Source of the DNA: Marinilabiliales bacterium | Lineage (GTDB): Bacteria; Bacteroidota; Bacteroidia; Bacteroidales; ML635J-15 | NCBI GenBank assembly: GCA_002869385.1 | Contig: PKTB01000004.1 | Span: 373,770-437,769 of the forward strand | Direction of reading: 5' to 3' | DNA: 64,000 nt | In this document: in pieces, positions 1 through 64,000 of the stretch | Layout: each line of letters opens with the position of its first letter | How positions within the stretch are numbered: the stretch's first letter is position 1 | The notes under the pieces: generated by a model | Told to the model about the DNA's origin: nothing | What the model saw: the letters and a program-made list of their open reading frames with translations, nothing else | Databases searched by the model: none | Program-made: the position numbers and the translations under genes

Positions 1-2175
1 GCTAATTGTTTTACTTTCTTTATTATCAAATCTGATTATATAATTACCCGAATCTAATCCGGTAATATCTATTGTATTGTTATTATCAATTATTTGTGTC
101 TCTAAAACAATTTGCCCACTGGTATTTAATATTGAAACAATTCCTTCGATATAATTATTTATTGTAATATAATCGCTAGCAGGATTTGGATAAATTGATA
201 TTTCGGTAGTTTTTAATTCTGAAGGTTCTACCGCAATTGTTTTTAATATTTCATTAGTACCATCAAAATCAGTTTGAGAAAGTCGATAATAAACTATGGT
301 GTTTTTATTATCTGTTAATATGCTATAATTATTTTGATAATTGCATGTTCCATTACCATTGATTTCATCAATAATATTCCAGTTTTTTGTATCATAACTC
401 ATTTCAATAGTAAAAAAGTCGTTATTTATTTCTGCAGCAGTTGTCCATTCAAGTTCAGTATAAAGTTCATCAGATTTTGCAGTAAAATCTAATAATTCAA
501 CAGGGAGAGTATTTTCTCTGTTATCGAGATAAACCGCATCACCATAATATTTATTATTAGAATCATCTCTAATATATGCTTGTATTATATATTCACTATT
601 TGAAATTATTTCTGTAATAAGTTTGAATAGGCTATTTAAATCTTCCTTTGACCCAATAGTTAAATATGACCAATATGTTGAATTTAATTTTTTATATCGA
701 TAGTTTCTGTTTGCAATTACAATTGCTCCGGGATTTGCTATATAACAATCAATACTGTGTTTGTTAAAATCCTGCTTAACAGGTGTTTCATTACTAACAC
801 TTATATCTTGCCAGTAAAAATATGGTTTTCCCTGATTATTAGAAACCCACGGTTGAGCATCATTTTCGTTACCATCAATATTCCAGTTTGCGTGAAAATT
901 GAATTTGTTTTTAAACTGTTCTGTTGTAAGCCTGAAAATACTTTGATTGTTTGGATTATTATTATGTAAAATTGCTTCATTTGTAGTTCCAATTAGGGTT
1001 TTCTCCAAATCGAAATAACAATTAATAACTTCTGCATTTATACCATTTGTATAAATAAAACATCTTTCATTTTCAGTACGGCCAAATACAAAACCAGAAG
1101 CATAACAATTTTCAATTGTTGATAAATCATCGTTACCGGCACAAAAAGCTGCTGAAATTTCGCTCTGTACAGATCCTGTGGAGTAGCAATTTAAAATTGT
1201 TGATTCTGTGTTTTTGCCTGCAAAACCACCTGTATATCCAAGTTCACCTTTTACATTTCCTGAACAAAATGAATTTTGAATGTTATTATTTGTCATAGAG
1301 TGTCCAACAAATCCACCAATACGACCGAACCCAAAAACATCACCACTAGCATAGCATTTATTTATTGTTGAGTTAGATAAATCTCCAATCAACCCACCAA
1401 CATCGGTGTGATCATTATCAACTTTACCAGTTGCAAAGCAATTATATATATTGCCGGAATCGACACGTCCAATTAAACCCCCGGATTCGCTATATGAAAA
1501 TACATTTGCTGCCGAATAAGAATTGGTAATATTTGAAGGATATAAACTTTGTCCTATCAGACCACCGGAAACTCTGTAACCATAAACACTTCCTGTAGTA
1601 TAACAGTTGTCAATATCTGATTGGTAATTGTTTCCAACAAGTAAACCTACACCGTATTCTTCACAGATTACTTTGCCATTATTGACAAATAAATTATTTA
1701 AATTTGTATAAACATTGTAACCAATTAAGCCTGCTACCCATTTTTTACCTGAAATTGTACAGTATGAGATATTAATAGCTGTTATTTCTGCATTCATAAC
1801 ATACCCGAATAATCCAACATATTCAGTTGCAGGTCTGTTAATTAGTAGATTTGAGATAGTATGTCCTTTACCATCATAATGACCTGTAAAATTGACATTT
1901 ATATTTCCGATAGGAGTTAAACCCATTGCTTCATCAGGAGTTGCAGGGTAGTTATCGTGATCACCTACATTTAAAAATTTGCTATCAGAAGCATCTATAT
2001 CTGCAGTTTGAACAAAATAATGTTGCCAGTGATATGATGAGTTAGATAACTCAACTAAGTCATCATAAGTTTCAATAATAAAAGGTTTAGTTGGAGTTCC
2101 ATACCCACCAGAATAATTTTGTGCATTAAGTTGTAATGTGCTTATAACTAAAAGTGTGTAAATAATGTGTTTCAT
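1..2175 (-). CDS. Secreted GLUG-repeat protein with type 9 secretion C-terminal sorting domain; partial, runs off left edge
   Basis: Manual minus-strand translation from ATG at 2175 (MKHIIYTLLVISTLQLNAQNYSGGYGTPTKPFIIETYDDL...) stays open for 725 codons to base 1. Repeats such as GGLIGQSLYPSNITNSYSAANVF / GGLIGRVDSGNIYNCFATGKV / GGFVGHSMTNNNIQNSFCSGNV. C-terminal SIYPNPASDYITINNYIEGIVSILNTSGQIV is typical of T9SS type A sorting domains. Not in the supplied ORF track. Confidence 0.85.
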   Translation of the reverse strand, partial: MKHIIYTLLVISTLQLNAQNYSGGYGTPTKPFIIETYDDLVELSNSSYHWQHYFVQTADIDASDSKFLNVGDHDNYPATPDEAMGLTPIGNINVNFTGHYDGKGHTISNLLINRPATEYVGLFGYVMNAEITAINISYCTISGKKWVAGLIGYNVYTNLNNLFVNNGKVICEEYGVGLLVGNNYQSDIDNCYTTGSVYGYRVSGGLIGQSLYPSNITNSYSAANVFSYSESGGLIGRVDSGNIYNCFATGKVDNDHTDVGGLIGDLSNSTINKCYASGDVFGFGRIGGFVGHSMTNNNIQNSFCSGNVKGELGYTGGFAGKNTESTILNCYSTGSVQSEISAAFCAGNDDLSTIENCYASGFVFGRTENERCFIYTNGINAEVINCYFDLEKTLIGTTNEAILHNNNPNNQSIFRLTTEQFKNKFNFHANWNIDGNENDAQPWVSNNQGKPYFYWQDISVSNETPVKQDFNKHSIDCYIANPGAIVIANRNYRYKKLNSTYWSYLTIGSKEDLNSLFKLITEIISNSEYIIQAYIRDDSNNKYYGDAVYLDNRENTLPVELLDFTAKSDELYTELEWTTAAEINNDFFTIEMSYDTKNWNIIDEINGNGTCNYQNNYSILTDNKNTIVYYRLSQTDFDGTNEILKTIAVEPSELKTTEISIYPNPASDYITINNYIEGIVSILNTSGQIVLETQIIDNNNTIDITGLDSGNYIIRFDNKESKTIS

Positions 2176-2298
2176 AATACTTTGTTTTAATGTTAGATAT
2201 GATAATCTGACATCAAAACTATAGCCAAAACACATAAGAAAAGCACTATAACTAGTAAACGGTGGGAATTGATTATTTAACGGCTTAATTTATGATTA

Positions 2299-2997
2299 TC
2301 AGGCATTTGCCAAAACAGCTATACTAAGTTTTAATCCTGGAATATTTAGTAATGTTTCTCCACAAGCTTCCAAGGTTGATCCTGTCGTTACTACATCATC
2401 AACTAAAATAACGTGCTTGTTTTCTATTTTTTTAGGATGTTGTATAAGAAATTTTCCTTAAACATTTTTCCACCTTTCTTCTCTTGTCATTTTTGTTTGT
2501 GTAACAGTTTCAACATTTCTAATTAGTACATCAGTTAACATGGGAATATCAGTAACTTTTGAAATGCCCTCTCCAATCATTTCGCTTTGATTATAACCTC
2601 TTTGTTTTTGTCTTTTAGGGTGTAGGGGAACCGGTATTATATAATCAATATCTTTGAAGTTTTTAGATGAAAGCATTTCTGCTCCTAATTCTTTACCTAG
2701 AGCAATACCTATTTCAGGTTTCTTTTTATACTTTAGGCTATGTAGTAGTTTTCTGAATCGGCTTCCTTTGTGAAAATGAAATAAAGCAGTTGCTTTTTCT
2801 ACTTTTATTCGACCGGTAAACATTAGTAAAATGTCATTAGATAGATCTTTACAATAATCTGTTCTTGGAATTTCATATAAGCATTTAATACAAATTGGGC
2901 CCTCGTTTTTCATAAGAGTTGATCCGCAAGCCTCACAAACATCCGGGAAAAGTAGAAACCAAAGGTCTTCAAGATATGTTTTTAGTATAGCCAACAC
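2299..2997 (-). pseudogene. comF: ComF family phosphoribosyltransferase with an in-frame TAA (2458-2460)
   Basis: ORF 2458..2997 has CxxC...CxxC zinc motifs and DYIIPVPLHPKRQKQRGYNQSE. The same frame continues past TAA as GKFLIQHPKKIENKHVILVDDVVTTGSTLEACGETLLNIPGLKLSIAVLANA*, including the PRPP motif VILVDDVVTTGSTL. Confidence 0.85.
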
Positions 2998-3098
2998 AAA
3001 GTTTTAATGGATACTAAAGATACAATTTTTTTTGATTTTATGGAATTTATAAAAAACCTGTATCCAAGTATCGAAAATTAACTTAAAAACTTAAAATT

Positions 3099-4991
3099 AT
3101 GAACACAAAGATTTTTTTAATAGGACTTTTTTCAGTTTTCTTTGCAGCTTTTGCTTCCGCTGCAACAATAGAAGGTAGTGTTAGTGATAACTCTACTGGA
3201 AGCTCAATTAAAGGCGCAGAAGTAAAACTGTATAAAATGGGAATTATAATCAGAACAGTAGAAACAGATAAGGTAGGCATGTTTAGTTTTGAAAATCTGG
3301 AAGCAGGACCTTATAATGTTAAAGTTAATGCTGCAGGTTATGATGAGTATTATCAGAAAAATATCATTCTGGAAGATGGTGATTTTCATAGAATGACAAT
3401 TTTTATGGACGCTGAACAAATTGCTGTTGTATCAGAAGTTAAACCTTTAGAGTATTTGGAAGTTGAAGAAGAAGCCGATTGTTCATAAATAAGAGATAAC
3501 AGATCTTACAACAAACAATCGGTAGGGGGTGCTTATACGGGATATCCGACAACTACCGCATCATATGATGGCATTGTTGAGCATAATACAGAATCATATG
3601 ATTATATTGAGGAAAACGGCTTTAAAGATGTGGTTAACGATCCATTATCAACTTTTTCAATAGATGTTGACAGAGCTTCTTATGCAAATGTTCGTCGATT
3701 TATCAATAACTCTCAAATGCCTTATGCAGATGCCGTTAGAGTTGAAGAAATGATAAATTATTTTGATTATGATTATGAAAATCCAAGCGGTGAACATCCA
3801 TTTGCAACACATCTTGAAATGGGAGATTGCCCATGGAATGAGAACTCAAAATTGTTAATGATTGGTATTCAGGGTGAAGAAATGGATAGTGAAGAAATAC
3901 CACCTTGTAATTTAGTTTTCTTAATTGATGTTAGTGGTTCAATGAACTCTGAGAATAAACTAGGATTACTTAAGAAATCATTTAGATTATTAGTAGATAA
4001 ATTAAGACCTGAAGACAGAGTATCAATTGTTGTTTATGCAGGTGCTGCAGGATGTGTGCTTCCTTCAACAAGTGGTAAAGATAAAGCTAAAATACTCGCA
4101 TCATTGGATAAACTTACAGCTGGTGGTTCTACAGCTGGTGGCGCTGGAATTAAATTAGCCTACGAAATTGCAGTAGAGAACTTTATCGAAGGTGGAAATA
4201 ACAGAGTTATTCTTGCTACTGATGGCGACTTTAATGTTGGTGCAAGTAGTGATGGTGAAATGGAAAGACTAATTGAAAAGAAAAGAGACCTTGGCGTTTA
4301 CTTAACAGTTCTTGGATTTGGTATGGGTAACTATAAAGATTCAAAAATGGAGAAATTATCAAATAAAGGTAATGGTAATTACGCTTATATTGATAATATT
4401 ATGGAATCAAACAAAATCTTTGGTCAGGAACTTTGGGGAACTCTTTATACTATTGCAAAAGATGTTAAAATTCAGATTGAATTTAATCCTGGTAAAGTTA
4501 AAGAATATCGTCTGATTGGTTATGAAAACAGAATGTTAAATAAAGAAGATTTTAATGACGATAAAAAAGATGCCGGTGAAATCGGAAGTGGTCATACTGT
4601 TACAGCAATATATGAAATTGTTCTAGCTGATGGTGGAGAATCTTCAAATAGTGTAGACCCTTTAAATTATCAGTCAACATCTGTTGTAAAAAGCAATGAT
4701 ATTATGACATTGAAAATCAGATATAAAAAACCGGATCAGGATTTTAGCAGACTGATTACCAGAAAAGTAACTGAAAAAGATTTGGAGAAAAAGTCTAACT
4801 CCAAGAACTTTATGTTAGCAGTTTCTGTTGCAGAATTTGGAATGCTTTTGAGAGATTCAGAATTCAAAGGAAGTGCAAGTTATGACCATGTTTTACTTTG
4901 GGCTAAGAGAGCTAAAGGGGAAGATACTTATTGATATATTGCAGAATTTATAACTCTTGTTGAGAAAGCTAAGCTTTTGGCAGATTTGTAA
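3099..4991 (+). pseudogene. YfbK-like von Willebrand factor type A domain protein with N-terminal carboxypeptidase-regulatory-like domain; two in-frame stops (TAA 3486-3488, TGA 4932-4934)
   Basis: ORFs 3099..3488 and 3630..4934 share a frame and the region between is open. NDPLSTFSIDVDRASYANVRRFI and LVFLIDVSGSMNSENKL are family hallmarks. After the TGA the frame reads YIAEFITLVEKAKLLADL*, matching the expected GY.AEF..LV C-terminus. Confidence 0.85.
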
Positions 4992-5011
4992 AATATATAA
5001 AATAGATAATT

Positions 5012-5043
5012 AAAAAAGGGGCTTTATTTTAAGCCCCTTTTTT
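5012..5043. terminator. Bidirectional hairpin terminator between convergent genes
   Basis: Inverted repeat AAAAAGGGGCTT-TATTTT-AAGCCCCTTTTT with flanking A and T tracts. Confidence 0.85.
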
Positions 5044-5060
5044 AATTAATTTTAATTGTT

Positions 5061-6359
5061 TTATTCAGGTTTAATACCTAATTCTTTTTCATATTCTGCT
5101 AGTTTTTTTTCTAACTCATCTATTCTTTTATTAGATTCTTGTAAGGCAACTGTTAAGAGTGAAATATATTCATAAAGCTTAATCCCGTCGCCGGTTTCAT
5201 CAACAATAATTTCAGGAGAATCTTCAGCAATTAAACCAAAAGTTTGAGGCATAAGCTCATCTCCTGTTTTATTTCCAGCAGTATCGGTGATTTCACGAAC
5301 AGGGTTATAAGTTACAACATCAAGATTTAGGAATTCATTATACAGATTGTTTCTTTCAACAGTTGTTAATGAAGTAATATTTGTTTTCCATTTTTTCGAT
5401 GAGAGAGAAACAAAAGAATTTGCATATCCTCTCCACCATGCTTGTGTTGATGTTCCTAAAAACCCATACAAATGTGTTGACGGGACTATGGTTGGTTCTG
5501 ATGACGTTCCTACACCTAAATCATTAATGATAATGTTTTTATTTGCATCATTATCAGGTTTAAAAGTAATATCTCCATTGGAGTCAATTATCATTCTTTG
5601 TACCATTGTACTACTTGATGGTCTTGTATAGAAAGATAATTTTGAAGCATTATTATTAGAAGTTCCATTCTCTCTTACACCCTCTATCATACAAATATCA
5701 GCAGGGTCTGTTGCATTTTGCATTGCTGCAAAGATTATATTACCACCTTGCCATTCAGCAAGAGAAGTTTCTTGACACCAAAGATATACCCATGGATTAT
5801 CTTTATATAGCGATGTTCCTGATCCGGAATATCCGGCTTCATTTTGAACCACTAATCTCCCATTATTGACAGTCAACTTACCCCAAGCATCACCAGAACC
5901 AATACCGACATTTCCTGATGATTCAATATGCATACGTTCGGTATTATTTGTTTTGAACATCAAATCCTGAGAATCTGTTGTGCCAATAAAATCTGTTGTT
6001 GAGTTTGTTCCTGTATTTCCAGAAAGTAACCAAGCATCTTTATCAGAGCATAATCTTAACCATTTTGAATCTGATGTACTCCAGTAATAATATCCCGGAC
6101 TTACTTCGTTTGGTGAACTACCTGCTGTTGAAGTGTTATAAATTAGTAAAGTGTTCAATGGAGAACTTACAGTTGTATTATCTGTTGCACCTGTAAGTGC
6201 AATTCTTGGTAGTAAAACTCCCTTATCTGAGGATTGAACTTCAAGAATTGAAGAAGCATCAGGTGTAATAGGAGTTTCAGAAATGCAAACATTTTGAGCA
6301 ACTAAAAAGCTGCTGACACATGTAGCCAAAAAGGCTGCTAAAAAGATTTTCTTATTCAT
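5061..6359 (-). CDS. Secreted tail-fiber domain protein with C-terminal S74/endosialidase-chaperone-like domain
   Basis: Signal peptide; PDASSILEVQSSDKGVLLPRI N-terminal motif; C-terminal SSKKWKTNITSL...LMPQTFGLIAEDSPEIIVDE...LTVALQESNKRIDELEKKL. Confidence 0.75.
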   Translation of the reverse strand: MNKKIFLAAFLATCVSSFLVAQNVCISETPITPDASSILEVQSSDKGVLLPRIALTGATDNTTVSSPLNTLLIYNTSTAGSSPNEVSPGYYYWSTSDSKWLRLCSDKDAWLLSGNTGTNSTTDFIGTTDSQDLMFKTNNTERMHIESSGNVGIGSGDAWGKLTVNNGRLVVQNEAGYSGSGTSLYKDNPWVYLWCQETSLAEWQGGNIIFAAMQNATDPADICMIEGVRENGTSNNNASKLSFYTRPSSSTMVQRMIIDSNGDITFKPDNDANKNIIINDLGVGTSSEPTIVPSTHLYGFLGTSTQAWWRGYANSFVSLSSKKWKTNITSLTTVERNNLYNEFLNLDVVTYNPVREITDTAGNKTGDELMPQTFGLIAEDSPEIIVDETGDGIKLYEYISLLTVALQESNKRIDELEKKLAEYEKELGIKPE

Positions 6360-6442
6360 AAAAACATGATTTGATTGCTAGTTACAAAAGTAAGAAAATT
6401 AAGTAAATAAATTCCATAATATTTTTATTGTTGTTAATTTTT

Positions 6443-6450
6443 TAAATTTG
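6443..6450 (+). promoter_or_regulatory. Bacteroidota -7 box (TAAATTTG) upstream of GSCFA gene
   Basis: Exact match to TAnnTTTG about 24 bp before the start codon. Confidence 0.45.
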
Positions 6451-6473
6451 TAAGTATAAAATTCAAAAGAATA

Positions 6474-7448
6474 ATGAAGTTAATTACCAAAATTGAAGTT
6501 ACAAAATTTGATTTTAGTATTTCTCACAATACTTTAATTGGTTTTACAGGATCTTGTTTTGCTGAAAACATTGGCAATAAGCTAGATAATCTAAAATTTA
6601 AAGTGCAGGTTAATCCTCTTGGAATAAACTATAACCCACTCTCCTTAGGCCAATCTATTAAAAGAATCATTAATCAAAATCTTATTACAGAAAACGATTT
6701 GTTTTTAGCAAATGATTTATGGAATAGTTATGATTTTCACTCAAAGTTCTCGTCAAAAAATAAAGATGAGGCAATAGAAAAGATAAACGACGCTGTTTTA
6801 AATTCACATCAATTTCTTAAATCAGCAGATTATTTATTTATAAGTTTTGGCACTTCTTATGTTTATAAATTAAAGTCCGGTAATATTGTTTCAAATTGTA
6901 ATAAACAAGCAGATAATAATTTTGAAAGGATATTGCTTACAACTGAAGAAATCGTTGAATTTTGGTTACAATTATTAAAAGAAATTAAGGAATTTAATCC
7001 AAAATTAAAGCTGGTTTTTACTATTAGTCCGATACGACATAAAAGGGACGGATTTATAGCCAATCAATTAAGCAAGTCGATTCTGTTTGTTGCGGTTAAT
7101 CAACTTAAGTCTAAGTTTGATAATGTTTATTATTTTCCATCTTATGAAATTATGATGGATGAATTAAGGGATTATAGATTTTATAAAGAGGATATGATCC
7201 ACCCTTCAGAATTAGCTGTTGATTACATATTGGAACGTTTTGGAGACACTTTTTTTGGTGATGAAACAAAGGAAATAAATAAGAAAATTAGTAAAATTTT
7301 GGCTGCATTGAACCACAGGCCATTTAATACAGATTTGAGTAATTATAAAGAGCATTTAGAGAATGTTTTGCATGATATAGAAGATTTGGAAAGACAATAT
7401 CCATACCTGAAATTAAATGCTGAGAAAAAGCAAATAGAACCTTCTTAA
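6474..7448 (+). CDS. GSCFA domain-containing protein
   Basis: LIGFTGSCFAENIGNKL near the N-terminus, YLFISFGTSYVY, MIHPSELAVDYI. Confidence 0.85.
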   Translation: MKLITKIEVTKFDFSISHNTLIGFTGSCFAENIGNKLDNLKFKVQVNPLGINYNPLSLGQSIKRIINQNLITENDLFLANDLWNSYDFHSKFSSKNKDEAIEKINDAVLNSHQFLKSADYLFISFGTSYVYKLKSGNIVSNCNKQADNNFERILLTTEEIVEFWLQLLKEIKEFNPKLKLVFTISPIRHKRDGFIANQLSKSILFVAVNQLKSKFDNVYYFPSYEIMMDELRDYRFYKEDMIHPSELAVDYILERFGDTFFGDETKEINKKISKILAALNHRPFNTDLSNYKEHLENVLHDIEDLERQYPYLKLNAEKKQIEPS

Positions 7449-7512
7449 ATCTTTTTTCTATTGAACATTGTAAAGCATAATTCGTTTTACTGTAAATAAA
7501 AATATTTATCTT

Positions 7513-7941
7513 ATGAAACGAATATTCAATATATCATATAACAAGAAACTTGTTGATATTTGGTTGCTTGTATTGAGAGTTTTAGTTGGAGCATTGATGC
7601 TTACTCATGCTTTGCCAAAGTTTAACCTTTTAATTTCTGGCAATGAAATTAATTTCCCGGACCCTATAGGTTTGGGGTCGGGATTATCATTTTTCCTAAT
7701 TGTTTTTGCTGAATTTGTATGTTCAATATTTATTATTGTTGGGTTTGGCACAAGAATCTCAACAATTCCTCTGATAATTGCAATGTTTGTTGCAGCATTT
7801 GTATTTCATGCTAATGATCCTTTTTCTTCAAAAGAAATGGCAATATTGTATTTATTGATATATTTGACATTACTATTTACTGGAAGTGGAAAAATTTCTG
7901 TTGATTATTTAATTCAGAAAATGAACAGAAAAAACAAATAA
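7513..7941 (+). CDS. DoxX family membrane protein
   Basis: WLLVLRVLVGALMLTHALPKF and multiple TM helices. Confidence 0.8.
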   Translation: MKRIFNISYNKKLVDIWLLVLRVLVGALMLTHALPKFNLLISGNEINFPDPIGLGSGLSFFLIVFAEFVCSIFIIVGFGTRISTIPLIIAMFVAAFVFHANDPFSSKEMAILYLLIYLTLLFTGSGKISVDYLIQKMNRKNK

Positions 7942-7949
7942 TATATTAC

Positions 7950-8360
7950 ATGAAATTATTAATGATTTACACAACAAAATTTGCTTATAAACCAACAGTA
8001 AAAACGTTGGAGTCGATGCCTGATTTTAAAGACAAAGTGGAGTTTAAAAATATTCAGACCGCATTTATACAAGTGGAAAAAGAAGATGAGGAAAGAGAGA
8101 CAGAAGTTATTAAAAAACTCTTGAAAAATCTGAAATGGATTGCATGAAAAAACTCTACAAAACACATTATATTACATTCATTTGCACATTTGTCTGAAAG
8201 TAAAGCCGAGCCGGATTTTACTAAATCATTATTTGATAAAGTAGAAGAACGATTGGTAAATACAAATTATACAGTTAATCAAACACCTTTTGGTTATTTT
8301 CTCGATTTAGACATTAATGCACCCGGATTTTCATTAGCTCGAGTTTTTAAATCATTTTAG
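7950..8360 (+). pseudogene. Threonyl-tRNA editing-domain-like protein with in-frame TGA (8145-8147)
   Basis: MKLLMIYTTKFAYKPTVKTLESMPDF...WIA*KNSTKHIILHSFAHLSESKAEPDFTKSLFDKVEERL...QTPFGYFLDLDINAPGFSLARVFKSF*; 137 codons in one frame. Confidence 0.7.
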
Positions 8361-8445
8361 CGTAAGAGTATTATTTCATGTTCACATTGTTGTTTATGTC
8401 ATAAAATTTGTTATTTTTGATAAAACAAAACTGCACCGGTACCTT

Positions 8446-9252
8446 ATGAAAAAGCTCGTTAAATATTTATTAGTATTATTATTTTTCGCATCCTGTACTC
8501 CACAAAAATATTACCAACTGGTAGAAACGGATTCAAATGATCTTGTTAAAACAAGAGATTCACAAACTTTTGAAAATAATGATATAATTGTTTCATATAA
8601 TTTGTGGTCCAATAAAGGAAATTGAACATTTGTTATTACAAATAAGACAGATAAGGATATTTTTTTAGATTTAAAAAGATCACATTTGATTATCAATGAT
8701 TATGCATTAACATATTTTCAAAACAGAGTTTATTCTACACCAAAGGTTTCATTTTTTTCATCTTCAACAGATGAAGAGTTAATGGAACAACGAAAAATAA
8801 GATTTCCTGGTATTACTCCAAAGCGAATAACAGACGAATCAATCGATGTGGTTATTTTTAATGAAGAAAGGATTGTTTGTGTACCACCAAATAGTTCTCA
8901 AATTGTATACGGCTTTAATTTACAGTCAGAAATTTACAGAGATTGTAATCTTCAAAGGTTTCCAAAGCAAAAAGAGATTACCAGTTCTGAGTTTACAAAA
9001 GAAAGTAGCCCTTATATTTTTCGCAATAGGTTAACTTATAGTTTTTCAGAATCAATGGAAGAACTAAAACAAATTGAAAATGAATTTTGGGTTACTAAGT
9101 TTACAAACTTGCCTGAGAATCAATTTGTTAGTTCAGACTACATTAAATTTTGTAATGATAGCTCTTCAAATAAGATGATGACGTACCCATACAGCAATCA
9201 GGCTTCTTATTTTATAGAGTATAGACTTGAGCCCGGACGTATTAACCACTAA
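8446..9252 (+). pseudogene. Hypothetical lipoprotein with in-frame TGA (8623-8625)
   Basis: MKKLVKYLLVLLFFASCTPQKYYQLVETDSNDLVKTRDSQTFENNDIIVSYNLWSNKGN*TFVITNKTDKDIFLDLKRSHLIIN... continues into ORF 8686..9252; lipobox FASC. Confidence 0.7.
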
Positions 9253-9379
9253 ATTTTTAGATTCTCCTAACTTTTCATTTAGTAAGTTGTTTATTCTTAT
9301 GTTTGATAGCATTTAGAATATTATCTGACTGTACTTATCAAGTTTTTTATTAAATTTATTTTTTTCAAAATAATACAAA

Positions 9380-12300
9380 ATGGATCCTAAAAAGACATTA
9401 AAGAAAATACTGGCTGAAAATAAAGAACGCCTTAAAGAATTGATGTGTATAAATAAGACGACAGCAATAATAAAAGAGAATAAATCCATTGAAGAAACAC
9501 TAAAACATATTGCTCTTATATTACCAAACGCTTGGCAATATCCAGAAAATACTTTTGCGAAAATTGAATATAAAGAACAGAAATTTCTATCAACCAATTT
9601 TGTTGAATCAGAATGGGAAATAAGTAAAACCTTTGTTAGTATTGATGGAGAAGAAGGCAAGATATCTGTATATTATAATAAGAAGTTTCCCAAGTCAGAT
9701 GAGGGACCATTTTTGAAAGAGGAGAGAGATCTTATTAATAATTTGTCGAATATTATTTCGGGTTATTTAAATAGTCATATTGCCCAAACCGTATTTAAAG
9801 ATAAAATAAAGAAACCGCAGTCAGATATTAATTTTCTCGAGAATATAAAAGCTGACCATCAGCTAATGGCAAAATTTATTTCTCAACATAATTCAGACAG
9901 GGATATTTATCATGACCTAATGCCTTTTAAAGTAAAGGAAATACTTATTGTTGCAAATTTATATGATGCCTATATTATCGAGAAAGAAGGACGTTTTACA
10001 GAATATATTTTAGGAGAATATCATCACTTAAACCTAACTTCTACACCACGTATTACTGGGGTTTCTAATGACAAGGAAGCAATTGAGCACTTAAAAAATA
10101 AGCATTATGATTTGGTTATATTAATGATGGGTATCGATAAGAAAACACCAATAGAATTAAGTCGTCAAATAAAATCAATGTTTTCGTATATACCTGTTTA
10201 TCTTTTGTTAAATAATAATCAGGATATAGCAAATTTTAAGAGCAATCCGGATCTATTAAGAAATGTTGACAAACAATTTGTTTGGAATGGTGACTCTAAA
10301 GTTTTCTTTACTATGATGAAACATTTGGAAGATCAGGTTAATGCTGAAAATGACACATCAATTGGTATGGTTAGAGTAATTCTATTAGTTGAAGACTCTG
10401 CAAAGTATTATTCCCGTTATCTTCCATTACTATATCAGGTTATTCTTAAACAAACTAAGGATTTAATTGAAGAAACAAATGTTGATGAACTTTATAAAAT
10501 TTTGAAGTTACGTGCTCGTCCAAAAATACTTCTTGCACAAACATTTGAAGAAGCGATAGTTATTTATGAAAAGTTAAAAGATTATCTTCTTTGTGTTATT
10601 TCAGATGTTTCATATCCAAAAGCGGGAAATTGTTGCGATGATGCAGGTCTCGAGCTCATTTCCTATATAAAAAGTGATTACCCGGATTTGCCTGTAGTTT
10701 TACAATCATCAGAAGCTGAAAATGCAAAGAAAGCTTATGCATTAAATGCGAGTTTTATCAATAAAAATTCAGAAACACTTTCACATGATATTAAAAGTTT
10801 TATCAGACATTTTCTTGGTTTTGGAAATTTTGTTTATCGTGATAGAAGCGGACGACAAATCGTAATTGCAAAGTCACTAAAAGAGTTTGAAAAAAACTTA
10901 GAAGTAATTCCGGAAGAGTCATTATTATACCATGGTCAAAGAAATCACTTTTCTTTATGGTTAATGGCTAGAGGTGAAATTCAAATTGCAAAGAATATTT
11001 CATCAGTAAAGACAAGTGATTTTAAAAACGTTGAAGATCTGCGAAAATTTCTTATTCAAACGATAAATAAACATCGAAACGAGCAGAACAAAGGTAAGGT
11101 TGTTCAATTTGAAGAACAAGCAATAAATGATGAAAAGAATATTGTTAGTCTGTCAGCTGGAGCTCTTGGCGGTAAAGGTAGAGGCATTGCTTTTATAAAT
11201 ACTTTGATACACTATTTTGAATTGTCAAAGCAATTTCCTGATATAAATATCACTACTCCAAAAACATCAATTATTGGTAGTGATGAATTTGATTATTTTA
11301 TTGAGCGCAATAAGCTTCAGGATGTTATTTTTGAGGAATCAGATTATGAAGAGTTAAAGAAAATATTTATAAAATCTCAACTTTCAACTGGCTTGAAAAA
11401 GCGTATGAAGGTTCTTTTGAATAATATTACAAAACCTATTGCAATTCGAAGTTCCAGTTTGTTCGAAGATTCTTTAATGCAGCCATTTTCAGGAATTTTT
11501 GCCACATATATTTTACCGAATAATCATCCTGATATAAACGTTAGACTTGAACAAGCTATGACAGCAATAAAGTTAGTTTATGCATCAATATATTCTGATA
11601 GTGCAAGAACTTATTTTGAAGCTGTTAACTATAAGATTGAAGAGGAAAAAATGGCCATCGTAATTCAGGAAGTTGTTGGTAATCAATATGAAAACTCTTT
11701 TTATCCACATATAAGTGGTACAGCACAATCTCACAATTATTACCCTGTTGCACATATGAAACCGGATGAGGGCTTTGCAGTCTTGGCAGTTGGTTTAGGA
11801 ACTTATGTTGTTGAAGGTGAGAAGACTTTTAGATTTTCACCAAAATATCCTCAAATAGAAATAAATTCCCAGAAGGATATTTATAAAACATCACAGGTAG
11901 ATTTTTATGCGGTTAACCTGGAAAACAAAGAGCCGAATTTAATAGAAGGTGAAGATGCTGGATTGGTAAAACTTGAGATTACAGATGCAAAAAATCACGG
12001 AACAATAAAACACTCTGCATCAGTATATGATTTTGATAATGAAAGAATTGTTCCTGGAATAGATACTTATGGCCCTCTTGTAATAAATTTTGCTAATATT
12101 TTAAGGTATGATTATATTCCTCTCTCTGAAACAATCACCCAGTTGTTAGATATTATCAGGGAAGCAATGGGCTCTCCGGTAGAAATTGAATATGCTATTG
12201 ACCTTAATAAAGATAAGGACTCAAGTGCATCGTTTTACTTGCTTCAGATTAAACCATTAGTTGGTAATGATGATGATTTTAATATTGATCTTGACAGTCT

Positions 12301-12820
12301 TGATTACAACGATGTATTATTGTTTTCAGAAAAAAGTATGGGGAATGGTTCTATAGATGAAATAACAGACCTGATTTATATCGACCCAGATAGTTTTGAT
12401 AATACTAAAACTTTGGAAATCGCAAAGGAAGTAGAAGAATTGAACTCTCAATTAATGAAGGAAAAACGTAAATATGTATTAATGGGTCCGGGAAGGTGGG
12501 GTACCAGAGACCAATTTATTGGAATTCCGGTTGTGTGGCCGCAAATATGTAATGCTAAAGTTATAGTTGAAATGAGCTTAAAGAATTTTCCTTTAGATGC
12601 TTCTTTAGGATCACACTTTTTTCATAATGTTACCAGTATGAATGTCGGGTATTTTACCGTTCAACATAGCGCTTCTAATGATTTTATTAAATGGGACTTA
12701 ATTCACGGGCAAGAACTTATACAAAAGAAAAAATTTGCTAAACATGTCAGATTTAAAAAACCACTGACAATTGTAATGGATGGAAAAAAGCGAATTTCAG
12801 TAATTACAGTAAATGATTAG
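9380..12820 (+). CDS. Large receiver-like plus PEP/pyruvate-binding (PPDK_N-type ATP-grasp) protein
   Basis: GAF-like N-terminus; a receiver-like segment without acceptor Asp (DLVILMMGID); a second receiver-like segment (ILLVEDSAKYYS...VISDVSYPKAG); GALGGKGRGIAF; IAIRSSSLFEDSLMQPFSGIFATY; C-terminal YVLMGPGRWGTRD...GSHFFHNVTSMNVGYFTV. Confidence 0.75.
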   Translation: MDPKKTLKKILAENKERLKELMCINKTTAIIKENKSIEETLKHIALILPNAWQYPENTFAKIEYKEQKFLSTNFVESEWEISKTFVSIDGEEGKISVYYNKKFPKSDEGPFLKEERDLINNLSNIISGYLNSHIAQTVFKDKIKKPQSDINFLENIKADHQLMAKFISQHNSDRDIYHDLMPFKVKEILIVANLYDAYIIEKEGRFTEYILGEYHHLNLTSTPRITGVSNDKEAIEHLKNKHYDLVILMMGIDKKTPIELSRQIKSMFSYIPVYLLLNNNQDIANFKSNPDLLRNVDKQFVWNGDSKVFFTMMKHLEDQVNAENDTSIGMVRVILLVEDSAKYYSRYLPLLYQVILKQTKDLIEETNVDELYKILKLRARPKILLAQTFEEAIVIYEKLKDYLLCVISDVSYPKAGNCCDDAGLELISYIKSDYPDLPVVLQSSEAENAKKAYALNASFINKNSETLSHDIKSFIRHFLGFGNFVYRDRSGRQIVIAKSLKEFEKNLEVIPEESLLYHGQRNHFSLWLMARGEIQIAKNISSVKTSDFKNVEDLRKFLIQTINKHRNEQNKGKVVQFEEQAINDEKNIVSLSAGALGGKGRGIAFINTLIHYFELSKQFPDINITTPKTSIIGSDEFDYFIERNKLQDVIFEESDYEELKKIFIKSQLSTGLKKRMKVLLNNITKPIAIRSSSLFEDSLMQPFSGIFATYILPNNHPDINVRLEQAMTAIKLVYASIYSDSARTYFEAVNYKIEEEKMAIVIQEVVGNQYENSFYPHISGTAQSHNYYPVAHMKPDEGFAVLAVGLGTYVVEGEKTFRFSPKYPQIEINSQKDIYKTSQVDFYAVNLENKEPNLIEGEDAGLVKLEITDAKNHGTIKHSASVYDFDNERIVPGIDTYGPLVINFANILRYDYIPLSETITQLLDIIREAMGSPVEIEYAIDLNKDKDSSASFYLLQIKPLVGNDDDFNIDLDSLDYNDVLLFSEKSMGNGSIDEITDLIYIDPDSFDNTKTLEIAKEVEELNSQLMKEKRKYVLMGPGRWGTRDQFIGIPVVWPQICNAKVIVEMSLKNFPLDASLGSHFFHNVTSMNVGYFTVQHSASNDFIKWDLIHGQELIQKKKFAKHVRFKKPLTIVMDGKKRISVITVND

Positions 12821-13598
12821 TATGAACGAAAAGGAACAACTGACAGAAAGAAAAAAAGAACTTAATTGTATTTATCGTATTGATAAATTAGTTGAGGAAG
12901 ACCTTGATGTACAGACCTTTTTAATGGCAACAACAGGGATTATTGCCGATGGGTTTCAGTATCCATGTTATATATCTGTTTTTATTGAGTTAGAAGATAT
13001 CATTATTCGTTCTACATATTATAGAGAAGGTAGAAATTTTTTGATTTCGGAATTGAAAAATAAAAATAAAGTTCTGGGAAAAATATGTGTATTTTACTCT
13101 GATAAGTTAGAACAGAACAATCCATTTCTTGAAGAAGAACAACATCTTCTCGATTAAGTTAGCAAGAGAGTTTCGGATTATTTGTTAATTGATAAGATTG
13201 AAAATGCAATTAAAGAAACGTCTGTATCAAGGTATGTTGAAACCAGACAGAAGATATTAAGTAATGCGGTTATGTCTGCAAACTTTCCAGACCTTGGATT
13301 ATATAGTATTTATGTAATTGGTAGCGTTAAAGAGCATACTTCAGGTATTTCGAGTGACATTGATCTGATTTTGTATTATAATGGCAGCAAAGAATCAATG
13401 AAATTGATTAAGTTGTGGTTCGAGGCCTGGAGTGAGTCAGTATTAAAGAGTGATAAATATACTGAAGAAATTTCTGGATTGGACAATCTGTTCGATTTGC
13501 ACTTTATTACAGATATAGATATTGAGAAAAAAACCAGTTATGCAGTTATGATAAATGCTTTACATAACAGAGCTAAACTAATTAAAACAATACTTTGA
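12813..13598 (+). pseudogene. GAF-like sensor fused to nucleotidyltransferase domain; in-frame TAA (13155-13157)
   Basis: N-terminal half resembles the N-terminus of the 9380..12820 product. After TAA the frame reads VSKRVSDYLLIDKI..., with the NTase motif IYVIGSVKEHTSGISSDIDLILYYNG and FDLHFITDID. Start overlaps the upstream gene by 8 bp. Confidence 0.7.
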
Positions 13599-13599
13599 A

Positions 13600-14445
13600 A
13601 TGAAAGCATTTTTTGTAAGCGATCTGCATGGTAAAGAATCCAGATATAGAAAACTATGTGAAAGAATAAAAGCGGATAAGCCAGAAGTAGTTTTTTTTGG
13701 AGGAGATTTATATCCTTCTTTTAAAGACATGATTAAGTCTGAGCAAAGCTTTTTTGATGATATATTTCTTACATATTTTAAAAATCTAAAAGTTGAATTA
13801 AAGGAAGATTATCCTAAGATGTTTATTATTTTAGGCAATGATGACCCAAAACTTGAGGAAGATAGGTTTTTTGATAAGAAATACACAGAATATTGGAGCT
13901 ATATTAATAATCAAAAAGTAAAGTTTAAAGATTGGAATATATTTGGATATGCATTTGTTCCACCGACACCGTTTTTAAATAAGGATTGGGAGGTTTATGA
14001 TGTTTCCAGATATGTTGACCCCGGATGTATTCATCCAACAGAGGGTAAAAGAACAGTTGACCCCGGCAGGGATATTGAATATAGCACTATTAAAAAGGAT
14101 ATTGAAAAACTTACTGAAGGATTTAAACCTGAAAAGTCATTATTTTTATTTCATTCTCCGCCATATCAAACAAATTTAGATAGAGCTGCTCTTGATAATA
14201 TGTATTTTGATCATGTTCCTCTAGATGTGCATGTTGGTAGCATTGCAATTAAAGAGTTTATTGAACAAAAACAACCTTTTATAACTATGCATGGCCATAT
14301 ACACGAATCTTCGAGAATTACCGGTGAGTGGAAACAAATATTTGGAAAAACAGTAAGTTTTAATGCGGCAATAGATTCAAATAAATTATCAATTATTATT
14401 TTTGACCTTAAAAATACAAATAATGCAAGACGGGAAATATTATAA
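13600..14445 (+). CDS. Calcineurin-like metallophosphoesterase
   Basis: FFVSDLHGKES, VFFGGDLYPS, IILGNDDP, LFHSPPY, ITMHGHIHES motifs. Confidence 0.85.
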   Translation: MKAFFVSDLHGKESRYRKLCERIKADKPEVVFFGGDLYPSFKDMIKSEQSFFDDIFLTYFKNLKVELKEDYPKMFIILGNDDPKLEEDRFFDKKYTEYWSYINNQKVKFKDWNIFGYAFVPPTPFLNKDWEVYDVSRYVDPGCIHPTEGKRTVDPGRDIEYSTIKKDIEKLTEGFKPEKSLFLFHSPPYQTNLDRAALDNMYFDHVPLDVHVGSIAIKEFIEQKQPFITMHGHIHESSRITGEWKQIFGKTVSFNAAIDSNKLSIIIFDLKNTNNARREIL

Positions 14446-14479
14446 CTTGAATTAAATAAATTTAAATGAAGCAGATAGT

Positions 14480-17431
14480 GTGGAATTTTCAGAACTGGAT
14501 TTTCAGGATACTGAGTTTGATCAGTTAATGAAAAAAAGGATACTTAAGGTTTTATTAATATGTAATAATTATGATAATTTCATGCTTGAAGAGGACGGAC
14601 GTATTGATGAGCAAATCTTCAATGAATATATGACTCTGGGGCTTCGTTATCCTCCAATGTTTATTCGTGTTGATTCTCCTGAAAAAGCATTTGAAAAGCT
14701 AAAAAATAAAGACATAGACCTTGTCATTACGATGCTTAATATTAGTAATGAGAATGCATTTGATTTGTCAAAAAAGATAAAAAACAGATATAAAAAGGTC
14801 CCAATTGTTATTTTGACACCATTTTCAAGAGAGATTACTCAAAAAATTGAAAAAGAAGATTTAAGTGCTATTGATTATGTGTTTTGCTGGTTAGGTAATC
14901 CAGATATTATGTTGGCAATTATTAAACTTATTGAAGATAAAATGAATGCCAAACATGATGTTCTTGAGATGGGAGTTCAGTCTGTTATTCTTGTTGAAGA
15001 TAGTATTCGTTATTATTCAAGTATTTTACCAATTCTTTATAAGATTTTCTTTATCCAGTCTCAAAGAGCTTCAATTGAGGGTGCAAACGAACATCAACAA
15101 AACCTTCGTATGAGAGGACGCCCGAAAATTATGCTTGCTACTAATTATGACGAAGCATTGGATTTGTTCAAGACATATAGAAAAAATGTATTGGGTGTTT
15201 TTTCAGATGTTAGGTATAAAATTAAAAATAGTGTAGATAAAGAAGCAGGCTTAAAACTTTGTAAAACTATTAAGAAAATAGATCAAAATGTTCCTTTATT
15301 GCTTCTTTCGTAAGAAAGCCATAACAAGGCTTTGGCAAAAAATATAGGAGTAGATTTTTTAGGAAAATACACAAAGAACTTCTCATTTGAACTAAGAAAC
15401 TTTATTATAAAAAACCTGCATTTGGGAAGTTTTCATTTTTACTGTACGAAACAAGCAAAAGTAACTTGTACTGCTACCAGTTTAAAGTCTTTTCAGGAAT
15501 TGATATTAAAGGTGTCTCCTGAATGTATTGAGTATCATGTGTCAAAGAACCATATAACTAAATGGTTGAATTCTAGATCGCTATTTTTACTTGCCAGAAA
15601 GTTTAAGCATCTTACTGTTGAACATTTTGATAGCATTGAAGACATAAGGGAGTTTATTTATATGGCAATATCAAATTACCGTCTTAATAGTGGTAGGGGG
15701 GTGATTACCAAGTTTGAGCAGAATACTTTTGACTCCTACTCTATATTTTCCAGAATTGGAGATGGATATATTGGCGGTAAAGCACGTGGTTTGGCTTTTA
15801 CAGATTTATTAATAAAGAAACATAAACTTCGCAATAAATATAAGGGTGTAACTATTACTATTCCTCGTACAGCAATACTTTGCACAGATGTTTTTGATGA
15901 GTTTATGGAAACAAATAACCTTTATGAGATTGGCATTTCAAATAGAAGTGATGAGGAGATTTTGAGTAAATTTGTCGAGGCAAGATTACCAAACAGGATT
16001 TTTACAAGTTTATATTCATTTATCTCATACACCAATAATCCAATAGCAATACGCTCCTCTAGTCGACTTGAAGACTCACACTATCAGCCATTTGCAGGAG
16101 TTTATTCTACATATATGATTCCCAATATTGTCAGCGATAAACATTTGACAATTAAAATGCTTACCGAAGCAATAAAAAGTGTTTATGCTTCTGTTTTTTA
16201 CCGTGATTCCAAAGCATATATGACAGCAACCTCAAATGTTATAGATGAGGAAAAAATGGGAGTTGTTTTACAAGACGTATGTGGTACAACATATAAAAAC
16301 AGGTTTTATCCTACATTTTCGGGTGTAGCGCGCTCGATTAACTTTTACCCGATAGAGCCCGAAAAAGCAGATGATGGTATTGTAAATGTTGCTTTGGGAC
16401 TTGGAAAACATATTGTGGATGGTTGCAAAAGCATGAGGTTTTCACCAAGATATCCTGCAAAAGCCTTGCAATTATCTACACCTGAATTAACACTTAGAGA
16501 CACTCAAAAATTCTTTTATGCATTGGATCTTGACCCCACCAAATTTGTTCCCTCAATTAGTGAGGATGTAAATATTATTCAGCTTAGAGTTAATCATGCG
16601 CACGACGATAATGCACTTAGGCATATTGGGTCAACATATGATTTTCAAAATAATATGATTAAAGACAGTGTTATGTATGATGGCAAAAAGCTAGTTACAT
16701 TTGCTAATATACTTAGAAACAACTATTTTCCTTTGAGCAAGATTTTAATGGATTTTATGGAGATAGGAAAGCAAGAGATGAATAATCATATTGAAGTTGA
16801 ATTTGCAGTTAATTTTCCACCTAAAGGTAGTTCAGAAGATATAATATTTAGTCTGTTACAAATACGTCCGATTATTGAAACTGATCAGGATGTTAGTATT
16901 GATATAGATGAAATTGACGTGAAAGAATCTATTTTGTATTCGGAGTCGGTTTTGGGTAATGGGATCTACAATGATATTTGTGATATTATTTATGTGAAAA
17001 CTGGCAATTTTAATTCTCTCAATAATCATAAAATTGTTGAAAAAATTGATAATCTTAATAAGGAGTTTATTGAAAATGATAAAAACTATGTTCTTATTGG
17101 TCCCGGAAGGTGGGGTTCGTCTGATCCTGCATTAGGAATTCCGGTTAAATGGTCTAATATTTCAGGAGTTAGAATAATTGTTGAATCCGGATTGGAAAAC
17201 TATCGTATCGATCCAAGTCAGGGAACCCATTTCTTTCATAATCTGACATCTTTTAGAGTTGGGTATTTTACAGTTAACCCGTTTATTAAAGATGGTTATT
17301 ATGATGTTTGTTTTCTTGATAAAATGGATTGTGTTTACGAAGATGAGTTTATTCGCCATGTACAATTTGATAAGGAATTAGTAATAGAGATTGATGGAAA
17401 GAGCAGTAAAGGTGTTGTTTATAAGCCTTAG
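14480..17431 (+). pseudogene. Second receiver-like plus PPDK_N-type ATP-grasp protein (paralog of 9380..12820); in-frame TAA (15311-15313)
   Basis: ORFs 14480..15313 and 15332..17431 share a frame. They align along their length to 9380..12820 (VILVEDSIRYYSSILP, GRPKIMLATNYDEA, IGGKARGLAFTDLL, IAIRSSSRLEDSHYQPFAGVYSTY, YVLIGPGRWGSSD, GTHFFHNLTSFRVGYFTV). The stop aligns with the second Ser of QSSEAEN in the paralog. Confidence 0.8.
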
Positions 17432-17436
17432 TTATT

Positions 17437-18123
17437 CTATTGTTTTTTAAATCCGGGAAGCTTGTCTTTTAGGTTTGGAAGCTCATAGAACCTTTCTTTG
17501 ACACCAAGAAAGAGAAAGAAAATACATAGTATTAAAAAGAAGTGACTCAGGTCGTTCATGTTGAAAATATAAAGGAAATTGAGCGGAGTTCTGTGAAATA
17601 TGCTTGGAATGATTGCCAGAAAAATACCAATAAGGATATATAAATTATGTTTGAAATTATTTTTTATCATATCTACCGTAAAGATAGGAGCCAGCACTCC
17701 AATAAGAGTAAGAGCATAATTAATTTTAACAATCAAAAAACCTTCGGTAAACATCAGTAGAACTAAATAAGTAAGCAACTGAAATTTAATGTAAATTATA
17801 AATTTTGATTTAAATTTTGGATTATTAAACATGCTGCTTGATCCTAATTGAAGAAAATACAATGCGAATCCTGATAATATCCAACTAACCTTATGTAAAT
17901 AAATTCCGAAATAATGGAATAAGCCATGTGCAAAAGCAGCTACAATCGATGAAAATCCTAAAAACAAAAAGAATTGAGAAAAATACTTTTGATTGTGAAA
18001 CTCTTTGCGAATCAAGAGTTTAGCAAATAATACAATGCAAAAAGTACCCATAATCAAATCGCTGATTATTGTTCCTGGTTCTTTGATTACAATACCAAAC
18101 AAGCTTAATTCGTTAAATAACAT
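17437..18123 (-). CDS. Hypothetical multi-pass membrane protein
   Basis: About seven hydrophobic segments; family not recognised with confidence. Confidence 0.6.
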   Translation of the reverse strand: MLFNELSLFGIVIKEPGTIISDLIMGTFCIVLFAKLLIRKEFHNQKYFSQFFLFLGFSSIVAAFAHGLFHYFGIYLHKVSWILSGFALYFLQLGSSSMFNNPKFKSKFIIYIKFQLLTYLVLLMFTEGFLIVKINYALTLIGVLAPIFTVDMIKNNFKHNLYILIGIFLAIIPSIFHRTPLNFLYIFNMNDLSHFFLILCIFFLFLGVKERFYELPNLKDKLPGFKKQ

Positions 18124-18220
18124 GCAGCTAAAATAGACTAAATTTTATAAAACAAAAGATTCTTAGGAATAATATTTGTCTAAAAAATACAGTTATAGTA
18201 TAAAATTTGCTTAAAAGGAA

Positions 18221-18228
18221 TAAATTTG
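18221..18228 (+). promoter_or_regulatory. Bacteroidota -7 box (TAAATTTG) upstream of thioredoxin-fold gene
   Basis: Exact TAnnTTTG match just upstream of the ORF. Confidence 0.4.
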
Positions 18229-18239
18229 CAGCTAAATAA

Positions 18240-19682
18240 TTGATTTTGAAAAGTATTTTATTCTTCATATTATTTATTTTAACTCTATCTTTTGGAGCTA
18301 GAGCTTCTTTAATCTATTGTAATGCCGGTGATTATGCAGGTAGTGAGTTAATATTTTATCGTTATCAGGACAGAATCACTTTTATGAAAGAAGAGGTGTT
18401 TAGATTGAAAATAGATTCTGCCGGAAATTTTGAAACAGAGGTTGATTTTGAAGAAACAACATATGTATTTGGCGAGTTTGGTATTTATCATGCGTATTTT
18501 TATGCAGAACCTGATAAAGACTATGAATTGATACTCCCACCTTATGCTAAAATGGAGGATAAGGATATTTTTAATCCTTTTTTTGAGCCTGAAAGGATAC
18601 ATATAGGAATTAAAAATCTCGAGAAAACTGATTTGAACTACCTTATATTAGATTTTGATTATTATTATTTTAGATATCATGATTTAAAGTATTTGGATGT
18701 GTATGCTGCAGGTCTGGAGACAGATATTGATACTTTTATAAATGATATCAATAATAGATATGCGTATGCAGATAATGAGTATTTTCAAGATTATAAAAGA
18801 TATAGAATTGCTGCATTAAAAAACTTAGCTACTCAGAAACAATATGAAAGCACCATTGTTTTAGCATATTTCACAAAGGATACCGTTTTATATGATAATC
18901 CGGCATATATGGACCTTTTTAATAATATCTATGAAGATTATTTTGATAAATATTTAGTTTCCCCCAATGGGCGTTATTTATATGCAATTATAAATTACGG
19001 TCATAGTATTACGCGATTGCATAAGCTCTTTGCATCTCAGTATGAGTTAAGCAATAAAAATCTTCGTGAGATGGTAATGCTTAAGGGCTTAAATGACAGT
19101 TTTTCAAACAAAAATATATCATGGTTACCTTTACTTTTGACATTGGATTCATTGCATTTGTCTACTGAAAACCCAATGCATAAGTTGATTGCTCAAAATG
19201 TAGCTGATAATACTTTAAGTATGGCTAAGGGAACCGTTGCTCCACCTTTTGAGTTGCCTGATACAGCAGGAAAACTACACTCATTAAATGATTATCGTGG
19301 AAAGTATGTTTATTTACATTTCGCAAATACAACAACGTATACATCACAGGCAGAATTTGATCTTGTAAAAAATATTTATGACCGTTATAAAGGTTACTGT
19401 ATTTTTGTCACAATTTTGACAGATAAGGATCGGGAAGCTGCGAAAGAATTTATGATTAAACATGGATATGAGTGGGATTATTTGTTTACAGATATAAATT
19501 CAAAAGTTATTTCAACCTATAAAGTATCAACCTATCCAACTTACTATTTTATTAGTCAGGGCGGTAATCTGCTAATGTCTCCGGCACCATCACCTACAGA
19601 AGGATTTGAAGAGGCTTTGTTTAGGGTTGTTGAAGGTAAGGATAAACCGAAACCAAATTCGAATCAGCCTGACAATAGATAG
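18240..19682 (+). CDS. TlpA-like thioredoxin-fold protein
   Basis: Signal peptide; C-terminal APPFELPDTAGKLHSLNDYRGKYVYLHFANTTTYTSQAEFDLVKNIYDRY...YKVSTYPTYYFISQGGNLL. The expected CxxC position reads TTTYT, so the active-site cysteines appear absent. Confidence 0.7.
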   Translation: MILKSILFFILFILTLSFGARASLIYCNAGDYAGSELIFYRYQDRITFMKEEVFRLKIDSAGNFETEVDFEETTYVFGEFGIYHAYFYAEPDKDYELILPPYAKMEDKDIFNPFFEPERIHIGIKNLEKTDLNYLILDFDYYYFRYHDLKYLDVYAAGLETDIDTFINDINNRYAYADNEYFQDYKRYRIAALKNLATQKQYESTIVLAYFTKDTVLYDNPAYMDLFNNIYEDYFDKYLVSPNGRYLYAIINYGHSITRLHKLFASQYELSNKNLREMVMLKGLNDSFSNKNISWLPLLLTLDSLHLSTENPMHKLIAQNVADNTLSMAKGTVAPPFELPDTAGKLHSLNDYRGKYVYLHFANTTTYTSQAEFDLVKNIYDRYKGYCIFVTILTDKDREAAKEFMIKHGYEWDYLFTDINSKVISTYKVSTYPTYYFISQGGNLLMSPAPSPTEGFEEALFRVVEGKDKPKPNSNQPDNR

Positions 19683-19689
19683 GCTTTAT

Positions 19690-20751
19690 TTACAACCATT
19701 TCTTTCTTTTGAAGAACCACATCATTCCAATAAAGAGGATTATCATTAGTCCCCAAACACCAAAGTAGGCCCAATGCCATTCAAGTTAGGGCATATATTT
19801 AAAATTCATTCCGTAAATTCCTGCAATAAAAGTAAGTGGAATAAATATGGTTGAAATTATTGTCAGCACCTTCATTACTTCATTTGTTTTGTTTCCTGTA
19901 TTGGTGTAATACAGTTCTATTAGTCCAGAAAGAAGGTCACGATATATTTCAACATTATCAATAACTTGAATAGTATGATCATATAAATCGCGATAGTAAA
20001 TTATGTTTTTCTTTTTAATAAGAAGTGAGTCTGTTTTCTCAAATTGAGACACAAGCTCCCGAACAGGCCATACCGCATTTCGCAAAAGCAGATTTTCGCG
20101 TTTTAAGTAATAGATTCTATTTAGAATGTCTTTATTAGCGTTATCAATAAGTTCTGTTTCATATTTTTCAACTTCCTCTCCAAGATTTTCAAGAAGAATA
20201 AAGTAATTGTCGACGATAATGTCCATTATTGCAAACAAAAGATAATCGGTACCAAGGGTTCTTATTTTGCCACTGGAAGTTTTAATTCTTTTTCGCAGAG
20301 GTTCAAAAACATCGCCATCCTTTTACTGAAATGAAATTAGATAGTTTTTTCCTACAATAATACTGACTTGTTCCCCATCAATACTTTTCTTGTTTTTATC
20401 GTAAACCAGCATTTTTAATACGACAAAAATATGCTCGTTATAAAAATCAACTTTTGGTCTTTGATGAGTGTTTAAAACATCTTCTAAAACAAGCTTATGA
20501 ATATTAAATTTTTCACCTATCTCCCTAATAATTTCAGTATTATGAACACCATTTATATTTATCCAATGTATTTCATTTAGTGTGTCTGAAATATTTAAAA
20601 GATCAATACTATCATAATTCTCTTCAATATAGGAATCTGTAGAGTATTTAATTAGTTCAGACTGAACTTGATGTTCTCTTGTAATACCTGTAAAAACTAA
20701 ACTCCCCGGTGGAAGTCCGGTTTTGGTTTTATTTTTTGAATGGGTTTTCAT
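19690..20751 (-). pseudogene. corA: CorA magnesium/cobalt transporter with two in-frame TAA codons (20323-20325, 19786-19788)
   Basis: The frame is continuous over 354 codons: KNYLISFQ*KDGDVFEPLRKRIKTSSGKIRTLGTDYLLFAIMDIIVDNYF...IPLTFIAGIYGMNFKYMP*LEWHWAYFGVWGLMIILFIGMMWFFKRKKWL*. The YGMNF signature is present. Confidence 0.9.
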
Positions 20752-20810
20752 ATAGCCACTATTTTAAACCAAAGTTATAAAAAAATAGGAGATTTAATGT
20801 GATGTTTTTC

Positions 20811-22817
20811 CTATTCAACAATCAGTTTTCCAACAGAAATTATGTCACCATTAGTAAGTTTCACAAAATAAACTCCTTTTTGTAAATCAGTTACATCAAT
20901 ATTTTCACCGGAATAATCATCAATAGTTTTTATTAGTTTTCCGTTAAGGTCAATGATTTGGACATTTGCAGGGAAGTTTTCTGATTTTATTGTAAAAGAG
21001 GATGTGGTTGGGTTGGGGTAAATATTATTGGTAATATTATTCTCACTTATTCCAACACTGATGTAAAAATCGGGGTCGTTTGTTGCAATATTTGAGTAAA
21101 GATAAGATGTTGATTTACTAATATCACATGGCGTAGATAATACCACTTCAATTTGATAATAAACATAACCGTCGGGTGGATCATTATCTGTATATTCTGT
21201 TACAGTATTATCAAAACTTGCTATTATCTCAAGATTGTCCGGAGCAGTTCCTCTTAATACATTAACAGAAAAGTCATCAATTCCAACGTATGGTGTCCAT
21301 GATAAATACCACGAGTCGGTTTGTTCTGTCATTTCAAGCAATACGGTTTGATGGAAATTGCTGAGTTCCGTCTCAGGAAAGCAAAACCCTATATGGCTGA
21401 TTTTATATCTATTGGATTCAATTTGAGGGTTGGAGTTAATATCAACAAATGAACTTATTGAATCATAACTAATAGATGCGATAACTTCATATTCAGTTGT
21501 AATTTCATTTTCCTTATATATGTTATAATAGTTTATAGATTCTGTGATTTGTTTTTCCCAGAGTATTTCATTTTTGTTGTCTTCATTTACAGTTACTAAG
21601 CAAATAGCCGAATTATTAATTATTTCATCTGGATTGATTATATTCATTTCAAAACTACAAGAAATTAAGCCATACAAATAGGTAATAGTATATTCTCCAT
21701 AATCAAGTCCGATAGGATCAATAACGCCATCTGAATATCCTGGGGCAAGAACAGAAGTAGCAAAAGGTGGAGGTGGATCCAAGGTAAATGGTTCTGAATT
21801 TGAACAAAGAATTGTGTCGTTAGGACAATTTAATGCTGTAATGACGTTGTAGTCTAGGTTAAAAGTACAAAGTGAAGTGCCAGAAATATCTTGGTATCCA
21901 TCAATGGTAATTATATAATCACCAGGTTCAAGATACTCATAAAAAAGAATTGTCCCCGTTCCATTAACACAAGTTTGATATGTACTATTATTGGGAGGTG
22001 AAGAATAAGGACTTCCGCCTATACCAGTACAATCTGTCCCATTCCAGGAATAAATAGCCAATTGTAATTCAGTATTTTGAGGATAAGGAAATTCTCCATT
22101 ATTATCCATACATAAAACATAGGATGCTTGAAAATGTACAGGCTGAAAATCATCTTCTGTTATTGTTATATAATAATATACTGTATTATTGCAAGTGTTC
22201 CAGCCACAATCATTAGGAGCTTGAATTGTTCCTTTTGGTGCTAAAATGTTACATCCACCACCATTTAATAATGCAGGAGTTTCACAACTATGTTCTGGTA
22301 TTTCTATCCGAACAGAAGCCGCTATAAAAAATGGAACAGCAAAATTATTCATATCCCAAACTCTTAGAAAGAGTACTTCTCCAGAGGTAAGTCCTGTAAT
22401 TGTTTCGAATCTAATTTCACCATTATTTATAATATCTCCTTCTTCAAAAAAACAGTCTAATAATTATAGGCTTCCACATTCTCCGGAATAAATAGCTAAA
22501 CCTGGCTGATGATGATATTCGTCAGTTGGCATGGGAGTTGGTGCATTCATTATATGAAATGCCAGTTCTGTTACTCCGTCGGGAACGGTTATATAATACC
22601 AAAGATCATTTGTGCTTGCATCAAAATTTCCGCATTCCGGCATTGGTAAGTCCGTTGATGGCACAGCATCAGTTAAATCTGTATTGATAATTGCTATTTG
22701 TCCACATGTAGAATATTCCTCAAATGTAATTTCGATTGCATTGCTGCAGGTTTCTTGGGAAAATAAAAAAGAAGTAAATCCTATAAAGAGGATGAGAATA
22801 ATTATTGCTCTTTTCAT
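20811..22817 (-). pseudogene. Secreted T9SS C-terminal sorting domain protein; in-frame TAA (22464-22466)
   Basis: ORFs 22464..22817 and 20811..22352 share a frame with open sequence between. Signal peptide MKRAIIILILFIGFTSFLFSQ; C-terminal NIYPNPTTSSFTIKSENFPANVQIIDLNGKLIKTI...GVYFVKLTNGDIISVGKLIVE. Confidence 0.8.
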
Positions 22818-22939
22818 TGTTTTCGGTTGTTTGTATGTTAGCTTTTGCTGAATATTAACGATTAAAGGTATAATATTTTAGACAAAATCGCAAATATTTT
22901 TGTTGTTTAAGTAGAATAATAACCATAAGAAACTAATTT

Positions 22940-22980
22940 GACCTCGGTTACTGTGCTTGATGAAGCATCAGTAACAGGTC
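22940..22980. repeat. Intergenic hairpin repeat
   Basis: GACC-TCG-GTTACTGTGCTT-GATG-AAGCATCAGTAAC-A-GGTC; nested inverted repeat with a one-base bulge. Confidence 0.65.
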
Positions 22981-22998
22981 ACCCAACACCTATCATGC

Positions 22999-24177
22999 TC
23001 AAAAACTCCACCTTCCCCTCAAGAAAGCATAAGTTCCTTTTCCTCCTGCATCGACAGGGATATCACTATCAAAGAATTGTACATTTAAATCGAGCATAAA
23101 GTTATCAGCCATCCAGAATGAAACAGATGGTCCGGCAAAAACGAAATTGTTTTGTGGACTATACATACCGGCAAGAGCGACATTAATGATAGGAGATATG
23201 GGGTATGAAACAGAAGCAAAAGCTCCGAAACGTGATATCCACATATTTTTTGCGCTTAAATCAAGGGTATATAGTTCTGTTAAGCTAAATCCACCATTTT
23301 TTGGTGCAGAAGTATTAAAAAGTGCTTCGACTTGCACCATTACTGCGTTTTTAAACACGTAATCATAGCCAATAGAAGCAGTTATTACACCAGTAGTATC
23401 AGTTAGTTTATAAACCGGATGAAAATAGCTTGCTTCGCCTCTAAAACCACCCATAAAAAGATTTCCGGCAAAACCAGCACCAAGAACAATGTCATCAGAC
23501 CTATAAAGTCCTGATAAAACCTGAAAGTCGAAATTGAACTTGTTAAAAGAATAAAGTGCTGCTGCTGTAATACTTGTATCATTATTTATCGAAGCTGCTA
23601 AGTCAATTCGAGACGCGTAATTAAGGTTGTATTGAACACGCAAAGCATCGCTACCAGGTTTTTCTTCATAATCGAAATCAAAATAAGAGTATGTATTAAA
23701 GAGGTCGTTTGCGTTCCATACAAACGTCTGACCCCAGTTAATGCGATGACGTCCGGCTGTAATGTTCCATTTACCTTTTTGGACATCTATGTATACACGG
23801 TCAATTGAAGTATTGAAGAAGAATGATTTTTTTTCAAGATAATTCAATGACAGGTCAAAAAACCCTGCATCAGCATCCATCATATCGAAATACATATCGC
23901 CTATATTTGCTGCTGTCAATGAGCTTATTTGTTGTCAATAGAAAAATCTATTTCGTGCACTAAGTTTTAAGTTAATTCCTTTTTTTAAATAAAATGAAAA
24001 ATCAAGCCTGTTGTGAACCAGATTGTCACTCATCCAATAATTATTTACATCAGTAAACGAATTTGTCTGCATGTATTTAATATATCCATCCAATTCGATC
24101 GAATTTTTGTCAGATTGAGCAAAACTCGATACTGAAATCAGCAAACTAATTAAAGATATGAGAAGGTTTTTATTCAT
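22999..24177 (-). pseudogene. Outer-membrane beta-barrel protein with in-frame TGA (23935-23937)
   Basis: ORFs 23935..24177 and 22999..23919 share a frame: LKLSARNRFFY*QQISSLTAANIGDMYFDMMDADAGFFDLSL...RHRINWGQTFVWNANDLFNTY. Ends in aromatic F. Confidence 0.75.
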
Positions 24178-24197
24178 ATTCTAAATAAATGATATTA

Positions 24198-24245
24198 TAA
24201 CTTCGGTCTTCGGACCTTCGGTTCCTGAGCGGAGTCGAAGGACCA
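24198..24245. repeat. Intergenic palindromic repeat containing TTCCTGAGCGGAGTCGAAGGACC
   Basis: CTTCGGTCTTCGGACCTTCGGTTCCTGAGCGGAGTCGAAGGACC; resembles intergenic palindromes I recall from many Bacteroidota genomes. Confidence 0.6.
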
Positions 24246-24258
24246 GTCACCTAACATT

Positions 24259-24942
24259 TTACACTTTCACATCACTTTTTATCTTACCATCATCAATGGT
24301 AATAATCCTACGGGCTTTATCAACAACTCTTTGATCGTGAGTAGAGAAAATGAATGTAATATTTTCTTTTTGATTAAGCTCTTGCATAATATCCAGAAGA
24401 TTTGTTGTTGAAGCAGAATCCAAGTTTGCCGTTGGTTCATCAGCAAGAATAAACTTAGGCTTTGATGCTAATGCTCTTGCAACTGCTACTCTTTGTTGTT
24501 GTCCACCTGAGAGTTTTGAAGGACGGCTGTTAATTCTTTCTCCGAGGCCGACAGCTTTTAACATTTCGATGGCTCTTTCTTCACGCTCTTTTTTATTACG
24601 CTTTTGTAATTGCATTATAAACTCAACATTTTCTTTAGCAGTTAAAACCGGAATCAGGTTATATGCCTGAAAAACAAATCCGATATTTTTTAACATAAAG
24701 TCAATAACTTGTTTTGAGCTTAGTCCGCCTACATTCACACCATCAATATAAACTTCTCCACTTGTTGGTTTGTCAAGTCCGCCAAGCATATTGAGAAATG
24801 TAGTTTTACCCGATCCTGAAGGACCAACAATTGCAGTAAATTCTCCTTGTTCAAAACTTAGATCAATACCATTGACTGCATGTACAGGAATCTCAGATTC
24901 TGTGTACGTTTTGTGTAAATTTTTGATTTCGATAATGTTCAT
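24259..24942 (-). CDS. ABC transporter ATP-binding protein (LolD/MacB type)
   Basis: Walker A GPSGSGKT, LSGGQQQRVAVARAL signature, Walker B FILADEPT. Confidence 0.92.
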   Translation of the reverse strand: MNIIEIKNLHKTYTESEIPVHAVNGIDLSFEQGEFTAIVGPSGSGKTTFLNMLGGLDKPTSGEVYIDGVNVGGLSSKQVIDFMLKNIGFVFQAYNLIPVLTAKENVEFIMQLQKRNKKEREERAIEMLKAVGLGERINSRPSKLSGGQQQRVAVARALASKPKFILADEPTANLDSASTTNLLDIMQELNQKENITFIFSTHDQRVVDKARRIITIDDGKIKSDVKV

Positions 24943-24960
24943 TTCTTTAATTATTTATTA

Positions 24961-24996
24961 AGTACTTAAAGTATTTAGAGTACTTGAAGTACTTAT
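24961..24996. repeat. AGTACTT-word repeat island, left flank of four-helix-bundle gene
   Basis: AGTACTTAAAGTATTTAGAGTACTTGAAGTACTTAT; inverted relative to 25367..25416. Confidence 0.8.
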
Positions 24997-25000
24997 AGTT

Positions 25001-25360
25001 TTACATATTTATTTTTGTTTTAATTGACGTGAAAATAGCTAATAGTTCATTTGCTTCAATTATCAAACTTGCAACCTCATCAGAATTCATCCAAGATGTT
25101 TGCTCTATTAACTCTAACCAATATCCTGTTTCGGAAGCCTCACCGGCACTAATAGATATTTTATTTTTAAAGTCTGCCTTACTTCTTGAATTGTTTGCTT
25201 CTCTATAGTTAGCTCCGACACTTGTTCCTGATTTTGCTAATTTATACCTGATTACTTTTGCCTCAGGAGTGTCTGGCAACTTTGTAGTAAGTTTTATTAT
25301 ATTCAAAGCAAAATCCTTTGTCCTTTTTTCAAGTTGTATTGCAAATTTTTTATTATTCAT
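25001..25360 (-). CDS. Four-helix-bundle protein (S23/23S rRNA intervening-sequence-protein-like)
   Basis: RTKDFALNIIKLTTKLPDTPEAKVIRYKLAKSGTSVGANYREANNSRSKADFKNKISISAGEASETGYWLELI is diagnostic for the family. Confidence 0.88.
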   Translation of the reverse strand: MNNKKFAIQLEKRTKDFALNIIKLTTKLPDTPEAKVIRYKLAKSGTSVGANYREANNSRSKADFKNKISISAGEASETGYWLELIEQTSWMNSDEVASLIIEANELLAIFTSIKTKINM

Positions 25361-25366
25361 ATTATT

Positions 25367-25416
25367 TAACTTTAAGTACTCTAAACTTTAAATACTTTAA
25401 GTACTCTAAGTACTTT
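25367..25416. repeat. AGTACTT-word repeat island, right flank of four-helix-bundle gene
   Basis: TTAACTTTAAGTACTCTAAACTTTAAATACTTTAAGTACTCTAAGTACTTTT. Its reverse complement contains AGTACTTAAAGTATTTA, identical to the left flank. Confidence 0.8.
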
Positions 25417-26637
25417 TTACTCCGTCCTCAACACCTCTGCAGGATTCATTTTAATTGCCCTTCTAATTGGGAATATTGCTGCAAATAGAGCAGTTATCAC
25501 AGTTAAAATTGTAACCTGAATAAAGAATTCGGTATTTAATACGGGATATAACATTGAGCTATAACCTAATTCTTCGAAAGCTTCGGCGTACATATTTAGG
25601 TTTATTCCTCTTTCTGCAAAGAAACTAATCAAAACGTATGAAAACCCCATACCTACAATTGTTCCTGTAACTGTTAGGAAAATCGTTTCCCAGGTGATCA
25701 TACGCCTAATTTTTCGACGGTTCATACCAACAGCCATAAGCATACCAAGTTCTTTTTTACGCTCAAGAATTGCCATTAACATTGTGTTGATTATACCAAA
25801 TGCAAGAGCCATAAGGATGATAAAAACCAGAATTGTTCCAAACTGTCCCATCATATCTGTAATCATTGCTAAATCAGGGCTTAGCTCTTTCCAGTTTTGA
25901 ACTAAGATTTTGTCACCGGCGATTTCTTTTATCTCGTCCGTTACTTCCATAAGGCGTTCATTATCATCAATTAAGACAGCTATTTCGTGTGCAGATGACA
26001 TATCATCAAGAGTAATTTCAGCTAAGTCTGATTTACGCACAAAAACCTGCATTTAATCGTACATATTATTGCTTGTTTTGTAAATTCCGCATACTCTAAA
26101 GGTTCCGCCTGTAATTGTTCCGGTATTATCCTGGAAGGTCAGAACTACTTTTGATCTAATGTCAAGATTTAACTTCTCTGCAAATTTTTCACCGACAAAA
26201 ATCTGATTTGATTTATCTTCGGCAAAATAATCACCTTTGGTAAGCTTGGTATTTAAATCCGAAACTTTAATTTCCTTGTCAGGTTCAATTCCATTAATGA
26301 TTATTCCCGTTCCGGTTTCTGCAGAACTTGCCATTGCATTTATCTTTAGGCGAGAGCAAACATTAACTCCATCTATCTTGCTAATTTGTGTTTCAAGTTC
26401 ATCAGCATTTTCGATAATAAATTCCTGATCTTGGTTTAAGACAAAATCAGGATTGTGCAATTGAATATGTGCAACTTCAGTCGCAATGGCTGTTTCAACT
26501 CGTGAATCCATCATTCCAAACATAATTGCTGAAGCAAAAATTCCTCCTGTCATACCAATACAAACAGCAGCAATAACTACTAAACTTCTGGTTTTACTCC
26601 TCCAGATGTTACGCCATGCTATCTTAATAAGTTACAT
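25417..26637 (-). pseudogene. FtsX-family ABC transporter permease (third paralog); in-frame TAA at codon 2 (26632-26634) and at 26053-26055
   Basis: Continuous frame of 407 codons: M*LIKIAWRNIWRSKTRSLVVIAAVCIGMTGGIFAS...IYKTSNNMYD*MQVFVRKSDLAEI...INTMLMAILERKKELGMLMAVGM. Homologous to the two neighbouring permeases. Confidence 0.88.
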
Positions 26638-26681
26638 AAATTATAATTTTACTGGTTATTTATTTCAAATCTGTTTAATTC

Positions 26682-26720
26682 TTAACTTTAAGTTCTCCAA
26701 GTACTTTAAATACTTCTTAA
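26682..26720. repeat. Additional AGTACTT-word repeat island between permease genes
   Basis: TTAACTTTAAGTTCTCCAAGTACTTTAAATACTTCTTAA, similar to 25367..25416; no gene inside. Confidence 0.65.
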
Positions 26721-26723
26721 TTT

Positions 26724-27941
26724 CTACTTCCTTAAAGCTTTTATTACATTCATTTTTCTGACACTAATTATCGGATATATAATTGCAATGATTGTTATTA
26801 TCAATACTATTAATGGTTCCCAGATATATGTTTTAAGATTCCATGATATTGGCATAACCGGATCGTAACCGTATGATGCATAAGTTGTCGCAAGGTCTCC
26901 GGTAAGTTGAATTGGGTTTAAATAAAAGTAGTACATCATAGGAAAGCTGGCAATACTTGCAGCAATAATTCCAACAATTGAAATAAAAATCATTTCCATA
27001 CTTACCATTCTTGAAATTTTAGTTTTTTGCATCCCTACAGAAACCATAACACCGAATTCTCTTCGTCTTTCGGCAATCATCATCAAAGCTGTTCCAAATA
27101 TTCCAAAACCAATAACAATGTATAGAATAAAAAGCATGATTTTACCACTTTTGGCATCAGATTCAATCATTTGAACAAGTTCAGGCATTTCTTCTTCCCA
27201 GGTAAAAGCTTCATATTGATCAGGTAAATTTTCTTTAATGATTGATGCGGTACTATTAAAATCACCATTATCATCTAACCTTACAACAAGGCTTGTGATT
27301 CTGCCATACATATTAAAAAGCTCTTGTGCTTGACCAATTTCCATATATGCCATTCCAGAGTTTAATTGAGGGTCGGGAAGACTTATAATCCCAACAACAG
27401 GATAAAGCCCCACAGCACTTACACCCTGATAACCTTGGCCAATAAAAGCAATAGAGTCTCCTATTGTTGCACCTAAGTACTCTGCATATTTTTCTGTTAT
27501 TAATAGACCACAATTTTTTGTGCTCGGAAACTCACCTTTAATTAGTCTGTTTCTCAAACCCTGTTTGCTGAATTCATACTCCGGATTAACTCCAATAACA
27601 ACTATACCTTTGGTTTTATCTCCATATGCAGATAATGTAAAAGTTTCTAGTCGAGTGTGAAGTTCGGTAACATTTTCAGTGTTTAAAAGATCGTTTTGAA
27701 GCTCTTCTGTATATTCCATTGAATTTATCAATGTGCGATTTTCTGTAAAACCTTTTTGATGAACTTGTATATAGCCATAAAAATCTTCAACTGAAGTTTT
27801 AATCATATAGTCATAAGTTCCATGTTGCATACCTACAATAAAAATGGACAGTGTTAATGCAAAAAACACAGATCCAGCAGTAATAAGAGTTCTTTTCTTA
27901 TTCCTCCAGATATTTCGCCAAGCCAGTTTTAATAATTCCAT
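26724..27941 (-). CDS. FtsX-family ABC transporter permease (second paralog, intact)
   Basis: MELLKLAWRNIWRNKKRTLITAGSVFFAL; C-terminal permease TM segments. Confidence 0.88.
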   Translation of the reverse strand: MELLKLAWRNIWRNKKRTLITAGSVFFALTLSIFIVGMQHGTYDYMIKTSVEDFYGYIQVHQKGFTENRTLINSMEYTEELQNDLLNTENVTELHTRLETFTLSAYGDKTKGIVVIGVNPEYEFSKQGLRNRLIKGEFPSTKNCGLLITEKYAEYLGATIGDSIAFIGQGYQGVSAVGLYPVVGIISLPDPQLNSGMAYMEIGQAQELFNMYGRITSLVVRLDDNGDFNSTASIIKENLPDQYEAFTWEEEMPELVQMIESDAKSGKIMLFILYIVIGFGIFGTALMMIAERRREFGVMVSVGMQKTKISRMVSMEMIFISIVGIIAASIASFPMMYYFYLNPIQLTGDLATTYASYGYDPVMPISWNLKTYIWEPLIVLIITIIAIIYPIISVRKMNVIKALRK

Positions 27942-28038
27942 AAATAAATTTTTGAAAAAAAATTAAATTTCAAAACACAAATTTCAAAATCATAGAGATT
28001 TGTATATTGATATTTGGTTTTTGTTAATTAAGTATTTT

Positions 28039-29256
28039 CTACTTCTTCATAGCTTTCATAAGGTTTAACTTTCTAATCGTATATAATGGATAGGCAATTG
28101 CAAAAAATGTTATTACTATAATCATAATAGGTTGTGGCAGGTAATAAGATATATCCCAGGCAATAGGCATTATAGGATCCATACCAAGGTTTGCATATTG
28201 TTCTGCCATTTCTCCCGAAAGTGTTGGTGGATTTAAGTGCAAAGCCAGCATTATAGGAAAGCTTACAACAATTGATGCTGCAATTCCTAATAATGTAATA
28301 TAAATCATTTCAATTGCAACAATAATTAGAATTTTCGTTTTGCGCATACCAACAGCAATCATTATTGCAAACTCTTTAGTTCTTTCAGCTATCATCATAA
28401 GCGCTGTTCCGAAAATACCAAAACCCACTACAATGTAAAGAATCATCATTATGATATAACCACTATTTGCTTTTGATTCAATTAATTGTGCTACTTCTGG
28501 ATGATCTTGTTCCCAGGTTAAAATTTCATATTCTTCAGGAAGATTTGAACTAAGTTCGTTAGTCGTTTCAGCAAAAATTTTGTTATTATTTAAGCGAATA
28601 ACCAGACTAGTTAAACGATTATCCAAATTGAACAATTCTTGAGCCTCTTTTAACTCCATAAATGCAAAACCGGAGTTTAGTTGTGGATTTGGAAATTTAA
28701 TGATACCTTTAATTTCATATAAACCAACAGCAGAAACCCCATGGTAACCCTGACCAATAAATGCTATTGAGTCGCCAACTTCTGCACCCATATATTCAGC
28801 ATATTTTTATGTAACAACTAATCCACCACTTTCAGATGTAGGGAATTCTCCTGCAATTAATCTTTTTTTAATCCCTTCCTTTGCAAATTCTTGCTCAGGA
28901 ATAACAGCCATAATTGGAATTCCTTTAGTTTTTTCTCCAAAAGCACTTAAACTAAAAGTTTCAACTCTAGGATGTAAGTCTTTAACATTTTCATTAGATA
29001 GTAAGTATTCTTCTAAGTCATTAGAATATTCAAATGTGTTTAGGAGAGATTTGTCTTCGGTATAACCTTTTTTATGAATTTGCACATAGCCATAAAAATC
29101 TTCAACTGATATTTTTACAAGATTGTTAAAAACCCCTTTTTGAAATCCTACCATTATTATCGACATCAGAAGTGCAAAAAAGACAGATCCTGCAGTTATT
29201 AATGTCCTTTTTTTGTTCCTCCAGATATTCCGCCAGGCTATTTTGAAGTAGTTCAT
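28039..29256 (-). pseudogene. FtsX-family ABC transporter permease (first paralog); in-frame TAA (28807-28809)
   Basis: GGLVVT*KYAEYMGAEVGDSIAFIGQGYHGVSAVGLY aligns to CGLLITEKYAEYLGATIGDSIAFIGQGYQGVSAVGLY of the intact paralog. Confidence 0.92.
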
Positions 29257-29276
29257 AATGGTCTTTATTTTTATTT

Positions 29277-29467
29277 CGGAGTGCCTAAAGTGAGCTAAAG
29301 TTAAATGGTTAAGAATTTTAGCTCAATATTTACTCCTTGTTTCATTTTTATCCTTTTCAAGTTCGGAGTGTCTAAAATGTGTTAAAGTTTGGAGTTGAAA
29401 TAGACAGGAATTCTTTTTTTAATGTTTTCAACTTTTAACTTTAGGCACTCGCAACTTTAGCTCACTT
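29277..29467. repeat. Gene-less GAGTGCCTAAAGTGAGCTAAAGTT repeat island
   Basis: CGGAGTGCCTAAAGTGAGCTAAAGTT (about 29277), degenerate direct copy CGGAGTGTCTAAAATGTGTTAAAGTT (about 29364), inverted copy AACTTTAGGCACTCGCAACTTTAGCTCACTTC (about 29436). Confidence 0.75.
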
Positions 29468-29474
29468 CACACTT

Positions 29475-30224
29475 CTACCTTACCTTTTTCATGTTCTGTT
29501 GTGTAAATAAACTTTCATCAACATCGTAATCGAATTTAATATCCGACATTATCAAAATTGTTTTATTACCAGGTTTATCTGCAGGTATAGTTGTGAAAAC
29601 AGTCGGTATGTTTTTCCCGTCCATTGTTTTAAAATCTTTTGCAGTTTCTGTTTTCGTCAGATAATCATCTTCATCATAATACTCTGACTTGACAATATCA
29701 TTTGTGTCTTTTGTAATCCATAACAGAAGTTTTCCCCAAACAACATTTGCATTTTCAAGAGGAATTAGTTCTAGTTTGTAGCATTCTTTTCCGTCTATAT
29801 TTTCGCTTCCAATGATTTTATGAGTATATGCATCTACAATTGAAGACTGATTGATTAAATCATCATTTGTAAAATCACTACCCATCCATGATTGCATCAT
29901 CATTGAAGGTGGAAGCTTAATCATTCTGTTTATTGTTGGTTGCCAACTCCACATTTCCTTGTCTCTTTTCATTGAAACTTGCCCCTTTTCTTTTGCAGGT
30001 GCAGTTATGTATACCATAGAGTATTCCGTTCCTAAAGACCAGGCTTTCATTGAAATACTTCTTTCATAAGTTGGCCTGACAATTTTCATTGTCATTTCTG
30101 TATAACTCGACTTTCCATTATTTCTTTCGTAAGCAGTTTTTACAATTTGTTTTGCATCCTGAGCAAAAACAAATATGCTACTTAATACAAATAACGTAAT
30201 AAGACTTAGTTTTAGAGTTTTCAT
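29475..30224 (-). CDS. Outer membrane lipoprotein-sorting (LolA-like) protein
   Basis: Signal peptide; KGQVSMKRDKEMWSWQPTINRMIKLPPSMMMQSWMGSDFTNDDL motif of this family. Confidence 0.85.
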   Translation of the reverse strand: MKTLKLSLITLFVLSSIFVFAQDAKQIVKTAYERNNGKSSYTEMTMKIVRPTYERSISMKAWSLGTEYSMVYITAPAKEKGQVSMKRDKEMWSWQPTINRMIKLPPSMMMQSWMGSDFTNDDLINQSSIVDAYTHKIIGSENIDGKECYKLELIPLENANVVWGKLLLWITKDTNDIVKSEYYDEDDYLTKTETAKDFKTMDGKNIPTVFTTIPADKPGNKTILIMSDIKFDYDVDESLFTQQNMKKVR

Positions 30225-30242
30225 AATTGTAGTTTTATAAGT

Positions 30243-30848
30243 TTATTTATTCTGCATCTTTTCTTTTACAATTAAACTAATAAGTTTAGCTTTAAAATCA
30301 TCAATCATTTGTTGATTGAACATTTCCGGAGCAAAAACATACTGCATTGAAAAACCTTTGAATAAAGATGAAAATAATAGCATTTCAACTTGTGGATTTT
30401 CGAATCTTTCCATGAAGTACTTAGCAATTAGTTGATTGTTTTTTAATGTCTTTTAAGATTTTGATTGTTCTGTCAAGTATTCAAGAACATCTTTTTGCAT
30501 TGTAATTTGATAATAAAGCTTCCAATGTTCTCTTTTTTCATTAAGTGAGTCAAACATTAAAGTGAAAAAGTCTTCCATTTCCTGTGTAGTAATTTCATCA
30601 TCATGGTCAGGATTCATCATGTCCATAATTTCCGTGCTTATTTCATCTACAATAGCAAAAAGTAAAGCTTCTTTACTTTCAAAATAATTGTACATTAATC
30701 CTTTAGAAATACCGGCTTCTTTTGCTATTTTACTAATTGAAGTAGCATGAAAACCTGAATCTGAAAATAGATTTAATGCAGTATCAAGAATTTGCTTTCT
30801 TTTAATCTCTCTGATTTCTTGATTTTGTTTTGTAGTTCTATGTGACAT
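30243..30848 (-). pseudogene. TetR/AcrR family regulator with in-frame TAA (30453-30455)
   Basis: HTH ILDTALNLFSDSGFHATSISKIAKEAGISKGLMYNYFESKEALLFAI. The frame continues past TAA as KTLKNNQLIAKYFMERFENPQVEMLLFSSLFKGFSMQYVFAPEMFNQQMIDDFKAKLISLIVKEKMQNK*. Confidence 0.85.
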
Positions 30849-31041
30849 GAAACACTGTTTTTGACTGAACGTTTGGTCAAAGATAATGCATCAAAAATGA
30901 AAATGCAAGTTTTTTTAGAAATTTTTAACAAAATTAATTTTCACCTAGCTTTTTTGTGTGTTGGCGGATGAAAACTGTTAATATCTCTCAAATCACTTAT
31001 ATATAGTTGTTTATGATAGTATTTTTGAGAAAAAATAAATA

Positions 31042-31593
31042 ATGAAAATAGTAATTCTTAATGGTGAAAGCACAAACTCAAAGATGGGTTTTTCTGCTTA
31101 TATTGAAAATCTTTGTGAGGAACTCAATTACGAAAATGAAGTAAAAGTCCATAATCTTGCTGTTCAGAATTATTTATATTGTACTGGATGTTGGTCATGT
31201 TGGTGGAAAGACCCCGGAAAATGTGCTTTAAATGATAGACCTGATAATATCTTTCGTGATGTTATTAATTCGGATTTAGTAATTTTTGCCTCTCCTTTGA
31301 AATATGGTTTTACATCTGTAGAATTAAAAACAATTACTGATAGACTTATCGTTTTACTACATCCTTATATTGAATTTCGTTTTAAAGAGTCACATCATAA
31401 AAAGCGATATCCTAAATATCCAAATATTGGATTGTTGGTTTCAAAAGAAGAGGATACAGATAATGAAGACTTGCAGATAATCAAAGATATTTATGATCGA
31501 TTTGCAATTAATTTTCATTGTGAAAATAAGTTTTTATTAGTTAAAGAAGACCAGGATATTAAAAAGATTAGAGATGAAATTATTAATAATTAA
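31042..31593 (+). CDS. Flavodoxin-like NAD(P)H-dependent oxidoreductase
   Basis: ILNGES..SKMGFSAYIENLCEEL; YCTGCWSCWWKDPGKCALNDRPDNIFRDVINSDLVIFASPLKYGF. Confidence 0.75.
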   Translation: MKIVILNGESTNSKMGFSAYIENLCEELNYENEVKVHNLAVQNYLYCTGCWSCWWKDPGKCALNDRPDNIFRDVINSDLVIFASPLKYGFTSVELKTITDRLIVLLHPYIEFRFKESHHKKRYPKYPNIGLLVSKEEDTDNEDLQIIKDIYDRFAINFHCENKFLLVKEDQDIKKIRDEIINN

Positions 31594-32245
31594 TGGATCG
31601 CCCAGAGGTGTTAAAAGTAACTCTTTGATAATTGCAGAAAAGTTCAATGAAGGCTTTAAAGAGTCAGCAAAAACATCAGCAGATATTAGAACCTTAGCAA
31701 AGAAATCGGATTTAGGTAAAATTGAGAACACAATACTAGAGTATGATACAATTTTGATGATATTTCCATTATATACGGATTGTATGCCTGCAATTGTTTT
31801 AAACTTTCTAAATCTTGCAGGTGATAATAACTGGTTTGATTCAAAAAATGTTGGATACTTTGTACAATCAGGTTTTCCGGAAAGTAAACAATCGAAATCT
31901 CTGGTCAGATATTTAGAAAAATTCACTAAAAGAGTTGAAGCAAACTACATTGGCTCTATTATAAAAGGTGGAGTTGAGGGCATACAAATTATGCCACCAA
32001 GGATGACAAAAAAATTCTTCAAACGATTAGTAAGCTTAGGAAATTATTTTGCAGAGCATAAAAGTTTTGATAAAACAATTGTGAAAACGTTTTCTGAGCC
32101 ATATAAATTGAGTTATGGAAGAAGATTGTTTTTTAAATTAATGCAAAAATTAGGTTTTGCCAATTTTTATTGGAATATGAACCTTAAAAAGAATAATGCA
32201 ACTCAGTTGCGAGATCAAGCACCTTTTGCCACATTAGTGGATTAG
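31574..32245 (+). CDS. Flavodoxin-like NAD(P)H-dependent oxidoreductase, overlapping upstream gene by 20 bp
   Basis: MKLLIINGSPRGVKSNSLIIAEKF; DTILMIFPLYTDCMPAIVLNFL. Confidence 0.75.
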   Translation: MKLLIINGSPRGVKSNSLIIAEKFNEGFKESAKTSADIRTLAKKSDLGKIENTILEYDTILMIFPLYTDCMPAIVLNFLNLAGDNNWFDSKNVGYFVQSGFPESKQSKSLVRYLEKFTKRVEANYIGSIIKGGVEGIQIMPPRMTKKFFKRLVSLGNYFAEHKSFDKTIVKTFSEPYKLSYGRRLFFKLMQKLGFANFYWNMNLKKNNATQLRDQAPFATLVD

Positions 32246-32289
32246 CAAAATTAAATATATTGCTGCAAAACATGATAAATATTTTTTAT

Positions 32290-32297
32290 TACTTTTG
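32290..32297 (+). promoter_or_regulatory. Bacteroidota -7 box (TACTTTTG) upstream of tdh-like gene
   Basis: TAnnTTTG match 36 bp before ATG. Confidence 0.45.
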
Positions 32298-32332
32298 CGG
32301 GAAATCGTAGATTTGTAATAAATAAATATTCC

Positions 32333-33313
32333 ATGACAGATATAAAAAGAATTTTAGTTATTGGCGCAGGTGGTCAGATAGGATCAGAGCTTGTGGTCAA
32401 ACTTCGCGGCATATACGGAAATGAAAATATAGTTTCTGCTGACCTTAAAGATGACGTTTGTCCCATTCTTAAGGAGACAGGTCTTTTTGAACAATTAAAT
32501 ATTACAGATGCTCAGCGTTTAGCTGATATAGTTAAAAAGCATAATATTGATGCAATAGTAAATTTTGCAGCGATATTATCAGCTGTTGGAGAATGTCATC
32601 CAATGCTTGCCTGGAATGTTAATATTAATGGTTTTATTAATGTAATGGAAGTTGCACGTGAGTTAAAACTAAAACAGGTTTTAACACCTAGTTCAATTGC
32701 AGCATTTGGCCCATCAACACAGAGAGAAAACACTCCTCAGGAAACGATTCTTCGTCCAACAACAATGTATGGAATTACCAAAGTTAGTGGTGAGTTATTA
32801 GCAGATTATTATGTTCAAAAATATGGACTCGATGTGCGTGGTTTGAGGTATCCGGGAATTATTAGCCATGAAACTATGCCTGGTGGTGGAACTACAGACT
32901 ATGCTGTTGCAATTTATTTTGATGCTATACAAAAAGGAAAATATACGTGTTTTGTTAATGAAGAAACTCGTCTTCCAATGATGTATATGCCAGATTGTTT
33001 AAAAGCAACTGTTAATTTGATGCAAGCAGATTTCTCGAAACTAAAACATCATGGCGATTTTAATGTTGGGGCAATGAGTTTTTATGCTAAAGAATTAGCT
33101 GATGCTGTTGCAAAACGAGTTCCAGGCTTTGAAATAGAGTATAAACCTGATTATCGTCAGGATATTGCTAATACTTGGCCAATGTCAATTGATGATAGTG
33201 CAGCTCGTGAAGAATGGGGATGGAACCCTACATATAATCTTGATAGCATGTCCGACGATATGATTTCTGCGATAAAAAAGAAAATTGAAGATGGTAAATT
33301 AGGTTGCGAGTAA
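32333..33313 (+). CDS. NAD-dependent L-threonine 3-dehydrogenase-type epimerase-fold protein
   Basis: ILVIGAGGQIGSELVVKLR; YGITKVSGELLADYY; RYPGIISHETMPGGGTTDYAVAIYFDAI; ETRLPMMYMPDCLKATVNLM. Confidence 0.85.
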   Translation: MTDIKRILVIGAGGQIGSELVVKLRGIYGNENIVSADLKDDVCPILKETGLFEQLNITDAQRLADIVKKHNIDAIVNFAAILSAVGECHPMLAWNVNINGFINVMEVARELKLKQVLTPSSIAAFGPSTQRENTPQETILRPTTMYGITKVSGELLADYYVQKYGLDVRGLRYPGIISHETMPGGGTTDYAVAIYFDAIQKGKYTCFVNEETRLPMMYMPDCLKATVNLMQADFSKLKHHGDFNVGAMSFYAKELADAVAKRVPGFEIEYKPDYRQDIANTWPMSIDDSAAREEWGWNPTYNLDSMSDDMISAIKKKIEDGKLGCE

Positions 33314-33354
33314 TATACAACTTAAGATATTTAAAGATTTTTTCATAAATTTGC

Positions 33355-34404
33355 ATGTATAAATACGCAATGATGAAAAAATCTTTTTCTTTTATATTAG
33401 CCTTACTAATAATTTCAAGTTTACATTCACAGGTCGTAATAAAATATAATACTCATGCACCTGTTAATGGATCTAAAAATCAATATTGTGAAACGTCTTT
33501 TTTTGAACCGGAAAGTGTAGGGAAAAATATAATTTGGGATATCTCTGGTGTAGAGATTTCTGATACAGTGCGTAATACAGGGTTTACGATTCCCGATATT
33601 CAAGATTCTAAGAAATTTGACCTTGATGTAAATTATGTTCTTTATGAAAATGACAATAAGTTCTTCCAATATTTAAAAGAAGATTCATATGCTATTACCG
33701 GGTTCATTAATGATGATTTCATTATTCAATATCAACAGCCTCTTGTGCGAATGACTTATCCATTTACTTATACGGACAAGTTTGAAGGAAGTCTTGTAGC
33801 AACAGCATATAGCAAGAACAATTCGAAAACTGAAATAGATGGGAAATATTATGTTGTGGCTGATGCTTATGGAAAAATAATTTTACCAGGTGGAATTGTT
33901 AAAGATGTAGTTCGTATTCATCAGTATTCTTCTTCTGTTCAGACAACAAGATGTAGGGAAGTAAACATTGAGTCTTCAAAATATTCATGGTATTCCAAAG
34001 AAGACAGATATCCAATTGCGACCACACTTGTTCAAGAGAAAAGGTTTTGTAACGGAGATATAATAACAGAAAAGAAATCCTGGATTAATAAAAAGCATCT
34101 TAGAACAAATCAAGAGCAAGAAGAACATATTATTGAATATAAATTTAATGCTGAAATATTTCCAAACCCTTTTGTTGACATTGCCGAAGTTATGCTAAAC
34201 TTGGAGACAGATGCCGAAGTAGAAATATTTGTTTCAGGAGTTGTTGGGACTAAATTGGAGACAATACAAGAGTCAATGAAACTTAAAAAAGGGCAGTATT
34301 TTTATAAAATTAATTCAGCAGATTTATCGCTTCAGCCCGGAATGTATTTTGTAAATATTCGGGTAGGTGATAAAATCGAATCACTGAAGCTAATTAAGAA
34401 GTAA
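33355..34404 (+). CDS. Secreted T9SS C-terminal sorting domain protein (likely start at internal ATG 33370/33373)
   Basis: MMKKSFSFILALLIISSLHSQ signal peptide; C-terminal AEIFPNPFVDIAEVMLN...PGMYFVNIRVGDKIESLKLIKK. Confidence 0.8.
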   Translation: MYKYAMMKKSFSFILALLIISSLHSQVVIKYNTHAPVNGSKNQYCETSFFEPESVGKNIIWDISGVEISDTVRNTGFTIPDIQDSKKFDLDVNYVLYENDNKFFQYLKEDSYAITGFINDDFIIQYQQPLVRMTYPFTYTDKFEGSLVATAYSKNNSKTEIDGKYYVVADAYGKIILPGGIVKDVVRIHQYSSSVQTTRCREVNIESSKYSWYSKEDRYPIATTLVQEKRFCNGDIITEKKSWINKKHLRTNQEQEEHIIEYKFNAEIFPNPFVDIAEVMLNLETDAEVEIFVSGVVGTKLETIQESMKLKKGQYFYKINSADLSLQPGMYFVNIRVGDKIESLKLIKK

Positions 34405-34428
34405 ATAATAAATCAAAATTTAGTATTC

Positions 34429-35925
<1,497 letters not shown>

Positions 35926-35929
35926 AAAT

Positions 35930-35974
35930 TAGCCACGAATATACAAATAAATAATATTAGTGCATTCGTGGCTA
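35930..35974. repeat. Inverted-repeat hairpin TAGCCACGAAT...ATTCGTGGCTA
   Basis: Perfect 11-bp inverted repeat with 23-nt spacer between convergent genes; possible terminator. Confidence 0.8.
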
Positions 35975-35984
35975 TTGATAGTAA

Positions 35985-38762
35985 TTATTTAACAACAATG
36001 TTAATTATCTTCTTAGGTACAATAATGGTTTTGACGATTTGCTTTCCCTCTAGCCATTTTGCTGATTGTTCATGCTTTAGAACTTTTTCTTCGATATCTT
36101 TTTTATCCATATCCAGTGGAAGTTCCAGCATAAATCTCATTTTACCATTAAATGATACAGGATATTTATGAGAATTTTCGCGCGTATAAACTTCAATATA
36201 CTCAGGCCATTTTGCTCTTGTCACACTTTCTCCATGTCCTAATAAAGACCAAAGTTCTTCAGCAATATGTGGTGCATAAGGAGAAATCATAACACATAAA
36301 GGTTCAAGAATTCTGCGTTTGTTACAGTTTCCTAAGTCATTAGCACAAATCATAAAATTACTTACACCTGTATTAAAAGAGAATCTTTCAATATCGTCAG
36401 TAATTTTCTTAATTGTATTATGTAAAATCTTTAGTTCATCACGAGTTGGATCTTCATCACTTACATTGAAATTATTGTTTTCGTCGTGAAATAATCTCCA
36501 GAATTTTTTGATAAATCTAAAAACGCCTTCAATTCCGTTTGTATCCCATGGTTTCGCCTGTTCAATTGGTCCCAAGAACATTTCGTACATTCTCAATGTG
36601 TCAGCACCATACTTTTCAACTAAATCATCAGGGTTTTGTACGTTGTGCATTGATTTGGACATTTTTTCAATTTCCCAACCACAAATGTATTTGTCGTCTT
36701 CAAGAATAAATTCAGCATTTTTAAACTCTGCTTGCCAGCTTTTAAATGCTTCAAGGTCTAAAACATCATTATCAACAATATTAACATCAACATGAATTTT
36801 CTGAGTGTCGTAATTGTCTTTTAGATTAAAAGAAACGAATTTGTTTTCACCTTTTATCCTATAAACAAAATTTGAACGTCCCTGAATCATCCCCTGATTT
36901 ATCATTTTTTGGAATGGCTCATCTTTTGGCGTAAGACCTAAATCATATAAGAACTTATTCCAGAATCTTGCATAAATCAAGTGTCCTGTTGCGTGTTCGC
37001 GACCACCGATATAAAGGTCAACATTTTGCCAGTAGTTTACAGCTTTATCTGATACTAATTCCCACTCATTTTCCGGATCCATATATCTGAAATAGTATGC
37101 CGATGAGCCTGCAAAACAAGGCATTGTGGAAGTTTCAAGAGGATACCCGTCAAAAGTTTCCCATTTTTCTGCTCTTGCTAATGGTGGTTCACCATCTTCA
37201 GTAGGTAAATATTTGTCTACAGCTGGTAATTCTACCGGCAATTCTTCTATACTCATAGAATGTGGGATTCCATCTTTAAAATAGATTGGGAATGGCTCAC
37301 CCCAGTATCTTTGACGACTAAAAATAGCATCTCTTAAACGGAAGTTAATTTTCTTTTCACCAAGATTACTTTCAACCATTTTAGCAATAACAGCTTTCAT
37401 GGCATCTTTAACTTCCATTCCGTTAATAAAGTCGGAGTTAATCATAATTCCTTCTTTACTGTCGTATGATTCTTCCCATTCTGATGTTGGGATTTGTTTT
37501 TCTCCGGGTTTTGAAACAACTTTAATAATAGGAAGTTCAAAATGTCTCGCAAAAGCAAAATCTCTGCTGTCGTGACCCGGAACTGCCATAATTGCACCTG
37601 TGCCATATCCGATTAGTACATAATCAGCAACATAAATTGGAATTTCTTCTTTTGTAAATGGATTGATTGCATAAGAACCAGTAAATTGTCCACTCACTTT
37701 TTTCTCAGCCATACGTTCAACATCAGAACGGTTTTTTGCATGAGTGATATATTCGTCGAGTTCTTTTTGATTTTCTTTTGTTCCTAATGATGATGACAAC
37801 TCGTGTTCGGGTGCTAGAACCATAAAAGTAGCACCAAATATTGTGTCAGGGCGAGTTGTGAAAACTTCAATTTTTTCATGACGGTCTTTTATATCAAAAA
37901 GCATACTAGCACCTTCGCTGCGACCAATCCAGTTTGTTTGTATATCTTTTACAGGCTCCGGCCAATCAATTTTGTTAAGTCCGTCAAGTAATCTTTGAGC
38001 ATAAGCAGTTATACGCAATGACCATTGTTTCATCATTTTTTTCTCAACAGGATGCCCGCCACGAACAGATAATCCATCAACAACTTCGTCATTTGCTAAA
38101 ACGGTTCCAAGCTGAGGACACCAGTTTACTGCAGTATCAGAAAGGTACATCAGTCTGTAGCACATTAGAATTTCACGCTGATCTTTTTCTGACATTTCTT
38201 TCCATTCATCAGCAGTAAATTCTTCATGCTCAGAATGATGAGCGTTTACTCCTTTTGATCCCTCAAGTTCAAATTTATCCTTTAAGAATTTTATTGGAAA
38301 AGCCTGGTTTTTATCAAGATCATAATAATGTTTAAAAAGTTGTATAACTGTCCATTGTGTCCATTTATAATATTTTGGATCACTTGTGCGGATTTCGCGA
38401 CTCCAGTCAAATGAAAATCCAATATTATCTAACTGCTGGCGATAACGAGCAATGTTTTTTTCAGTAGTTATTGCAGGGTGTGTTCCTGTTTGAATTGCAT
38501 ATTGCTCTGCCGGAAGACCAAATGCATCATATCCCATTGGATGAAGAACATTAAATCCATTTAAGGTTTTATAACGGGAGTAAATATCAGAACCGATATA
38601 TCCCAATGGGTGTCCAACATGCAATCCTGCTCCTGAAGGATAAGGAAACATGTCAAGAACATAATATTTTGGTTTATTAATGTCAATTTCAACCTTGTAG
38701 GTTTGATTTTCGCGCCAGTAATCCTGCCACTTTTTTTCAATGTCGATGAAATTATATTCCAT
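35985..38762 (-). CDS. leuS: Leucine--tRNA ligase
   Basis: [64 protein letters not shown]. Confidence 0.97.
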
Positions 38763-38893
38763 TGTACTAATTATTTAATCTGCGAAAATAGGAAAAAAAC
38801 AAATGTTCTCAAAAGTTAAATAATGAAGTGAGGACATTATTCCATGAGAAGTAAAAATGTTTATTCTTAAATTGTTATCTTCGTAGCCATAAT

Positions 38894-39940
38894 ATGTGTA
38901 AAGAATTTACATTAGTAGCTGGTCCTTGTAGTGTTGAATCTCTTGAACAGGTTATTCATACAGCAAAAGAACTTAAGGATAAACTTTCACCCGATTTTTT
39001 TAGGGCAGGAGTTTGGAAACCTCGTACCCGACCGGGAAGTTTTGAGGGTGTTGGTGAGATTGGACTTGAATGGTTGCAAATTGTTCAGCATGATTTTGGC
39101 TTAAAGGTTATTACCGAAGCAGGAAGTGCTGATCATATTGATAAATTAGCCAGATACGATATAAATTCATTTTGGATAGGAGCACGAACTGTAGCAAATC
39201 CGTTTTCTGTACAAGAAATTTCTAATGCATTAAAAAATGCAGATGTAAACGTTTTTATTAAGAATCCTATACATCCAGATATTGAGTTATGGATAGGTGC
39301 GATTGAACGATTTATAAATGCAGGTGTGAAAAATGTATTTGCAATTCATAGAGGTTTTTATCCATATGAAAAAACACATTTGAGAAATGTACCCAGATGG
39401 GAAATTCCTATAGAATTAGCTAGACGTTTTCCTGAATTGAAAATAATTTGTGACCCGAGCCATATTGCAGGTGACACAAAATATATAGCCGATATTTCGC
39501 AAAAAGCAATAGACCTTAATATGTGTGGATTGATGGTTGAGTCTCATTATCAACCCGAAAAAGCTTTAAGTGATAAAAATCAGCAGCTAACGCCACAACA
39601 ATTAAAAAATATAATTGATAGTCTGGTGTTTAGATCTGATAAGACTTCGGATGACGAATATAAAAACCTTTTAGCCGGATTACGTGATAAAATTGATGTT
39701 ATTGATTATCAGCTTATTGACATGTTGGAGCATAGGTTTAAGTTGGTTGATGAGATAGGTGGTTTAAAAAAATCACATAATGTCACAATACTACAACTCG
39801 AACGATGGAAAACCATAGTTGAATCTCGTTTAAACTATGCAAATGCCGATAATATTTCAAGAGAGTTCTTATTGAAAATACTACAGATGATTCATAAGGA
39901 GTCAATACAAAGACAGAATGAAATATTTGGTAAAGAATAA
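38894..39940 (+). CDS. Bifunctional 3-deoxy-7-phosphoheptulonate synthase / chorismate mutase type II
   Basis: AGPCSVES, VWKPRTRPGSFEGVG, CDPSHIAGD plus C-terminal LRDKIDVIDYQLIDMLEHRFKLVDEIGGLKKSHNVTILQLERW. Confidence 0.92.
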   Translation: MCKEFTLVAGPCSVESLEQVIHTAKELKDKLSPDFFRAGVWKPRTRPGSFEGVGEIGLEWLQIVQHDFGLKVITEAGSADHIDKLARYDINSFWIGARTVANPFSVQEISNALKNADVNVFIKNPIHPDIELWIGAIERFINAGVKNVFAIHRGFYPYEKTHLRNVPRWEIPIELARRFPELKIICDPSHIAGDTKYIADISQKAIDLNMCGLMVESHYQPEKALSDKNQQLTPQQLKNIIDSLVFRSDKTSDDEYKNLLAGLRDKIDVIDYQLIDMLEHRFKLVDEIGGLKKSHNVTILQLERWKTIVESRLNYANADNISREFLLKILQMIHKESIQRQNEIFGKE

Positions 39941-40036
39941 ATAAGAATATTGCATTTCTAAATCAATCTAAACAATTTTCACCTTTTTTACCTCGTTATC
40001 ACGATAATTTTGCATTTTTGCACTATAAATTTATTG

Positions 40037-41719
40037 ATGAAATACCAGATTAAAATTAAAATATTATTAATTATTGGCTTTGCGCTATTATTTTTTGCTT
40101 GTGCTAAGCAGGTTGCGATAACAGGTGGCCCTAAAGATACTACACCACCTGTTATGATAGAGGCAGAACCTTTAAATGGCTCAGTAAATTTTTCAGAAAA
40201 AACAGTTTATGTTAGATTTAATGAATTTGTAAAATTAAACAGTCTTAATCAGAAGTTAATTGTTTCCCCTCCAATTGAAGAAGATCCAGTTGTAACCATT
40301 AAAGGAAAGGGGATTAAAATCAGTATTGATTTAAAGCTTTTAGAAGCTAATACTACTTATTGTTTAAACTTTAATGATGCTATTGTTTATAATAATGAAG
40401 GCAATGCTTTAAATAGTTTTGTCTATGCTTTCTCAACGGGTCCTCAAATAGATTCACTAAGTTTTTCTGGTCACGTATTAGATGCATTTACCAAGGAACC
40501 AATAACCGATGCTTGGGTCATTTTACATGATGTCTTTGCTGATAGTGTTATTAAAACATATGATACTGCATATATTACAAAAGTTGATGATAAAGGAGAG
40601 TTCTTCATTCCTTTTGTCAGAGATAATTATTATAAAATATATGCTCTAATAGACAATAATTATAATTATTTGTTTGATATTCCGGAAGAAGGAATTGCTT
40701 TTTTAGATACAGTATATCATCCTGGAGTTGAGACCTTGTCATCAACAGACACAGCAGGGAATGTTCAAAACAAGTACAGAAATTATCCTGATAATGTCGA
40801 ATTATTAATTTTTAAAGAAAAGAAACAAGCACAATTTATCAGTGAAAATAAAAGGTTAAAACCTGATTATTTGGAGTTTGTTTTTAATTCGACACAATAC
40901 GAAGAGTTTTCTGTTGATATTCCACAGGATAAAAATGCCGTAATTTATGCAATTGAGCAACCTGATACAGTAAGGGTATGGTTAAAAAATGAAGATTTGA
41001 TTAAATCAGATAGTATTGCAGTTTTTGTTGATTATATTGACCCTGTTTATACAGATTCACTTAGGTCAGATACACTGGTTTTTCGTCGTTCTGACTCTCA
41101 AGAAAGAGACAGTTTAATTGAAATAAGCACACCTAAAACAAAAGAACCACATAAACCATTAATGTTTGTTTTAAATACTCCGATTGATGAAATGAAGTCT
41201 GAGTTAATCTCTTTGGATTTAAAGTCAGATTCAACATTTATCTCAACGGATTTTAAAATTGTTCGAGATTCCTTAAACCCTTGCCATCTAATACTAGAAG
41301 CTGAAATTCTAGAAAAATCTGATTACAGACTTATAATTCAGGAAGGATTTGTTGTCACTACAAGTGGTTTGTCAAATACTATGGATACTTTGAATTTTAG
41401 TAGTTCTTCTACATTAGAATATGGTAATTTGAACTTAAGTTTTACAGATACTAATCAAAACTATATAGTTCAGTTATTAAGCGGGGAAAAGGTCGTTGCA
41501 GAAGTAAATTCAATAGATGGTGTATGCGAATTAAGGTTTTTGAAACCAGCAACATATAAAATTCGTGCTATAAAAGATTTAAATAATAATGCTCGTTGGG
41601 ATACGGGGGATTTTGATAAGCAAATACAGCCGGAACCCGTTTTTTACTACCCTGAAGAATATGAAATTCGTGCTAATTGGAATCACGAATTAGACTGGAA
41701 CCCAATTTTGAGGAGATAG
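40037..41719 (+). CDS. Ig-like (Big_5/SbsA-type) domain lipoprotein
   Basis: CAKQVAITGGPKDTTPPVMIEAEPLNGSVNFSEKTVYVRFNEFVKL. The start is probably ATG 40037, because the ORF-track start 40010 lies within a TAATTTTG box. Confidence 0.75.
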   Translation: MKYQIKIKILLIIGFALLFFACAKQVAITGGPKDTTPPVMIEAEPLNGSVNFSEKTVYVRFNEFVKLNSLNQKLIVSPPIEEDPVVTIKGKGIKISIDLKLLEANTTYCLNFNDAIVYNNEGNALNSFVYAFSTGPQIDSLSFSGHVLDAFTKEPITDAWVILHDVFADSVIKTYDTAYITKVDDKGEFFIPFVRDNYYKIYALIDNNYNYLFDIPEEGIAFLDTVYHPGVETLSSTDTAGNVQNKYRNYPDNVELLIFKEKKQAQFISENKRLKPDYLEFVFNSTQYEEFSVDIPQDKNAVIYAIEQPDTVRVWLKNEDLIKSDSIAVFVDYIDPVYTDSLRSDTLVFRRSDSQERDSLIEISTPKTKEPHKPLMFVLNTPIDEMKSELISLDLKSDSTFISTDFKIVRDSLNPCHLILEAEILEKSDYRLIIQEGFVVTTSGLSNTMDTLNFSSSSTLEYGNLNLSFTDTNQNYIVQLLSGEKVVAEVNSIDGVCELRFLKPATYKIRAIKDLNNNARWDTGDFDKQIQPEPVFYYPEEYEIRANWNHELDWNPILRR

Positions 41720-41760
41720 CCAATTGGCCCTTAGCTTTTAGCTGTTGGCAATTGGCTAAC
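41717..41760. repeat. TAGCCAAT/TTGGCT-word repeat island, left flank of second four-helix-bundle gene
   Basis: ATAGCCAATTGGCCCTTAGCTTTTAGCTGTTGGCAATTGGCTAAC. Confidence 0.75.
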
Positions 41761-41793
41761 TTGTGCAAACAATTAACCATTATATAATTTTAT

Positions 41794-42192
41794 ATGAGAA
41801 ATTTTAGAAATCTTGAGATTTGGAAAAAGAGTATTGAATTAGTTCAAAAAGTTTATAAATTAACGAAGAAATATCCGGATGAAGAAAAGTTTGGTTTAAT
41901 AAGTCAAATGCAAAGGGCGTCTGTTTCTATTTCATCAAATATTGCAGAAGGCTGTAGCAGAAACAGTGAAATTGAATTTAAACGATTTCTTGAAATTGCA
42001 ATTGGTTCTGCATTTGAATTGGAGACACAGTTAATAATAGGAAATAGACTTAATTATCATTCAGAAGTTATGCAAAGTGAAATGATAGAAGATTTGCATA
42101 GCCTTCAAAAGCAAACCAACTCTCTTATTACGAAAATTTCAAAAAGCCAACAGCCAATAGCTAACAGCCAACAGATAACAGCCAATAGCTAA
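41794..42192 (+). CDS. Four-helix-bundle protein (S23/23S rRNA intervening-sequence-protein-like)
   Basis: MRNFRNLEIWKKSIELVQKVYKLTKKYPDEEKFGLISQMQRASVSISSNIAEGCSRNSEIEFKRFLEIAIGSAFELETQLIIG. Confidence 0.92.
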   Translation: MRNFRNLEIWKKSIELVQKVYKLTKKYPDEEKFGLISQMQRASVSISSNIAEGCSRNSEIEFKRFLEIAIGSAFELETQLIIGNRLNYHSEVMQSEMIEDLHSLQKQTNSLITKISKSQQPIANSQQITANS

Positions 42193-42203
42193 AGACCAAT
42201 AGC
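42143..42203. repeat. TAGCCAAT/AACAGCC-word repeat island, right flank; overlaps the 3' end of the four-helix-bundle CDS
   Basis: AAAGCCAACAGCCAATAGCTAACAGCCAACAGATAACAGCCAATAGCTAAAGACCAATAGC; translated as SQQPIANSQQITANS*. Confidence 0.85.
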
Positions 42204-42223
42204 AAAAAATCCTTTCAAAATAT

Positions 42224-42231
42224 TATATTTG
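42224..42231 (+). promoter_or_regulatory. TATATTTG -7-like box immediately upstream of mfd
   Basis: TAnnTTTG match 5 bp from the ATG, so it would give a near-leaderless transcript if real. Confidence 0.25.
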
Positions 42232-42235
42232 TCAA

Positions 42236-45200
42236 ATGAAAGAATTGGTGAAGAAAATCTTTAGTGGGAGTGATAAACAGCAAGAACTATTTAATTTATT
42301 AAAAGGAGCAGATAGTAATGATAATATTATTACTCATGGTCTGGCCGGTTCATCAAAAGCATTTTTATTCGCTTCAGTTTTTATGCAGGAAAAATTGCTA
42401 TCCTGTTTATTATTTCCGGATAAAGAATCAGCATCATATTTTTATGACGATTTAATAAATATACTTGGGAATGAGTATGTATTGTTGTACCCAAGTGCCT
42501 ATAAGAGATCGGTCGAATATTTAAAAACTGATCGGACAAATATTATTCTTAAAACAGAAGTTTTAAATAAACTAAAGACAGGTCGTAAACCCTATATTAT
42601 AATTACATATCCAGGAGCCGTAATAGAGAAGGTTGTTGAAACTCGAGAGTTAAAAAAGAATACACTTGAACTTAGTGTTGGTGAAAAGCTTTCAATGGAT
42701 TTTGTTATTGAAGTATTGAATGAATATGGATTTGTGCATGAAGACTTTGTCTATGAGCCTGGAACTTTTTCAGTACGTGTAAGTATAATAGATGTTTTTT
42801 CTTTTAGTAACGAGCTTCCTTACAGAATTGACTTTTTTGGTGATGAGGTTGAAACAATTAGAAGTTTTGATCCTAACACCCAGCTTTCAAACGATAAGTT
42901 TAAGAAGATCTCATTAGTTCCAAATATTCATGAACATTTACAGGAGCAAGAAAAGGTTTCATTTTTTAGTTTTATTAATAAAAACTGCAAAATTTGGATT
43001 GATCAACCCGAAATGGTGATTGACAAGTTTAATAAAACGTGGGATGCTGCAATAATAAGGTTTTCCGAAACGATAGAACTAGACTCTGAAGATGATGAAA
43101 TTTGCATTATAGATCCTGAGAAGAGTTTGTTGTCTCCAAAAGAATTTGACAAAGAGATACATAATTTTCAAATTATTGAATTTGCTCATAGATCCGTTTT
43201 TAATGCTCAAAAAGAAATCAAGTTTAATTTTGAACCTCAACCGGCATTTAATAAGCAGTTTGACATTTTAATTGATAATATTAAAACAAACTATGAAGAA
43301 CAATTTGAGACTTTTATATTAAGCAATAGTGAGAAACAAATTCAACGACTAAAAGATATATTTTCTGATAAAGGCGAAGAAGTTGAATTTAAACCGATAC
43401 TTAAAACCGTTCAAAAAGGATTTGTCGATAGCGATAGTAGGACATGTGTTTATACTGATCATCAAATTTTTGAAAGATATCATAGATATAAAACTAAGGC
43501 AGTTGCACGAAAAGAAGCAATAAAAATGCAGGAGTTAACTTCTCTCAGACCTGGTGATTATGTTGTTCATATTGATAATGGTATTGGTCGTTTTGGCGGG
43601 CTTCAAAAGATAAATAATGACGGACGGGTTCAGGAAGTTGTTAGTATTATTTATGATAATAATGATATTCTTTTCGTAAACATTCACTCTCTTCACCGAA
43701 TTTCAAAATACAGGGATAAAGATGGAGAACCACCAAAAATTCATCGTCTAGGTTCAGGTCATTGGAAAAGACTCAAAGAGAAGACAAAAAAGAATATACA
43801 GGATATTGCAAAGGACCTTATTCTTTTATATGCAAAACGTCGCGAACAAAAAGGTTATGCTTTTACCCCAGATTCATATTTACAGCATGAATTAGAATCA
43901 TCTTTTATGTATGAAGATACTCCGGATCAAAGCAAAACAAATGACTTGATAAAAGCAGATATGGAATCTGAAATGCCTATGGATAGACTCGTTTGTGGAG
44001 ATGTTGGCTTTGGAAAAACCGAATTGGCAATAAGGGCTGCATTTAAAGCAGTTTGTGATAGTAAACAAGTAGCAGTGTTAGTTCCGACAACAATTTTGGC
44101 ATTACAACACTATCAGACTTTTAAAGAAAGATTACAAGGTATGCCTGTGACTGTTTCATATATTAGTAGGTTGAAAACAACTAAGGAAATCAAGTCATCA
44201 TTAGAAAAATTGAAAACAGGAAAACTAGACATCCTCATAGGTACACATAGATTAGTTAATAAAGATGTGCAGTTTAAAGATCTAGGATTATTGATTATTG
44301 ATGAGGAGCAGAAATTCGGTGTTGCAATGAAGGAAAAATTAAAACAACTTAAAGTAAACGTAGATACTTTAACTCTTACTGCTACTCCGATACCAAGAAC
44401 TTTACAGTTTTCACTTATGGGTGCAAGAGATTTATCGGTTATAACAACTCCTCCACCAAACAGACAGCCAATAATTACAGAGCTTCATTCATTTAACAAT
44501 GAGATAATTAAGGAAGCGATTTATTACGAAGTTGGTCGTAATGGGCAGGTTTTCTTTATAAATAATAGAATACAAAATATCCACGAAGTAGAAGTATTAG
44601 TAAACAAGTTATGTCCTGAGGTTAAAACCGTTGTTGCTCACGGTCAAATGGAAGGAGCAAAACTTGAAAAGATAATTCTGGAATTTATGCGTGGGGATTA
44701 TGATGTATTAATTAGCACTTCAATTATTGAAAATGGCGTAGATATTCCAAATGCGAATACAATTATTATTAATAACGCAAATAATTTTGGATTAAGTGAT
44801 CTCCATCAGCTACGTGGTAGGGTTGGACGTAGCAATAAAAAGGCATTCTGTTATTTACTCGCACCCCCTTTGAGTGTTTTAACACCCGAAGCAAGACGCA
44901 GGTTAAAAGCAATAGAAGAGTTTAGTGAACTTGGAAGTGGGATAAATATAGCATTACAAGATCTCGATATTAGAGGTGCCGGAAATATTTTAGGTAGTGA
45001 GCAGTCAGGTTTTATTGCTGACATTGGGTTTGAGACATATAATAAAATATTAAATGAAGCAATACAGGAATTAAAAGAGGGAGAGTTTAAATCAATATTT
45101 GATGAGTCAGAGAAAGACCCCAAGACAGATTCAGGGTTTATTCCTGCAAAAGACTGCCTTATTGAAACAGACCTGGAAATCATGTTTCCTGATTATTATA

Positions 45201-45595
45201 TTACAAACACTTCAGAAAGAATTAGGCTTTATAAAGAGCTTGATGAGGTAAAATCCTATGCAGAATTAGATAGATTCAGAGAAATGGTAATTGACAGGTT
45301 TGGGGATATTCCTGAAGAAGCTGAAAAACTATTTGATATTATTAAGCTCAAGTGGATGTCCATAAATCTTGGATTTCAAAAAATCATTATTAGAAATAAT
45401 ATTTTTATAGGATTTTTCCCGTTAAATCAACAGTCTTCATATTATTCGTCAAAAATGTTTTCAAGCATTTTAATGTACATGCAACAAAATCCCAAGGATG
45501 TGCTGATTAAAGAACATAAGGAAAAATTGAGTTTGAGATTATTAAAAGCAGATAGTCTTGAAAAAATAAGTGCGTATTTGATGAAAATAACGTAA
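42236..45595 (+). CDS. mfd: Transcription-repair coupling factor
   Basis: [85 protein letters not shown]. Confidence 0.97.
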   Translation: [1119 protein letters not shown]

Positions 45596-45656
45596 TTTGT
45601 TGCAAATATTCAGAAAGCAGTATAAAAAACATCAAATTAATACACTATTCATTTCA

Positions 45657-45664
45657 TAAATTTG
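45657..45664 (+). promoter_or_regulatory. Bacteroidota -7 box (TAAATTTG) upstream of MORN-repeat gene
   Basis: TAnnTTTG match about 46 bp before ATG. Confidence 0.4.
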
Positions 45665-45709
45665 TTTATCATTAAAACGGGTTAAATATTATTTGCTAAT
45701 TTTACAACG

Positions 45710-47266
45710 ATGATAAGAAATATCCTCATATTGTTTTTTACAGGAATTTCACTTGTTTTATACTCACAGGACATTGATACAAATGGTTTTAACAGGTTTT
45801 ATTATCCGAACGGACAGGTTTCAAGTGAGGGATATATGAAAGATGGTAAACCTGATGGATATTGGAAGAATTATTATGAAGATGGGACATTAAAATCAGA
45901 AGGTAAAAGAACATATTTTCTTCTTGACAGTATTTGGAATTTTTACCATTCTGATGGTCAGTTGGCAGAATCTATAACATATAGAAATGATAAGAAAAAC
46001 GGATATAGCATTGTTTATGATTTTTATTACACAGAAGATTCAGTAAAAGTCTATTATCTAAGTTCAAGAGAGTTATTCCTTAATGGACAAATGGAAGGGG
46101 ACTCTTATTATTATGACACATCAGGATATTTAAAATATCAATACACATTTAAGAATGGTATTAAAAATGGTGATGCGCGCGAGTTTAATAAAGATAGTTT
46201 GGTTATAACGCTTTATAAGTATTATAATGGTTATCGGATAGAATCACAGAAAATAAACAGGTTTAATCAAGAAAAGCAAAAACATGGAGTATGGATGGAT
46301 TTTTATCCCAATGGAAACCCACACCATGAGTATACATATTTTAACGGAATACTCCATGGGATATATAGAGAATACAATCTTGCAGGGAAAAAAACAGTTG
46401 AGCGTAGGTATGTAAATGGTGAAATATTTGTCCCTAAACCAGAAGATGAGGTCGTATTAAAAGCAGAAGTGAAGAAATCATATCATGAAAATGGAAAACT
46501 GCAGTTCGAAGGAGCATTTTTAAATGATTTGCCGGTTGGTATACATAAAGAATACAACGATGCTGGAAAGTTGATAAATGTAAAAGAATACACTCCTCAA
46601 AGTATCCTATTGGGTGAAGGTTTGTTTGACGAAAATGGAAAAAGAACTGGCGAGTGGAAACTATATGATGAATACTGGGAGTATTTCTATGCCAAAGGAA
46701 ATTATAAAGATGGTAAAATGGATGGTAAATGGACATACTTTTATCCGGATGGTAGAATAGAAATGGAAGGGTTCTTTAATAAAGACAAACCTGACAGAGA
46801 ATGGGTATGGTTTTATCAAGATGGTAAGAAAAAAAGAGAAGAATCATATCTTATGGGAAAGCTGGAGGGACCATATGTTGAGTATGATACACTAGAAAAT
46901 GTAATTCTTAAAGGTGAATATTTTGACGATGCAAGAATAGGAGTTTGGTTCTATGGTGTAGGAGATATTATTGAAGAAGGTAATTATGAATTAGGTGAGA
47001 AAGATGGTGAGTGGAAACACTACTATGCCGAGACCGGAAAGCTTAGATTTGTTGGCACTTATATGAAAGGGGATCCTGATGGAACACATAAATGGTATTA
47101 TCCTAATGGTAATATTGAACTAATTGGAGATTATCGGGTAGGAAATAAGCATAAAGACTGGAAAAAGTTTAATTCAGATGGATCAATGTATATGACATTT
47201 ACATATCGTAATGATGAATTGATTAAAATAGATGGTCGTCGCCTTAAAAAGAAAGGTAAAAAATAG
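45710..47266 (+). CDS. MORN-repeat (YwqK-like) secreted protein
   Basis: Many repeats of the form YYPNGQVSSEGYMKDGKPDGYWKNYYEDGTLKSEGK / GNYKDGKMDGKWTYFYPDGRIEMEGFFNKDKPDREWVWFYQDGKKKREE. Confidence 0.85.
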   Translation: MIRNILILFFTGISLVLYSQDIDTNGFNRFYYPNGQVSSEGYMKDGKPDGYWKNYYEDGTLKSEGKRTYFLLDSIWNFYHSDGQLAESITYRNDKKNGYSIVYDFYYTEDSVKVYYLSSRELFLNGQMEGDSYYYDTSGYLKYQYTFKNGIKNGDAREFNKDSLVITLYKYYNGYRIESQKINRFNQEKQKHGVWMDFYPNGNPHHEYTYFNGILHGIYREYNLAGKKTVERRYVNGEIFVPKPEDEVVLKAEVKKSYHENGKLQFEGAFLNDLPVGIHKEYNDAGKLINVKEYTPQSILLGEGLFDENGKRTGEWKLYDEYWEYFYAKGNYKDGKMDGKWTYFYPDGRIEMEGFFNKDKPDREWVWFYQDGKKKREESYLMGKLEGPYVEYDTLENVILKGEYFDDARIGVWFYGVGDIIEEGNYELGEKDGEWKHYYAETGKLRFVGTYMKGDPDGTHKWYYPNGNIELIGDYRVGNKHKDWKKFNSDGSMYMTFTYRNDELIKIDGRRLKKKGKK

Positions 47267-47285
47267 TACTTTCGACTCTGTTAAA

Positions 47286-48185
47286 ATGGATATAAAGCAC
47301 CTAAAACATACAGATATTAGTAAAAAAGATTGGGATAAGACTATTCTAAACTCAAAATATGGGACAGTATACGCTATGTCTTTGTATTTGGATATAGTCT
47401 CTCAAGGATGGGAAGCATTGGTAAATGAAGACTATTCAATTCTTATGCCTTTGCCTGTCAAAACAAAATATGGATTTAAGTATCTAACACAACCATTTTA
47501 TTCACAACAACTAGGAGTTTTTAGTAAAAATGAAATAGACGAATTGGTTTTTAATCAATTTATGAAATCGATTTCTTATAAGTTCTATCGTTTGCAGTTA
47601 AATAGAGCTAACTGTTTTAGCTTTACAAAAGAAGTTCTTAAACCAAATTATGTATTGGAGCTTAATAAATCCTATGAAGTAATCCAAAGTAAATATGGTC
47701 AAAATTGTAAAAGAAATCTTAAGAAATCAGTTAAGGAAAAACAAAAGCCAGGGGATAATATTTCTCCAGATGTATTTTTGAATTTTGTTGAAACAAACCT
47801 TGTATTTAAACCGATTAAAGGAGTAATGCCTGTATTAAAATCAATAATCAGGGAATCTTTTAAAAATGGTTCTGGAAAAATAATTTCTGTTGTTGATGAC
47901 ACTTCTGATGAAATTTTAGCAGCGGTTTTTCTTTTAAGTTGGAAGAATAGATTTTATTATTTGATGCCGGCATCGTCTGAAAAGGGAAAAATTTTTAATT
48001 CAATGTTTTTTCTTGTGGACCAATTTATTCAACAATACGCAGCAAGTGATAAGATTATTGATTTTGAAGGATCTTCTATAGAAGGTGTTGCAAGATTTTA
48101 TAAAGGATTTGGAGCGCAAGCCGAATACTACCCGGTCCTTAATCAGAATAATTTGGTATTCCCTTTTAATAAGATAATAAAATAA
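47286..48185 (+). CDS. Acyltransferase-like (GNAT/FemAB fold-like) hypothetical protein
   Basis: ORF 47232..48185, probable start ATG 47286 (MDIKHLKHTDISKKDWDKTI); C-terminal IIDFEGSSIEGVARFYKGFGAQAEYYPVL resembles FemAB-like domains. Confidence 0.6.
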   Translation: MDIKHLKHTDISKKDWDKTILNSKYGTVYAMSLYLDIVSQGWEALVNEDYSILMPLPVKTKYGFKYLTQPFYSQQLGVFSKNEIDELVFNQFMKSISYKFYRLQLNRANCFSFTKEVLKPNYVLELNKSYEVIQSKYGQNCKRNLKKSVKEKQKPGDNISPDVFLNFVETNLVFKPIKGVMPVLKSIIRESFKNGSGKIISVVDDTSDEILAAVFLLSWKNRFYYLMPASSEKGKIFNSMFFLVDQFIQQYAASDKIIDFEGSSIEGVARFYKGFGAQAEYYPVLNQNNLVFPFNKIIK

Positions 48186-48187
48186 AA

Positions 48188-48215
48188 AAGCTGCTACATT
48201 AAAATGCAACAGCTT
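48188..48215. terminator. Hairpin between convergent genes
   Basis: AAGCTGCTACATT-AA-AATGCAACAGCTT imperfect inverted repeat between stop codons of 47286..48185 (+) and 48239..48469 (-). Confidence 0.65.
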
Positions 48216-48238
48216 ATATTTTATAAGTTTAGTTTGTT

Positions 48239-48469
48239 TTATACAGCTACAACTTCTTTTACTTCATGAACATCTTTTTTAAGTTTATCTTCAACACCTA
48301 ATTTTAAGGTTTGAATGCTGAATGGGCATGACCCGCATGCTCCAAGAAGTTTAACTTTAACTACGAAGTCTTCAGTAACTTCAACTAAGCTGATGTCACC
48401 ACCGTCTGCCTGTAAATATGGTCTAACTTCTTCTATCGATTTTTCGATTTTTTTTACTATTTCTTCCAT
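48239..48469 (-). CDS. NifU-like C-terminal domain Fe-S scaffold protein
   Basis: VRPYLQADGGDISLVEV...LLGACGSCPFSIQTLKLGVE. Confidence 0.92.
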   Translation of the reverse strand: MEEIVKKIEKSIEEVRPYLQADGGDISLVEVTEDFVVKVKLLGACGSCPFSIQTLKLGVEDKLKKDVHEVKEVVAV

Positions 48470-48480
48470 TTGAATAAATT

Positions 48481-49581
48481 TTATTTAATTATTACCTGCT
48501 TTGTTGGAGCTTGATTTTTATTTCGTTTTTCTACTGCGTCAAGAAATTTATCTGCAAAATCAGAAAATGATTTCCCAATTACTGATGTGAAGTCTAGAGC
48601 AGAATGTTTTCCGGTATCACCATTTTCACAAACCGACTCAACAATTGGAATTTGAGCTAAAACTTCTGTATGCACCTCTTTTGCAAGTTTTTCTGTCCCA
48701 CCCTTACCAAAAATATGGTATTTGTTTTCTGGCAATTCAGCTGGAGTAAACCATGCCATATTTTCAACAAGACCTAAAACCGGAACTTCGATACCATTAG
48801 ATTTAAACATTGCGACCCCCTTTCTGGCATCAGCAATAGCGACTTCTTGCGGAGTACTGACAATGACAGCTCCGGTTACAGGAACAGATTGTACTAAAGT
48901 TAAATGAATATCGCTTGTTCCCGGAGGCATATCAAAAAGCAAATAATCCAGTTCGCCCCACTTTGCCTGGTCAATAAGCTGTTTTAACACACCTGTTGCC
49001 ATAGGCCCACGCCATATTGTTGCTTCAGCAGGATAAACAAAGAAACCAACAGAAAGCATTTTTACACCATATTTTTCAACTGGAATAATAAACTCTTTGT
49101 TTCCTTCTTTAACACCAGAAGGCTTTACATCTTGTACACCAAACATTTTAGGAATACTCGGTCCAAAAATATCAGCATCTATTACGCCAACTCGATATCC
49201 TTTTTGTGCTAACGCAACTGCAAGATTTACAGTTACTGTAGATTTTCCAACACCGCCCTTACCACTGGCAATTGCAACTATATTTTCAATTCCTTCAATT
49301 CCGTCAGCATTTTTAGGTGCAGCCTTTTCTTTAGGCTTAATTTTGGTTGTGATATTAATAATTAAATCATCGCCAAATTCACGTTCAATTTCAGTTTTTA
49401 CCGACCGTTTTATTGAATTAATGAATGGGTCTGTAGCTTTTTCAAACATTAAAACTACATCAATACTGTTACCATCAATGTTTATTTCATTAATCAGTCC
49501 GGAGCTGAAAATATCTTTTTGTGTTTCCGGATGAACAACTTTTTTTAGGATTGCCTCCAGATTGTTTTTTGTTAATTCCAT
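48481..49581 (-). CDS. Mrp/NBP35 family P-loop Fe-S carrier ATPase
   Basis: IENIVAIASGKGGVGKSTVTVNLAVALA; IDADIFGPSIPKMFG; DYLLFDMPPGTSDIHLTL. Confidence 0.93.
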   Translation of the reverse strand: MELTKNNLEAILKKVVHPETQKDIFSSGLINEINIDGNSIDVVLMFEKATDPFINSIKRSVKTEIEREFGDDLIINITTKIKPKEKAAPKNADGIEGIENIVAIASGKGGVGKSTVTVNLAVALAQKGYRVGVIDADIFGPSIPKMFGVQDVKPSGVKEGNKEFIIPVEKYGVKMLSVGFFVYPAEATIWRGPMATGVLKQLIDQAKWGELDYLLFDMPPGTSDIHLTLVQSVPVTGAVIVSTPQEVAIADARKGVAMFKSNGIEVPVLGLVENMAWFTPAELPENKYHIFGKGGTEKLAKEVHTEVLAQIPIVESVCENGDTGKHSALDFTSVIGKSFSDFADKFLDAVEKRNKNQAPTKQVIIK

Positions 49582-49622
49582 TCTCTAATTTTTTGGAGAA
49601 ACAAATAAACAGACTTATTGTT

Positions 49623-50912
49623 TTATAAACTCCAGTATGTAAGATCTTTGATTTTATCGCGGAAAATTCCTTTAATGTCAACCAAAATTCCATTGTCTTT
49701 TGAAAGTTCTTTAAAGTAGCTTTCGTTCATTTCGGTATATGGCTTATGATTAACAGCAACAATTATTGCATCGTATTTGCCGTTCGGTGCATCTGCCATT
49801 TCAACATTGTATTCTTCTTTCACCTCTTCTTTATTTGCATAAGCATCAACAACATCATACTTAACATTATACTTGTCAAGTTCATCCAAAATGTCAATAA
49901 CTCTTGAGTTTCTGATATCAGTAACATCCTCTTTGAAAGTCATACCCATAACTAAAACTCTTGAACTTGTAATTTCTTTTTGTTTAGAAATGATAAGCTT
50001 AACAACTTTACTTGCAACATAAGCTCCCATACCATCATTTATTCCACGACCTGAGTTAATCATTCTTGCGTGATAACCTAACTCTTTAGCTTTATGTAAT
50101 AGATAGTAAGGATCAACACCAATACAGTGACCACCAACTAAACCGGGGATGAATTTAAGGAAGTTCCATTTTGTTCCGGCAGCTTCCAGAACTTCAAAAG
50201 TGTTAATTCCTATGTGATCAAATATTATTGATAATTCATTCATCAAAGCAATGTTCACATCACGTTGTGTGTTTTCAATAATTTTAGCAGCTTCAGCAAC
50301 TTTAATTGAGCTTGCACGATGAACACCTGCTTCAATAATTAATTCGTAAGTTTTTGCGATTTCTTCAGCAGATTCTGCATCACAACCGGATGATACTTTT
50401 ACAATACTTGTTAAAGTATGAACTTTATCACCTGGGTTTATTCTCTCGGGTGAAAAGCCAACTTTAAAGTCATCAACAAACTTAAGTCCTGACATTTCTT
50501 CAAGAACTGGAACACAATCTTCTTCTGTACAACCAGGGTATACGGTTGATTCATAAACGACATAGTCACCTTTCTTAAGTATTTTACCTACAGTTTCTGA
50601 TGCTTTTAAAACAGGTGTCAAATCCGGTAAGTTGTGTTCGTCGATTGGAGTAGGAACAGCAACTATATGAAAATGACAATCCTTAAGGTCTTCAGGATTT
50701 GCAGTAAAGACAATGTAGGTGTTTTCAAACTCTTCAGGAGTTAATTCATTACTAGGGTCGATACCCTTTTTCATTAATTCAACTCTTTCGGGTTTAATAT
50801 CAAAACCTACAACTTTCACCTTTTTTGCAAATTCCAGTGCAATTGGTAAACCAACATATCCAAGACCAATAACGGATATTTTCTTTTCTTTATTAACGAT
50901 TGAATTATACAT
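49623..50912 (-). CDS. Nucleotide-sugar dehydrogenase (UDP-HexNAc 6-dehydrogenase-like, WbpA/TviB-type)
   Basis: VIGLGYVGLPIALEFAKK; VGFSPERINPGDKVHTL; GLVGGHCIGVDPYYLLHKAKELGYH. Confidence 0.9.
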   Translation of the reverse strand: MYNSIVNKEKKISVIGLGYVGLPIALEFAKKVKVVGFDIKPERVELMKKGIDPSNELTPEEFENTYIVFTANPEDLKDCHFHIVAVPTPIDEHNLPDLTPVLKASETVGKILKKGDYVVYESTVYPGCTEEDCVPVLEEMSGLKFVDDFKVGFSPERINPGDKVHTLTSIVKVSSGCDAESAEEIAKTYELIIEAGVHRASSIKVAEAAKIIENTQRDVNIALMNELSIIFDHIGINTFEVLEAAGTKWNFLKFIPGLVGGHCIGVDPYYLLHKAKELGYHARMINSGRGINDGMGAYVASKVVKLIISKQKEITSSRVLVMGMTFKEDVTDIRNSRVIDILDELDKYNVKYDVVDAYANKEEVKEEYNVEMADAPNGKYDAIIVAVNHKPYTEMNESYFKELSKDNGILVDIKGIFRDKIKDLTYWSL

Positions 50913-50972
50913 AATATCTTATACTTTAGTATTTTACAAATAGTCTGTAAAAATAATTTTTTTATTTGTTTC

Positions 50973-51923
50973 TCAAAATGACTTTTTTAATAATTGATGA
51001 TAATCTCCAACAAGACCAATTGGCTTGGAATTACGTATATTGTAAACCATTTCTATTGAATTTCTTGCATCCTGAAGTCCAAAACCATTACCGGCAAGTA
51101 TGTTTTTGTAGCTTTCAGTATGTAAATCAGTAAACCCGGCACTAAATTCTATTTCTTCATTTTCCATTTTTATTGAACGATAAGTTCTTTGTCCCTTAGC
51201 TTGAATTTCTGCAGGTAACATTGTTTCGTCGATTGATAACACCCAACGAACGTTAGCTCTTTCAAGTTCTATGAAACCGGCTGCTTTATCAAGCTCGCTC
51301 ATATGAACAGTACTTGATTTTACAGGCCCAAAAATCCAGCTTAACATATCAAAAAAGTGGACTCCAATGTTTGTTGCAATACCACCGGATTTTTGCATAT
51401 CACCTTTCCAGGAGTAGTGATACCACTTTCCACGTGAAGTAATATATGCTAAATCAATATCGTATATTTTGTCTTTGGGCCCTTCGTCAACTTTCTTTTT
51501 TAAGTCAATAATTGATTGATGTAGTCTAAGTTGAAGGATATTATAGATTTTCTTACCTGTTTCTCTTTCAATTTCTTCAAGTCCGTCAATATTCCATGGG
51601 TTTAAAACCAATGGTTTTTCGCAAATAGCGTTAGCTTTATGACGTAATGCAAATCTGATATGAGAATCGTGTAAATAATTTGGAGAGCAAATACTTACAT
51701 ATTCGATCTTCTTATCTGTACGACTTAGTTTATCAGCATGTCTTTCGAATCGTTCGAACTCGTGAAAAAAGTCTGCTTCAGGAAAATATGAATCAAGGAA
51801 ACCAACACTATCAAAAGGATCAAGTGTTGCTATTAAGTTGTTTCCGGTTTCTTTGATTGCTTTTACGTGTCTGATGGCAATGTATCCACCAACTCAGATT
51901 AATGCAAAGTTTACATTTGACAT
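50973..51923 (-). pseudogene. Gfo/Idh/MocA oxidoreductase (WbpB-like) with in-frame TGA at codon 10 (51894-51896)
   Basis: Minus-strand frame MSNVNFALI*VGGYIAIRHVKAIKETGNNLIATLDPFDSVGFLDSYFPEADFF...ICSPNYLHDSHIRFALRHKANAICEKPLVLNPWNIDGL. The stop sits in the nucleotide-binding G.GGYIA motif. Confidence 0.88.
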
Positions 51924-51925
51924 AA

Positions 51926-52501
51926 TTATAATTTAGTTACTTTATTATCTTTCAGTTGATACTTTTCTTTGCTTTCAGGACAAGTTGCAATACCATCTTG
52001 GTCAAATTCCAATCTGTGACCGTATTCGCTCATCCACCCGGTTTGACGTGCAGGGTTTCCAACAACAAGAGCATAATCTGGAACTTCCTTTGTTACAACA
52101 GCACCTGCACCAATAAATGCAAAACGACCAATATTATGACCACAAACAATTGTAGCATTTGCTCCAATTGAAGCTCCTTCTTTTACTATAGTTTTAAGGT
52201 ATTCGCTTTTACGGTTTACTGCACTTCGCGGGTTAATTACATTTGTAAATACCATTGATGGTCCCAAAAAAACATCGTCTTCGCAAATTACACCAGTGTA
52301 AATAGACACATTGTTTTGCACTTTTACATTTTTTCCAAGAACAACATCAGGCGAAACAACAACATTCTGACCAATATTGCAATTTAAACCAATTGTGCAA
52401 TTAGACATAATATGAGAGAAATGCCAAATCTTAGTTCCGGCACCTATTTCACAATTATTGTCTATTACTGCTGTCTCGTGAGCAAAAAAATCTGTACTCA
52501 T
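51926..52501 (-). CDS. Left-handed beta-helix acyltransferase (WbpD-like UDP-sugar N-acetyltransferase)
   Basis: Hexapeptide repeats; FFAHETAVIDNNCEIGAGTKIWHFSHIMSNCTIGLNCNIGQNVVVSPDVVLG; VGNPARQTGWMSEYGHRL. Confidence 0.88.
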   Translation of the reverse strand: MSTDFFAHETAVIDNNCEIGAGTKIWHFSHIMSNCTIGLNCNIGQNVVVSPDVVLGKNVKVQNNVSIYTGVICEDDVFLGPSMVFTNVINPRSAVNRKSEYLKTIVKEGASIGANATIVCGHNIGRFAFIGAGAVVTKEVPDYALVVGNPARQTGWMSEYGHRLEFDQDGIATCPESKEKYQLKDNKVTKL

Positions 52502-52563
52502 ACATATATATTTCCCGCAAAAGTAATTAATATTTAATGATTGTGAAAGTTTTTCTTAGAGAT

Positions 52564-52634
52564 GGAAGACCATGGACCGGGGACGGAAATGTTAATTGAA
52601 AGCACAACTTCCGTCTTCGGTCTCTCGTCTTCTT
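52564..52634. repeat. Gene-less imperfect inverted-repeat island (GGAAGACC...GACGGAA / TTCCGTCTTCGGTCTCTCGTCTTCTTCC)
   Basis: GGAAGACCATGGACCGGGGACGGAA versus reverse complement GGAAGAAGACGAGAGACCGAAGACGGAA. Confidence 0.65.
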
Positions 52635-52714
52635 CCTTTTTGGTATTTTTTTTGCAATTTTTCGTTTCGATATTTCAAATTTCTTAACTTTACAAAAAAT
52701 TAAAATTTAAAACT

Positions 52715-53377
52715 ATGAAGAATATTGCTTTTATAATAATGCTTTTTGTTGCAACAGGTTTATTTGCTCAAAAGATTACGGTACAAGAAACAAACGGTAA
52801 ATTCCTAAAGGAAAATCACAATGCCTTATTAACAACTGTTTATTACTCAACTGCTGAGGATGTTGAAAAAGAGCTTAAAAGTCTTTTTAAATCTTATAAA
52901 GGGAAAGTTAAAACAAAAAAAGGTGTTATTTTAGGTGATGACCTTGTAATAAGCTCTGTTAGTGAGAATACAATTGACGTTTTTGCAACAGTGAAACAAT
53001 TAAAAGATGGCGAGGTTGAAGTCCTTGTTGCATTCTATATTGGTGGTGCAGATCTCTCATCTTCGGCTCATCCTGATCAATATCCAAGAGCACAGGAGAT
53101 AATAAAGAACTTTGCTTTAAATTTAACAGAACAATCATTTGCTGAGATTGTAAAAGAAGAAGAAAAAGAACTTGAAAAGTTCACAAAAGATTACGAAAAG
53201 GTTGTCGAAAATAAAGAGGGCCTTGAAAAAGATAATGAGGACTACAAAAAACAAATTGAACAAAACGAGAAGGAAATTGAAAAATTGACAAAAGAAATTG
53301 AAACCTTGTCTGGTGAATTGAAAGAAAAACAAGATGCCTTTGAAAAGTTAAAGAAAGAAGGGACAAAAATAAAATAA
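52715..53377 (+). CDS. Secreted/periplasmic hypothetical protein with C-terminal coiled coil
   Basis: Signal peptide MKNIAFIIMLFVATGLFAQ; charged heptad-like C-terminus. Confidence 0.7.
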   Translation: MKNIAFIIMLFVATGLFAQKITVQETNGKFLKENHNALLTTVYYSTAEDVEKELKSLFKSYKGKVKTKKGVILGDDLVISSVSENTIDVFATVKQLKDGEVEVLVAFYIGGADLSSSAHPDQYPRAQEIIKNFALNLTEQSFAEIVKEEEKELEKFTKDYEKVVENKEGLEKDNEDYKKQIEQNEKEIEKLTKEIETLSGELKEKQDAFEKLKKEGTKIK

Positions 53378-53401
53378 TATACCTAGAACATAGAGCAAAA
53401 G

Positions 53402-53441
53402 GCATGGAGTAATCATTATTGTTTTACTCCATGCTTTTTTT
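53402..53441 (+). terminator. Rho-independent terminator
   Basis: GCATGGAGTAA-N-TTACTCCATGC followed by TTTTTTT. Confidence 0.85.
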
Positions 53442-53545
53442 ATATACTTAGCATGCTTGTTCAAAAACTGTCAAAAAAACACGTATAAATCTTTTATTAT
53501 TGTTTTCAATAGTTCTATCTTTGAGCGAAACTAAAAATTGGTAAA

Positions 53546-54253
53546 ATGAAGTTTGGAGTTATTATTTTTCCGGGATCAAATTGCGATCATGATATGGTTT
53601 ATGCTTTACGTGATATCCTTCGTCAGGATGTTGTAGAGCTTTGGCATAAAGATACTGACCTTCAAAACTGTGATGCTATCGCAGTTCCAGGAGGTTTCTC
53701 ATATGGTGATTATCTTCGTTCAGGGGCTATTGCACGTTTTTCTCCAATTATGGAGAAAGTTATTGAGTTTGCTAATAATGGAGGTTTTGTATTTGGTGTT
53801 TGCAATGGTTTTCAGATACTTTGTGAAGCCGGACTATTGCCGGGGGCACTTTTACATAATAATAACCAAAAATTTATTTGTAAAAATCAATATATAAAAG
53901 CTGAAAATACTGACTCTGCTATGACAAAGTTTGTATCTAAGTATAAACCACTAAATATCCCTATAGCCCATGGCGAGGGTAGATATTTTGCTCCTGATGA
54001 AACATTATCTGAAATGGTCCAAAATGATCAGATAATTTGGAGGTATTGTGATGAAAAGGGAGACCTTTCCGAAAAAAATAATCCAAATGGTTCTGTGATG
54101 AATATTGCAGGAGTTTGTAATAAAGAAAAGAATGTTTTTGGAATGATGCCTCATCCAGAAAGAGCTGCAGATCCTGAATTAAGAAATACTCATGGAATAA
54201 ACATCCTAAAATCTATTGTTGTTCACTTAAGCAGCATAAAAGATAAGAATTAG
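53546..54253 (+). CDS. purQ: Phosphoribosylformylglycinamidine synthase subunit PurQ
   Basis: KFGVIIFPGSNCDHDMVYAL; AVPGGFSYGDYLRSGAIARFSPIM; GVCNGFQILCEAGLLPGALL; MMPHPERAADPEL. Confidence 0.95.
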   Translation: MKFGVIIFPGSNCDHDMVYALRDILRQDVVELWHKDTDLQNCDAIAVPGGFSYGDYLRSGAIARFSPIMEKVIEFANNGGFVFGVCNGFQILCEAGLLPGALLHNNNQKFICKNQYIKAENTDSAMTKFVSKYKPLNIPIAHGEGRYFAPDETLSEMVQNDQIIWRYCDEKGDLSEKNNPNGSVMNIAGVCNKEKNVFGMMPHPERAADPELRNTHGINILKSIVVHLSSIKDKN

Positions 54254-54274
54254 AATTTTAACCCTATCATATTT

Positions 54275-54305
54275 AAGGACAATCTTTTAGGTTGTCCTTT
54301 TTTTT
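54275..54305 (+). terminator. Rho-independent terminator after purQ
   Basis: AAGGACAA-TCTTTTAGG-TTGTCCTT followed by a T tract. Confidence 0.85.
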
Positions 54306-54364
54306 ATTGCTAATATCCAAAACTTTGTGTAAGTTTGTTTTTCAACTCACAAAGACTATAAATT

Positions 54365-55471
54365 ATGAAAAAACTAAATGCGGTTTTTCCGTTAATTATT
54401 ATTCTCGGGATATTATCATCAAGCCTTATTTTTAATTCTTGTAAAGATGATCCGGAAGAAGAAAATGCCACTGTGTCGATAAAGATTTACGATCCAAGAG
54501 ACCCACAGTCATCGACAAAAACAACTGATGGCGATATTATTAATTCCGATGATTTAACAAAATGTGAAATAACATTTTCATCAATCCAGCTTAAGAATTC
54601 TGAAGGAGAATATGTAGAATTATTATCAAGTTCCACAACTGTTGATTTGCGTAACTTACAGGGAACAGTGGGAGATTTAGTATCTGCTGAAATTCCAACA
54701 GGTTCTTATACAGAAATTTCTGTAACTGTAAGTGGTGTTAGTACGACTTATGAGAACAATAACTATACTGCTTCAACAAGTGCATCAGCTACAGCAACAA
54801 TATCAACAACTCCCGGAGTAACTTATACTGAAGCCCAAGGCGTAACTAATGTTTTTGCAGGAGGAGCAATTACATTTACTTATCCATTGGCTTTTACACT
54901 TGCTGATGTAAGTGATTTTGAAAATATACATATTCAATTTGATGCAGATGCAGCAGTTTATATTGTATCATTTGATTATGAAACATACAGCTGGAATTTT
55001 GCAGGAATCAGACCTCAATTAAACTTAGGGATCATTATTGAAGAAGGAATTCAGCAGATCAGACATTCTCCACCATACGGAATAACAATAGTTTCTCAGA
55101 GCGAAGTTGATTACTATGGAATTCATACTTTTGTTGATTTTGCTGGAAATGGTGGAACAATAAACTCACATACAAGTCAGCATGTTTTCAGGGGATCAGA
55201 TGGAACACTTTTGGTTGATGCAGAAACTATGGAAACCAATAATAATCCATTAACTCCTAATAAAGTTAATGCTAGCGGCGAAACAGATATTCGTGCTGAT
55301 GAAACATTTAAGTATGATGAGATTGTTAGTAATTTAGCTGGTCAAGGTTATACTTTAACTTCGGGTGAGACCTATTACTTTAGTTTACGTAAAACATGGA
55401 ATATTACAACAAACGGTCAAACTTATGATTTAACTAGGATTTGTGAACCAATTCCGGTAGTAATTCCTTAA
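54365..55471 (+). CDS. DUF4382-like lipoprotein
   Basis: Lipobox IFNSCKDD; ATVSIKIYDPRDPQSS...LTKCEITFSSIQLKNSEGEYVEL...VDLRNLQGTVGDLVSAEIPTGSYTEISVTVSG. Confidence 0.65.
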   Translation: MKKLNAVFPLIIILGILSSSLIFNSCKDDPEEENATVSIKIYDPRDPQSSTKTTDGDIINSDDLTKCEITFSSIQLKNSEGEYVELLSSSTTVDLRNLQGTVGDLVSAEIPTGSYTEISVTVSGVSTTYENNNYTASTSASATATISTTPGVTYTEAQGVTNVFAGGAITFTYPLAFTLADVSDFENIHIQFDADAAVYIVSFDYETYSWNFAGIRPQLNLGIIIEEGIQQIRHSPPYGITIVSQSEVDYYGIHTFVDFAGNGGTINSHTSQHVFRGSDGTLLVDAETMETNNNPLTPNKVNASGETDIRADETFKYDEIVSNLAGQGYTLTSGETYYFSLRKTWNITTNGQTYDLTRICEPIPVVIP

Positions 55472-55486
55472 TACTACTCACGTTAT

Positions 55487-55541
55487 TTACTAATGGCTAA
55501 TGGCCAACAGCCAACAGCTAACAGGCATTAGCCATTAGTAA
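55487..55541. repeat. TTGGCT/GCCAACAG-word island with perfect 16-bp terminal inverted repeats; no internal gene
   Basis: TTACTAATGGCTAATG - GCCAACAGCCAACAGCTAACAGG - CATTAGCCATTAGTAA; overlaps the last codons of the minus-strand glycosyltransferase gene. Confidence 0.88.
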
Positions 55542-56613
55542 GTTCATTAAAAATATCTAGTACCTGATTCTCCCAAACCTTTACAGAATACTTTTCAATA
55601 ATAGTTTTACGGGCCGTTTTTCCGATTTGCTGACGAAGTTCGAATGAGTCAATTAATAGACACAGGTAATTAAACCATTCATTTTCTGTATCAGCAAGGT
55701 AACCGTTTTTTTCATTATCAATAATATCTGTATTTACACCTACAGGCGACATTATTACAGGCATTTTAAGAGCCATACATTGGATGCCTTTAAAACCACA
55801 CTTGCCTTTGCTCCACTCATCGTCTGGTAAAGGCATTATCCCAATATCAAATTCACAAAGTTCTTCGATTTCGTTTTCTTTTGACCATTTTACCAGTTTA
55901 ACATCAAAATCTATATTCCATTCTTCTGTATTAACAATGACTTTAAAATATACCTTATCACCATATTTCTCCTTTATTCTTTTTAATACAGGAATTGCAG
56001 TATCATAATGCTTTAAGGTGGTAGTTGTGCCTGTCCAGCCAATACAAACTTTGTCTGATGGTGTCTTTTCTTTTAGTGGTTTATGGTAGTTAGTATTTAT
56101 TGTTGTAGGAATTATTCGAACATTTTCATTTTTCTTTTTTGCATATTCTGATAAGTACTGATTACCCACAATAACCAAATCAGATAGTCTGCAAATGTCT
56201 GCTGTTTTTTCTGGCTTTTTCATCCATGCAAGATTTTGATTTCCTTCACTTGTGTCATTCAGCCATATTGAATCATCAAAGTCGAAAACAACAGGAATAT
56301 TTATTTTAGATAGTCTTTTTTCAAAATACGTAGTACCAAGCATAAAAGCTTCCCGATATATAAAAACAGCATCACAGTTTTTTGCTTTTCCAAGGTCTTT
56401 TAGGCGATGTCTTAAGGATTTTAAAACAATCAAAAGTTTCGCAAAATATTTTCCTTTGTAGTAAAAAATCTGATCGTCTTTTTCACTAATAATATTTGAA
56501 AAAATTATCTCATATCCATTAGCTTCCAGTACTGGAATAAAGTGCTCGAAACGGAATCTCTGTCCGGGAGAGCGGCCTTTACGATGTTGTACTATTGCCA
56601 GGATTTTTTTCAT
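55528..56613 (-). CDS. Glycosyltransferase (GT4-like)
   Basis: VCIGWTGTTTTLKHYDTAIPVL; FDIGIMPLPDDEWSKGKCGFKGIQCMALKMPVIMSPVGVNTDII. Confidence 0.85.
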   Translation of the reverse strand: MKKILAIVQHRKGRSPGQRFRFEHFIPVLEANGYEIIFSNIISEKDDQIFYYKGKYFAKLLIVLKSLRHRLKDLGKAKNCDAVFIYREAFMLGTTYFEKRLSKINIPVVFDFDDSIWLNDTSEGNQNLAWMKKPEKTADICRLSDLVIVGNQYLSEYAKKKNENVRIIPTTINTNYHKPLKEKTPSDKVCIGWTGTTTTLKHYDTAIPVLKRIKEKYGDKVYFKVIVNTEEWNIDFDVKLVKWSKENEIEELCEFDIGIMPLPDDEWSKGKCGFKGIQCMALKMPVIMSPVGVNTDIIDNEKNGYLADTENEWFNYLCLLIDSFELRQQIGKTARKTIIEKYSVKVWENQVLDIFNELTNG

Positions 56614-57866
56614 TAATCTATGAGAGTTTTATATACTTTATAATATGTTTCAGAACCACCATTTAAAGAAAATAATTCACATGCTACATTACGTAAATGA
56701 TTCTTGTTTATCTTTTCCAAATTTTCAATTTCTTTGCATGCCTGAATATAAGAATCTATACTAATAGAATCAATCATAATCCCCAGATTATTCTCTGGTA
56801 CAAATTTATCAATATCTCCAACATTTGAGTTACAAACTACTGGAATTCCCATTCCAAGAAGTTCGGCAAGTTTTGTTGGGGATGAGGCTTTTTTGCTGAA
56901 AACTGGCTTAATGAAGAATATAGAAACATTACTCAAGGCTAATAAATTTGGAACTTCTTCTCGGTTTGCCGGACGAATAATTATTTTCTCTTTTGGGATA
57001 TTATGCTGTTCGATAAGATTATTGATAATATCAGGATTATCTCTAGTAATTATAAGAAATTTTGCTTCTGGCTTTGTTATAAGAAGAGTTTTAAAAAATG
57101 TCATCATTTCATTTGGCATATACCATGTTCCAATAGATCCAAGATATGATAAAACATAATCATCTTCAGTAATAGCTAGTTCTTTTCTTAAACTGTTTAT
57201 AACGGAATTGCTACTTGAATTAAAGTTAAAATGCTCCATATCTGCGCAACAAGGAATTACATAAATAGGAATGTTTCCCAACCCGGGCATTTTGTGTATA
57301 ATATTTCTTCCTGCATATGTTAAACTAATAGTATGATCGGCGGCACTAAAAAATTCTTTTTCTTTTTTCTTGAAGTATTTATAGACTCTTTTAAATACAG
57401 GATTAGATTGAGGCCAAAGATTTCCGTCGACACGTTCGTCAGCATAAAAACCTCTCATATCAAAAAGGAATTTAACACCAAACTTTTTCTTTAAATAAAC
57501 TCCTGCAAATGCACTGATATAAGATCGGCAATGAACGATATCAAAAGGTTCTTTTATATATATGTTTTTTGCAGCTTTCTTTAGTTTGCGTATGTCTTTT
57601 AAAGTAGATAAAACAGGGGGGCTCTTTGTGTACATTATCGGATGCCAGGTAATATTATACTTGTCGAGACTTGCTTTAATATATTTTTGGCGTTTATGAA
57701 ATACTTCTGGTTTCTCTGCTGAAAGAATGCTTATTTTAACACCCTTTTTTGATAATTCACGCAAATATGGAATAACCTGAGATTCGCAAAGCGGGTCTGT
57801 CATTCCATCATAAGAAATATATAATACACGAATTTCTTTTTGCATGATTCTTTTTGTATTTGTCAC
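56613..57866 (-). CDS. Glycosyltransferase (GT4-like)
   Basis: SYDGMTDPLCESQVIPYLRELSKKGVKISIL; YVLSYLGSIGTWYMPNEMM; FFIKPVFSKKASSPTKLAELLGMGIPVVCN. Stop/start overlap with the downstream gene. Confidence 0.88.
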   Translation of the reverse strand: MTNTKRIMQKEIRVLYISYDGMTDPLCESQVIPYLRELSKKGVKISILSAEKPEVFHKRQKYIKASLDKYNITWHPIMYTKSPPVLSTLKDIRKLKKAAKNIYIKEPFDIVHCRSYISAFAGVYLKKKFGVKFLFDMRGFYADERVDGNLWPQSNPVFKRVYKYFKKKEKEFFSAADHTISLTYAGRNIIHKMPGLGNIPIYVIPCCADMEHFNFNSSSNSVINSLRKELAITEDDYVLSYLGSIGTWYMPNEMMTFFKTLLITKPEAKFLIITRDNPDIINNLIEQHNIPKEKIIIRPANREEVPNLLALSNVSIFFIKPVFSKKASSPTKLAELLGMGIPVVCNSNVGDIDKFVPENNLGIMIDSISIDSYIQACKEIENLEKINKNHLRNVACELFSLNGGSETYYKVYKTLID

Positions 57867-57927
57867 AAAGTAAGAAAAAATAGATTAAAAATTTATGTGG
57901 AATAGATTATTAAATTTAATTTAGCAG

Positions 57928-60900
57928 ATGTATATGTTAAAAATTAAAGACATTAATTTAAGCAAACTAAGCGGATGGCTCGTTTTTGCTTTTAGTTTTG
58001 TGATTTATTTTATTACGATGTCGAGAAATGTAAATTTTTGGGATTGTGGTGAAATAATAGCTTGTGCTGACGGTCTTCAAATTGGTCACCCTCCGGGAGC
58101 TCCTTTTTATATGTTGTTGGCTAGATTTTTTAGCATGTTTGCAATAAATCCTGAAAACTCTGCTTTTCGGGTAAATTTGTTATCAGTCCTATCTTCTTCA
58201 TTTGCAATCTATTTTGCATATAAAACTATATATATTTTAATCAATAAATTTTCTGAGATAAGGAGTGTAAAATTTGATCAGTTTATTAAAATTTCAGCCT
58301 CTGTTATTGGATCTTTAACCCTCGCTTTCTCAATAAGTTTTTGGACTGTTGCTACAGAAGCAGAGGTGTATTCTGTATCGATATTCTTTACCGTAATTAC
58401 ATTATGGTCAATGCTGAAATCTACAAATTATAAAGAATTAGAAAACAAGAACAGATACTTTATTTTTACTGTTTTACTTTTAGGAATATCAACAGGTGTT
58501 CATTTGTTGAATATACTAATTATCCCTGCATTAGTTTTGATTTATTATTACGACAGGGCAAAGCAAAACAAGAAGAACTTCATAATTTATTTAGTTGTCT
58601 CAATCGTATTGTTAGCTTTAGTACAGATAGTTATTAATGGATTACCAATTGTTGTTGCAAAGTTCGAATGGTTTTTTGTAAATAAACTATATCTGGGATT
58701 TAATTCGGGGATAATTGCATTTGCCTTATTTGTGATTGGACTTATAGTTTTTGGGATTTTATTTACAGGCAGGAAAAACAAGAAAAATGCTAATTTGATA
58801 ATTACTTCGCTTGCAGTATTCTTAATTGGTTTTTCATCATATTCAATTGTTTTGATAAGGTCATCAGCAAACCCACCGATAGATCAAAACAATCCCGAAA
58901 CAATATTTAATTTCGTCTCGTATATAAATCGTGAGCAATATGGTAACAGACCATTATTATATGGTCAGCAGTTTAATTCTCAGCTTGACAAAATCACACC
59001 ATACACCGAGGGAGAAGCAATTTATGATACCATTGATAATCAATATAAGATAATCGCATATAAACCGGAAGCGAATTATGTTGACAGAGACAAAGTTTTT
59101 CTTCCTAGAATGTGGAGTAACCTCCCTGAACATGTAGCAGCTTATCGTGAATGGACATCATACAAAAAGGATAAAATCCCACCTTTCAAAGAAAATGTGG
59201 AGTTTATGTTCAGATACCAATTTAATCATATGTATTGGAGGTATCTAATGTGGAATTTTGTTGGTAAACAAAATGATTTTCAGTCTCATGGAGGGCCTAT
59301 TTTCGGAAACTGGATATCCGGCATTGGTTTTTTAGATAAACTAATGCATAAAAATAGTGCAAACTTACCTGCGTTTTTGGATAATAACAAAGCGACAAAT
59401 GCTTATTATTTTATACCATTCTTATTAGGGATTATTGGATTATTTTATCTTTTAGTAAAGGACAGGAAATCATTTTGGATAACACTGTTAGTTTTTATTT
59501 TTTCTGGCATTGCTATTGCTTTTTATCTTAATCAACACCCTTATCAGGCAAGGGAAAGGGATTATTCATATCTTGGCTCATTTTATGTGTTTTCTATTTG
59601 GATTGCATTTGGATTTGTCGCAATTTTTGACTTTCTAAAAGAGAAAATCAAGTTCAGGCATTTTGCATACATATTGGCACTTATTTTATTTATTGCTGTG
59701 CCCGGACAGTTTATTGCTAAAAACTTTGATGATCACAATCGGCGTCATGATGATTTTGCTTATTATTATGCTTATAATTTACTTAACTCTTGTGCTCCTA
59801 ATTCAATATTATTTACTTCCGGAGATAATGAAACATTTCCTTTGTGGTATTTGCAAGAGACAGAAGGGATTAGGACGGATGTTCGAGTGGTTAATATAAG
59901 CTTTTTAAATACAGATTGGTATATTGATCAAATTAGAACAAGTCAACGGGATGCTTTACCAGTAAGCCTTAGTGTTGTGAAACAGCAATATATTGCAGGG
60001 CAAAGAGAGCTTTTACTAATCAATAATAATCCATATGCATTTATCGAAGACATTTATTATGAAAATATTAATGAAATAAATGCTGATTATATTGCGGTTT
60101 TAGAATATTTGGTAGGGATTTGGAAGCAAAATGGGTTTGATAAAACTCACCCTGAAGAATTTAATAATTTTGTTGGTTTTTATTCTTCAATTCAGCCACA
60201 CGGAGCAGATAAAAACTTCAGGGATTTGGTTACAGTAATTCAAAGTTTGGAGACAGAAGAACAGTGTGCTGCATTTGGAGTTACTCAAACACAAGCATTA
60301 GATATTGCAAAAAAGTTAGAGGGTTTTCTTGATAAACAAACACAATATCCATTGCCATTGCATCCGGTATTAAATTTTGTTTTTTCTAATGATTCTGCAA
60401 CAAAAATCGACACAAAGCTTTATCCATACCCAATAGACTATTTCCCTGCAGAAAAACTATCAATAGCGGTTAACAAGAATGTTATTGATGAAATATTTGG
60501 CCTAGATGAAATTCAAAAGCTTTATGTTGTTGATAGAATGGAATGGAACATACAAAGAGAGACATTAACCAAAAGTGATTTGATGATTTTAGAAATCATA
60601 AGAAATAATCTATGGAAACGACCGATATATTTTTCATCAACGATGAGTGATCGTAATTATTTGGGATTGCATAAGTATTTATACCTTGAAGGATTAGCAT
60701 TTAGATTAATGCCAATAGAAACTGATATTGCAGAGGATCAGTTGATAAATGTTAATGCGCAGATTATGTATAATAATATTCATGATAAGTTTCTCTGGGG
60801 TAGCTTTGTAAGTAATTCGACTTATATTGATGAGACCACAAGATCGATGCTAATTAATCTTAGAAATCACTTTTCCAGATTAGCTCGAGGACTATATTTT

Positions 60901-61263
60901 GAAGGAGAGATAAAAAAATCGGAAGAAATGCTAGATCTTTGTGTTGAGCTTATTCCTGATGACATTGTTCCATATGGATATTATTCTGTTGGTATAGTAC
61001 ATGGTTATTACAGGATTAATAAAAAAGTAAAAGCAAGAGAGGTCGCAGCAGTATTAGTATTAAACGCACTTGAAGAGTTAGAGTTTTTCAGTAAATTCGA
61101 TCCTCAGCATCAACAATCATTAGACATATATAAACAGAGGTCTATGAAAACAATAGAGGAACTATATATTTTGGCTGATGAGTATAATCATACAGAAATG
61201 ATTAACGAGCTTGCAAAAGTTTATCAAAAAGAATTGATTTTATATGACTCCAGCTTAAATTAA
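57928..61263 (+). CDS. DUF2723 (TMEM260/protein O-mannosyltransferase-like) membrane protein
   Basis: VNFWDCGEIIACADGLQIGHPPGAPFYMLLARFFSMF; REDYS-like RERDYSYLGSFYVFSIWIAFG; SGDNETFPLWYLQETEGIRTDVRVVNISFLNTDWYI. Confidence 0.9.
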   Translation: MYMLKIKDINLSKLSGWLVFAFSFVIYFITMSRNVNFWDCGEIIACADGLQIGHPPGAPFYMLLARFFSMFAINPENSAFRVNLLSVLSSSFAIYFAYKTIYILINKFSEIRSVKFDQFIKISASVIGSLTLAFSISFWTVATEAEVYSVSIFFTVITLWSMLKSTNYKELENKNRYFIFTVLLLGISTGVHLLNILIIPALVLIYYYDRAKQNKKNFIIYLVVSIVLLALVQIVINGLPIVVAKFEWFFVNKLYLGFNSGIIAFALFVIGLIVFGILFTGRKNKKNANLIITSLAVFLIGFSSYSIVLIRSSANPPIDQNNPETIFNFVSYINREQYGNRPLLYGQQFNSQLDKITPYTEGEAIYDTIDNQYKIIAYKPEANYVDRDKVFLPRMWSNLPEHVAAYREWTSYKKDKIPPFKENVEFMFRYQFNHMYWRYLMWNFVGKQNDFQSHGGPIFGNWISGIGFLDKLMHKNSANLPAFLDNNKATNAYYFIPFLLGIIGLFYLLVKDRKSFWITLLVFIFSGIAIAFYLNQHPYQARERDYSYLGSFYVFSIWIAFGFVAIFDFLKEKIKFRHFAYILALILFIAVPGQFIAKNFDDHNRRHDDFAYYYAYNLLNSCAPNSILFTSGDNETFPLWYLQETEGIRTDVRVVNISFLNTDWYIDQIRTSQRDALPVSLSVVKQQYIAGQRELLLINNNPYAFIEDIYYENINEINADYIAVLEYLVGIWKQNGFDKTHPEEFNNFVGFYSSIQPHGADKNFRDLVTVIQSLETEEQCAAFGVTQTQALDIAKKLEGFLDKQTQYPLPLHPVLNFVFSNDSATKIDTKLYPYPIDYFPAEKLSIAVNKNVIDEIFGLDEIQKLYVVDRMEWNIQRETLTKSDLMILEIIRNNLWKRPIYFSSTMSDRNYLGLHKYLYLEGLAFRLMPIETDIAEDQLINVNAQIMYNNIHDKFLWGSFVSNSTYIDETTRSMLINLRNHFSRLARGLYFEGEIKKSEEMLDLCVELIPDDIVPYGYYSVGIVHGYYRINKKVKAREVAAVLVLNALEELEFFSKFDPQHQQSLDIYKQRSMKTIEELYILADEYNHTEMINELAKVYQKELILYDSSLN

Positions 61264-61322
61264 AATTGTAAATTGCATAATAATTAACAAAAAGCAGGTA
61301 TTCTTGTTAATTAAATAAAATA

Positions 61323-61940
61323 TTGACATTGAGTATTTTAAGTAACATAGCAATTAGATACCCAAAGCTGTTTTGTAATGGATTAACCAGAGTTGAAGAT
61401 CGGGTTAAAACTTTATATTTAACATTTGATGATGGACCTAATATGAAAGTTACAAATACTGTGTTAGATATATTGAGAAAATACAACGCAAAGGCTAGCT
61501 TTTTTTGTAAAGGATCTAATGCTGTAATGTATCCCAAAGTATTTCAACAGATTTTTGATGATGGGCATACTATTGGGAATCATTCATTTTCACACTTAAA
61601 TGCTTTTAAAGTATCTGGTAAAGTATGGATTAAAGATGTTTTAGCTCAGTCTCCTGTTCGGGATTCATATTTTTTCAGACCACCGTATGGTAGAATATAT
61701 CCATGGCAATGCAAGCGCTTAAAGCGGTTTTATCAAATTGTTTTGTGGGATGTCTTGACTTATGATTTTAGAGAAGACATCACGGTTAAAAAGATAAAAA
61801 AGATAATAAAAAAGAAAGTTCGTGAGGGATCAATTATTGTTTTTCATGATACTATATTAGCTGCTCCAAGAATGCTACCGGCTCTTGAATGGATGCTTGA
61901 GCATTATACCAAAAAAGGCTATAAGTTTGAAAGGTTATAA
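61323..61940 (+). CDS. Polysaccharide deacetylase family protein
   Basis: LYLTFDDGPN; HTIGNHSFSHL; FFRPPYGR; IIVFHDT. Confidence 0.92.
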   Translation: MTLSILSNIAIRYPKLFCNGLTRVEDRVKTLYLTFDDGPNMKVTNTVLDILRKYNAKASFFCKGSNAVMYPKVFQQIFDDGHTIGNHSFSHLNAFKVSGKVWIKDVLAQSPVRDSYFFRPPYGRIYPWQCKRLKRFYQIVLWDVLTYDFREDITVKKIKKIIKKKVREGSIIVFHDTILAAPRMLPALEWMLEHYTKKGYKFERL

Positions 61941-63026
61941 AATTTCGTATTCCTGATTTCTCTCAACAGGTATATATCCGGCTTGTTCTATTAATTTTCT
62001 CATTGATTCGATATTGAGTTTATTGTTTTTCCCAGCCTGGGAAACAACATTTTCCTCAATCATTATGCTGCTCATATCATTAGCGCCTGAGCTCAGGCAA
62101 ACATGAGCAATTTCAGGTCCCATTGTCAACCAAGAAGTCTGAATGTTTTTGATATTTGGTAGAATTATCCTGCTAAAAGCAAGCATTTTTAAAAACTCTG
62201 TATTAGTAACAGTTTTAATGTTTGGGAATTTTTTAATTAATCGGGTGTTTTCGCCGGCTAATGGCCAAAGTGTAAAACTAATAAAACCTTTACTTTGATT
62301 AGGTTTTTGAGCTTGAGTTTCTCGAATCAGGATTAAATGTTCGACTCTCTATTTTAAAGTTTCCAGATGTCCGAACATCATTGTGGCTGATGTTGTTAAG
62401 TTCATTTTATGGGCTACCTTCATAACATTTATCCATTCTGAGCTTGTGCATTTTACAGGACTAACTATTTTACGTACTCTGTCTGACAGAATTTCTGCAC
62501 CTGCCCCGGGGAGAGAATCTAAGCCCGCTGAAATAAGTTTTTCAAGAGTTTTTTGAACACTTATGTTTGCATTGTTAGAAACAAAGACTATTTCAGGAGG
62601 GCCTAATGCATGAAGCTTTAAATCCGGGAAATGTGATTTTAAAACTTTGAACAGATTAACATAGTAGTCTAAATTTAAATCTGGATGCATACCCCCCTGT
62701 AAAAGGATTTGTCTTCCGCCAAGACTATATAATTCGTCTATTTTTTGTATGTAATCATTGATTGTTAAAATGTAAGAATCTGGGCTTTTTTTAGTTCTAC
62801 AGAAATTGCAGAACAAACAATTTGATACACATAAATTACTTAGATTAATATTTCTATCAACAATGTAAGAGACAAACTAGTCCGGATGAAGTTTCTTTCT
62901 TATTAAATCTGCAATAATGGTTAATTCTGATAGGGAAGAAGAATGGTATAAGTCTAGACCTTCTTCGACACTTAGAAACTCAAGTTTTAGAGCTTTATCA
63001 ATTAAGTTTGAAGATAAGCCAGCCAT
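61935..63026 (-). pseudogene. mqnC: Cyclic dehypoxanthinyl futalosine synthase (radical SAM) with two in-frame TAG codons (62877-62879, 62349-62351)
   Basis: Continuous frame of 364 codons: LHPD*FVSYIVDRNINLSNLCVSNCLFCNFC (CX3CX2C) ... LPGAGAEILSDRVRKIVSPVKCTSSEWINVMKVAHKMNLTTSATMMFGHLETLK*RVEHLILIRETQ...FISFTLWPLAGENT. Confidence 0.88.
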
Positions 63027-63029
63027 TAT

Positions 63030-63734
63030 TTAAAATGTATTGCTGATTTTTTTTAGTTTATTTAGGTCAACAAGTTTAATTTTACGGCCTTGAAGTTCAA
63101 TAATTCCATCAGACTTAAACTCTGAAAGCAAACGAATAACAGACTCTGTTGCAGTTCCAATAATGTTTGCAAGCTCTTCTCGGGTAAGGGTGATGTTTAT
63201 TATTTCTTCACTATTAACACCAAACTCATCTTTTAAGTGAATAAGAATTTCTGCTAGTCTTTCTTTGACAGATTTTTGTGCAATATCAGTAAGGTAATCA
63301 TTTGCTTCACCAAGCTCTTTACAAGCAATTTGTAACAATTCAATTCCAAATTCGCTATTAGCTTTTAAAAGGTGATATAGTTCTTGGGAAGAAATATAAC
63401 AAAGTGTAGCATCTTCTAAGACTTTAACACTGGTGCAAGCAGGTTCTGAGATTAGTGTTGATCGATAACCAACAACGTATCCTTTTTTAGCAAATTTTAT
63501 AATTTGCTCTTTCCCTTCTGTCCCTGTTTTATAAATTTTTAAAATGCCTTTACTAACACAATAAATACCAGAAATCCTATTTCCTTCTTGATATAGTACA
63601 GTTCCTCTTTTTACCATACTACATGTTTTATTGGAAGTTAGGAAATCAACTTGATCGGGAGTAAGTTTCTTAAAAATTGTTCTGAATTCAAGATTGCACT
63701 CCTTACATATAGGCTCTTCAAAAAACTTTGCCAT
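63030..63734 (-). CDS. Crp/Fnr family transcriptional regulator
   Basis: cNMP-binding N-terminus (GISGIYCVSKGILKIYKTGTEGKEQIIKFAKKGYVVGYRSTL) and HTH LTREELANIIGTATESVIRLLSEFKSDGIIELQGRKI. Confidence 0.92.
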   Translation of the reverse strand: MAKFFEEPICKECNLEFRTIFKKLTPDQVDFLTSNKTCSMVKRGTVLYQEGNRISGIYCVSKGILKIYKTGTEGKEQIIKFAKKGYVVGYRSTLISEPACTSVKVLEDATLCYISSQELYHLLKANSEFGIELLQIACKELGEANDYLTDIAQKSVKERLAEILIHLKDEFGVNSEEIINITLTREELANIIGTATESVIRLLSEFKSDGIIELQGRKIKLVDLNKLKKISNTF

Positions 63735-63938
63735 TTTTTTATTTTTTTAGCAAAGATAATATTAAAAAAACAGTTAACAATATTTTCTTGTTATGATGAG
63801 GGTCTGCTATATCTATGAGACTTAAGTGTTTAAGAAAGATATGTAGAATGTCAATAAAGAACAGCAAGTATTATAAAATTTTTAGCTAATGTCATAAATT
63901 CTTGATAAATTCAATTAGTAAATGCAACAATTTTTGAT

Positions 63939-63989
63939 TTTTCTCTCTTTCTGAAATGGAGCGTAGCGAAATGAAGGAAAGAGAGAAAA
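63939..63989. repeat. Hairpin repeat with 13-bp perfect arms
   Basis: TTTTCTCTCTTTC - TGAAATGGAGCGTAGCGAAATGAAG - GAAAGAGAGAAAA. Confidence 0.8.
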
Positions 63990-64000
63990 GCCCGAAAGCA

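Follow-up and report, generated by a model that had tools for sequence, protein, structure and literature searches.

Receiver-ATP-grasp paralogs linked to glutamate dehydrogenase genes in Bacteroidota and other phyla

Gene layout and domain composition

The window analyzed here is a 64,000-nt stretch from a Marinilabiliales bacterium (assembly GCA_002869385.1, contig PKTB01000004.1, positions 373,770-437,769 of the forward strand), and all coordinates refer to positions within it. It contains four genes of interest, termed A, N, M and B. Protein A (9380..12820, + strand; 1146 residues) comprises a GAF-like region, two receiver domains (REC1 and REC2), a DUF5752 domain, a PPDK_N domain and a C-terminal domain with GPGRWG and HFFHN motifs. 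Gene N (12813..13598, +) encodes a GAF-like region joined to a minimal nucleotidyltransferase (GS..SDIDL), and M (13600..14445, +) a calcineurin-like metallophosphoesterase of 281 residues (PF00149, E 2.9e-8). Protein B (14480..17431, +) is a paralog of A with 34% identity, arranged as REC1-REC2-(DUF5752)-PPDK_N-C-terminal domain; its start codon is GTG, an assignment that is uncertain. Across the four genes Pfam calls PPDK_N, Response_reg, Metallophos and NTP_transf_2, and the motifs quoted for each gene in the original prediction are all found in the sequence. The predicted set of four same-strand genes, with an 8-bp overlap and gaps of 1 and 34 bp, agrees with the coordinates, but mechanical calling yields six open reading frames, since one in-frame TAA interrupts N (13155-13157) and another interrupts B (15311-15313).

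Both A and B carry one degenerate and one complete receiver, DUF5752, a PPDK_N ATP-grasp domain that is intact, and a C-terminal domain that matches no PDB fold. The GAF-like region of A (approximately residues 8-141; 9401..9802, +) shares ~30% identity with N by tblastn, and is also related to that of a GAF-CRP regulator found near glutamate dehydrogenase (GDH). The prediction of a shared GAF-like N-terminus is upheld by this resemblance of A to N, but Pfam calls no GAF domain, so the label is descriptive.

Residue conservation was tallied over 67 relatives spanning phyla. REC1 of A (9932..10288, +) is degenerate, its acceptor position being occupied by Met249; Met stands here in 60 of 67 relatives, and neither the tally nor the displayed alignment contains an Asp, as predicted. 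The second receiver anticipated in the large paralogs, REC2 (10370..10816, +), has a complete acidic site, conserved at E338 (67/67), D339 (60/67), D409 (65/67), S443 (66/67) and K462 (65/67). It thus retains the acceptor Asp, D409, together with the acidic pair, Ser/Thr and Lys of a response-regulator receiver. Between REC2 and the ATP-grasp domain, Pfam places a DUF5752 domain absent from the earlier description (residues 497-577; 10868..11110, +; PF19027, 27.7 bits against a cut-off of 23).

The PPDK_N ATP-grasp domain of A (residues 595-962; 11162..12265, +) matches 5hv3 by Foldseek (E 1e-11), and the Pfam calls in A (E 4.9e-37) and B (E 1e-32) confirm its predicted presence in both large paralogs. 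PF01326 (PPDK_N) was detected in 40 of 40 family members. Within the ATP site, K599 and R690 are conserved in 67/67 relatives, and E935, E937 and Q956 in all 66 that are readable at these positions. The C-terminal domain (residues 963-1146; 12266..12817, +; GPGRWG...HFFHN) features invariant R1039, W1040, H1079 and N1083, and is modeled by AF2 with pLDDT 92.4 and pTM 0.90. Foldseek returned no PDB fold match for it at E<=0.001, and it has no PDB sequence relative. A hidden phosphohistidine domain within this module is not supported (best Foldseek E 0.011, TM 0.22), and none of its best Foldseek matches is a PPDK-type domain. Judging from its invariance, H1079 is a possible phosphoacceptor.

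Linkage of A and B to glutamate dehydrogenase

Relatives of A and/or B were found in 44 of 61 related genomes, and the family is present in many phyla besides Bacteroidota. Our census of 98 Bacteroidales genomes, almost every one from a family of its own, detected A/B in 86, GDH in 91 and both in 83; three genomes contain A/B with no GDH match, and eight contain GDH without A/B. Of the 83 genomes with both, 31 have a GDH domain no more than 5 kb from A/B, where ~0.7 would be expected assuming genomes of 3.5 Mb. The other 52 lack linkage within 5 kb, many assemblies being fragmented. Among the best 80 A/B loci from a contig search, 31 carry GDH (0.75 expected). The linkage extends to loci outside Bacteroidota, 9 of 27 of which carry GDH (0.22 expected), in eight cases at 9-215 bp from A/B. 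Within the fetched loci, picked mostly for holding A/B, 52 of 68 GDH open reading frames are immediate neighbors of A/B. Several relative orientations are represented among these neighbors, which rules out a single frozen operon as the cause of the linkage. The genome from which the window comes has its GDH genes far from A/B, on contig C2; any action there would therefore be in trans.

Other genes recur beside A/B. A KorAB-type 2-oxoacid:ferredoxin oxidoreductase is found near A/B in 13 of the 80 loci, and further neighbors include glutamate-synthase-like genes, NuoE/NuoF-type electron-transfer genes and the GAF-CRP regulator. No conserved kinase neighbor was recognized in the A/B neighborhoods that we looked over in a non-systematic inspection.

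The two paralogs differ in the GDH that they accompany. Neighbors of GDH clade I comprise B in 19 cases and A in none, whereas neighbors of clade II comprise A in 28, B in one and both in one (Fisher p ~2e-12, with rows that are not independent). Viewed from the A/B tree, B of Bacteroidota is found with GDH-I 19 times and with GDH-II twice, and A with GDH-II only. Within Bacteroidota the partner of A is the NADP-specific GDH-II clade and that of B is GDH-I, with two exceptions. In both of these (loci L161 and L084) B adjoins GDH-II; in L161, which the GDH tree puts next to Phocaeicola, B is the next gene on the downstream side of the NADP-GDH gene, and the two are convergent. Outside Bacteroidota, family members near GDH-II belong to either side of the A/B tree, which limits the pairing rule to Bacteroidota. 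Linkage alone cannot separate control of GDH activity from plain co-regulation.

Proposed function and alternatives

We found no paper on the function of the A/B family in the open-access literature, in keeping with the original prediction of an uncharacterized system. The explanation we favor, and consider reasonably probable, is that A and B are receiver-controlled ATP-grasp proteins dedicated to GDH, with one for each GDH paralog in Bacteroidota. Their architecture reads most naturally as a receiver-controlled phosphotransfer output; we infer the action on GDH activity, the direction of control, the chemistry and the input kinase. As input, the REC2 Asp would be phosphorylated by a histidine kinase, and in A the GAF-like part would perhaps bind a small molecule as a second input. 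This signal would switch the PPDK_N domain, which would use ATP. Since the family lacks its own swivelling phosphohistidine domain, a phosphoryl, pyrophosphoryl or adenylyl group would most likely be passed to the C-terminal domain (H1079) or straight to the paired enzyme. At the 2-oxoglutarate node, GDH activity would thereby follow nitrogen and redox status, and the KorAB-type, glutamate-synthase-like, NuoE/NuoF-type and GAF-CRP neighbors fit this same metabolic node.

GDH is a main ammonia assimilation route in gut Bacteroidota. A 1996 report by Baggio and Morrison is said to have concluded that GDH activity in Bacteroides needs unidentified "trans-acting gene(s) downstream of gdhA", and A/B are candidates for these genes. 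Our more ambitious proposal is tentative, and we would not expect it to hold in full: A/B may form a new class of regulator, in which a receiver-driven ATP-grasp covalently switches a dedicated GDH via H1079, and which is the missing trans-acting factor of Bacteroides. Such a class would span at least six phyla in addition to Bacteroidota. These data provide a named candidate family for trans-acting GDH control, tell which paralog matches which GDH, and offer D409, K599 and H1079 as residues for mutation. If such control is real, a receiver-ATP-grasp route would join PII, GlnE and GarA among the controls of the 2-oxoglutarate/glutamate node, and a very common protein annotated by domain only would gain an explanation.

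A/B might instead be enzymes themselves, i.e. receiver-controlled ATP-dependent synthetases or kinases with a small-molecule substrate from around glutamate, 2-oxoglutarate or ferredoxin metabolism, in the same pathway as GDH. Most PPDK_N proteins are small-molecule enzymes (PEP synthase, PPDK, rifampin phosphotransferase, and the PigC/RedH ligases), the ATP site of A/B is fully conserved, their neighbors include metabolic genes besides GDH, and the C-terminal domain could bind an acceptor. However, the paralog-specific association with the two GDH clades points to a partner protein and not to a common substrate, a pathway enzyme would be unusual in having tandem receivers, and A/B lack the swivelling His domain that the known PPDK_N enzymes listed above require. 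We consider a catalytic role of this kind unlikely.

The original prediction joined A, N, M and B into one nucleotidylation or phosphotransfer module, in which N would write and M erase a mark on A/B. Other genomes also group these genes, which puts the arrangement far beyond chance: the A-N-M-B order is seen in the window, L034, L038, L092/L169 and, by coordinates, G063, and N and M remain together in other loci too, M being a conserved neighbor of N. Yet A/B are widespread alone, in many phyla and in 86 of the 98 Bacteroidales genomes, against 13 for M and 11 for the full nucleotidyltransferase (roughly a tenth), and N-M lies between A and B in only 3 of the 98. Co-conservation of the quartet as a neighborhood thus largely fails, and the constant partner is GDH, encoded outside the window. 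The N-M pair is an optional addition rather than part of the core of the A/B-GDH system; its rarity relative to A/B makes it at most a modulator of that system in some lineages, and a single four-gene module is improbable.

Nor do we expect that co-regulation suffices, with A/B and GDH both answering nitrogen or redox state, e.g. via the GAF-CRP protein, and no action of one upon the other. This regulator, with its GAF-like part related to those of A and N, adjoins GDH or B at several loci, and divergent A/GDH-II pairs share an intergenic region of ~140-360 bp. Against this, the linkage holds in different orientations and across phyla, and each paralog tracks its own GDH clade, which shared regulation alone does not require.

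Finally, the PPDK_N domain and the database name of the family, "PEP/pyruvate-binding domain-containing protein", would suggest ordinary PEP synthases with the missing domains encoded elsewhere, but this can be dismissed with near certainty at the level of domain content, because the phosphohistidine and PEP domains are absent: in agreement with the original prediction, Pfam finds neither the swivelling phosphohistidine domain (PF00391, TxGGxxxH) nor the PEP/pyruvate TIM barrel (PF02896) in any of 40 family members. The whole genome holds a single PF00391 domain, situated far from the window in a 447-residue open frame, which we read as the genome's PPDK, and not in a short stand-alone protein.

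Comparison with known systems and minor observations

The AF2 model of full-length A (pLDDT 84.6) matches rifampin phosphotransferase (RPH), PPDK and PleD receivers by Foldseek, RPH being the best PDB fold match. Like RPH, PEP synthase and PPDK, A/B possess the ATP-grasp fold and its ATP-site Lys, Arg, Glu and Gln residues; unlike them, they lack a swivelling phosphohistidine or substrate domain, and instead feature two receivers at the front and the unmatched C-terminal domain. The RIF-binding and C-terminal His domains of RPH were not found, with NCBIfam scores of 16-18 bits against a cut-off of 999 and no PF00391 hit. Tandem receivers, one of them degenerate, are likewise a feature of PleD (Foldseek E 3e-8) and PorX, but the output of A/B is PPDK_N with the C-terminal domain rather than GGDEF or PglZ. 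Phosphorylation occurs on the first receiver in PleD, whereas the acceptor of A/B is in the second. A Ser/Thr kinase switches GarA, a small FHA protein; A/B are large receiver-ATP-grasp proteins, for which we found no sequence relation to GarA and no FHA domain hit in Pfam. In their proposed role, A/B would nevertheless be analogous to the GarA/OdhI-PknG system of Actinobacteria, which exerts signal-dependent control of GDH and 2-oxoglutarate-consuming enzymes (PMC5448819).

N shares its GS..SDIDL core with MntA-type minimal nucleotidyltransferases, but a type VII HEPN-MNT toxin-antitoxin was rejected: N scores 14.1 bits against the MntA NCBIfam cut-off of 60, is fused to a GAF-like part, and is followed by a metallophosphoesterase gene with no HEPN partner. 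A PADLOC search gave no match for A or B, and weak candidate-class matches only for N and M, on which outcome a defense system was also rejected.

The genes split by in-frame stops in the window are whole elsewhere; N is uninterrupted in L034, L038 and L169, and B orthologs are intact in relatives. Programmed read-through and stop-codon reassignment were both rejected, since the stops replace differing residues (Ser, Glu and Gly) and the relatives are intact; translation with table 4 left the frames of both N and B unjoined. Both GDH genes of the window's genome and a nearby corA also carry in-frame stops, and a single G>T or C>A substitution accounts for each stop wherever relatives reveal the ancestral residue. 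These stops look like a genome-wide signature of error or damage rather than regulated read-through.

Domain anatomy and spread of the A/B family

The large paralogues A (9380-12820) and B (14480-17431) belong to a real, widespread and uncharacterised family, with A or B found in 86 of the 98 Bacteroidales genomes searched (about one genome per family). A collection scan returned at least 593 relatives, and the best 80 of these include Acidobacteriota, Spirochaetota, Cloacimonadota, Desulfobacterota, Gemmatimonadota, Myxococcota and one archaeal MAG; MAG contigs may be misbinned. One contig titled as an Alphaproteobacteria MAG (L079, SACF01000021.1) carries a Bacteroidales-type A gene positioned inside Bacteroidales in the A/B tree, and is probably such a case. 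A Riflebacteria MAG features a second, shorter A relative (783 aa) directly behind the first (L115, 8974-14467). Public annotation names B a 'PEP/pyruvate-binding domain-containing protein'.

Protein A comprises a GAF-like N-terminus, a degenerate receiver (REC1), a complete receiver (REC2), DUF5752, PPDK_N and a C-terminal domain; B follows the same order without the GAF-like part. Some A proteins (L060, L061, L046, G095:C70; about 1400-1570 aa) possess two to four tandem GAF-like units, which suggests variable sensory input. Residue conservation was tallied over 67 relatives from many phyla (numbering of A). The predicted degeneracy of one receiver is borne out by a Met at the REC1 acceptor position in 60 of the 67, and REC2 has an intact acceptor, its acidic pair, Asp409, Ser443 and Lys462 being kept almost without exception. 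The ATP site is likewise intact: none of K599, R601, R690, E696 and E756 varies, and every readable row has E935, E937 and Q956. Invariance extends to R1039, W1040, H1079 and N1083 in the C-terminal domain. A full-length model of A (pLDDT 84.6) shows fold matches to rifampin phosphotransferase, PPDK and PleD receivers. The C-terminal domain is modeled very well (pLDDT 92.4, pTM 0.90); its fold has no PDB match at E<=0.001, and its sequence no relative in the PDB.

The phosphohistidine and PEP domains, which the original prediction had reported missing, are absent from all 40 family members inspected. Its proviso that they might be encoded elsewhere fails, the sole PEP-utilizers domain in the genome lying at another location in a 447-aa open frame, most likely the PPDK of this organism. 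The building blocks of A and B are known; their combination, and the genomic tie described below, are undescribed as far as we have searched.

Linkage to glutamate dehydrogenase

This tie, to glutamate dehydrogenase (GDH), is strong and specific, and lay beyond the sight of the original prediction. By clustering of the neighbouring proteins at the loci of the best 80 of at least 593 relatives, GDH is the top neighbour (31/80), followed by 2-oxoacid:ferredoxin oxidoreductase (13/80). GDH lies within 5 kb of A or B in 31 of the 83 Bacteroidales genomes that have GDH together with A or B (98 searched; chance expectation about 0.7), and is present in 9 of 27 non-Bacteroidota loci against 0.22 expected. 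Among loci fetched from relatives, 52 of 68 GDH ORFs directly adjoin A or B in several arrangements, a count that describes arrangement rather than frequency because these loci were chosen mostly for A/B content. One of them (L092/L169) has the complete order GDH-II, A, N, M, B, GDH-I, where N encodes a GAF-like/nucleotidyltransferase protein, M a calcineurin-like metallophosphoesterase, and I and II denote the two GDH clades.

Each paralogue is mostly paired with one clade. On the GDH tree, clade I members neighbour B in 19 cases and A in none, and clade II members neighbour A in 28, B in one and both in one; the converse pairing holds in the Bacteroidota part of the A/B tree. The Fisher value for this pairing overstates its significance, since the tree rows are related; in label shuffles on the GDH tree, as few changes as observed arose in 0 of 500.

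In Parabacteroides distasonis and Phocaeicola massiliensis, gdhA and B are divergent. At locus L161, with GDHs that cluster beside the Phocaeicola enzymes, B lies directly downstream of the NADP-GDH gene in convergent orientation, and one larger oligopeptidase-like gene separates B from the second GDH. By NCBIfam, the clade II enzyme here is NADP-specific GDH (PRK14031) and the clade I member PRK14030. To go by its title, Baggio and Morrison (1996) reportedly placed trans-acting gene(s), on which GDH activity in Bacteroides depends, downstream of gdhA; the L161 layout as a link between B and that gene is suggestive only.

Several families also feature a GAF-CRP/FNR-type regulator adjoining GDH or B (L159 4500-6848; L038 14041-15174; L165, L174, L175). 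In its GAF-like part this regulator is similar to A and N, and it may serve the same nitrogen/redox circuit as its transcription factor. Elsewhere in the window's genome (L158 4081-11539; contig C2, about 84080-91540), one of the GDH genes has behind it genes for NuoE, NuoF and a 1223-aa glutamate-synthase-like/NuoG-FdhA fusion, apparently a soluble NAD(P)H-linked complex.

A proposed role in GDH control

Read most economically, A and B would be dedicated receiver-switched controllers of GDH. The data show the domain content, an intact ATP site and REC2 acceptor, the linkage and the pairing; an effect on the activity of GDH, its chemistry and its direction are inferred from these. Lacking a swivelling His domain, the family would need its acceptor in H1079 of the C-terminal domain, in a small molecule, or in a separate protein, of which GDH is an example. 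B. fragilis GDH is said to be inactivated reversibly in vivo. The A/B neighbourhood includes the enzyme class making 2-oxoglutarate (KorAB-type) and electron-transfer enzymes; the regulated point would therefore be the 2-oxoglutarate/glutamate node. The GarA system of Actinobacteria likewise regulates this node (PMC5448819), and no sequence relation of A and B to GarA was found.

The N-M pair and interrupted reading frames

An ORF check recovered the four same-strand genes in the order A-N-M-B, with the predicted overlap and gaps, and every motif originally quoted was found in them. Co-occurrence of the whole quartet largely fails: A or B is present in 86 of the 98 Bacteroidales genomes, but M in 13 and a full nucleotidyltransferase in 11. 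N and M adjoin each other in most genomes having them, and in three of the 98 (the window's own, G111 and G063) they are flanked by A and B. In some lineages the pair may contribute nucleotidylation as an extra step, and the make/erase roles originally suggested for it are a candidate reading.

The four positions stood, but not the uninterrupted reading of N (12813-13598) and B, which contain in-frame TAA codons at 13155 and 15311, respectively; relatives encode Ser at the latter. In-frame stops also lie at 8623 and 20323 of the window; the conserved genes interrupted in this way include the nearby corA and both GDH genes of this genome (L158 4939 and 4951; L159 6779), where one stop replaces the Glu that follows CATQN. 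Uninterrupted relatives are known for each affected gene, and every stop with a readable ancestral residue is a single G>T or C>A step away (Glu GAA to TAA, Gly GGA to TGA, Ser TCA to TAA). We take these stops for a signature of error or damage in this assembly; the genome is 93% complete with 6.8% contamination. The substitution pattern resembles 8-oxoguanine damage or a mutY/mutM-type mutator.

Follow-up and report, generated by a model that had tools for sequence, protein, structure and literature searches.

A four-helix-bundle gene of the 23S rRNA intervening-sequence protein family between inverted heptamer arrays: the likely autonomous part of a widespread bacterial repeat system

Many bacteria have an excess of heptameric tandem repeats. 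Elhai et al. in 2008 reportedly described small repeats in cyanobacterial tandem heptamers. Other examples include GGGAATC in Xanthomonas and GGGGATT in Nostoc (PMC4692102) as well as TAACTGA in Beggiatoaceae and others (PMC4679880). Like the arrays described below, these are dispersed, mostly intergenic 7-nt arrays that are G-rich and partly arranged as inverted convergent pairs, but the papers found name no agent, and neither PMC4692102 nor PMC4679880 proposes a mobile element or a protein. In a literature search that stopped short of subscription papers, no paper linking the protein family PF05635 to heptamer arrays was found.

Three further systems come close to the locus. In the RAYT/REP system (including REPIN and BIME), a gene is located between inverted cognate repeats, and gene-less repeats are dispersed through the genome (PMC2817692, PMC3116915). 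The 23S rRNA intervening sequences carry the S23p open reading frame, which belongs to the same protein family as the gene studied here (PMC4990558; IVP in the following), and the homology of Avd, a protein of diversity-generating retroelements, to this family has been noted (PMC10053308). PF05635 has solved structures and is without an assigned function to date. One of these structures, 2GSC, originates from X. campestris, and this Xanthomonas relative is a pentameric ring (PMC4990558).

Here, we describe an IVP gene bounded by two inverted arrays. With modest confidence, we take it to be part of a widespread two-part repeat system that comprises autonomous IVP genes with their arrays and non-autonomous solo arrays, for which binding and copying of the cognate word are inferred. 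The gene is found in a window of 64,000 nucleotides (the whole stretch of DNA that was analysed) from a Marinilabiliales bacterium, with the following features:

41794..42192, + strand: IVP gene (23S_rRNA_IVP, S23 family, four-helix bundle), 132 aa, profile matches to PF05635 and TIGR02436
41717..41760, + strand: left array, G-rich word family TTGGC/TTAGCTG, inverted match to the right array (shuffle test)
42142..42206, - strand: right array, period 7, AACAGCC/AATAGCT as read on the + strand, direct-repeat family D1, spacing 14, period score 16

Both are degenerate 7-nt tandem arrays. The left one has its G-rich strand directed inward, and the right one, with the tandem units AACAGCC, AATAGCT, AACAGAT and so on, is inverted relative to it. 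The arms pair best between 41723-41757 and 42152-42186 (35 nt, 80% complementary), and their local-alignment score of 35 was reached by none of 1000 dinucleotide-style shuffles (mean 18.1, maximum 29), which bears out the inverted islands around a four-helix-bundle gene that a preliminary description had read from the letters. The upstream gene ends inside the left array, with its TAG stop at 41717-41719. The IVP gene has a lipoprotein-like gene on one side and an mfd-like one on the other and is not within an rRNA gene. At no congener locus compared does the mfd-like gene follow the upstream gene, so there is no empty site for the focal element.

The right island had also been said to supply the tail and the stop codon of the protein. 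Indeed, the IVP frame runs into the right array and ends in ...ISKSQQPIANSQQITANS, so that the last ~14 codons and the stop are array DNA. The suggestion that this tail is a functional peptide was rejected, given that 17 of the 77 shared-word elements read at least 9 nt into the array and that the resulting peptides are mostly unrelated. The array-encoded tail is incidental.

The focal protein matches PF05635 with an E value of 5.9e-37 and 126.6 bits (curated cut-off 33.8) and TIGR02436 with 6.2e-35 and 119.7 bits (cut-off 24), and a Pfam search returned PF05635 and a sub-threshold bAvd hit alone. Its predicted model (pLDDT 97) superimposes on 2GSC with a TM of 0.93 and an rmsd of 1.1, and by analogy with this solved relative, the protein probably forms a pentameric ring. 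The model also shares the fold of Avd (TM 0.80 to 4DWL), but sequence identity to Avd is 8% and the host genome (about 93% complete) has no reverse transcriptase match (PF00078, RVT_1), on which ground a retro-mechanism was rejected. No catalytic motif was recognised in the focal IVP protein, which counts against our reading.

A total of 178 genes of the family were surveyed across the genus, the order, and many phyla (100 order loci from 61 genomes and 78 public-scan loci), with thresholds that, like the set of 16 solo arrays below, derive from one pass. Shared-word arrays flank 131 of them, 98 in inverted and 33 in direct orientation; the other 47 showed neither in the shared-array test, and these copies without a clear shared array also count against our reading. 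At the order loci, the inverted scores of a gene's own pair of flanks had a median of 30, whereas mismatched pairs averaged 18. The control open reading frames in the same loci had a top score of 31, and 0 of 115 passed the inverted threshold; the arrays thus belong to the protein family. Matching anatomy was found in the public scan among its usable loci from Bacteroidota, Planctomycetota, Verrucomicrobiota, KSB1, Acidobacteriota, Patescibacteria, and others, of which some taxon labels may be wrong because many loci are MAGs. Furthermore, all seven IVP copies on plasmids (cyanobacteria, Azospirillum) have period-7 arrays.

Two regularities were unexpected. The period of the arrays is mostly 7, less often 8, and rarely 9, 10 or others, irrespective of the word, and the G-rich strand of inverted elements is directed inward at both ends (86 vs 5 elements for the 5' arm, with skew above versus below zero; 88 vs 6 for the 3' arm). 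Neutral slippage, in which ordinary tandem repeats stand by chance beside a family of small genes, would agree with the variable copy number of the arrays and with words that drift quickly between species; we nevertheless regard it as highly improbable, as it does not account for a single gene family with one word on either side in inverted orientation, for the fixed inward direction of the G-rich strand, for the preference of 7 nt over 5-6, or for words that occur at many sites of one genome and are restricted to it.

The inverted arms could alternatively form an RNA stem around the open reading frame that is maintained for the sake of RNA processing or mRNA control, and the element would then be related to the rRNA intervening sequences but stand on its own. 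The protein family is the same (PMC4990558), a PF05635-family frame is bordered by complementary sequences in both cases, and the focal transcript folds better than its shuffles (z -3.3) with the arms paired. On the other hand, IVP elements are located between protein genes, occur in many copies per genome and consist of tandem words, and their arms bear no sign of kept RNA pairing: mismatches between the arms were G-U in 86 and A-C in 110 cases (p 0.10, in the opposite direction). Upkeep of the arms as an RNA stem was rejected for want of a G-U wobble excess, and because the mismatches lack this excess, they point to arms that are kept by DNA rather than RNA pairing. Since the 33 direct elements cannot form such a stem and solo single arrays would be left unexplained, an RNA-stem origin seems rather improbable.

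Another copy of the gene is present in the same window:

25034..25327, - strand: second IVP domain, PF05635 E 5.6e-19
24961..25000, no strand assigned: array of the AAGTACTTA 9-nt word, on the downstream side of the second IVP gene
25375..25414, no strand assigned: array of the inverted AAGTACTT word, on the upstream side of the second IVP gene

The layout is that of the focal element, but the word, AAGTACTT, has 9 nt; it also forms a solo array near position 315530 of contig C18 of the host genome (G000). The preliminary description had contrasted two families of repeat words; their units are 7-mers and 9-mers, and these families are just two of many. The host genome encodes 11 PF05635 genes, nearly all with element-specific flank arrays, in about 11 different words. 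As a side observation, a palindrome, CCCTGAGC(T/C)TGTCGAAGGG, found in the array of one element (L004) and at one empty site (L129, genome G008, intergenic), represents a separate repeat family.

Arrays are also found without an IVP gene, among them one of the focal word in the window:

55490..55538, no strand assigned: solo array of the focal word with a short hairpin (CTAATGGCTAATG...CATTAGCCATTAG), exact pattern hit G000:C3:429272

This array is located within a hairpin that is nearly perfect and, as the two genes beside it converge, could act as a terminator for both. In the window and in 400 kb of host genome sequence, 12 of 16 solo arrays, several of which are copies of one family and hence non-independent, matched the IVP flanks of their own genome best or were tied or nearly so when compared to all 178 elements (11 of them own); 11 of these were best matches, and the array in the window tied with L144. 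A pattern of the focal word hit the host genome 100 times, at about ten sites, and 25 congeners 3 times, and that of L007 had 230 versus 0 hits, while the word of another congener occurred 90 times in its genome of origin and 21, 11, 2, and 1 times in relatives. Control patterns read backwards had 0 hits in the host genome. Cognate words dispersed in this way fit the recognition or mobilisation that had been suggested for the protein. Similarly, 10-nt solo arrays of the L041 word are present in the genome with this element, which has a 10-nt word. Two observations count against our reading: three solo arrays are of a GTTAATCG-type word, for which no IVP gene was found in the host genome, and the most abundant word of the host belongs to L007, an IVP gene whose frame is interrupted by an in-frame TAG.

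The main rival explanation holds that the arrays came first, spread by another process, and that IVP genes insert into or between them as safe sites. Flank words would then match the solo arrays of the genome automatically, because the genes insert into existing arrays. The 33 direct elements are as expected of an interrupted array. Most solo arrays stand singly. Among close opposite pairs, 7 are directed inward versus 1, and inward-facing pairs are possible targets. Arrays of two word families also sometimes adjoin, i.e., arrays cluster. Against this, most flanks are inverted and not direct, and a single genome holds eleven genes with about eleven words and an IVP gene for 5 of the roughly 6 solo word families seen. 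Moreover, sampled genomes without IVP genes were without arrays: five IVP-bearing members of the order had 12 arrays in about 380 kb, whereas none of period 7-10 was found in about 360 kb from five IVP-less members (a small sample of contig ends). As regards adjoining arrays, solo arrays of the L001 word stand next to GGTGAC-word arrays at at least four places of G000 (C1:305934/306163, C4:24720/24804, C18 near 121064, and C19:126945/127099), as if arrays favoured sites near other arrays.

The descent of the words bears on the same question. When repeat words were compared to protein similarity, as the preliminary description had proposed, the two were correlated at unrelated loci (Mantel r 0.19; mean 0.00 and maximum 0.125 over 500 permutations). 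Above 60% protein identity, many pairs at loci without shared neighbours have a common word; GAGATTT, for example, is common to loci of Pedobacter, Mucilaginibacter, Daejeonella, Flavihumibacter, and Sphingobacterium. Below about 50%, words are unrelated. As words follow protein identity at unrelated loci, the arrays apparently move along with the gene and are not taken over from the target, contrary to what the arrays-first explanation implies, even if related genomes may share words and so produce part of the correlation. The proteins of one orthologous locus are 75-100% identical, yet between species the word has switched, on the left and on the right together; the arms thus evolve jointly and more quickly than the protein. 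The proposed co-evolution of protein and flanking DNA is thus borne out in so far as the word tracks the protein, but a strict matching of the two is not, given the changes at the orthologous locus and the unrelated words at low identity. Likewise, word variants did not strictly track the local IVP in a test of close species: three variant words, all of a single 8-nt family, are present in 12-13 of the 13 genomes of a close subclade and in none of the rest, and this lack of a strict match to the local IVP counts against our reading.

At one junction, between a nifU-like gene and a gene denoted GGGtGRT, 4 of 12 close species have an array-gene-array block of 515-565 bp that abuts the codons of the neighbours, and the other 8 have 25-146 bp instead. 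Arrays and gene are gained or lost as one block. The empty junctions are mostly without an array, which also speaks against arrays that precede the gene; one of the 8 holds an apparent remnant, a pair of arrays. The arrays-first explanation is disfavoured by the mostly inverted orientation of the flanks, by the correlation of word with protein, and by the lack of arrays in the samples from IVP-less genomes, and we consider it unlikely. In two families of the order, IVP proteins that are 94% identical (L092 and L096) are encoded beside a type I restriction subunit-like gene in conserved DNA, which suggests transfer together with a restriction-gene island.

The two-part system that we favour is best read as working like RAYT/REP with an unrelated, Avd-like protein. 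In both, the gene is flanked by inverted cognate repeats, cognate repeats are dispersed, their abundance is tied to the presence of the gene, and repeat and gene evolve together. IVP, however, is a PF05635 four-helix bundle and not a Y1/HUH transposase, and its repeats are period-7 tandem arrays and not REP palindromes. None of the five Y1 transposase genes of the host genome has such arrays in its flanks, and RAYT as the agent of the arrays was rejected on that account; the Y1-type transposase genes L360, L361, and L362 of this genome are flanked by REP-like repeats of a different kind, inverted or direct. It is by such failed tests of membership, and not by a proven mechanism, that the elements are set apart from RAYT/REP, rRNA intervening sequences, and retroelements.

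In the proposed system, the autonomous part would be an IVP gene bounded by two copy-specific arrays of 7-nt (sometimes 8-10-nt) words, usually inverted, and the non-autonomous parts would be solo arrays of the same word that are scattered through the host genome and depend on the gene. An IVP ring would bind arrays of its cognate word, with DNA as the most likely form, and would promote the copying or insertion of arrays together with host enzymes. Exchange between the two arms may keep them alike while the word drifts.

Judging from the sequences, we take the IVP protein to be the probable driver of a kind of mobile repeat to which it had not been linked before. The link between IVP and arrays rests on tests that could have failed, as the word matches the gene, the genome, and the period, and arrays are absent from the IVP-less samples. 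If true, it would give the large orphan family PF05635 a function, indicate where bacterial heptamer repeats come from, and place rRNA intervening sequences in a broader setting. A more far-reaching idea, which we put forward tentatively and would sooner doubt than adopt, is that an IVP ring without a known nuclease motif is the engine of the bacterial 7-nt repeat excess, which has long lacked an explanation. It would recognise heptamer runs and spread them while new words arise, and the mechanism, be it transposition or the writing of repeats, would have no described counterpart.

Some IVP genes have conspicuous neighbours. At L066 (2282-3220), the 3' array runs in frame into a downstream alpha/beta hydrolase-like open frame, which suggests that arrays can feed the coding ends of neighbour genes. 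On plasmids, one IVP gene (L312) is located between cas6 and cas4 in Pseudanabaena, and another (L313) between two ribonucleotide reductase genes in Nostoc.
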